Source of the DNA: a virus
Reading direction: 5' to 3' (one strand)
DNA: 24,646 nucleotides
IMG/VR virus record: IMGVR_UViG_3300034012_003365
Span: 1-24,646 of that record
Within the stretch, counting starts at the first letter, position 1. Each line of letters starts with the position of its first letter. The translations under genes and the position numbers were made by a program. The notes under the pieces were generated by a model. It searched no databases, was not told the origin of the DNA, and was given only the letters and a program-made list of their open reading frames with translations. Positions 1-24,646 of this stretch are shown here, piece after piece.

Positions 1-403
1 CGTTGAAGGGGAGCGTTGCCGTGGCGGTCTCGAAGCGGCCGCTCGGCAGCGTGGCGCGCGCGACGCAGTAGATGAGCTTGGTCCCGCCGAGGTCGATAAG
101 CTTCGGCCCGTCGATGACCTCGCGGGTGACGTGGTGGATGCGCGCGAGCTGGTCAGTGCAGCCGCGGCCCGCGTACATCACCTCTTTGCCGCTGAGCTTC
201 AGGAAGGCGAACGGCTGCGCGAGCGGGTTCAGGCCGAGGCCCTTGCACGTCGCGAGGTACAGCGCGGTCTTCTGCGCGGGCTTCAGGCCCGAGACGTCGC
301 CGCGGACCACCAGCGACTCCGCGACGGCGGCGTCGAGGTGCGCGTCGCTGGGGGTGGTGGCGAGCGCCGCGGGGGCGCCCTTCGTGATGCTCTTGTCGTC
401 CAT
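1..403 (-). CDS. RecT/Bet-like single-strand annealing protein candidate (3' end outside window)
   Basis: The first 134 residues are visible; the gene runs off the left edge. The start is ATG at 403, chosen because AAGGAG (minus strand, 410-415) sits 6 nt upstream; an in-frame ATG at 409 would have no spacer. A central segment reads GLGLNPLAQPFAFLKLSGKE and then YAGRGCTDQLARIHHVT. This layout, LNP followed by a hydrophobic strand and a 'xxDQLxRI' helix, recalls phage Bet/RecT-type annealing proteins and a common group of phage hypotheticals. The gene is the last visible member of the leftward early operon, the place where lambda keeps its Red recombination genes. The family call is inference from motif resemblance, without a search. 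Confidence 0.5.
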   Translation of the reverse strand, partial: MDDKSITKGAPAALATTPSDAHLDAAVAESLVVRGDVSGLKPAQKTALYLATCKGLGLNPLAQPFAFLKLSGKEVMYAGRGCTDQLARIHHVTREVIDGPKLIDLGGTKLIYCVARATLPSGRFETATATLPFN

Positions 404-516
404 CGTCATCTCCTTCGTGGTCGTCGTTGCAGCGCCCGAGGGGGCGGCGGGTGAGGCACGGGGGGCTTGTGCCGCGCGGGGAAGATCGGCGCGCCCCGCC
501 AGCCCCTCCGACGCTG

Positions 517-717
517 CTAGTCCTCGATCACCGCGGCGGCGAGCAGCGCGGCGAGCGCGGGGTTGTTGCTGGCCTGCGCCCGCATCCCCGCGAGGGCGAC
601 GCGGGCGAGCTCGCGGCCGGCGCAGGGGATCACGATGCGCGCGGGGCGGCGCGGCGTCGGGCGCGTCTCGCCGTGCTTGTGCTCGGCCCAGGGCGGGAGA
701 CCCTCGGCGGCGCTCAC
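517..717 (-). CDS. Small protein of unknown function, leftward operon
   Basis: A 66-aa protein if it starts at GTG 717, whose GTGA overlaps the TGA stop of the upstream gene (714-716) by four bases, the junction used throughout this phage. A GTG at 729 in the same frame is an alternative and gives 70 aa. The sequence is basic in the middle (ETRPTPRRPARIVIP) and ends in an Ala/Leu-rich helix. No signal peptide, membrane segment or known motif is seen. A 113-bp gap with no clear signal (404-516) separates it from the RecT-like gene. It is accepted as a gene because of its place and the coupled start; its function is unknown. Confidence 0.55.
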   Translation of the reverse strand: MSAAEGLPPWAEHKHGETRPTPRRPARIVIPCAGRELARVALAGMRAQASNNPALAALLAAAVIED

Positions 718-1034
718 GGCGTCACCCACGAGCGGACGCGCACGAGCGCGCCGGGGTAGACCGACGTGACGGGCGCGGGGAGCACCTGCACGGGCGCGAC
801 GGGCGCGCGGGCGATGATCCAGGGGTTGAACGCGTCGACGTCGTCGCCGGGCAGGCGGCCGTAGTGGAGCGTGCCGTCGTCGGCGAACGCGTCGGGGGTC
901 GCCTCGCGGTCGACGGCCTCGCGGGCCTCGTCGAGGAGGTCATCGCACCACGCGTCGAGGAGGGCGCGGTCGGCGAGGGTCGGCTCCGGGGGGAGGAGCG
1001 GCGTGCAGGGGCGGATGTCGTCGGCGTCGATCAC
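714..1034 (-). CDS. First gene of leftward early operon; possible truncated DUF2815/SSB-like protein
   Basis: A 106-aa protein. The start is GTG at 1034 because GGGAG (minus strand, 1041-1045) lies 6 nt upstream and the leftward promoter predicts a transcript start near 1074. A longer TTG start at 1109 would place the promoter and operator inside the gene and is rejected. The protein is acidic at the N-terminus (DLLDEAREAVDREATPDAF) and ends FNPWIIARAPVAPVQV then SVYPGALVRVRSWVTP. The tail faintly recalls DUF2815 phage ssDNA-binding-like proteins (W-I-x-A then YxGxxVR), but it is shorter than that family. A role beside a RecT-like annealing protein would fit an SSB. The function is a weak guess; the gene itself is well supported. 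Confidence 0.6.
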   Translation of the reverse strand: MIDADDIRPCTPLLPPEPTLADRALLDAWCDDLLDEAREAVDREATPDAFADDGTLHYGRLPGDDVDAFNPWIIARAPVAPVQVLPAPVTSVYPGALVRVRSWVTP

Positions 1035-1080
1035 GGATAGCTCCCGTCCCGCCGCGTGGAGTGCGGGGGGGACGAGAGGG

Positions 1081-1109
1081 AAGTTAGCTAACCACAACTT
1101 CGCCGTCAA
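1081..1109 (-). promoter_or_regulatory. Leftward early promoter (PL-like)
   Basis: Reading the minus strand, a -35 box TTGACG (1104-1109, 5 of 6 to consensus) is followed by exactly 17 nt and a -10 box TAACTT (1081-1086). The -10 lies inside the perfect palindrome GTTAGCTAAC, so a bound repressor would block RNA polymerase. Predicted transcription starts near 1074, about 40 nt ahead of the GTG at 1034. The rightward promoter has the same -35, spacer length and operator position, which supports both calls. Confidence 0.7.
1083..1092. promoter_or_regulatory. Operator OL1, palindrome GTTAGCTAAC
   Basis: A perfect 10-bp palindrome over the -10 of the leftward promoter, identical to the site at 1671-1680 over the -10 of the rightward promoter. 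AT-rich palindromes are rare in this GC-rich window. It is the probable binding site of the XRE repressor encoded between the two promoters, and possibly also of the Cro-like protein. Confidence 0.7.
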
Positions 1110-1114
1110 GAGTG

Positions 1115-1124
1115 TTTAGCTAAC
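1115..1124. promoter_or_regulatory. Operator OL2, TTTAGCTAAC
   Basis: Matches the operator palindrome at 9 of 10 positions. It lies just upstream of the leftward -35 box, and its centre is 32 bp from that of OL1, about three helical turns, so both sites face the same side of the DNA and could bind repressor cooperatively. Confidence 0.6.
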
Positions 1125-1145
1125 TTTTCTTTGGCCGCTTGTTTT

Positions 1146-1607
1146 CTAGGGTTTCCGCGCGCGGTAGATGTCGGCCTCGGACATGATCCGAGCGACCCAC
1201 CAAGCGCGCGACGGGTCGCCGGTCGCGTCGATCGTCACGGCACGCACGCGGTCGATGACCTCGGACGGGACATCGCCGCGCAGGAACTCCAGCGCGGCGG
1301 CGCGGTTGGGGTGCGGGTCTTTCTTCTGCTCCACGGTGTTCCCCCGGGCCTGCCACCAATCGAGCGCCTCCTGCTCAATGTCGTCGCGGCTCCGCCCGAG
1401 GATACGCGCGAACGCCACGAAGAGGTCGTAGCCTGCGCCGCGCTTGCCGTTCCTGAAGTCAGACACGGTGGTCTTGTTCACCTCGGCTTTGTCCGCGAGC
1501 TCCTGCTGCGTGTGTCCCTTCGCCAGCCACTCTCGGGCCAGCCAGTCACGCAGGTACTCGTTGACGTGGACGGGGACGCCTTTGCCTCTGGCCATGACTT
1601 CGTACAT
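1146..1607 (-). CDS. XRE-family repressor (CI-like lysogeny repressor candidate)
   Basis: A 153-aa protein with start ATG at 1607; GGAGG (minus strand, 1615-1619) sits 7 nt upstream, a strong ribosome binding site. Residues 33-55 form a typical helix-turn-helix (TQQELADKAEVNKTTVSDFR). The C-terminal half (about 85-153) is acidic and Trp-containing and shows no LexA/CI-type Ser-Lys autoprotease motif, so induction by RecA-driven self-cleavage is not expected. The gene is read leftward between two outward promoters that share the GTTAGCTAAC operator, as cI lies between PL and PR in lambda. No convincing promoter of its own was found; TACAGT on the minus strand at 1635-1640 is a possible weak -10. 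Family membership is clear; the repressor role is inferred from layout. Confidence 0.85.
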   Translation of the reverse strand: MYEVMARGKGVPVHVNEYLRDWLAREWLAKGHTQQELADKAEVNKTTVSDFRNGKRGAGYDLFVAFARILGRSRDDIEQEALDWWQARGNTVEQKKDPHPNRAAALEFLRGDVPSEVIDRVRAVTIDATGDPSRAWWVARIMSEADIYRARKP

Positions 1608-1648
1608 ATCGGGGCCTCCGTTGGGGTTGGCGGACTGTACGCGCGAAA

Positions 1649-1658
1649 GTTAGTTGAC
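1649..1658. promoter_or_regulatory. Operator OR2, degenerate GTTAGTTGAC
   Basis: Matches the operator palindrome at 8 of 10 positions and overlaps the -35 box of the rightward promoter. Its centre is 22 bp, about two helical turns, from OR1. It lies nearer the repressor gene and could also tune repressor expression. Confidence 0.5.
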
Positions 1659-1682
1659 GTTTCGGTTGCGGTTAGCTAACCA
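1654..1682 (+). promoter_or_regulatory. Rightward early promoter (PR-like)
   Basis: A -35 box TTGACG (1654-1659), a 17-nt spacer and a -10 region TAACCA (1677-1682) that overlaps the perfect operator at 1671-1680. The -10 match is weak, but the arrangement copies that of the leftward promoter exactly. The predicted start of transcription, about 1689, is practically at the ATG of the Cro-like gene (1691), so the first message may be leaderless. Confidence 0.6.
1671..1680. promoter_or_regulatory. Operator OR1, palindrome GTTAGCTAAC
   Basis: A perfect copy of the 10-bp palindrome, covering the -10 of the rightward promoter 11 bp ahead of the Cro-like gene. Repressor bound here should shut off the rightward early genes. 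Confidence 0.7.
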
Positions 1683-1690
1683 TCACGACC

Positions 1691-1975
1691 ATGACCCTTT
1701 CACCAGCCGCGCAGGCCCTCGACGCGTGGTGCGACGCCGAGCGCGGGCGCGCCGCCGCTCTCGCCGCCGCGCTCGGCGTCACCCCGACCACCGTCCACAA
1801 CTGGCGCCGCGGCGCGATCGTCCCGCGCGCCGATGGTCCCGACAACCGCGCCGCGATCGAAGCGCACACAGGCGGGGCCGTGCTCGCGGGAGGATGGGTC
1901 GCCGACGACCTCGCCGCCGCCAACGCCCAGCCCGCCCCTGCGGACGTCGCCGAGGCGCCCGGAGCCGCGGCGTGA
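1691..1975 (+). CDS. Cro-like HTH DNA-binding protein
   Basis: A 94-aa protein starting at ATG 1691. Residues 19-40 (GRAAALAAALGVTPTTVHNW) fit the short HTH of Cro/YdaS-type regulators; the remainder is Ala/Pro-rich and probably disordered. It is the first gene rightward of the repressor, in the position of lambda cro, and probably competes with the repressor for the GTTAGCTAAC operators. No Shine-Dalgarno sequence precedes the ATG, which with the promoter position suggests leaderless translation. Its stop overlaps the next gene's GTG (GTGA, 1972-1975), so it begins a coupled operon. The HTH is clear and the Cro role is inferred from position. Confidence 0.8.
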   Translation: MTLSPAAQALDAWCDAERGRAAALAAALGVTPTTVHNWRRGAIVPRADGPDNRAAIEAHTGGAVLAGGWVADDLAAANAQPAPADVAEAPGAAA

Positions 1976-2151
1976 TCCGCCGCGTGTCCCTCGCGAAGTG
2001 CGCGGCCTCCTCCTCGCGACGCGTGCAGGTGGTGCTGCATCTCGACGTGGAGCCCGGCGCCGCGGCGCCCCTCGCCGACGCCCTGCGCGTGGACCTGCCT
2101 GCGGCGATCGCGCAAGGCTTCGCTGACCTCGCGCAGCGGAGCGCCCGATGA
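1972..2151 (+). CDS. Small protein of unknown function, early operon
   Basis: A 59-aa protein. GTG 1972 overlaps the stop of the Cro-like gene by four bases, and its own TGA overlaps the next ATG (2148) in the same way. It opens with a basic segment (VIRRVSLAKCAASSSRRVQ) and continues with a strand VQVVLHLDVEP and an Ala-rich helix. No known domain is recognised. The call rests on the two coupled junctions. Confidence 0.6.
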   Translation: MIRRVSLAKCAASSSRRVQVVLHLDVEPGAAAPLADALRVDLPAAIAQGFADLAQRSAR

Positions 2152-2492
2152 AGCGCCCCGGCTGCACCTTCCGCCTCGATGACGCCCGCGCGGACGTCCT
2201 CGTCGAGCGCGACGGGACGAGCGTCCGCTACCGCGAGGCGCCGACGTTCACCTGCGACGTCTGCGGGCTCCGGCTCGCGTGGGTGCCCACGGCGACGGGC
2301 CGCGTCGATGCGGTGTTCGGCCTCGAGCTGGACGCGCTGGTGCCCGGCCGCGTGCCGCGGTGCGGGTCGCTGGCGGGTGCGCCCTGCCCCGAGTGCGGGC
2401 GCCTCTCGACCGACGCGCAGCCCCACAAGCTCCGCTGCGGCCGTCGCGAAGGTGCGGGCCTCACGCTCTCCGCCGATCGGAGCGGGCGATGA
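2148..2492 (+). CDS. Cysteine-rich putative zinc-binding protein
   Basis: A 114-aa protein with two CxxC knuckles, C36-x2-C39 (TCDVCGL) and C80-x2-C83 (PCPECGR), plus C72 and C97, which suggests one or two zinc ribbons. It is coupled by ATGA overlaps on both sides. Small zinc-ribbon proteins are common in phage early regions and may bind nucleic acid or host proteins, but nothing here shows the partner. Confidence 0.7.
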   Translation: MKRPGCTFRLDDARADVLVERDGTSVRYREAPTFTCDVCGLRLAWVPTATGRVDAVFGLELDALVPGRVPRCGSLAGAPCPECGRLSTDAQPHKLRCGRREGAGLTLSADRSGR

Positions 2493-2695
2493 TGCCGCGC
2501 AGCTCGCTTCTCGACGCGGTGTGCCGCTTCGGGTGCTTCGCGACGGTGGCCGTCGGTACGCTCGTTGCGCTTGCAGGCTGCGACGCCGCGGTGCACGGCG
2601 GCGGCGAGGGGGCCGCCACGGTCGCAGGCGCGGGGTTCCTGATGCTGCTCGCTGGCGCCGGTCACGCGGTGCTGCTCGCGCGAGGTGCCCGATGA
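2489..2695 (+). CDS. Small membrane or lipoprotein-like protein
   Basis: A 68-aa protein starting at ATG 2489, overlapping the previous stop by four bases. It has a hydrophobic stretch around residues 16-30 ending LVALAGCDAA, which resembles a lipobox (L-A-G-C), and a second hydrophobic stretch around 44-64. It could be a lipoprotein, or a two-helix membrane protein in which the Cys is coincidental. Its place in an early operon, far from any lysis gene, suggests superinfection exclusion or host-envelope modification rather than lysis; this is speculation. Confidence 0.6.
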   Translation: MMPRSSLLDAVCRFGCFATVAVGTLVALAGCDAAVHGGGEGAATVAGAGFLMLLAGAGHAVLLARGAR

Positions 2696-2949
2696 CGCCC
2701 GGGACGCCCGTCGTCGAGCTGCCCGCGTTCACGCGGCTGGCCATCGCCACGCTGCGCCGCCTCGCCATCGAGGTCGCGAAGCGTGCGCCGAACGACGCCG
2801 CCCGCGCCCGTGTCGCCCGCCTCATGCGCGAGGCGGAGGAGCTGGTGTACTGCGCGCTCGTCGCCGCTGGACACGTCCCCTCGGAGCCCTGCGGCGTGCT
2901 CAACGACGACGGGAGCATTCGGCCGATGGAGGCGCGCGATGCCGCGTAA
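2692..2949 (+). CDS. Small helical protein of unknown function
   Basis: An 85-aa protein from ATG 2692 (ATGA overlap with the previous stop). The middle is a long basic amphipathic region (RLAIATLRRLAIEVAKRAP and ARVARLMREAEELVYCALVA). No motif is recognised. Its stop lies 11 bp inside the next gene. Confidence 0.6.
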   Translation: MTPGTPVVELPAFTRLAIATLRRLAIEVAKRAPNDAARARVARLMREAEELVYCALVAAGHVPSEPCGVLNDDGSIRPMEARDAA

Positions 2950-3178
2950 CTCCCTGGTGCGCGAGCTCTTCACGCGGCCCGCGCGGCGGGAGCCCGTCGT
3001 GGCAACGAAGCTCCCCGCTGCCCCCGTGGTCGCTGCCCCCGTCGCGCGTGTGGGCGTCGGCGGCGTCTCGACCCGCCAGCACTGCGCGTGCGGGCACTCC
3101 TACGGCAGCAGCCCCGAGGTGTGGCAGGAGCTGCGCGGCGGGCACCTGCGGTGCTTCTGCGGGGGGTGCGCGTCGTGA
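2939..3178 (+). CDS. Small protein with C-terminal Cys/His cluster
   Basis: A 79-aa protein from ATG 2939, overlapping the end of the previous gene by 11 bp. The first 45 residues are Pro/Ala/Val-rich and low in complexity. Residues 48-77 hold H48, C49, C51, H53 and C72, C74, C77 (HCACGHS, then RCFCGGC), a likely zinc-binding knuckle of a form I cannot assign to a family. Its TGA is coupled to the next GTG at 3175. Confidence 0.6.
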   Translation: MPRNSLVRELFTRPARREPVVATKLPAAPVVAAPVARVGVGGVSTRQHCACGHSYGSSPEVWQELRGGHLRCFCGGCAS

Positions 3179-3297
3179 GCGGCCGAGACCTCGCCTGGGC
3201 GCTCGTCGCCCTCTGCGCGCTCTCCCTCGCGGCGTCGTGGGGATCGACGTGCGCGGCCCTCGGCGTCGCCCGCGAGGCGGTCAGGGGGCGGCGATGA
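3175..3297 (+). CDS. Very small single-pass membrane protein
   Basis: A 40-aa protein from GTG 3175 (GTGA overlap with the previous stop). About residues 5-30 are hydrophobic (LAWALVALCALSLAASW and following), then a basic tail (REAVRGRR) follows. A single membrane helix with a cytoplasmic basic end is likely. The call rests on coupling at both ends; function unknown. Confidence 0.5.
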   Translation: MSGRDLAWALVALCALSLAASWGSTCAALGVAREAVRGRR

Positions 3298-3530
3298 GGT
3301 ACCGCGTCGCGACCCCCGTGCTGGTGCCTGCGTCGGCGTATGTCGACGTCGAGGCCGACTCCCCCGCCGACGCCCTCGTCGCCGCGGAGGGCCTGTCCTC
3401 GTCCGCGTGGCGAGTGAGCGATCTGGCGACGCGCCCGACGGACCTGGACATCACCATCGACGACGAGGCTGATGTGTGGCCGATCGACCGCCACGGCAAC
3501 GCCCTCACGGGCGACGGAGACGCGTCGTGA
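3294..3530 (+). CDS. Small acidic protein of unknown function
   Basis: A 78-aa protein from ATG 3294 (ATGA overlap). It starts with a strand (MRYRVATPVLVPASAYVDVEA) and a 'SPADALVAAEG' helix, a form frequent in phage hypotheticals, followed by a strongly acidic second half (DLDITIDDEADVWPID). A DNA-mimic role is conceivable from charge alone but has no other support. Confidence 0.6.
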   Translation: MRYRVATPVLVPASAYVDVEADSPADALVAAEGLSSSAWRVSDLATRPTDLDITIDDEADVWPIDRHGNALTGDGDAS

Positions 3531-4150
3531 GCCGCACCGTCACCGCCGAGCAGGCCCTTCGGGGCAACGCCGGGCTGCGCGCCCTCAACGTCTTCGTGGC
3601 CGCCGCTGCGGGCGACGACGCCCCTGCGGTGATGGCAGCGCGCGCCGAGCGGGCGGAGCGAACCGCCGCCGCGCGGGCCGCGCAGGCGTCGGGCGCCGAC
3701 CTGGAGTCGTGGCTCGACGAGCAGCACCAGCTCGCGCGCACCCTCGGCGTCGCCGACGTGGAGCACCTGCACCCGCGCGCCACGATCGTTGGCGGCGCTC
3801 TGCGCTACGTCGCGCGCTCTGGCCCGGACTATCGCGGCGTGCTGCGCGGTGGCGGGGCCCTCGCGGTCGAAGCGAAGAGCGCCGGGCGCCACCGGCTGGC
3901 GTTGCGCCCGAAGAGCGAGCAGCGTGGGGGCGTGCAGCCGCACCAGGCTGCGGCCCTCACCCGCTGCGTGAAGTTGGGCGGCGTGGCGCTGCTGGTCGTG
4001 CGCTTCCGCCGGCGCGAGCTCGGCCACGACGTGGACACCACCTACGCGGTGCCGTGGGAGGCCGTGAGCAGCGCCGAGTCGATCGGGCCTGACGACGTCG
4101 AAGCGTGGGCCGTGGGGCGCGGCCTCTACCTGGAGCGGTGGGCGTCATGA
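3527..4150 (+). CDS. RecU-like Holliday-junction resolvase / PD-(D/E)XK nuclease
   Basis: A 207-aa protein from GTG 3527 (GTGA overlap). After an Ala-rich helical N-terminus of about 80 residues comes a compact nuclease core: D101 in SGPDYRGVL, E115-A-K117 in ALAVEAKSA, then Q140 in VQPHQAAAL and the strand GGVALLVVRF. The D...ExK spacing and the following 'xxHQxxAL' helix match RecU-type resolvases found in phages. It would cut branched recombination or replication intermediates before packaging. It sits with other early genes just upstream of the helicase. Family assigned by motif, not by search. Confidence 0.75.
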   Translation: MSRTVTAEQALRGNAGLRALNVFVAAAAGDDAPAVMAARAERAERTAAARAAQASGADLESWLDEQHQLARTLGVADVEHLHPRATIVGGALRYVARSGPDYRGVLRGGGALAVEAKSAGRHRLALRPKSEQRGGVQPHQAAALTRCVKLGGVALLVVRFRRRELGHDVDTTYAVPWEAVSSAESIGPDDVEAWAVGRGLYLERWAS

Positions 4151-4320
4151 GCGCGGACGACGTCGCTGACGAGCTCACCCGCGCCGGGTGGCGGCCCAGC
4201 ATCCGCTACGCGGGTCGGTGGGATTCGCCGTGTTCGAAGCTGAAGGGCATCCCGCACCTGCGGGCGCTGGAGATCGCGCGGCGTGATGCGCGACGGGACG
4301 CGAGCGGGAGCGGAGCATGA
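4147..4320 (+). CDS. Small basic protein of unknown function
   Basis: A 57-aa protein from ATG 4147 (ATGA overlap with the resolvase stop), ending in a TGA that overlaps the helicase ATG at 4317. It is basic, with the segment GWRPSIRYAGRWDSPCSKLK and an Arg-rich C-terminal helix. It may bind nucleic acid; no family is recognised. Confidence 0.55.
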   Translation: MSADDVADELTRAGWRPSIRYAGRWDSPCSKLKGIPHLRALEIARRDARRDASGSGA

Positions 4321-6119
4321 TGGCAGCGGTGCGCGAGATCACGGTGAAGGCCGACCCCTTCGGCGACCTTCCGACGAAGACGGTGCGGGAGGTGCTTCTG
4401 TCCAAGGGGTGGGCGGGCGTCGTCGAGGACGCCGCGGGGCTCGCGCTCGAGCTCGGCGAGCTCGTCGTGGTGGTGGCGACGGGAAAGCTGGGGGAATCCA
4501 ACCTCAGTCGCCTCGTCGGCGCCCACGGCGAGCTCCCGCCGGCGCCGCGCTACCAGGACTCGCCCAGGGGCGGCGACCCGCGGACGGTGCGGGTGTTCCG
4601 CCGCCCCGCAGGCCTCGACGCGATGGGGCTCCCCAACGCGGTCAACCTGCACGGGTCGGTGCCCGGGGTCTCGGTGCTCGCCGTCGGGCGCGAGGTGATC
4701 CCGCCCAGCTCGCGCGGGGGCGTCACGATGCGCTGGCAGCGCGAGGCCCACGCGGCGACGACGCCCGTGCGCGACCTCCCGGCGTGGCTGCTGGAGATGA
4801 CCCGCGACCCGGCGGCGGCGGCGCGGGCTTGGGGGACGGCGAAGCCCACGGGCGAGGCCGCGCGGGTGCTCGGCGAGTGGGAGCGCGAGCTGACGATGCA
4901 CCGGGGGCGGCCCGCGCCCACCTTCGCCAACGCCTGCACCGTGCTGCGGTCGGCGCCCTGGTGCGCGGGGCGGCTGGTGTTCGACGAGCTCGTGCAGGGG
5001 CCCGCGTGGGAGGGGAAGCCCATCACGGAAGGGACCATCGGGCGGATCCGCGAGCGGTGCGAGCGGGAGATGGGGGTGGCCTTCGGCGGCGAGCTCCTTC
5101 GAAGCGCCATGCAAACCGTCGCCGAAGAGCGGCGCGTTCACCCGGTGCGGGAGTACCTCGACCGGGTGGTGTGGGACGGCGTCCCGCGCCTCGACGCGGT
5201 GGCCGGCACGATCCTCGGCGCCGCGGAGCCCCTCGCGGCGGTGATGGCGCGGCGGTTCTTCGTTGGCGCCGTGGCCCGGGTGATGAAGCCTGGCTGCAAG
5301 CTGGATACGATGCTCGTGCTCGTCGGGCCGCAGGGCGCGAAGAAGTCGACCTTCTACCAGGTGCTCTTCGGGCAGTGGTTCACCGACACCCACGTCGACC
5401 TGAGCAGCAAGGACGCCTTCCTGCAGCTCGCGGGGAGCTGGGGCATCGAGTGGGGGGAGATCGAGCGCGTCACCGGGCGCCGCGGCGCGGACGAGATCAA
5501 GAGCTTCCTGAGCTCGAGGCTCGACCGCTTTCGGCCGCCGTACGGGCGGAGCATCGTCGAGGTGCCCCGGGCCTGCGTGCTCGTCGGGTCGACGAACCAG
5601 GACGTCTTCCTCGACGACGACACCGGGTCGCGGCGCTTCTGGTGCGTGCGGTGCGTCGGGTCGCTTGCGATCGACACCCTCACCGCATGGCGCGACCAGC
5701 TCTGGGCCGAGGCCCGGGCCGCCTTCGAGGCCGGGGAGCCGTGGTGGCTGGGCGCCGAGGACGAGGAGGGCCGCGCCGAGGACGCCGACCGCCACACCAG
5801 CGACGACCCTTGGGCGCCCGCCGTGCTGCGGTGGGTGAAGAAGACCCAGGGCGAGGACTTCACCGCCGCCGAGGTGCTCAAGGGCGCGCTGGACGTCCCG
5901 GTCAAGGACCACGACAAGCACAGCCAGACGCGGGTGGGGCGCATCCTCCGCAAGGCGAAGTGGGAGCGGCGGAAGCACCGGCCGTTCAGGGATGGCACAA
6001 AGGGGGAGCCGGTGTGGTGCTGGTTCAGGCCTGAAGATCCCGACGCGCCGACGTTGACGCAGCGGGCGCCCGGAGCGTTCGGAGATCACCCGGGGGCTGA
6101 CGATGACATGCCGTCGTGA
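4317..6119 (+). CDS. VapE/VirE-type replicative helicase with degenerate primase-polymerase-like N-terminus
   Basis: A 600-aa protein. The ATPase core has a Walker A of the VapE kind, G337-PQGAKKS-T345 (two Lys before Ser), a Walker B-like IEWGEIE (377-383), a sensor Asn at 427 in GSTNQD, and TGSRRFW (436-442) with arginine-finger candidates. The C-terminus (about 535-580) looks like a winged helix (TRVGRILRKAKWERR). Residues about 45-160 follow the end of a prim-pol (AEP) domain: HGELPP, REVIPPS, then TMRW and LPAWLLE. The expected hydrophobic-DxD strand reads LVVVVAT and the expected GGxH reads GGDP, so priming activity is probably lost. It probably unwinds phage DNA at the adjacent downstream repeat region. 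ATPase call firm; primase decay inferred. Confidence 0.85.
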   Translation: MMAAVREITVKADPFGDLPTKTVREVLLSKGWAGVVEDAAGLALELGELVVVVATGKLGESNLSRLVGAHGELPPAPRYQDSPRGGDPRTVRVFRRPAGLDAMGLPNAVNLHGSVPGVSVLAVGREVIPPSSRGGVTMRWQREAHAATTPVRDLPAWLLEMTRDPAAAARAWGTAKPTGEAARVLGEWERELTMHRGRPAPTFANACTVLRSAPWCAGRLVFDELVQGPAWEGKPITEGTIGRIRERCEREMGVAFGGELLRSAMQTVAEERRVHPVREYLDRVVWDGVPRLDAVAGTILGAAEPLAAVMARRFFVGAVARVMKPGCKLDTMLVLVGPQGAKKSTFYQVLFGQWFTDTHVDLSSKDAFLQLAGSWGIEWGEIERVTGRRGADEIKSFLSSRLDRFRPPYGRSIVEVPRACVLVGSTNQDVFLDDDTGSRRFWCVRCVGSLAIDTLTAWRDQLWAEARAAFEAGEPWWLGAEDEEGRAEDADRHTSDDPWAPAVLRWVKKTQGEDFTAAEVLKGALDVPVKDHDKHSQTRVGRILRKAKWERRKHRPFRDGTKGEPVWCWFRPEDPDAPTLTQRAPGAFGDHPGADDDMPS

Positions 6120-6160
6120 AATGCTGGGAAAACAGCGGTTGTTCCCTCAAGGGGGCGACA

Positions 6161-6193
6161 GGGAACGGGAAGGGAACGCGAAGGGAACGCGTG
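6161..6193 (+). repeat. Three tandem 11-bp iterons
   Basis: GGGAAC begins at 6161, 6172 and 6183, giving three consecutive 11-bp units: GGGAACGGGAA, GGGAACGCGAA and GGGAACGCGTG. A period close to one helical turn puts all three on the same face of the DNA, as for initiator-binding iterons. Confidence 0.7.
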
Positions 6194-6203
6194 AAACGCG
6201 GGC

Positions 6204-6302
6204 TTGTACCCTTGTTCCCTGCGTTTCTGCGCGCCCTATAGACCCCTTTTCCCTCTATATACTCTTTACTATTCAAAGGGAACAAAGGGAACAAGGGTAC
6301 AA
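6204..6302. repeat. 17-bp perfect inverted repeat flanking an AT-rich core
   Basis: The left arm TTGTACCCTTGTTCCCT (6204-6220) is the exact reverse complement of the right arm at 6286-6302. Each arm combines one GGGTAC and one GGGAAC hexamer. The 65-bp interior holds CCCTATAGACC and the AT-rich run around CTATATACTCTTTACT. It may be a paired binding site that frames the unwinding region. The loop is too long for a good terminator. Confidence 0.7.
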
Positions 6303-6388
6303 AGGCTACAGGGAAGGGGTTTGCGGTGTTCCCTGTCTGTACCCTGCGACGACCCCGCAAGGGTACGGCTCGCACCAGGAGGCGCCCC

Positions 6389-7072
6389 GTGGCTGAGCGA
6401 CCCCAGGCGAACGCAGGCGACCTCTGCCCCCACTGCCCCTCCGCGGCCCTCGCAGCGGGCGCAGGGCTCCTCCAGTGCGTCTGCGGCACCTGGCACGGCG
6501 CGGACGACGCCCGGTGGCCCCGCGAGACCCCGGAGCCCACCACCGGCGTGCCGCAGCGGCCCGGCCTCGACGCGCCCGTCGGCACGATCGCCCCGCCCTC
6601 GCGGCCCCCTGCGCGCATCTGGCGCGACGCCCCCGAGGTGGCCCGCGTGCGGCGCCTGCTGGCGGAGCTGAGGCCCCACGGCCCCGGCGCCGACGACCCG
6701 CTCACCGCCCCCGCGGAGGGCAAGGGCGCCTCGCTGGCGCCTCGCACGACGGCCCGGGCGCCATGGGACGTGGACGCGCCGCGGGGAGCCTTCCAGCGCG
6801 ACGTGGCGGGCGACGCCGCGGGCGTGGTGGTGCGACGCATCGCGAGCGTCCAGAGCGTCCGCGCGCGGGCCGCGCTGGAGTACCTCCGCCCCCGCGGGAC
6901 GCTGGCTCACGGCTACGCGGCCCTCGCGGTCGCTGTAGCCCACGCAGTCGCCGACGCTGAGCGGCTCGCGTCGTGGCAGGCCGACGAGGCGAACGGGTAC
7001 GAGCGCGCGCGGGTGTGGGGATCGCGGGTGCTCGACGAGGCCTGCGCGGCCTGGGATGCACTGGCGACTTGA
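6389..7072 (+). CDS. Zinc-ribbon protein of unknown function
   Basis: A 227-aa protein. GTG 6389 is chosen because AGGAGG (6377-6382) lies 6 nt upstream; a longer reading back into the repeat region has no such site. The N-terminus has a zinc ribbon, C13-x2-C16 (LCPHCPS) and C30-x-C32 (QCVCGTWH). A Pro-rich linker (about 50-125) leads to an Ala-rich helical C-terminus ending EACAAWDALAT. It is the first gene after the candidate origin and could be a replication accessory or DNA-binding protein. No family is recognised. Confidence 0.7.
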   Translation: MAERPQANAGDLCPHCPSAALAAGAGLLQCVCGTWHGADDARWPRETPEPTTGVPQRPGLDAPVGTIAPPSRPPARIWRDAPEVARVRRLLAELRPHGPGADDPLTAPAEGKGASLAPRTTARAPWDVDAPRGAFQRDVAGDAAGVVVRRIASVQSVRARAALEYLRPRGTLAHGYAALAVAVAHAVADAERLASWQADEANGYERARVWGSRVLDEACAAWDALAT

Positions 7073-7097
7073 CAGTCGCGCTGTCGCGTGATCCCAT
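7069..7097 (+). promoter_or_regulatory. Possible promoter for the morphogenesis genes
   Basis: A perfect -35 consensus TTGACA (7069-7074) overlaps the stop codon of the zinc-ribbon gene and is followed, after 17 nt, by TCCCAT (7092-7097), a poor -10 (3 of 6). It lies in one of the few gaps of the rightward gene train, just before the HTH, terminase, head and tail genes. A weak -10 is typical of promoters needing an activator, but the site could be chance. Confidence 0.35.
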
Positions 7098-7116
7098 ACC
7101 GGACACCAAGCCCGTG

Positions 7117-7323
7117 ATGTCACCGGCAGAGGTACGTCTGGGGGTCGACGCCGTGGCGCGCGCGCTGCGCGTTTCGACGCGCACGGCCCGTCGCCGCCTC
7201 GCCTCCTGGCACCAGCACGGCACCCCCCGCGTCGAGCGCGTCCGCAGCGCCCGCGGAGAGCCCAGCTACACCATCACCCGCGCGGAGCTGGCCCGCGCTA
7301 TCCCGGAGATCGACGATGCCTGA
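7117..7323 (+). CDS. Small HTH DNA-binding protein
   Basis: A 68-aa protein from ATG 7117 (GTG 7114 in the same frame is equally possible). Residues about 9-30 read VDAVARALRVSTRTARRRL, a helix-turn-helix, followed by a basic wing-like stretch (HGTPRVERVRSARGEPSYTI). It resembles MerR/excisionase-like or small winged-helix proteins. Next to the terminase genes it could regulate late transcription or bind a packaging site. The stop lies inside the next gene. Confidence 0.65.
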   Translation: MSPAEVRLGVDAVARALRVSTRTARRRLASWHQHGTPRVERVRSARGEPSYTITRAELARAIPEIDDA

Positions 7324-7618
7324 GCCCACCGACCCGACGCCCGCCGAGCAGGCCACCGACACCGCGAAGCCCGAGAAGGGCCAGCGCAAGCCCGCGCCGC
7401 CCGCGCCGGAGCCTCCCGCCTTCGAGCGTCGCCGCGCCCGTCCCGAGGACGCGATGGTCGTGTCCGCCCTCCTCGACCTGCACCGCACGGTGGAGGCGAA
7501 GGCCGAGAGCACCATCCGCGGCCGCTCGCCGTCGGTCGGCAACCGCTACCTCGAGGCCGCGCGCACGCTCGGCGACGAGCTCGTCACGGCGATCCTCGGC
7601 CCCAACGCCAAGGCCTGA
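7316..7618 (+). CDS. Hypothetical protein preceding the terminase genes
   Basis: A 100-aa protein from ATG 7316, overlapping the previous gene by 8 bp. The first 45 residues are rich in Pro, Lys and Glu and probably disordered; residues 46-100 look helical (DAMVVSALLDLHRTVEAKAE and YLEAARTLGDELVTAIL). In many phages such a gene lies just before terS. No family is recognised. Confidence 0.65.
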   Translation: MPEPTDPTPAEQATDTAKPEKGQRKPAPPAPEPPAFERRRARPEDAMVVSALLDLHRTVEAKAESTIRGRSPSVGNRYLEAARTLGDELVTAILGPNAKA

Positions 7619-7622
7619 GCCC

Positions 7623-8183
7623 ATGCCCGCCCGCGCCCCGCGGGCCTCGACGCCCTCCCGCTCCCGCACCATCCCCGCGCGGCTGCACGCCGCGACCCTC
7701 GCCCGGCTCGCCGAGGCCAACCCCGACACGCTCCGCCCGCACACCTGCGCGGAGGTCGCGCGCTGGCTCGGCGAGGCCCACGGGTGCCCGGTCTCGCGCC
7801 TCGCGGTGCAGCGCCTCCGGGCAGCGAGCGAGAAGCACACCAGCGCGCAGGTGACCTCGGCGCTTCGGGAAGAGATCGCGCAGGCCGTCCCCGCGATCCT
7901 CGCCCGGGTGCAGCGGTCCACGAAGCGACTCGACGCGGCCGCGGCCCGGTCGACGAGCACCAAGGACCTTGCCGCGGCGACCAACGCCCTCACCCGCGCG
8001 CTGCACGAGCTCGCCACGCTCGGCGGCGTCGCCGCTCCGGTCGCCGTCGACATCACCTCCGGTGGACAGCCCCTCGAAGATGCTCGCGTCACCCTCGCCG
8101 CGCGCCTTGCGGGCCTCGCTCAAGAGCCTGTCGCCAACGGCGGCGGCGGCGCTTCTGCAGAGCCTCCCGCGCGAGACGGCTGA
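7623..8183 (+). CDS. terS: Terminase small subunit (DNA recognition)
   Basis: A 186-aa protein from ATG 7623. Residues about 40-70 form an HTH (TCAEVARWLGEAHGCPVSRL, then AVQRLR), followed by an Ala-rich helical region to about 135 suited to oligomerisation, and a low-complexity tail. This is the plan of small terminases of Mu gp27/DUF3486 type, which choose phage DNA and load it on the large subunit. The last 104 bp overlap terL in another frame. The assignment depends on HTH plus position directly before terL. Confidence 0.7.
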   Translation: MPARAPRASTPSRSRTIPARLHAATLARLAEANPDTLRPHTCAEVARWLGEAHGCPVSRLAVQRLRAASEKHTSAQVTSALREEIAQAVPAILARVQRSTKRLDAAAARSTSTKDLAAATNALTRALHELATLGGVAAPVAVDITSGGQPLEDARVTLAARLAGLAQEPVANGGGGASAEPPARDG

Positions 8184-9522
8184 GGCCCTCGCCTACGACT
8201 GGCAGGTTTGGGCGCGCGACGCTCAGCTCCCGCCGCCGGGCGACTGGCTCTGGTGGCTGGTGAAGGCGGGCCGCGGCTTCGGGAAGACGCGCACTGGCGC
8301 CGAGTGGGTGAGGATGCGGGTCGCTGAGGGCGCCCGCGCCATCGCGCTCATCGGCCCCACCGCCGCCGACGCCCGCGACACGATGGTGGAGCTGGGGCCC
8401 GGGTCGATCCTCAAGAACTCCCCGCCCTGGGACCGCCCCGACTACGAGCCCTCGAAGCGCCGCCTTACCTGGAAGAACGGCGCGACCGCGACCCTCTTCA
8501 GCGCCGATGAGCCCGAGCGCCTCCGCGGCCCGCAGCACGACACGATCTGGGCTGACGAGCTCGGCGCGTGGAAGTACCAGCAGGAGACCTGGGACCAGGC
8601 CGCCTTCGGCCTCCGCCTCGGCTCTCCGCGCGGGATCATCACCACGACGCCCCGCACCACCCCGGTGATGCGCGAGCTCCTCCGCGACCCCGCGGTGAAG
8701 GTGACCCACGGGTCGACCTACGACAACGCCGCCAACCTCGCCCGATCCTTCCTCGACCGCCTCCGTCGGAAGTACGAGGGGACCCGCCTCGGCCGTCAGG
8801 AGCTCTTCGCCGAGCTGCTCTCCGACACCCCCGGCGCCCTCTGGACGCTCTCGCTCTTCGATACCAACCGCGTGCGTGTGGCGCCGGACCTCGCCCGCAT
8901 CGTCGTCGCCGTCGACCCCCAGGCGAGCGAGCCGCCGACGGACGAGGACGAGGCAGCGCCAGGCGCGGAGACAGGCATCGTCGCCGCCGGCGTCGACTCC
9001 CGCGGCGAGGGCTACGTGCTCGCCGATCGGAGCGAGCGCCTCTCGCCCGCCGAGTGGGGTGAGCGCGCGGTGCTGCTCCACGACGAGGTGAAGGCCGACT
9101 CCATCGTGGGCGAGGTCAACAACGGCGGCGCCATGGTCCGCTACGTCGTCGAGAGCGCCGCCGAGAAGCTCCACCGCGAGAAGCGCCGCCCGACGCCCCG
9201 CATCACCTTCCGCGCGGTGAGCGCCTCTCGCGGCAAGCATACCCGCGCCGAGCCTATCGCCGCCCTCGACGAGCAACACCGCGTCCACCACGTCGGCTTT
9301 CTCCCGGCCCTGGAAGACCAGTGCGCCACGTGGGTGCCCGGCCAGCCGTCGCCCGACCGCATGGACGCCCGCGTGTGGGCTCTGACGGCGCTGATGCTCG
9401 AGGACGGCCCGCCCGCCTCCTACCGCGACGCCCGCGCGGGCCTGCGCGCCGCAACGCCCCCCGACGACGCCCCCGCCCCGCCCCCGCGCCGCGAACGCTC
9501 CGCACGACACGACCGCTGGTAG
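8080..9522 (+). CDS. terL: Terminase large subunit (packaging ATPase-nuclease)
   Basis: A 480-aa protein. ATG 8080 is chosen because residues 15-60 (SLSPTAAAALLQSL to PPPGDWLWWL) follow the usual N-terminus of this terminase family. Walker A is GRGFGKT (64-70), Walker B TIWADE (155-160, with E160 catalytic), and a motor coupling motif lies near TTTPRTTPVM (188-197). The RNase H-like nuclease starts at IVVAVDPQ (D279). The family is the Terminase_6/COG5323 type common in temperate phages. It pumps DNA into the prohead through the portal. It overlaps terS by 104 bp, and its Pro/Arg-rich tail ends 2 bp before the portal start. Confidence 0.95.
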   Translation: MLASPSPRALRASLKSLSPTAAAALLQSLPRETAEALAYDWQVWARDAQLPPPGDWLWWLVKAGRGFGKTRTGAEWVRMRVAEGARAIALIGPTAADARDTMVELGPGSILKNSPPWDRPDYEPSKRRLTWKNGATATLFSADEPERLRGPQHDTIWADELGAWKYQQETWDQAAFGLRLGSPRGIITTTPRTTPVMRELLRDPAVKVTHGSTYDNAANLARSFLDRLRRKYEGTRLGRQELFAELLSDTPGALWTLSLFDTNRVRVAPDLARIVVAVDPQASEPPTDEDEAAPGAETGIVAAGVDSRGEGYVLADRSERLSPAEWGERAVLLHDEVKADSIVGEVNNGGAMVRYVVESAAEKLHREKRRPTPRITFRAVSASRGKHTRAEPIAALDEQHRVHHVGFLPALEDQCATWVPGQPSPDRMDARVWALTALMLEDGPPASYRDARAGLRAATPPDDAPAPPPRRERSARHDRW

Positions 9523-9524
9523 CA

Positions 9525-10781
9525 GTGCCCGACCCCACCTCCGACATCCCCCGCCGCCCCCGCGTCGTCCGCGGTCGCTCGCCCAGCGACCTCGTGTCGA
9601 CGGAGTGGAGCGTCGGTCAGGTGCGCTCGGCGTTGCGGCTGCACGTCGACGGCGACTTCTCCCGCTCGGCGCTGCTGGCCGATGCGTGCCGCGGCGACGA
9701 CAGGATCAAGGCCGACCTCCGCACCAGGACGTTCGCCGTCACCGGCCTCCCCTTTCGCCTCGACCCGTCGCCCACCGGCGACCAGCGCCGCGCGAAGGCC
9801 GTGGCCGCCGAGCTCGCCGCCGCGTGGCCGCGCCTCTTCCCTGCGCCGCTCGTGCGTCAGGTGCTTCGCTGGGGCGTGCTGCAGGGCGTGTCCGCGGCGC
9901 GCTGCGAGTGGTCGTCGAGCGGCGGCCGGTGGTGGCCCTCGCTGGAGGTGTGGCATCCGCAGCACCTGCGCTGGCACGACTACGCCCGGCGCTTCGAGGC
10001 CCAGAGCGACCAGGGCCTCCTCGACGCGACGCCGGGCGATGGCTCCTGGCTCCTGCACCAGCCCGACGGCGACCGCGGCTGGATGGACGCCAGCATCCGG
10101 GGCCTCGCGATCCCCTACCTCCTGCGCGGCCTCTCGCGGCGGGATTGGGCGCGGTTCAGCGAGAAGCACGGCTTGCCGATCACGGGCGCCGTCGTGCCCG
10201 AGACCGCCGCCGCGGACGACAAGGACGACTTCTTCGCCGACCTCCGCGCCCTCGGCTCCGAGGGCATCGTGCTCCTCCCGCGCGACCGCGACGGGAAGGG
10301 CTTCGGCCTGGAGATGATCGAGCCGAAGAACTTCACGGCGTGGCAGGGCTTCGAGCACGTCCTTCGCCACTGCGACATCAGCATCGCGGTGGAGCTGCTG
10401 GGGCAGGCCAACAACGCCACCGAGGGCGGCTCCTACGCGAAGGCGGTGGAGCTCGGCACGATCCGCCAGGACATCCTCGAAGCCGACGCCGCGGGCATCG
10501 CCGAGACGATCCGGTCGCAGATCCTCCGCCCGTGGGCGGTGTTCAACTTCGGCGACGCCGACCTGGCGCCGCTCCCGGTCTGGGACGCGACGCCGCCGGC
10601 GGACGCCTCCGCGCTCGCCACCACCCTCCAGACCGCGGGCAACGCCCTCGCCCCCTGGCAGGCCGCCGCGCAGGCGCAGGGCTTCGACGTTGACCTGGAG
10701 GCGCTCGCCCAGCGCTTCGGCGTCCCCCTGCGCCGCCGCGTCGACCCCACCCCCGCGCCCGACGCCCCGCCGCAGGACTGA
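9525..10781 (+). CDS. Portal protein, Mu gp29-like (DUF935)
   Basis: A 418-aa protein from GTG 9525. The N-terminal block ALLADACRGDDRIKADLRTR, followed by FAVTGLPFRLDPS, is the signature of Mu gp29/DUF935 portals. Further family-like stretches are RGLSRRDWARFSEKHGLPI and VELLGQANNATEGGSYAKA. The portal forms the dodecameric vertex ring through which TerL pumps DNA. It is shorter than Mu gp29 (about 510 residues), lacking part of the C-terminal extension. It sits between terL and the head protease. Confidence 0.92.
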   Translation: MPDPTSDIPRRPRVVRGRSPSDLVSTEWSVGQVRSALRLHVDGDFSRSALLADACRGDDRIKADLRTRTFAVTGLPFRLDPSPTGDQRRAKAVAAELAAAWPRLFPAPLVRQVLRWGVLQGVSAARCEWSSSGGRWWPSLEVWHPQHLRWHDYARRFEAQSDQGLLDATPGDGSWLLHQPDGDRGWMDASIRGLAIPYLLRGLSRRDWARFSEKHGLPITGAVVPETAAADDKDDFFADLRALGSEGIVLLPRDRDGKGFGLEMIEPKNFTAWQGFEHVLRHCDISIAVELLGQANNATEGGSYAKAVELGTIRQDILEADAAGIAETIRSQILRPWAVFNFGDADLAPLPVWDATPPADASALATTLQTAGNALAPWQAAAQAQGFDVDLEALAQRFGVPLRRRVDPTPAPDAPPQD

Positions 10782-10785
10782 GCCC

Positions 10786-12168
10786 ATGCCCCACGACGAC
10801 CTCACGATGCCGCCGAGCTTCCGCGCCGCCCTCGGCGCGGCCCTGGCGCGCCCGCTCCTCCTCGACCCGCGCGCGCTCGACCCGATCCGCGGCGCCGCGG
10901 GCTTCCGCCCGAAGGCCGAGGGCCCGCGCGGCATGGGCGGCGGCTCCGACCCCTTCGAGCGCGACGGCGACATGGCGGTGGTGGGCGTCTCGGGTCCGCT
11001 CGCTCAGCGCGCATGGTCGTGCTGGATGTTCTCGGGCGACGGGTACGACGCCATCGTGGCCCGCGCCGGCGCCGCCTTCCGCGACCGCGACACCCGCGGC
11101 GTCGTGCTCCGCCTGGACTCGCCCGGCGGCGAGGTGAGCGGGTGCTTCGAGGCCGTCCGCACCCTCCGCGCGATGGCCCGCGACTCGGGCAAGCCGTTGG
11201 TCGCCTACGTCGACGAGATGGCCTGCTCGGCGGCCTACGCCCTCGCCTGCGCCGCCGACGAGGTGGTGCTGCCTGACACCGGCCTTGTCGGGTCGATCGG
11301 CGTCATCATGACGGTGGAGAGCTACGCCGAGCAGTTGGCGGCCGAGGGCGTCTCCGTCGCACTCATTACCAGCGGCGCCGCCAAGGCCGACGGACACCCC
11401 GCGGTGGCGCTGAGCGACGACGCCCGCGCGCGCCTCCAGGCAGACGTTGACCAGCTCGCGCAGGTGTTCGCGGCGGAGGTCGCCGCGGGCCGCCCGGCGC
11501 TCACCGCCAAGGCTGCGCTGGGCCTCGACGCCCGCGTCCTCATCGGCCCCTCGGCCGTCGCCGCGGGCCTCGCCGATCACGTCGGCTCGTTCTCCGTCGC
11601 GCTCGAGCGCGCACGCTCCCTCGCCTCCCGATCAACCCCCACCGGCGCCACGCGCGCCACCGGACGCACCATGCCCCTCCTCGCCCTGCTGGGCGTCGCC
11701 ACCGAGGCCGACGCCGTCACCGCCGTCCAGGCCCTCACCAACCTCCGCGCCCAGGTGCGCGCCGCCACTGGCGCCGACTCCGACGACGCGGCCCTCGGCA
11801 CCGTCGCCGCGTGGAAGCGCGACGCCGCCGCCGCCGCCGAGCTGCGCGAGCAGATGGAGGCCGACCGCAAGGTCGCCGCCGCCCGCGAGCGTGCGGAGCT
11901 CCTCGACGCCGCCGTCGCCTCGATGCGCCTCACCCCCGCCGAGCGGGCCGAGGACGGCAACGAGGGCGCGTTCACCACCGGCATGAGCAACAGCGCCCTG
12001 CGCGCCTTCGCCGCCCGTCCCGTCACCGTCGGCGCCAACGGCGCCCCCCGCCCGCCCGCGAAGCCCGGCGCCACCGGCGCCTCCCTCACCGCCGAGCAGA
12101 TGGAGATCGCCACCTCCCTCGGCCTCAACGCCGACGACTACGCCAAGGCCCTCGCCGCGCAGGGCTGA
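10786..12168 (+). CDS. Head maturation protease (S49/SppA type) fused to scaffold-like C-terminus
   Basis: A 460-aa protein from ATG 10786. Residues about 60-230 are an S49 serine peptidase: the RLDSPGGEVSG strand-loop (109-119), nucleophile S148 in MACSAAYALA and general base K200 in SGAAKADGHP; the Ser-Lys spacing of 52 equals that of B. subtilis SppA. From about 295 the protein is helical and charged (AAAAAELREQMEADRKVAAA) and ends in EQMEIATSLGLNADDYAKAL, as in Mu I-type scaffolds. It would process scaffold and capsid during prohead maturation. ATG 11671 may start a nested scaffold. Confidence 0.9.
   Translation: MPHDDLTMPPSFRAALGAALARPLLLDPRALDPIRGAAGFRPKAEGPRGMGGGSDPFERDGDMAVVGVSGPLAQRAWSCWMFSGDGYDAIVARAGAAFRDRDTRGVVLRLDSPGGEVSGCFEAVRTLRAMARDSGKPLVAYVDEMACSAAYALACAADEVVLPDTGLVGSIGVIMTVESYAEQLAAEGVSVALITSGAAKADGHPAVALSDDARARLQADVDQLAQVFAAEVAAGRPALTAKAALGLDARVLIGPSAVAAGLADHVGSFSVALERARSLASRSTPTGATRATGRTMPLLALLGVATEADAVTAVQALTNLRAQVRAATGADSDDAALGTVAAWKRDAAAAAELREQMEADRKVAAARERAELLDAAVASMRLTPAERAEDGNEGAFTTGMSNSALRAFAARPVTVGANGAPRPPAKPGATGASLTAEQMEIATSLGLNADDYAKALAAQG
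11671..12168 (+). CDS. Possible nested scaffold protein (internal start)
   Basis: The in-frame ATG 11671 follows the protease domain and a Pro/Thr/Arg-rich linker, and would give a 165-aa protein equal to the scaffold-like C-terminus. Mu (I/Z) and lambda (C/Nu3) make scaffolds this way. No good Shine-Dalgarno sequence is seen before it, so the independent product is a hypothesis from family precedent and domain position. An alternative is release of the scaffold by self-cleavage. Confidence 0.35.
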   Translation: MPLLALLGVATEADAVTAVQALTNLRAQVRAATGADSDDAALGTVAAWKRDAAAAAELREQMEADRKVAAARERAELLDAAVASMRLTPAERAEDGNEGAFTTGMSNSALRAFAARPVTVGANGAPRPPAKPGATGASLTAEQMEIATSLGLNADDYAKALAAQG

Positions 12169-12202
12169 TCCCCGCGCTCAACCCTGAAGGAACACCAGAG
12201 CC

Positions 12203-13051
12203 ATGACCGCTGCCACCGAGTCCATCCTCACCCCCGAGAAGGGCGACCACCCGATCGCCCGCTCCCTCCCGCCCATGCCCGTGCTGGCGTCCACCATCAT
12301 CCTCCAGGGGATCATGGTCGCCCTCACCGCCGCCGGGTACCTCGTCCCGGCGAGCGCCGACCCCACCCTCCGCGTGATCGGTCGCTCCGAGGAGTACGTC
12401 GACAACAGCGCGGGCGCGTCGGGCGCCAAGACCTGCAAGGTGAAGCGCGGCGTGTTCGGCTGGACGAACTCCGGCACGACGCAGGCCCTCTCCGACCTCC
12501 ACGTCGGCCGCCCCTGCTACGCCGTCGACAACCAGACCGTCGCGCTGCGGAACCCGACCGGGGAGTACCCCTACGCGGGCCGCGTCTACGACGTCGACAG
12601 CGACGGCAAGGTCTACGTCGAGATGGGCGGCACGCCCCCCGACGACCCCTCGGGCGACGACATCTTCCTCCTCGCGGGCGCGGACCTGTCGACCACGGGG
12701 CAGAGCCGCTTCGTCGGGCTCAACTCGTCGGGCGCCGTGGTGCTCGCGGCCACCGCGGGCCAGGCCGCCCTCGGCGTGCTCGTCAACGCGCCTGCGTCGG
12801 GCGCCGTCGCGATCGTGCGCCGCCGCGGCCGCATCCGCGCCCTCTTCGAGGACGTCGTCACCGAGGGCGTGCACGTCGCCGTCGCCGTCACCACCGGGCG
12901 CGCCAAGGCGGCCGTCGCTGGCACCGTGTCCGGCTCCAACGTCGTCGGGAGCTACTCCATGGGCGTCTGCCTGGAGGAGTCCGCGGCGGCGGGCGACCTC
13001 GCCCTGATCGACGTGCAGCCCGGGGGCGTGATCCCCACCACCCTGGCGTGA
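12203..13051 (+). CDS. Head decoration / capsid cement protein candidate
   Basis: A 282-aa protein from ATG 12203, with AAGGA (12187-12191) 11 nt upstream. The N-terminal half is unassigned, with a conserved-looking LPPMPVLASTIILQG stretch. The C-terminal half (about 150-282) is rich in strands and reads as repeats of VVLAATAGQAALGVLVNAP and VHVAVAVTTGRAKAAVAG, the look of DUF2190-type capsid decoration proteins. Position between protease and major capsid fits a protein that stabilises the shell. The function is inferred from context and the beta-rich C-terminus. Confidence 0.65.
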   Translation: MTAATESILTPEKGDHPIARSLPPMPVLASTIILQGIMVALTAAGYLVPASADPTLRVIGRSEEYVDNSAGASGAKTCKVKRGVFGWTNSGTTQALSDLHVGRPCYAVDNQTVALRNPTGEYPYAGRVYDVDSDGKVYVEMGGTPPDDPSGDDIFLLAGADLSTTGQSRFVGLNSSGAVVLAATAGQAALGVLVNAPASGAVAIVRRRGRIRALFEDVVTEGVHVAVAVTTGRAKAAVAGTVSGSNVVGSYSMGVCLEESAAAGDLALIDVQPGGVIPTTLA

Positions 13052-13059
13052 TTCACGCC
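13045..13059 (+). other. Short perfect hairpin before the capsid gene
   Basis: GGCGTG-ATT-CACGCC forms a 6-bp GC-rich stem with a 3-nt loop, overlapping the stop codon of the decoration gene (13049-13051). No U-run follows, so it is not an intrinsic terminator. It could protect or process mRNA 5' to the capsid gene. Confidence 0.35.
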
Positions 13060-13085
13060 CCAACCGCTGAAGGAACCCCACCACC

Positions 13086-14018
13086 ATGAGCCTCCAGGTC
13101 ACTCCCGAAACGCTGCGCGCCCTGCGCGTCGCCATCTCCCAGGCGATGCAGAACGGCCGCGGCGCCGCCAACCCCATCTGGAACCGCATCGCCATGCGGG
13201 TCGGCGCCTCCACCAAGCACGTCTCCATGCCGATGCACGCGGCCACCGCGCGCCTCCGGAAGTGGGAGGGCGAGCGCAAGACCGTGGGCGGCAAGGCCTA
13301 CGACTACCAGGTCACCCCCGACCTCTTCGAGGCCACCGTGGGCATCCCGCTCACGGAGATCGAGGACGACAACATCGGCGCCTGGACGCACACGCTGATG
13401 GACATGGGCACCCAGGTCGAGCTCTGGCCCGACGACCTCGTGATCGCCGTCCTCCTCGCGGGGGAGACGGGTCTCGGCTTCGACGGCAAGGCCTTCTTCG
13501 CCAACGACCACGCGCTCAAGTCCGGCGCGACGATCGACAACCTCTTCGCCTCCACGTCGCTCACCAAGGCGAACGTGGCCGCGGTGGTGGCCGAGATGAA
13601 GGGCTGGGTCGGCGAGGACGGCCGGAGCCTCCGCATCTCCCCCAACCTCCTCGTCGTGCCCCCCGCGCTCGAGGACGACGCGATGGAGATCTGCGAGTCG
13701 AACATCATCGCCAAGGTGTTCGGCAGCAACACCGCCGCGGCGGGCGTCGACAACACCATGCGCGGCCGCCTCACCCCGCTGGTGCTCTCCGAGCTCTCGG
13801 CCGACGCGGGCGGGAGCGACACCGACTACTACATCCTCGACACCACGAAGCCCACGAAGCCCCTCGCCTTCGTGGAGCGCATGGCGCCGAAGATCACGCA
13901 CAAGCACGCCGACAACGACGACAACGTCTTCTGGGACGGCGAGCTCGTGAGCGGCGTGCGTGCCCGCGGGTGCGGGGCCTACGGGCCCTTCTTCCTCGCG
14001 GCCAAGTGCAAGGCCTGA
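13086..14018 (+). CDS. Major capsid protein, Mu gpT-like
   Basis: A 310-aa protein from ATG 13086 with AAGGA 11 nt upstream, the same leader as the decoration gene. The length agrees with Mu gpT (about 305 residues). Family-like features are MPMHAATARLRKWEGER (about 39-57), FEATVGIPLTEIEDDNIGAW (about 80-100) and a C-terminal FVERMAPKITHKHADND. It has the HK97 fold in characterised relatives and forms the icosahedral shell. Its place after protease and decoration protein is the Mu order. Confidence 0.92.
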   Translation: MSLQVTPETLRALRVAISQAMQNGRGAANPIWNRIAMRVGASTKHVSMPMHAATARLRKWEGERKTVGGKAYDYQVTPDLFEATVGIPLTEIEDDNIGAWTHTLMDMGTQVELWPDDLVIAVLLAGETGLGFDGKAFFANDHALKSGATIDNLFASTSLTKANVAAVVAEMKGWVGEDGRSLRISPNLLVVPPALEDDAMEICESNIIAKVFGSNTAAAGVDNTMRGRLTPLVLSELSADAGGSDTDYYILDTTKPTKPLAFVERMAPKITHKHADNDDNVFWDGELVSGVRARGCGAYGPFFLAAKCKA

Positions 14019-14046
14019 TTCCTCCCGCCTGACTCCCTCCCGCCCA

Positions 14047-14097
14047 CCGGGGCGGCCCTCCCCAAACACCGGCGCCTCCCTCGCGCCACCGCCCCGG
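14047..14097 (+). other. 9-bp inverted repeat after the capsid gene
   Basis: CCGGGGCGG (14047-14055) and CCGCCCCGG (14089-14097) are exact reverse complements separated by 33 nt, in the 92-bp gap between the capsid gene and the DUF1320 gene. No T-run follows. It could be a partial attenuator lowering expression after the capsid gene, or chance in such GC-rich DNA. Confidence 0.3.
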
Positions 14098-14110
14098 ACA
14101 CCCCACCACC

Positions 14111-14515
14111 ATGGCCTACGCCAGCCGTACCGACCTCTACCGCCTCGGTCTCCGCGAGGCCGCCTTCACGGGCGTCTCGACCGCCGACCAGGACGCCGCC
14201 CTTGAGGCTGCGTCCGACACCGCCGACAGCTACATGCGCAGCCGCTACACCCTCCCGCTGACGGGCTACGGCGACGACCTCAAGAGCGCCGTCTGCAAGA
14301 TCGCCGCGTACGAGCTGCTCAGGGCCCGCGGCTACAGCCCCAACGCGGGCGGCGACGAGTCGCTCAAGGACGGCCGCGACGAGGCCGTCACCTGGCTCGG
14401 GCACGTGAGCTCCGGCCGGGCCCACGTCTCCGGCGGCAACACGACCCCCGCCGCGACGCGCCACGCCCGCGCGAGCTCGCCGCGCGTCGACAGCAACCGC
14501 ACGAGGGGTTGGTGA
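14111..14515 (+). CDS. Head-tail connector, Mu gp36-like (DUF1320)
   Basis: A 134-aa protein from ATG 14111. The N-terminus AYASRTDLYRLGLREAAF, the middle ALEAASDTADSYMRSRYTLP and the helix AVCKIAAYELLRARGY are typical for DUF1320. Members are head-completion or connector proteins between the portal vertex and the tail. Its TGA overlaps the next GTG (14512-14515). Confidence 0.88.
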   Translation: MAYASRTDLYRLGLREAAFTGVSTADQDAALEAASDTADSYMRSRYTLPLTGYGDDLKSAVCKIAAYELLRARGYSPNAGGDESLKDGRDEAVTWLGHVSSGRAHVSGGNTTPAATRHARASSPRVDSNRTRGW

Positions 14516-15003
14516 GCCTGACCGGGGACTTCGCCGCGCTCGACCGCATCATGCGAGGCGTCGCAGACCTCGGCACGGCGCGCTTCCGCGAGACGGTGCT
14601 GCGTCGCGCCGCCCCAATGCTCTCCGCGCTGGTGCGCAGCGGCTTCGACCGCTCGACCGCGCCCCGCGGTACGAAGTGGCGCCCGCTGAAGCAGGCCCGC
14701 GCCCGAGGCCGCGCGAACAAGGGCGGCCCGCTGTACGCCTCGGGCGAGCTGCGCGAGCAGGCTGGCAACGTCGTTGTGATCGGCGAGGGCCTCCTGATCT
14801 TCGTGCGCCACCCCGGCGCCCTGACGCACCTCTACGGCTCGAAGGGGCGCGGCGCGGGCGGACGCGACGCCCGCGGCCGGTTCACCAGCGCGGGCCGCAT
14901 CCCTGCGCGGCCGTACCTCCCGCTGCGCTCGCTCCCGGCGCCCTGGGCTCGCAGCCTCGCCACCGTCGCGACAAGCACCTTCCGCGACACGATCCTCGGA
15001 TGA
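14512..15003 (+). CDS. Virion morphogenesis protein, Mu gpG-like
   Basis: A 163-aa protein. GTG 14512 is chosen for its GTGA overlap with the previous stop and GAGGGG upstream at 14503-14508. The stretches FDRSTAPRGTKWRPLK, GGPLYASGELREQ, HLYGSKGRGAGGR and IPARPYLPL are the marks of the phage virion morphogenesis family (Mu gpG, P2 gpS), which joins heads and tails. It couples to the next gene by ATGA at 15000. Confidence 0.85.
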   Translation: MSLTGDFAALDRIMRGVADLGTARFRETVLRRAAPMLSALVRSGFDRSTAPRGTKWRPLKQARARGRANKGGPLYASGELREQAGNVVVIGEGLLIFVRHPGALTHLYGSKGRGAGGRDARGRFTSAGRIPARPYLPLRSLPAPWARSLATVATSTFRDTILG

Positions 15004-15557
15004 GCGCCGACACCGCTTCACGCACGATCACCGCCGAAATCGAAGCCGTCATGGGCGACGTGGTGGGCTACGACGGCGCCGCGATCACGGGCCTCGGCCC
15101 TGACGGCGCGACCTCCGTGTCGCTCTCCTACGCGATCGGTCGCCGCACGCAGGTGGTCGCCGACACGCCCCCGCGCGTCGTGTGGGTGCTCGGCAGCGGC
15201 ACGGGCGCGGCCGCAGTCAAGACCGCCTTTCCCGCGGGTCGTCGCTCGCTCCTCACCCGCCAGCCGACGCTGCGCGCGGTGTGCTGGGGCCGCGACCTCG
15301 ACGCCGCCTCCGACCTCGCGACCGCCGTCCTCGCCGCCATGCAGCGCCGCTACGGCGGGCGCATCCCCTTCCTCGGCGAGGACTGGAACGACGACGCCGC
15401 CGTGACCGACTACGGCGAGGCCGTCGTGCTGTCCTGGCGCTGGTCGATCGCCGTCCTCGACCGCGCCCCGTCGCGCGTCGCTGTCACCTCCGCCACCCCT
15501 GACACCAGCGCGGCAACGACCGGAGACGGCGTGCTGCACCTCGGAGAGACCCCATGA
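15000..15557 (+). CDS. Probable tail terminator / neck protein
   Basis: A 185-aa protein from ATG 15000 (ATGA overlap). The order and size fit a gpU or Mu gp37-like terminator between the gpG-like gene and the sheath. The middle has an alternating strand-helix layout with an exposed loop RYGGRIPFLGEDWNDDA and a final strand VVLSWRWSIAVLDRAP. The last 30 residues are Thr/Ser/Ala-rich. Assigned by position and general form, not by a specific motif. Confidence 0.6.
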   Translation: MSADTASRTITAEIEAVMGDVVGYDGAAITGLGPDGATSVSLSYAIGRRTQVVADTPPRVVWVLGSGTGAAAVKTAFPAGRRSLLTRQPTLRAVCWGRDLDAASDLATAVLAAMQRRYGGRIPFLGEDWNDDAAVTDYGEAVVLSWRWSIAVLDRAPSRVAVTSATPDTSAATTGDGVLHLGETP

Positions 15558-17314
15558 CCCTCGGATCTGCCAGCCTCGAAATCCTCGATGGCGGCCTCGG
15601 CATCGGCCCCAACCTCGACCGCCCCATCGCGGTCATCGGGTGCAGCTCGTCTGGCACCGTCGCGTCAGCCGTCGAAGTGTCGACGCCCGAGGACGTGCGC
15701 ACGACGTGGGGCCGCGGCCCCCTCGTGCAGGGCCTCGCCCACATCCTCAAGCACGCGGGCGGCCCCGTGATCGGCGTGCGCGCGACGAGCACCACCGCGG
15801 GCGTCCTCGGCGGCGTCGCGCAGGAGGGCGGCGGCTCGTCGAGCGCGGGTTCCTTCGCTGCGGTGTCCGGCACCTCCACGGCGATCCCCGCGCTCACGGG
15901 GACGCCCGACCAGCCCTACGCGGTGCGGGTGAAGGTCACCACCGCGGCGAGCAACATCGCGGGCAACCCCAAGGTGCAGGTCAGCATGGACGGTGGCGCG
16001 ACCTGGCTCTTGGACGACGCCATCGACGTGAGCGCGACGCCGCAGTCGATCGGGTCGACGGGCCTGTCGCTGGCCTGGACCGACGGGACCTTCGTTCTCA
16101 CCGACTACTGGCTCTCCGTCGGCGCCAACTGCCCGACGAGTGCCGACGCCACCGGCAGCACGGTGGTGACCGCCTCGGGCACGCCCGTGGACGCCTTCGA
16201 CTTCCGCGCGAAGATCGTCCGCGCCGCCGCCACCCCCGCCGCCGGCGCCGCCATCAAGGTCTCCCTCGACGGGGGCCGCACCTACGGCGAGGAGGTGTCG
16301 ATCGTGTCGGGCTCCTACGAGGTGCCGAACACGGGCGTCACCTTCGCCTTCTCGGCCGCCTCGTGCGTCGTCGGCGACATCTACCGGCTCCGCACCGCGG
16401 CCCCCACGTGGAACACCTCGGGCCTCGACGCCGCCCTCGACGCGCTCGCCGCGAGCGGCCGGGACTTCGAGTTCGTGATGATCGAGGGCGCCGTCGACCG
16501 CACGAGCATCGCCACGGTGAAGACCTGGGTGACGGAGCGGGAGACCGCGGGCGCGTACACCTTCGCCCTCTGCGAGGCGCGCGGGCAGTCGACCGGCGAG
16601 ACCGCCGCGGCCTGGGCGACGAGCATCACGGGCGCGGACCCGGGCTTCCAGGGCTACGACTTCGAGAACTGCGGCTTCGTCTTCGCCGGGGAGGCCCTCG
16701 TCGTCAGCGCGGTGGACAACAGCGCGCAGCGCCGCACGGGGCTCCGCGTCGCCGCCGCTCGGCTGCTCACGTCTCGGCTGCACGAGAGCCCGCTGAAGGT
16801 GAAGAACGGCCCGGTCACGGGTCTCTACCCCGACGGCGACGCGTCGAGCGTCTTCCACGACGGGCGGACGTACACGTCGCTCGACTCCGCGCGCTTCATG
16901 TGCTTCCAGACGGTGCAGGGCCGCCCGCGCGGGGAGTACTTCATCACCGCGCGCACGATGGCCTCGGCCACGTCGGACTTCAGCGAGATCCAGCGCATCC
17001 GCGTGATGTGCGCCGCGGCGCGGGCCGCTCTCCCGGCCATCGCCCTCTACGTCGGCGACGATGTGGAGACGAAGACGAACGGCACCGGGCGCATCACCGA
17101 GGCCGCCGCGCAGGCGATCGAGCAGCAGGTGGCCGCGGCCGTCGCGCAGGCCGTGAAGGTGGCGCCGAACGAGCACGTCACGGCGGTCGCCGCGCTCTGC
17201 AACCGCACCGACAACATCCTCTCGACGGGCATCCTGCGCGTGGCGGTGTCCATCGTCCCGCGCGGCACCGTCAACACCGTCACCGCCACCATCGGCTACC
17301 GCCTCGCGGCGTGA
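15554..17314 (+). CDS. Contractile tail sheath protein with a duplicated insert domain
   Basis: A 586-aa protein from ATG 15554 (ATGA overlap). The first 85 residues (PIAVIGCSSSGTVASAV, then LVQGLAHILKHAGGPVIGVR) and the region after about 285 carry the sheath core. The C-terminus (about 485-586) has AALPAIALYVGDDVE and ends in strands VAVSIVPRGTVNTVTATIGY, as in DUF2586-type sheaths. Two related blocks lie between: residues about 115-195 and 208-286, sharing GTP...VKV...VSMDGGATW and GTP...AKI...VSLDGGRTY. They look like a tandem duplication exposed on the tail surface. The sheath shows the virion is a myovirus. Confidence 0.85.
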   Translation: MTLGSASLEILDGGLGIGPNLDRPIAVIGCSSSGTVASAVEVSTPEDVRTTWGRGPLVQGLAHILKHAGGPVIGVRATSTTAGVLGGVAQEGGGSSSAGSFAAVSGTSTAIPALTGTPDQPYAVRVKVTTAASNIAGNPKVQVSMDGGATWLLDDAIDVSATPQSIGSTGLSLAWTDGTFVLTDYWLSVGANCPTSADATGSTVVTASGTPVDAFDFRAKIVRAAATPAAGAAIKVSLDGGRTYGEEVSIVSGSYEVPNTGVTFAFSAASCVVGDIYRLRTAAPTWNTSGLDAALDALAASGRDFEFVMIEGAVDRTSIATVKTWVTERETAGAYTFALCEARGQSTGETAAAWATSITGADPGFQGYDFENCGFVFAGEALVVSAVDNSAQRRTGLRVAAARLLTSRLHESPLKVKNGPVTGLYPDGDASSVFHDGRTYTSLDSARFMCFQTVQGRPRGEYFITARTMASATSDFSEIQRIRVMCAAARAALPAIALYVGDDVETKTNGTGRITEAAAQAIEQQVAAAVAQAVKVAPNEHVTAVAALCNRTDNILSTGILRVAVSIVPRGTVNTVTATIGYRLAA

Positions 17315-17325
17315 AGGGCTGACCC

Positions 17326-17754
17326 ATGAACAGCAACGGACACGAGCACTCCTGGTCGGGATACCGCCTGGAGATCAACGGCGAGAAGATCACCGACATC
17401 AAGGGCGCGAAGTACGCCGAAGAGGTCGAGGGGAGCGACCCCGTCTACGGCGCGTCGCGCGTGCCCCGCGGGCGTGTGCCGGGGCGCTACAAGCCCGGCG
17501 ACTCCTCCATCACCTTCTACCGCAGCGGGTGGGCCGCCTTCCTGGCCACCGCGGGGACGAACTACTCCCGCAAGCGCTTCACCCTCGTGCACCAGTGGGA
17601 CGAGGACGGCGACGTTCACACCGCGAAGCTGGAGGACTGCCGCGTCATCGGCAGCGACCACAGCGCCGAGGAGGGCACCGACGCGAGCGAGGTGGAGGTG
17701 AAGTTCACCTTCCTGCGGTGCTTCCAGGACGGCACGGAGCTCGTCGCGTCGTGA
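17326..17754 (+). CDS. Tail tube protein
   Basis: A 142-aa protein from ATG 17326, with GAAGGG (17312-17317) upstream. It follows the sheath directly, the usual order in contractile tails. It is strand-rich (SGYRLEINGEKITDIKGAKY, DSSITFYRSGWAAFL, ASEVEVKFTFLRC) with the size of a tube monomer. The tube carries DNA inside the sheath. Its TGA overlaps the GTG of the chaperone gene at 17751. Confidence 0.8.
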   Translation: MNSNGHEHSWSGYRLEINGEKITDIKGAKYAEEVEGSDPVYGASRVPRGRVPGRYKPGDSSITFYRSGWAAFLATAGTNYSRKRFTLVHQWDEDGDVHTAKLEDCRVIGSDHSAEEGTDASEVEVKFTFLRCFQDGTELVAS

Positions 17755-18176
17755 GCGAGCCCATCAACCTCGACGCCCTGCGTGCGCAGGCCGAATCCAT
17801 CCACGGCGATCGGATCGCCGTCCTCGAGCTCGGGGGCCGTGTCTGGTGCGTGGCGGTGCCCCGGTCCGGCTTCCGGGGCCTGTGGCAGCGCTTCAAGACG
17901 CAGCAGAACAGCCCCGACCCCACCACGAAGGCCGACGCGGCCGTGCAGCTCGCGCGGGCGATGCTCGTCCCGGTGGCCGCGCCCTCGACCGACGACGCGC
18001 GCAAGGCCCTGCGCGCCGACTTCGACGCGATGGGCGAGGAGTTCCCGGCGCTCCTCGATGTGCTCGGCGAGACCGCGGAGGCGCTCGCCCTCGGCCCTTT
18101 GCCGATTCGCGCCGCCTCGCCGCCGAGCTCTTCGTCGGCGGACGGCGCGACCCCGACGTCGCCGCCGACTGCCTGA
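17751..18176 (+). CDS. Tail assembly chaperone, short (unshifted) form
   Basis: A 141-aa protein from GTG 17751 (GTGA overlap). The first 117 residues hold VWCVAVPRSGFRGLWQRFKT and a helical part to ALALG. After the slippery site the frame-0 tail is low-complexity (AASPPSSSSADGATPTSPPT), as expected for a rarely conserved end after a frameshift site. It should bind the tape measure during tail assembly, like lambda gpG or P2 gpE. Confidence 0.8.
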   Translation: MSEPINLDALRAQAESIHGDRIAVLELGGRVWCVAVPRSGFRGLWQRFKTQQNSPDPTTKADAAVQLARAMLVPVAAPSTDDARKALRADFDAMGEEFPALLDVLGETAEALALGPLPIRAASPPSSSSADGATPTSPPTA

Positions 18177-18325
18177 TGGCGCTGGCGGGCGCGGACCACG
18201 GCGACCCCGAGGCCCGCGCCGGCGCCTACCAGATCGTGGAGTTCCTCGCGGGCTTCCGCGGGCTGCTCAAGTCCCTGAGCTCGAAGCCTTCCGCCTCGAC
18301 CCCCAACCGCAAACGCCGTGGCTGA
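17751..18325 (+). CDS. Tail assembly chaperone, -1 frameshift fusion (G-T / E-E' type)
   Basis: Reading frame 0 to codon TTG (18099-18101) and then slipping back one base gives a 191-aa fusion: 117 shared residues plus 74 in the -1 frame (ADSRRLAAELFVGGRRDPDV then LMALAGADHGDPEARAGAYQ and an Arg/Lys tail). The -1 frame has no own start with a ribosome site and reads as a real protein up to the tape measure start (8-bp overlap at 18318). Lambda G/GT and P2 E/E' use the same design between tube and tape measure. Confidence 0.8.
18095..18101 (+). promoter_or_regulatory. -1 ribosomal frameshift site CCCTTTG
   Basis: The heptamer C CCT TTG is an X XXY YYZ slippery site in frame with the chaperone gene. 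After the slip, CCC and TTT are re-read by the same tRNAs. It lies exactly where the -1 reading frame becomes protein-like and frame 0 becomes low-complexity. Confidence 0.85.
18107..18150 (+). promoter_or_regulatory. Two-stem hairpin stimulating the frameshift
   Basis: An outer stem pairs TCGCGCCG (18107-18114) with CGGCGCGA (18143-18150), 8 perfect base pairs. An inner stem pairs CCGCCGA (18120-18126) with TCGGCGG (18135-18141), 7 perfect pairs, with an 8-nt loop. The outer stem begins 5 nt after the slippery heptamer, a usual spacing for -1 frameshift stimulators. Confidence 0.7.
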
Positions 18326-20165
18326 CGAAACCCTCCGCTGGCGCCTCCTCCTCCGGGACGGCGTGTCACCCGGCGCCAAGCGCGCGCGGGACTCTCTGCG
18401 TGCGTACCGCGCCGAGCTCACCCGCCTCCAGCGGACGGCGGCGCGGGATGCGGCGCGGGCTCAGCGGGACGCCGCGCGTCAGGCCGCGGCCAACGCCCGG
18501 CGCGCGCAGGAGAACACCCGGCTCCTGGCGCAGGGCACCCGCACGGGCCTGGGGCTCCTCGGGGGCCTCGCGGTCGGCGCAGCGTCGGCGCTCGCCGGGG
18601 TCGTCGGCTCGTTCGCGGAGGTGGGCGCCGCCGCGGCGCGCAGCGTCGTGGAGATCGCTTCGTTCCGGGAGTCGTCGCTCACGGCGCTCGAGGCGGTGCT
18701 CGGCTCGTCGCAGGCAGCGGGGCGGCAGTTCCGCAACGCCATCACCATCGCGAATCAGACCCCGCTCGACACGCAGGACATCATCCAGCAGACGGCGGGG
18801 TTCGCCATCGCAGGCTTCGCCGAGCGTGAGATTCAGCCGCTCATCGCGGCCTCCGCCGACCTCGGCGCGGCCTTCGGCCAGCGGTCGCAAGAGGGGTTCA
18901 GCTTCGCCCTCTCGCAGATCCGCGCCGCGGGGCAACTTCAGGGGCAGGAGCTCCTTCAGCTCCAGAACGCCAACGTCTCCCGCGAGGCGGTGTTGGCGAG
19001 CATCGCCCGGCAGATGGGCCTCGGCCAGGGCGAGGCGGGCAACCGGGCCGCGCTCGAAGCGATCCGACAGCGGCGGGTCAACAGCAGCGTCGGCATCCAG
19101 GCCGCGCTTGATGCGGTGCAGACGCGGCTCGACCGCGGCCGGGCGCTGGGCAGCTTCGCCCGCGACCAGGCCAACACCCTCACGGGCGCGCTCTCGAACG
19201 CCCGCAACGCGATCTTCAACCTCATCGTGGGGATGGACCTGGGGAACCTCCCAGGCATCCGCACCTTCAAGGACACGTTGATCGCGGTGACGAACGCACT
19301 CATTGCCGGGGGGCCCGCGGCCGGGCAACTCCAGGGCGCCATCGCGGGCGCCGCCAACGCGGCGGGGGGCCTCTTCGGGCGGCTGTTCAGCGTGCAGAAC
19401 ATCGTCGGTGCCTTCGGGCTCGTCGGTCGCGCGGTGCAGTCCATCGCCCGCTTTGCGACCGCGGCGTGGCCCGTGGTGCGGGCCTTCGTCTCGGCCCTCG
19501 GGCCGGGCTTCATGGCGGGCATCGCTCCCCTGCGCGGCCTCTTCGGGTCGCTGCTCTCGGGCGGGCCGCCCTCGGCGCGGACGCTGGCGCTCATCGCAAC
19601 GGCGGCGCGTGGCATCGGCTCGGCGCTGGGCTTCGCGGCGGGCGCGGTCGTGACCTTCACGGCCGGCATGGGCCTCGTCGTCGGCACCATCACCGCCCTG
19701 TGGGGCACCATCGGCGGCCTCGTCGCGGCGGGCATCACCAGCGTGCGGGCGATGTTCACGTCGGTCGGCACCAACATCGTCGACGGCATCATCGCGGGCA
19801 TCACGGGTGGCGTGGGGCGCCTCGGCGCAGCCGTCTCGGGCCTCGGCACCAGCGCGGTGCAGTCGGCGCGCGCGGCCCTCGGGATCGCCTCCCCTTCGCG
19901 CGTCTTCGCTGACGTCATCGGCCGCCAGATCCCAGCCGGCATCGAGCTCGGCATCGCCCGTGGCAGCGGCCCCCTCGACGCGACCGTCGCGGGCATCGTC
20001 GACCCCCGCCCTCCGCGCGGCGGGCTCGGCGGTGGCGCGAGCATCTCCGTGCAGATCATCGTGCAGCGCGGCGCGGGCGACGAGGACACGGCGCGCACCA
20101 TCGGCGACCACCTTGAGGAGCGCCTCGTCGACATCTTCGGCGGCATGGCGGAGCAGCTCGGTTGA
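18318..20165 (+). CDS. Tail tape measure protein
   Basis: A 615-aa protein from GTG 18318, overlapping the chaperone -1 frame by 8 bp. It has a charged coiled-coil N-terminus (about 20-70, RARDSLRAYRAELTRLQR), a Gly/Ala hydrophobic segment (75-100), a helical middle, several hydrophobic segments (about 330-500) and the common C-terminal motif ALGIASPSRVFADVIGRQIP (about 520-540). With the rule of roughly 1.5 Angstrom per residue the tail would be about 90 nm long. It sets tail length and helps DNA entry. Confidence 0.92.
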   Translation: MADETLRWRLLLRDGVSPGAKRARDSLRAYRAELTRLQRTAARDAARAQRDAARQAAANARRAQENTRLLAQGTRTGLGLLGGLAVGAASALAGVVGSFAEVGAAAARSVVEIASFRESSLTALEAVLGSSQAAGRQFRNAITIANQTPLDTQDIIQQTAGFAIAGFAEREIQPLIAASADLGAAFGQRSQEGFSFALSQIRAAGQLQGQELLQLQNANVSREAVLASIARQMGLGQGEAGNRAALEAIRQRRVNSSVGIQAALDAVQTRLDRGRALGSFARDQANTLTGALSNARNAIFNLIVGMDLGNLPGIRTFKDTLIAVTNALIAGGPAAGQLQGAIAGAANAAGGLFGRLFSVQNIVGAFGLVGRAVQSIARFATAAWPVVRAFVSALGPGFMAGIAPLRGLFGSLLSGGPPSARTLALIATAARGIGSALGFAAGAVVTFTAGMGLVVGTITALWGTIGGLVAAGITSVRAMFTSVGTNIVDGIIAGITGGVGRLGAAVSGLGTSAVQSARAALGIASPSRVFADVIGRQIPAGIELGIARGSGPLDATVAGIVDPRPPRGGLGGGASISVQIIVQRGAGDEDTARTIGDHLEERLVDIFGGMAEQLG

Positions 20166-20725
20166 CCATCACCTCGCCCATCGACGACCCCGAGAGCTGG
20201 GACACGCTGGTGATCGGCGGCCTGAGCTTCACGGGCGCCTTCGAGTTCGGCGGCGACCTCCTCACCCGCAAGCTCGACCGCAGGCACTCCGCAGGCCGCG
20301 ACGGCGCGCGCATCCGCGACCGGGGCTACGACCTCGCGGAGATCACGCTGACGCTGCGTTTGTGGGAGTCGAAGCACTTCGAGCAGCTCGACGCGCTCGT
20401 GCGGCTGCTCTTCCCGCGCGGCGCCGACCCCACCCGCCGCGCCGCCTACTCCTGCGCGCATCCGGCGCTCGCGCTCGCGGGCATCACCGAGGTGTACGCG
20501 AAGAAGATGGGCTCGCTGACGCAGGGGTCTCCGACCCTGTGGACGACGGAAATCTCCCTCGTCGAATACCGGGCCGAGGCCCAGCAGGCGGGCCGCTCGC
20601 GCTCCCGCACCGTCCAGCAGCGCCCCGACCTCGGCGCCAACGCCACGGCCTTCAGCGGCACCGAAGCCGTCCCGCCCGCCGCCGCGACGCCTCCCTCCGC
20701 CGCTGGCGCCGCCGACCCTGACTGA
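20162..20725 (+). CDS. Tail/baseplate hub-adjacent protein
   Basis: A 187-aa protein. The reading frame opens at TTG 20162, whose TTGA overlaps the tape measure stop; a rare start codon but the same junction as elsewhere. The core reads VIGGLSFTGAFEFGGDLLTR, DRRHSAGRDGARIRDRGYD and AEITLTLRLWESKHFEQLD, a strand-rich form seen in proteins connecting the tape measure, tube and hub. The last 40 residues are Ala/Pro-rich. Function is inferred from position. Confidence 0.6.
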   Translation: MTITSPIDDPESWDTLVIGGLSFTGAFEFGGDLLTRKLDRRHSAGRDGARIRDRGYDLAEITLTLRLWESKHFEQLDALVRLLFPRGADPTRRAAYSCAHPALALAGITEVYAKKMGSLTQGSPTLWTTEISLVEYRAEAQQAGRSRSRTVQQRPDLGANATAFSGTEAVPPAAATPPSAAGAADPD

Positions 20726-21396
20726 TGGCCGCCCTCCTCCTCAACGACGCTCCCGTCCTCGTCGCGACGATCACCGCGCCCCGCGTGGGCGTGTGGGTCG
20801 CCGACCTCGAGGTCGCCGCAGAGACGGCCCCTGCGGGCCGCGTCACGCTCACCCCCGAGACCGGCGCGCCGTGGTCGGGCACCGTGATCGCGGGCGGGCT
20901 CCACGCGGGCACCTGGCGCGGGCGCATCGTGGGCGGCGCGGGCGGTCTGCGCATCGGGCTCCCTGCGACGAGCTACCGCACAGGGACGCTGCAGGACGTT
21001 CTTGCTGATGCCGTCAGGGAGGCCGGGGAGACTCTCGCCGCGGGCGTCGACCTCTCCCGGTGGGCGTTCGCCCTCTACCTGCGGCTCGCGCGCACCGCGG
21101 CCCGCACCGTCGCCGACGCAGCGCGCGACGCAGGCGTCCCCTGGCGCGTCACCCGCGCGGGCGCTGTGTGGGCGGGCGCGGAGACGTGGCCGGCGCTCAC
21201 CCTCGCGGACGTCTCCGTCGTGGGCGAGGACGCCCGGCAGCGGCGCTACGACCTCGCAGGCGGCGTCCTGGGGATCGACCCCGGCGTCGCCGTCACGCTC
21301 CCGCTCGACGCAGGCCCGACGGCCGTGCAGGTGGACAGCGTCGTCCATCGCGTCGAGGGCGACGAGGTGACCAGCACCGTGTGGGGCGCGTCGTGA
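20725..21396 (+). CDS. Baseplate hub protein candidate
   Basis: A 223-aa protein from ATG 20725, sharing one base with the previous stop (TGATG). It starts with two strand-rich blocks and has a helix-rich centre (SYRTGTLQDVLADAVREAGE, then RTVADAARDAGVPWRVT) recalling gpD/gp44-type hub proteins, where a 'xxTLxDVLxxxxxxAG' helix precedes further barrels. It lies directly before the spike gene, the usual hub place. No decisive motif. Confidence 0.6.
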   Translation: MAALLLNDAPVLVATITAPRVGVWVADLEVAAETAPAGRVTLTPETGAPWSGTVIAGGLHAGTWRGRIVGGAGGLRIGLPATSYRTGTLQDVLADAVREAGETLAAGVDLSRWAFALYLRLARTAARTVADAARDAGVPWRVTRAGAVWAGAETWPALTLADVSVVGEDARQRRYDLAGGVLGIDPGVAVTLPLDAGPTAVQVDSVVHRVEGDEVTSTVWGAS

Positions 21397-21881
21397 GCGA
21401 CACCCGCTCCGCGCTCATGGCGGCCTTCGGGCGGCTCGTCGATGCCCTCACCCGGCGCGTCGACCACCTCGCGCTGTACCCGTGCCGCGTCGTCGCCCAG
21501 CGCGCCGACGGGACGCTCGACCTCCAGGCCGAGGATCCGCGCGTCGGCTCCCCTGCGTCGATCCCGTACCGCACCCTGCGCGGCCTCTCTGTGGAGGTGA
21601 GCGCCGGCGCCCGGGTGCTGCTCGGCTTCGAGGGCGGCGACCCCTCGCGGCCCGTCGCGCTGCTCTGGGAGCTGGGCGACGCCACCGTGGTGCGCGTCAA
21701 CAACGGCGACGTGAAGGTCGCCCGCGACGGCGACGACGTGAGCGCCTCGGCCGCCATGACGGCGTGGATGACCGCAGTGAACGCCCGCCTCGCAGGGTCG
21801 CCCACGCCGCCCCCGTCGCCTCCCTCGACCCTCGGCACCATCGCCGAGGGCTCCTCCGTCCTGAAGGTGCCCGGTGGCTGA
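21393..21881 (+). CDS. Baseplate spike, gpV / Mu gp45-like
   Basis: A 162-aa protein from GTG 21393 (GTGA overlap). After an N-terminal helix (MAAFGRLVDALTRRVDHLAL) comes an OB-fold-like section (YPCRVVAQRADGTLDLQAED, then SVEVSAGARVLLGFEGGDP). It ends with a strand and the tail TLGTIAEGSSVLKV. This is the order in gpV-like membrane-piercing spikes at the tip of contractile tails. No His-x-His iron-binding apex is seen. Confidence 0.75.
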   Translation: MSDTRSALMAAFGRLVDALTRRVDHLALYPCRVVAQRADGTLDLQAEDPRVGSPASIPYRTLRGLSVEVSAGARVLLGFEGGDPSRPVALLWELGDATVVRVNNGDVKVARDGDDVSASAAMTAWMTAVNARLAGSPTPPPSPPSTLGTIAEGSSVLKVPGG

Positions 21882-22263
21882 CCTCGGCGTCGACGTCTTC
21901 GCGGTGACCGACCTTGACCCCGGCTTCCGGCTGGTGTCGGGCCGACTCGCCCACGCACAAGCCATCGCCCGGCGCCTCGCGACGCCCCGCGGCGACCTCG
22001 AGCGCATCGGCGACGACCCGGACTACGGGAGCGACCTGCGGGCGTTCGTGGGCGACGACGTGGGGCCGCGGGCGGTGTTCGAGGTGCAATCCCTCGTCGA
22101 GCGCGAGGCGCTCAAGGACGAGCGGACCCTGAGCGCGAGCGCCGTGGCGACCTTCGCGGGCGGCGCCCTCATGGTCTCCGTGCGGCTCAGCGACGCGGCC
22201 GGGCCGTTCTCCCTGGTGCTCGCCGTCTCCGACGTGACCGTCTCCGTGCTGAAGGTGAGCTGA
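21874..22263 (+). CDS. Baseplate wedge protein, gp25/gpW / Mu gp46-like
   Basis: A 129-aa protein from GTG 21874, overlapping the spike gene by 8 bp. The segment LAHAQAIARRLATPRGDLER then GDDPDYGSDLRAFVGDDVGP is characteristic for GPW/gp25 family members, and the C-terminal strands (LMVSVRLSDAAGPFSLVLAV) fit. It joins the sheath to the baseplate wedges with the gpJ-like protein, encoded next. Confidence 0.85.
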   Translation: MADLGVDVFAVTDLDPGFRLVSGRLAHAQAIARRLATPRGDLERIGDDPDYGSDLRAFVGDDVGPRAVFEVQSLVEREALKDERTLSASAVATFAGGALMVSVRLSDAAGPFSLVLAVSDVTVSVLKVS

Positions 22264-22265
22264 CC

Positions 22266-23405
22266 ATGGCGACCGTCTCCGACCTCATCACCCCGAAGAG
22301 CCGCGACGTTCTCTTCGAAGAGGGCCTCGGCGTCGCCCGGGACGAGGGCCTCCCGACGACCTCGTGGCAGGCCGGGAGCGTCCCGCGCACGCTGCTCAAG
22401 GCTGACGCCACGGCGCTCGCCGACCTGCACAGCACCCAGGCGAGCATCGCGAAGGGCGCCTTCCTCGACGACGCCGAGGGCCCCTGGCTGACGCTGCACG
22501 CGGCCAGCCGCTTCCAGGTGACGCGCACCCCGGCAGTGTTCTGCCGCGGGTACGTGCGCGTGACCGTGGCGAGCGGCGCGGGGCCCTACACCATCTCCGC
22601 GGCCGGGCTGCTGGTGAGCGATGGTGCGCGCCGGTGGCGGAGCGTCAATGCCACGGCGATCACCATCACCAGCGCGGCGCCCGTGGACGTGCTCGTCGAG
22701 GCCGAGGCGAGCGGGGCCGACTACAACGTCGCGACCGGGACCGTCATCACCGTCCTGGTGAGCCCCGCCCTCGCAGGCGTCTCCGTCTCGAATCCCGCGT
22801 ACGCCTCGGGGACGTGGATCACCCGCTCTGGCGCCGCCGAGGAGTCCGACGCCAGCGTCCGCGCCCGGTGCCGCGCGAAGTGGGGCACGCTGGGGCGCGG
22901 GGCCAACGACAGCGCCTATGAGTATTGGGCGCGCACCGGCCACGGCGTCGAGGCGCAGGTGACGCGCGCACAGGTGGTGTGGGGCGCGGGCGACGGCAAG
23001 GTCACCGTCTGGCTCGCTGGGCCTTCGGGGGCGGTCGGATCGAGCGACGTCGCCACCGTCAAGGCGTGGGTCGAAGCCAACAAGCCAGGCACCGACAACA
23101 CCACCACCGCGGCCGACTCGGGCATCAAGTCCGCCTCGGCCGTCACCGTGTCCCTCATCGCCACGATCACAGTGGCCGCGGCCTCCGACTCGACGGCCAA
23201 CCGCGCGCGGGCGACGGCGGCGCTGAGCACCTACTTCGCCGCGCTGGACATCGCCGAGGACGTCGACCTCGGGCGCCTGTACCAGTGCCTCTACGCGGCG
23301 GCGGGCGTCCTCGATGCCGACATCACACAGCCCTCGGCGGATGTGTCGATCAACAACGGCGAGATCGCCACGCTCACCGTCGCGCTCACCTGGAACGTCG
23401 TGTGA
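22266..23405 (+). CDS. Baseplate wedge protein, gpJ / Mu gp47-like
   Basis: A 379-aa protein from ATG 22266. Family-like features are TSWQAGSVPRTLLKADATAL (about 32-52), the ring-forming strands FCRGYVRVTVASGAGPYTIS, GADYNVATGTVITVL (about 156-171), and TRSGAAEESDASVRARCRAK (about 190-210), where Baseplate_J proteins have 'GGxdxEsdexlR'. It forms the main wedge arm together with the gp25-like protein. Its stop is coupled to the next GTG at 23402. Confidence 0.9.
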   Translation: MATVSDLITPKSRDVLFEEGLGVARDEGLPTTSWQAGSVPRTLLKADATALADLHSTQASIAKGAFLDDAEGPWLTLHAASRFQVTRTPAVFCRGYVRVTVASGAGPYTISAAGLLVSDGARRWRSVNATAITITSAAPVDVLVEAEASGADYNVATGTVITVLVSPALAGVSVSNPAYASGTWITRSGAAEESDASVRARCRAKWGTLGRGANDSAYEYWARTGHGVEAQVTRAQVVWGAGDGKVTVWLAGPSGAVGSSDVATVKAWVEANKPGTDNTTTAADSGIKSASAVTVSLIATITVAAASDSTANRARATAALSTYFAALDIAEDVDLGRLYQCLYAAAGVLDADITQPSADVSINNGEIATLTVALTWNVV

Positions 23406-24223
23406 GTCGCACCTACGCCCAGCACCAGCCGGACCTGATGCCCGGTGCGCTCCGGGGGCCGTACGGCCTCGCGTGGGCGAAGGCGCAAGGGACGCTCAAG
23501 GACGAGCTCGCCACGCGCGCCCGTCAGAGCGTGTACCTCGGCGGCGCTGTCGACCCCGAGGGCCGCGGGCGCCAGGCCCCCGACGATGCGCTGGCGCGCC
23601 TCGGCGCCGACGCGCAGCTCGAGCGTTCGCCGATCGACACCGCGGCCACGTACCGCGCGCGCATCGCCGCCGCGTGGGAGGTGCACGGGTGGGCCGGGAC
23701 GCCCTACGGCTACGCCTACGCCCTGTCGCTCACCTCCGCGCAGATCCGCGGCGCGCGCTTCGTGGCGCAGTACCAGTGGACGCCGCCCGACGGCCTGACC
23801 TCGCTGTGGTCGCGCTTCTGGGTGCTCGTGTGGACGGGCGCGCTCACGGTCGGGCGCTTCACCGTCGGCCCCTGGGCGACCGTCGGGGGGCAGGCATCGC
23901 CCTTCGGGCTGCTGGTCGTCGGCGACTTCGTGGTGGGCGACGGGAGCACAGTCGGCAGCGACATGACCGTCGCGCAGCTCGGCGAGATCCGGCGCGCGCT
24001 CGCGAAGTGGAAGAACGCCCGCGACCGGGTTCCGGCGCTCAAGCTCGCGTCTGGCGCCATCGTCGGCACGCCCGGCCTCGTCGTCGGTACCTTCACCGTC
24101 GGCGGGAGCGTCATCACCTACACCCTCGACCTCATCGTCGGCGCGTTCGTCGTCGGCGCCTCGCCCACCGAAGATCCCGACGGCCCGTGGTACCCCCGCG
24201 TCGGCCGCTCCAACCTCGTCTGA
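23402..24223 (+). CDS. Tail protein I-like baseplate protein with VGxFxVG repeats
   Basis: A 273-aa protein from GTG 23402 (GTGA overlap). Its place directly after gpJ and the section TYRARIAAAWEVHGWAGTPY (about 83-102) and IRRALAKWKNARDRV (196-210) fit gpI/Mu gp48-type proteins, in which a 'xWKxAxxx' helix is common. Four copies of a hydrophobic-VGxFxVG unit occur: 149-156, 172-179, 227-234 and 245-252. The repeats may form short beta hairpins for fibre attachment. Family by position and partial pattern. Confidence 0.65.
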   Translation: MSRTYAQHQPDLMPGALRGPYGLAWAKAQGTLKDELATRARQSVYLGGAVDPEGRGRQAPDDALARLGADAQLERSPIDTAATYRARIAAAWEVHGWAGTPYGYAYALSLTSAQIRGARFVAQYQWTPPDGLTSLWSRFWVLVWTGALTVGRFTVGPWATVGGQASPFGLLVVGDFVVGDGSTVGSDMTVAQLGEIRRALAKWKNARDRVPALKLASGAIVGTPGLVVGTFTVGGSVITYTLDLIVGAFVVGASPTEDPDGPWYPRVGRSNLV

Positions 24224-24236
24224 TCCCAGGAGCCCC

Positions 24237-24646
24237 ATGACCAGCGCCTACACGCCCACCGCCGAGTTCACCGACTCCCAGACCCTCGTCGCCGACGGCG
24301 ACGCGGCCGACGCCACCAACCTCAACCTCGGCGCGAAGAAGGCCCTCGACCGCTGCGCGATGCTGCGCCTCGCGACCGACGGTCTCCTGGTCTGGAACGG
24401 CCGCGCCCGCGTCGACACGGGCGGCACCAACAACGGCGCCTTCAAGGTCTACTGCCCGGCGATCGAGGCGGTGGAGCTGCTCAACGGAACGACGTGGGGT
24501 GCGTACGCGCTCGCCTCGGAGACCGAGCTCACGAGCGCGTTCCACTTCGCCTCGGGCACGCTCGCCAACTCGACGGTGTACTACGTGTACGCCTACGTCT
24601 CGGCGGGCGCGCTGGCGCTCGTCGTGAGCCTGGACGCCCCGGGCGC
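24237..24646 (+). CDS. Tail fibre or baseplate accessory protein (5' part; runs off the window)
   Basis: At least 136 residues are open to the right edge. ATG 24237 has AGGAG (24228-24232) 4 nt upstream. The visible part is rich in Thr, Ala, Asn and small residues with alternating strands (LRLATDGLLVWNGRARVDTG, then NSTVYYVYAYVSAGALALVV). It follows the gpI-like gene, the usual place for receptor-binding fibres. No enzymatic or collagen-like motif is visible in this part. Confidence 0.6.
   Translation, partial: MTSAYTPTAEFTDSQTLVADGDAADATNLNLGAKKALDRCAMLRLATDGLLVWNGRARVDTGGTNNGAFKVYCPAIEAVELLNGTTWGAYALASETELTSAFHFASGTLANSTVYYVYAYVSAGALALVVSLDAPG

Follow-up and report, generated by a model that had tools for sequence, protein, structure and literature searches.

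A candidate replication origin of GGGWAC iterons directly 3′ of the vapE helicase gene in a probable tailed-phage contig

The segment directly 3′ of vapE is, judged from its sequence features, very probably the site where this phage starts to copy its DNA, and is described here as a candidate origin. The window analysed, 24,646 bases long, comprises an entire virus record and is probably only part of a genome. Our preferred reading, held with good confidence, is that of a rep-ori origin at which VapE would act as initiator, reading the iterons 3′ of its own gene and melting the AT-rich core for bidirectional replication. The rep-ori replicon is known from the SaPI/PICI satellites; the present candidate is in a phage. 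Features of the region are listed by window coordinates.

4317–6119, plus strand: vapE-type self-loading initiator helicase, 600 aa (Pfam, PHROG and PDB matches)
4404–4787, plus strand: N-terminal Prim-Pol-like segment, residues 30–157 (Pfam PF09250, E 1e-4)
5799–6041, plus strand: C-terminal winged-helix domain, about residues 495–575, putative iteron reader (AlphaFold and family covariation)
6141–6366, no strand assigned: candidate replication origin, 12 GGGWAC iterons around an AT-rich core (word counts and shuffles)
6141, minus strand: first word after the vapE stop
6161–6188, plus strand: left outer iterons, three in tandem at 11 bp (6161, 6172, 6183)
6204–6221, minus strand: left inner iteron pair (6206, 6214; 8 bp apart)
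6222–6277, no strand assigned: AT-rich core, putative DNA-unwinding element
6276–6302, plus strand: right inner iterons (6278, 6287, 6295; 9 and 8 bp apart)
6328–6346, minus strand: right outer iterons (6328, 6339; 11 bp apart)
6361–6366, plus strand: last iteron, ending 11 nt before AGGAGG (6378–6383), the ribosome-binding site of the next gene
6389–7072, plus strand: next gene, 227-aa zinc-ribbon-like protein, outside the conserved module

The initial annotation had described twelve GGGWAC hexamers in 226 bp directly after a VapE helicase, three of them in tandem at exactly 11 bp, one at 6361 within 11 bp of the next ribosome site, and a perfect 17-bp inverted repeat framing the most AT-rich part of the window. 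All of these were found as described, with the first word 22 bp past the vapE stop (6119). Whole-window dinucleotide shuffles (n = 300) gave at most 4 GGGWAC words per 226 bp vs the 12 seen, and in local shuffles of 6120–6388 (n = 2000; mean 0.68) 12 was never reached. The window holds 22 GGGWAC words, so 10 lie outside the array and lone words are common elsewhere. The distinctive properties are the clustering and the flanking MA: the 24.6-kb window has 11 copies of MAGGGWAC (expected 0.86), every one of them inside 6159–6366.

The arms of the inverted repeat, TTGTACCCTTGTTCCCT at 6204–6220 and AGGGAACAAGGGTACAA at 6286–6302, can be extended to 22 nt at 91% identity. The left arm is the left inner pair and the right arm lies among the right inner iterons. 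With its inner groups making up the inverted repeat, the array approximates a dyad whose centre lies near 6253, and opposed words are 44–45 bp apart on both sides of it (6161 to 6206; 6295 to 6339). The inner pairs are oppositely oriented, and the words flank on both sides the lowest-GC stretch of the window (60 bp starting at 6235, with 38% GC vs a window mean of 74%). The 17-bp repeat folds strongly as a single strand (z −4.6), which the paired inverted iterons explain; the repeat may have a stem-loop role like that at the origin of the archaeal plasmid pRN1.

The 600-aa helicase matched Pfam VapE-like_dom (PF05272) with an E value of 4e-73 (245.8 bits vs a curated cut-off of 25) and fell in the PHROG family DNA helicase. 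Its closest structural counterpart was PDB 7pds_A (PriRep1, 'similar to D. nodosus vapE'), matched in sequence at E 2e-34 and in fold at Z 32.9 across residues 186–576, with the SaPI5 primase-helicase (7ola/7om0) next in the fold comparison at Z about 13. An AlphaFold model built with 27 sequences shows a confident helicase (about residues 190–490) followed by a predicted C-terminal winged helix (500–570; pLDDT about 80–96) that consists of helices 500–509, 517–523 and 534–546 and strands 550–554 and 566–570. At the N-terminus, the PF09250 match covers profile positions 38–158 only, the first 37 positions being missing, and the catalytic acidic and histidine motifs were judged by eye to be missing as well. 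This segment is probably a degenerate primase remnant, possibly a dead domain. No other primase was recognised among the window proteins examined.

These features are close to those of the SaPI/PICI rep-ori module (PMC6092414), a connection that the initial annotation had not drawn. The SaPI replicon was described by Ubeda et al. 2007 (cited through PMC7581432). In Gram-negative PICIs an AT-rich region is always flanked by two sets of iterons, and PICI rep and ori together drive plasmid replication in E. coli, as assayed on a conditional (temperature-sensitive) plasmid for the E. coli PICI EcCICFT073 (PMC6092414). Like the satellite systems, the window has a self-loading Rep helicase (its helicase core is homologous to PriRep1) with the candidate ori directly after its gene and an AT-rich region between two iteron sets; the predicted C-terminal winged helix is a putative counterpart of the DNA-binding domain of Rep. 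It differs in the iteron word GGGWAC, in having no recognised separate primase next to an N-terminal Prim-Pol segment that looks incomplete, and in its setting, which appears to be a tailed-phage contig with structural genes and not a satellite; the downstream open frames resemble a head and tail module by eye (no family search). Thus, by its sequence features the segment appears to work like a SaPI replicon, while the element as a whole is not classed as a SaPI or PICI. The Cch2 initiator helicase of SCCmec also has a C-terminal domain whose binding sites, short AAGTG direct repeats, follow closely after its gene, but it belongs to the Primase_Cterm/D5-type helicase branch and has three iterons only (PMC7581432). 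ORF904 of pRN1 is an SF3 helicase with a C-terminal winged helix, and an essential origin element lies just 3′ of the replication gene, although that origin is a 100-nt stem-loop without iterons (PMC4234260). Iteron plasmids and the SGI1 oriV likewise combine iterons with an AT-rich region; the iterons of SGI1/IncC are 17–19 bp long and accompanied by a putative DnaA box (PMC4980987, PMC7433901), whereas no DnaA box (TTWTNCACA, one mismatch allowed) was found anywhere in the window. In lambda-type origins the iterons are inside the initiator gene, unlike the present array.

The region 3′ of vapE was then compared across the family. In the four annotated VapE phages inspected at the outset (Pseudomonas vB_Pae_U5, Corynebacterium StAB, Staphylococcus 3A and Dulem virus 37), a gap at or close after vapE carries the phage's own repeated word around an AT-rich patch. 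Among four VapE phage records read for their annotation, none has an annotated replication origin. The survey set was drawn from viral contigs, genomes and phages and comprised 320 VapE loci, reduced to 97 non-redundant loci by 3-mer overlap of the C-terminal half of the helicase. Sampling was uneven, the genome scan yielding mostly Pseudomonas prophages, which dereplication largely removed. An array was called significant when the most repeated 7-mer in the 600 nt 3′ of vapE beat all 100 dinucleotide shuffles. Such arrays were present at 61/97 loci vs 1–2% of control stretches (last 600 nt of vapE, 2/97; upstream, 2/83; 1.5 kb downstream, 1/89). The remaining 36, about a third, had no significant array in the 600 nt, and a few of them have one further downstream. 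With 450 nt examined at 82 loci, a previous run had given 55/82 vs 3/82, 3/73 and 1/75 in controls. The AT-richest 60 bp of the locus fell inside the 600 nt at 49/97 loci vs 7.3 expected. The comparison supports the candidate-origin reading, which the initial annotation had put forward.

The words themselves vary greatly between VapE phages, and it is the layout that recurs. Refined motifs cover 63 loci, one array with a fixed 15-bp period having been set aside. As motif finding was seeded with the 7-mers that define significance, the motif counts describe the arrays and add no independent proof; the spacing and strand tests played no part in 7-mer selection. Same-strand spacing is 9 bp in 54/63 loci. 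Two pairs (words 7–11 bp apart) on opposite strands with a gap of 55–130 bp between them occur in 42/63, vs a mean of 7.2 and a maximum of 16 when spacing and strand were shuffled within loci. The inner gap has a median of 93 bp over all loci with paired flanks, vs 64 bp in the window. The strand test concerns relative strand; unlike words cannot be oriented unambiguously, so that absolute polarity cannot be fixed between families. ACA was considered as a universal part of the iteron and dropped, being present in only 26/55 consensus words. At one locus (L325), a word is repeated 12 times 3′ of vapE at multiples of 15 bp. All copies share a strand, in contrast to the family's dyad arrays; this array may be coding or an element of another type.

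The survey bears on the possibility that the segment is an operator array, at which a repressor or activator binds GGGWAC and controls the downstream genes. Candidate binders encoded in the window include a Cro/CI-like HTH protein (1149–1607), a 68-aa HTH protein at 7117 and the zinc-ribbon protein. The nearby HTH regulators and the closeness of the last word to the next ribosome-binding site favour this explanation. However, arrays follow vapE across phages whose downstream genes differ; the zinc-ribbon protein has 0 relatives in the 320 VapE loci and no PHROG family, and the 68-aa protein gave three insignificant matches there (best E 0.17). No sigma-70-like promoter was found in 6050–6450, and neither a dyad layout around an AT core nor a link of the words to the VapE C-terminus would be expected of an operator. 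We regard an operator array as improbable, though autoregulation may exist alongside origin function; the initial annotation had suggested that the array may also regulate the next gene.

The exact word was searched for beside vapE in other phages, as the initial annotation had proposed. When viral contigs were screened strictly for tandem AAGGGWACA words, five were found. Two of them (L108 and L198) have the word and layout of the window directly 3′ of vapE, with matching array positions and vapE genes of one type and equal length. In a third (L124), which starts inside vapE, GGGAAC words flank an A/T-rich stretch in a looser layout; L108/L198 and L124 are phages of quite different composition. 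The other two (L205, L210) carry tandem words on one strand and have no VapE match. In a looser search, GGGWAC arrays were also met directly after PrimPol/Toprim plus AAA_25 helicase genes at L091:6645–6801, L093:11445–11642 and L095:4062–4244, and after a gene with Prim-Pol only at L156:3208–3449. These four loci were selected by the word and so show recurrence, not frequency. Arrays beside another helicase family mean that the word is not exclusive to VapE, and convergence or exchange of a DNA-binding module are suggested as alternatives for them.

For the protein that reads the word, the initial annotation had offered the C-terminal winged helix of the helicase and the adjacent zinc-ribbon protein. 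The former is supported, by the AlphaFold model and by family covariation; the latter, having no relative in the 320 loci, is unlikely to be the iteron reader. Across 63 loci, iteron similarity tracks similarity of the C-terminal domain given the core (partial Mantel r 0.17, p 0.001), whereas given the C-terminus neither the core (p 0.66) nor the N-terminal helicase part (p 0.74) adds anything. The link persists with close pairs removed; it is modest, the motif similarities are noisy, and the permutation test leaves some shared ancestry. The nearest iteron relatives of the window are L108, which has the closest iterons (AAGGGTACA), and L294. The C-terminal domain of L108 is not detectably similar to that of the window, and that of L294 is also dissimilar. 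The assignment for this phage is therefore drawn from the family trend, together with the published behaviour of SaPI Rep.

On the preferred rep-ori reading, VapE would be the initiator and a self-loading hexamer, whose C-terminal winged helix would bind the GGGWACA iterons that follow the vapE gene. Each half of the dyad would receive one of two hexamers; loaded at the inner iteron pairs and facing opposite ways, these would melt the AT-rich core that separates the pairs, leading to bidirectional replication. We infer binding of GGGWAC by this VapE, hexamer loading, melting and origin activity from the array and its relatives. The sequences AAGGGAACA and AAGGGTACA are proposed as binding probes for the C-terminal domain (residues 490–600).

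The same data bear on whether the origin is real but its iterons are read by another protein, either a host factor or a second initiator made by the phage, with VapE serving as the loaded helicase only. The AAA_25/Toprim helicases that precede the same word in L091, L093 and L095 fit this explanation, as does the sharing of the word by the window and L108 without detectably similar C-terminal domains. Several points weigh against it. The diversity of words among VapE phages suggests that the phage itself encodes the reader, and likeness between iterons goes with likeness between the VapE C-terminal domains. SaPI Rep and its analogue Cch2 each bind the origin through a C-terminal domain of their own (PMC7581432), and the window has no DnaA-box-like word. 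A reader other than VapE is likewise regarded as improbable.

The initial annotation had also stated that no gene explains the segment. A 97-aa open frame does span it (6103–6396), but it had no Pfam match, and phmmer against the 320 VapE loci gave two matches only, neither credible (best E 0.13). Most GGGWACA triplets in viral contigs resemble collagen-like coding repeats. That the words encode a repetitive peptide in this open frame, as the collagen-like GGGWACA repeats of tail genes do, is extremely unlikely, since they lie on both strands in dyad order at spacings (8, 11) that are not multiples of three, and the base composition differs from that of the neighbouring genes. Rfam gave zero matches for the segment, and no terminators were found. 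As a separate observation, GGGWACA at multiples of 9 bp looks like a common coding repeat in many of L090–L169 (collagen-like QGT/KGT), and such repeats swamp naive iteron searches in viral contigs. A looser search (three AGGGWACA words, 25-bp gaps) returned mostly these repeats, not origins, and was discarded.

GC-skew analysis was another check suggested in the initial annotation. Plus-strand skew goes from about +0.10 to −0.08 inside the array (about 6200; cumulative maximum 6202, change point 6176), the flanking genes being co-directional. The sign is opposite to the usual leading-strand bias and no flip was seen in four other VapE phages; for these reasons skew was left out of the evidence. 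The change is possibly a module boundary.

Taken alone, the candidate origin of this phage is ordinary though clear. A wider proposal is that a single origin architecture is common to VapE-family phages (an AT core of about 60–115 bp between oppositely oriented inner pairs, whose words are about 9 bp apart), in which the word is exchangeable and set by the C-terminal winged helix, and that GGGWACA was independently adopted by unrelated AAA_25 phage helicases. We put this forward tentatively, at somewhat less than even chances. If true, the origins of hundreds of phages could be located, and their specificity predicted, from the helicase gene alone; phage genome records rarely annotate replication origins. 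The survey rule, paired iterons around an AT dip 3′ of vapE, is a testable family-wide prediction. A literature search outside subscription journals found the layout reported for satellites and turned up no corresponding survey of VapE phages. Matched pairs of winged helix and iteron from the survey could yield a recognition code. Three closely related VapE proteins (L019, L029 and L065) differ by few residues in a C-terminal helix (TRADQMRVS, TKGDQMRVG and TRADQMRVG respectively), the words 3′ of vapE being GTTGGGACA, GGTGGGACA and GGTTGGACA, and they form a natural series for such a code.

Follow-up and report, generated by a model that had tools for sequence, protein, structure and literature searches.

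CCCTTTG as the probable -1 frameshift site of a tail chaperone gene in a contractile-tailed phage

Low-level frameshifting between G and T is widely conserved in long-tailed phages, and the T domain binds the tube subunit (PMC5009743; this and the other PMC-numbered sources are cited from excerpts). PRFect was trained mainly on frameshifts in tail chaperone genes (PMC10885494), and a review of archaeal recoding gives Z of the usual heptamer as 'any base but G' (PMC8211752). The lambda gpG/gpGT gene lies between those of the tube and the tape measure protein, yields a short chaperone and a rarer -1 fusion, and has its slip site close to where the first ORF ends (PMC5009743); the gene analyzed in this study shares this placement and very probably the other two features. 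Unlike lambda, the present gene belongs to a contractile tail with a DUF2586-type sheath, carries the heptamer CCCTTTG and has a short extension of 74 codons. The tail of phage Mu is also contractile. A frameshift in the tail chaperone gene is shared with Mu as well, which shifts -2 and not -1 (PMC5009743, PMC3498833). By our analysis, the gene is an ordinary, well-supported candidate for frameshifting of the lambda G/GT type, with a less common heptamer.

The window, which here means the whole stretch of 24,646 bases taken from an IMG/VR virus record, has a G+C content of 73.7% and comes from a phage with a contractile tail and a sheath of the DUF2586 type. The tail sheath gene (15554-17314; PF10758, E 9.6e-36; phrog_907, E 2e-38) is followed by the tail tube protein gene (17326-17754, plus strand; phrog_4579 tail protein, E 6.8e-6), and the tube gene comes after the sheath also in the relatives MMP7 and MMP17. 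The sheath of the window has about 100 additional residues (about residues 92-205) that are missing from MMP7, Mx4, Riverbug and Mushuvirus. On the same strand, the frame-0 tail assembly chaperone of 141 aa (17751-18176) begins at a GTG overlapping the tube gene stop, and the tape measure protein gene (18318-20165, plus strand; phrog_1272, E 7.6e-23) also starts with GTG. The chaperone gene is thus placed between tube and tape measure genes, as in the lambda G/GT type. Programmed -1 frameshifting at CCCTTTG very probably yields two tail chaperone forms from positions 17751-18325. The basis was obtained by computation and consists of the heptamer, its phase, its conservation, the coding in both frames and the fold of the chaperone part.

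The frame-0 ORF runs from GTG at 17751 to TGA at 18174-18176, and the slippery heptamer C CCT TTG is located in phase within it at 18095-18101 on the plus strand. The in-phase CCCTTTG claimed for the chaperone gene in an earlier note was therefore found, and it is the only XXXYYYZ heptamer between 17751 and 18330. A -1 slip at this site gives a product ending at 18325, which reproduces both the 191-aa fusion and the end 8 bp inside the tape measure gene (GTG at 18318) that the note had described. In-phase XXXYYYZ heptamers occur at four of the 4772 codons in the other genes of the window, all four composed of G and C only, and the chance of one such heptamer among the 15 in-phase junction positions is about 0.0125. 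Re-pairing from UUG to UUU in the A site is weak in the third position, which counts against slippage here. The heptamer of phage P2 is TTTTTTG.

Codon usage changes frame at the heptamer. The log-likelihood per codon favors frame 0 over the -1 frame before the heptamer (-3.38 vs -4.53), and favors the -1 frame over frame 0 both in the overlap (-3.31 vs -3.74) and after it (-3.52 vs -4.45), which agrees with the proposed passage of coding from frame 0 to -1 at the site. The -1 frame of the window is already open from 17702, so the open frame by itself does not pin the slip site, and the same frame might be reached by a +2 shift or by a shift elsewhere in the overlap. We give such a route hardly any credence, because CCCTTTG is without an XXXYYYZ competitor in the gene, is conserved amid diverged flanking residues and falls between the modelled domains.

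The frame-0 residues 1-116, up to the heptamer, were modelled by AlphaFold2 with a mean pLDDT of 95.5. This part shares its fold over 85-88 residues with three phage-type proteins, which head the list of solved matches: 3fgx (RBSTP2171; Z 9.7, 2.7 A, 88 residues), YqbN 3klu (Z 5.7, 4.3 A, 88 residues) and the HK97 tail assembly chaperone 2ob9 (Z 5.1, 3.5 A, 85 residues), where a Z under 8 taken alone may reflect a common arrangement. The identity to each of the three is 17% or less. 3fgx and YqbN are relatives of tail chaperones. Foldseek alone returned no match for the chaperone model at E 0.001 or better; the profile of the chaperone family matches 3fgx by sequence with E 6.2e-17. When this profile was built without the window, the frame-0 part of the window ranked first of 380 ORFs, but with an E of 0.28, so that this profile by itself is weak evidence; scores from profiles that contain the window were kept out of the argument. 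Pfam DUF6848 is matched by 32 of the 55 chaperones in the alignment, and phrog_20303 'minor tail protein' by 23 of the 55. The frame-0 part of the window alone matches no Pfam or PHROG family, and the window protein is not among the matches of these two (0 families), so that its probable kinship to their members rests on bridging relatives and the modelled fold. The family profile and the fold matches to solved tail chaperones bear out the tail chaperone identity given in the earlier note.

The -1 frame extension (18101-18325, plus strand) comprises 74 codons and a stop, and is delineated by profile, alignment and AlphaFold2 model as a helical bundle. A profile was made from the relatives only, with the window left out, and searched against the 380 six-frame ORFs of the window; the -1 ORF was ranked first with E 3.9e-7, and the next ORF had 0.12. 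When 32 extensions are aligned, A22, L25, G41 and A42 (numbering of the window extension) are among the best conserved positions. The predicted structure has a pLDDT of 89.4, with blocks of 93-98 covering residues 1-60, and forms helices at residues 2-16, 18-29 and 36-60; the heptamer falls between the two modelled domains. Neither Pfam nor PHROG yielded a convincing model for the extension-domain alignment, and the -1 half of the window gene alone matches no family in either collection. Among 32 chains compared, no solved match of the extension model exceeds Z 4.9, which shows no kinship. Judged from profile and model, the predicted extension is a real helical domain.

Searches with single proteins for close relatives of the window gave no match, and relatives were reached only by sheath alignments, through MMP7/MMP17 (Meiothermus), Mx4 (Myxococcus), Riverbug (Thermus) and Mushuvirus, and then through IMG/VR and genome loci. 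The nearest ones found are L064-L066, with sheaths 49% identical to that of the window, and L067 (51%). The tape measure proteins of L066 and L067 are 55% and 61% identical to that of the window, and the chaperone parts 49-51% (L064/L066) and 54-55% (L067). The heptamer is found in phase at the same position, as GGC CCT TTG, in L064-L066 and L067, and a homologous -1 extension follows. The amino acids on either side of CCCTTTG have diverged among the relatives. Since the chaperone parts are only 49-55% identical, the heptamer has been retained despite considerable divergence. L065 and L066 are identical to L064 at the junction, and scans with tape measure and chaperone alignments gave the same near relatives, so this conservation amounts to three distinct sequences, namely the window, L064 and L067. 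The earlier note had proposed to look for the heptamer in relatives; its in-phase presence there, the homologous extension and the conserved frame switch all speak for the -1 frameshift reading.

A frame change inside a conserved two-domain protein of a single contig does resemble an indel, and a sequencing error or a disabling indel might have split one gene. This explanation has next to no probability, as the identical frame change occurs at the same heptamer in two further distinct sequences and the extension is out of frame at every one of the 51 junctions with a detected domain. The pN/pS ratios were also compared between frames. For the window and L067, the same 24 codons downstream give 0.63 in the -1 frame vs 1.32 in frame 0 (0.36 for the -1 frame over 60 codons), and upstream the values are 0.72 for frame 0 and 0.93 for the -1 reading. 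The other two pairs agree with this downstream, with values of 0.78 and 0.59 for the -1 frame and 2.5 and 1.56 for frame 0. Upstream, the comparison of the window with L066 is unhelpful, since frame 0 (1.05) is not below the -1 reading (0.91).

The -1 part might instead be a separate gene of 49 aa, expressed by coupled reinitiation at the ATG at 18176-18178, which overlaps the frame-0 stop in the motif TGATG (18174-18178). Annotators of several relatives list the small ORF as a separate gene. However, this ATG reads ATC in both L067 and L064, and the frame-0 stop of L064 is located elsewhere. The ATG corresponds to residue 26 of the extension, past the conserved A22 and L25 and within helix 2 as modelled, and reinitiation there would cost about a third of the extension. 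Codon usage prefers the -1 frame already upstream of it, and the extensions of relatives lie in -1 or +1, in most cases with a slippery site ahead of the stop. A separately started -1 gene in related phages was named in the earlier note as the case against frameshifting; what we found is a start codon that is not conserved and would cut the bundle, and reinitiation is very unlikely compared with frameshifting at CCCTTTG.

A spacer of 5 nt (18102-18106, plus strand) separates the heptamer from a hairpin at 18107-18150 on the same strand, which is a candidate stimulator. The 5-nt spacer and the 8-bp outer stem described before were recovered, whereas the 7-bp inner stem is paired slightly differently in the RNAfold optimum of the same 44 nt (-28.8 kcal/mol; -27.6 kcal/mol for the 8+7-bp structure of the earlier note). 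Among 4711 control positions, overlapping and in frame, 0.085% fold as stably as the 44 nt beginning 5 nt past the heptamer. The 50 nt past the heptamer fold at -29.5 kcal/mol vs a control mean of -17.9, with 0.42% of the 4711 positions as stable. Over a longer stretch a dinucleotide shuffle test gives a z of -2 only, and a second downstream fold competes there; when 75 nt are folded, the outer stem has a probability of about 0.5, with the rival fold further downstream. Of the two nearest relatives, one has the hairpin and the other does not. L067 retains 16 of the 17 predicted pairs, two of them with compensatory changes on both sides, and one of these double changes (CGC/CGT and CGG/CGA) leaves the amino acids of the -1 frame unaltered on either side. 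L066 has 8 of the 17 pairs left, and the L064/L066 sequence folds at -15.9 kcal/mol. The hairpin therefore looks optional. A downstream hairpin was rejected as a family-wide rule, with the downstream 50 nt in the most stable 5% of their own locus at 12 of 62 sites (median rank 0.29). From these three counts, we regard the hairpin as a probable aid in the branch of the window and not as a feature of the family. Another possible, weak stimulator is a Shine-Dalgarno-like GGAGG at 18077-18081 (plus strand), 13 nt before the heptamer, which could act by analogy with the Shine-Dalgarno-type stimulator described for dnaX (PMC3711429). Near-matches in L067 and L066 fall on a conserved Glu codon, so the conservation of GGAGG is uninformative.

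Mx4 and Mushuvirus share with the window the gene order, a -1 frame open past the frame-0 stop and an in-phase heptamer before this stop. The heptamer itself differs, being A AAA AAA in Mx4 and A AAT TTG in Mushuvirus, and the extension of Mushuvirus is not matched by the extension profile. To survey the family, 108 sequences (107 loci and the window) were examined, and the tube gene was recognised in 99. Of these, 10 duplicates, 6 without a recognised chaperone in the stretch and 1 running off its contig were dropped, which left 82 distinct junctions including the window. The extension domain was recognised at 51 of the 82, in the -1 frame at 39, in +1 at 12 and in frame 0 at none. Within roughly 100 nt of its end, the frame-0 ORF has an in-phase XXXYYYZ at 34 of the 39 -1 junctions, at 26 of the 31 junctions that lack a recognised extension and at 2 of the 12 in the +1 group; these counts are upper bounds, since a few of the listed heptamers, such as CCCGGGG, are unlikely slip sites. 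A phase control with heptamers in other phases is confounded, because long A runs yield heptamers in two phases. Junctions without a full heptamer often have shorter runs, for example GTA AAA G or CGA AAA.

The commonest heptamer is AAAAAAA, with 25 occurrences. CCCTTTG is found in three sequences (window, L064 and L067), CCCTTTC in three (L041, L046 and L099), and CCCTTTT overlapping TTTTTTC in five without a recognised extension (L060, L089, L090, L091 and L096). CCCTTTT is also present in L008 and L009 of the +1 group, far from their junction. The earlier description of CCCTTTG as unusual holds in that it is uncommon, but not in that it is isolated, as eight more distant relatives carry CCCTTTC or CCCTTTT close to the junction and in phase. 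CCCUUUG/T has been predicted in West Nile virus (PMC3574045). The literature searched contains no report of CCCTTTG as a phage slip site, which is a weak indication given that Xu et al. 2004 lay outside its coverage. That paper is reportedly the main list of chaperone frameshift sites. The fusion might also arise by transcriptional slippage instead of ribosomal frameshifting, which is possible in principle where other members of the family have A runs. Slippage has been reported on long stretches of A or T (PMC3711429), and CCCTTTG has no run above three bases, which leaves this origin a vanishingly small probability for the window and favors ribosomal slippage at CCCTTTG.

Several junctions deserve separate description. 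L060, L089, L090, L091 and L096 read CCC TTT TTC, with CCCTTTT and TTTTTTC both in phase, and the junctions of L059, L086 and L095 have TTTTTTC only; L059 and L060 come from Treponema assemblies. Only short runs (A AAA G, CGA AAA, GAA AAA) are found in L020, L031, L044, L071, L072, L073, L105 and L107, and five of these eight have a recognised extension in -1. The -1 frame of L079 and L082 closes 2 and 10 codons past the chaperone stop, and their +1 frame is open for 49 and 70 codons; both are possible +1 cases outside the Thermus group. Two tandem chaperone domains are present within one ORF in L030 (4341-4940) and L056 (5941-6513).

MMP7 (Meiothermus) and Riverbug (Thermus) resemble the window in gene order and have a homologous extension, but it lies in +1 at UUU_C, resembling influenza PA-X (PMC3498833). 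At all 12 distinct junctions of this branch (L002, L005, L008, L009, L013, L016, L019, L021, L022, L024, L028 and L036) the extension is in +1 and an in-frame TTT is followed by C. Nine junctions read CGA or CGG TTT CTG, and three read GAT TTT CGG or CGC. The long ORFs of these loci encode Phe less often by TTT than by TTC (186 vs 369). In influenza PA-X, +1 slippage on UUU_C has been shown and a class of such sites predicted (PMC3498833). The junction sequences suggest a PA-X-like +1 site in the Thermus and Meiothermus phages. No such case was found among the titles and abstract openings of the papers that a literature search for Thermus phage frameshifting returned, and the UUU_C branch may be more novel than the -1 site of the window.

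The following mechanism is proposed for the window. Most ribosomes would stay in frame 0 and make the 141-aa product. In a minority, once C CCU UUG is reached and tRNA-Pro occupies the P site and tRNA-Leu the A site, both tRNAs would slip one base back to pair with CCC UUU; the hairpin, 5 nt further on, probably assists this step. Reading in -1 to 18325 would then give the 191-aa fusion, which carries the helical bundle at its C terminus. The analogy to lambda gpG/gpGT suggests that the tape measure protein is coated by the short form, with tube subunits recruited by the rarer fusion. We infer the slippage itself, its efficiency, the tRNAs, the role of the hairpin and the chaperone function.

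The window adds to a classic mechanism a well-supported case whose slip heptamer is conserved. Such fusions are split or overlooked by gene finders, and in the annotated relatives examined the extension is entered as a separate hypothetical protein or is absent; naming the extension domain would aid the annotation of many contractile phages. The candidate -1 sites of the family comprise AAAAAAA, GGGAAAA, AAATTTG, TTTTTTC and CCCTTTN, with +1 at UUU_C in the Thermus and Meiothermus phages, and we think it rather likely that one homologous chaperone family has repeatedly swapped both the direction of recoding and the slip site. The occurrence of -1 and +1 solutions in one family makes the change of direction testable. 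If this is true, the +1 branch would represent the UUU_C class among bacterial viruses, and the family would be a natural series in which the direction of frameshifting changes while the protein stays constant.
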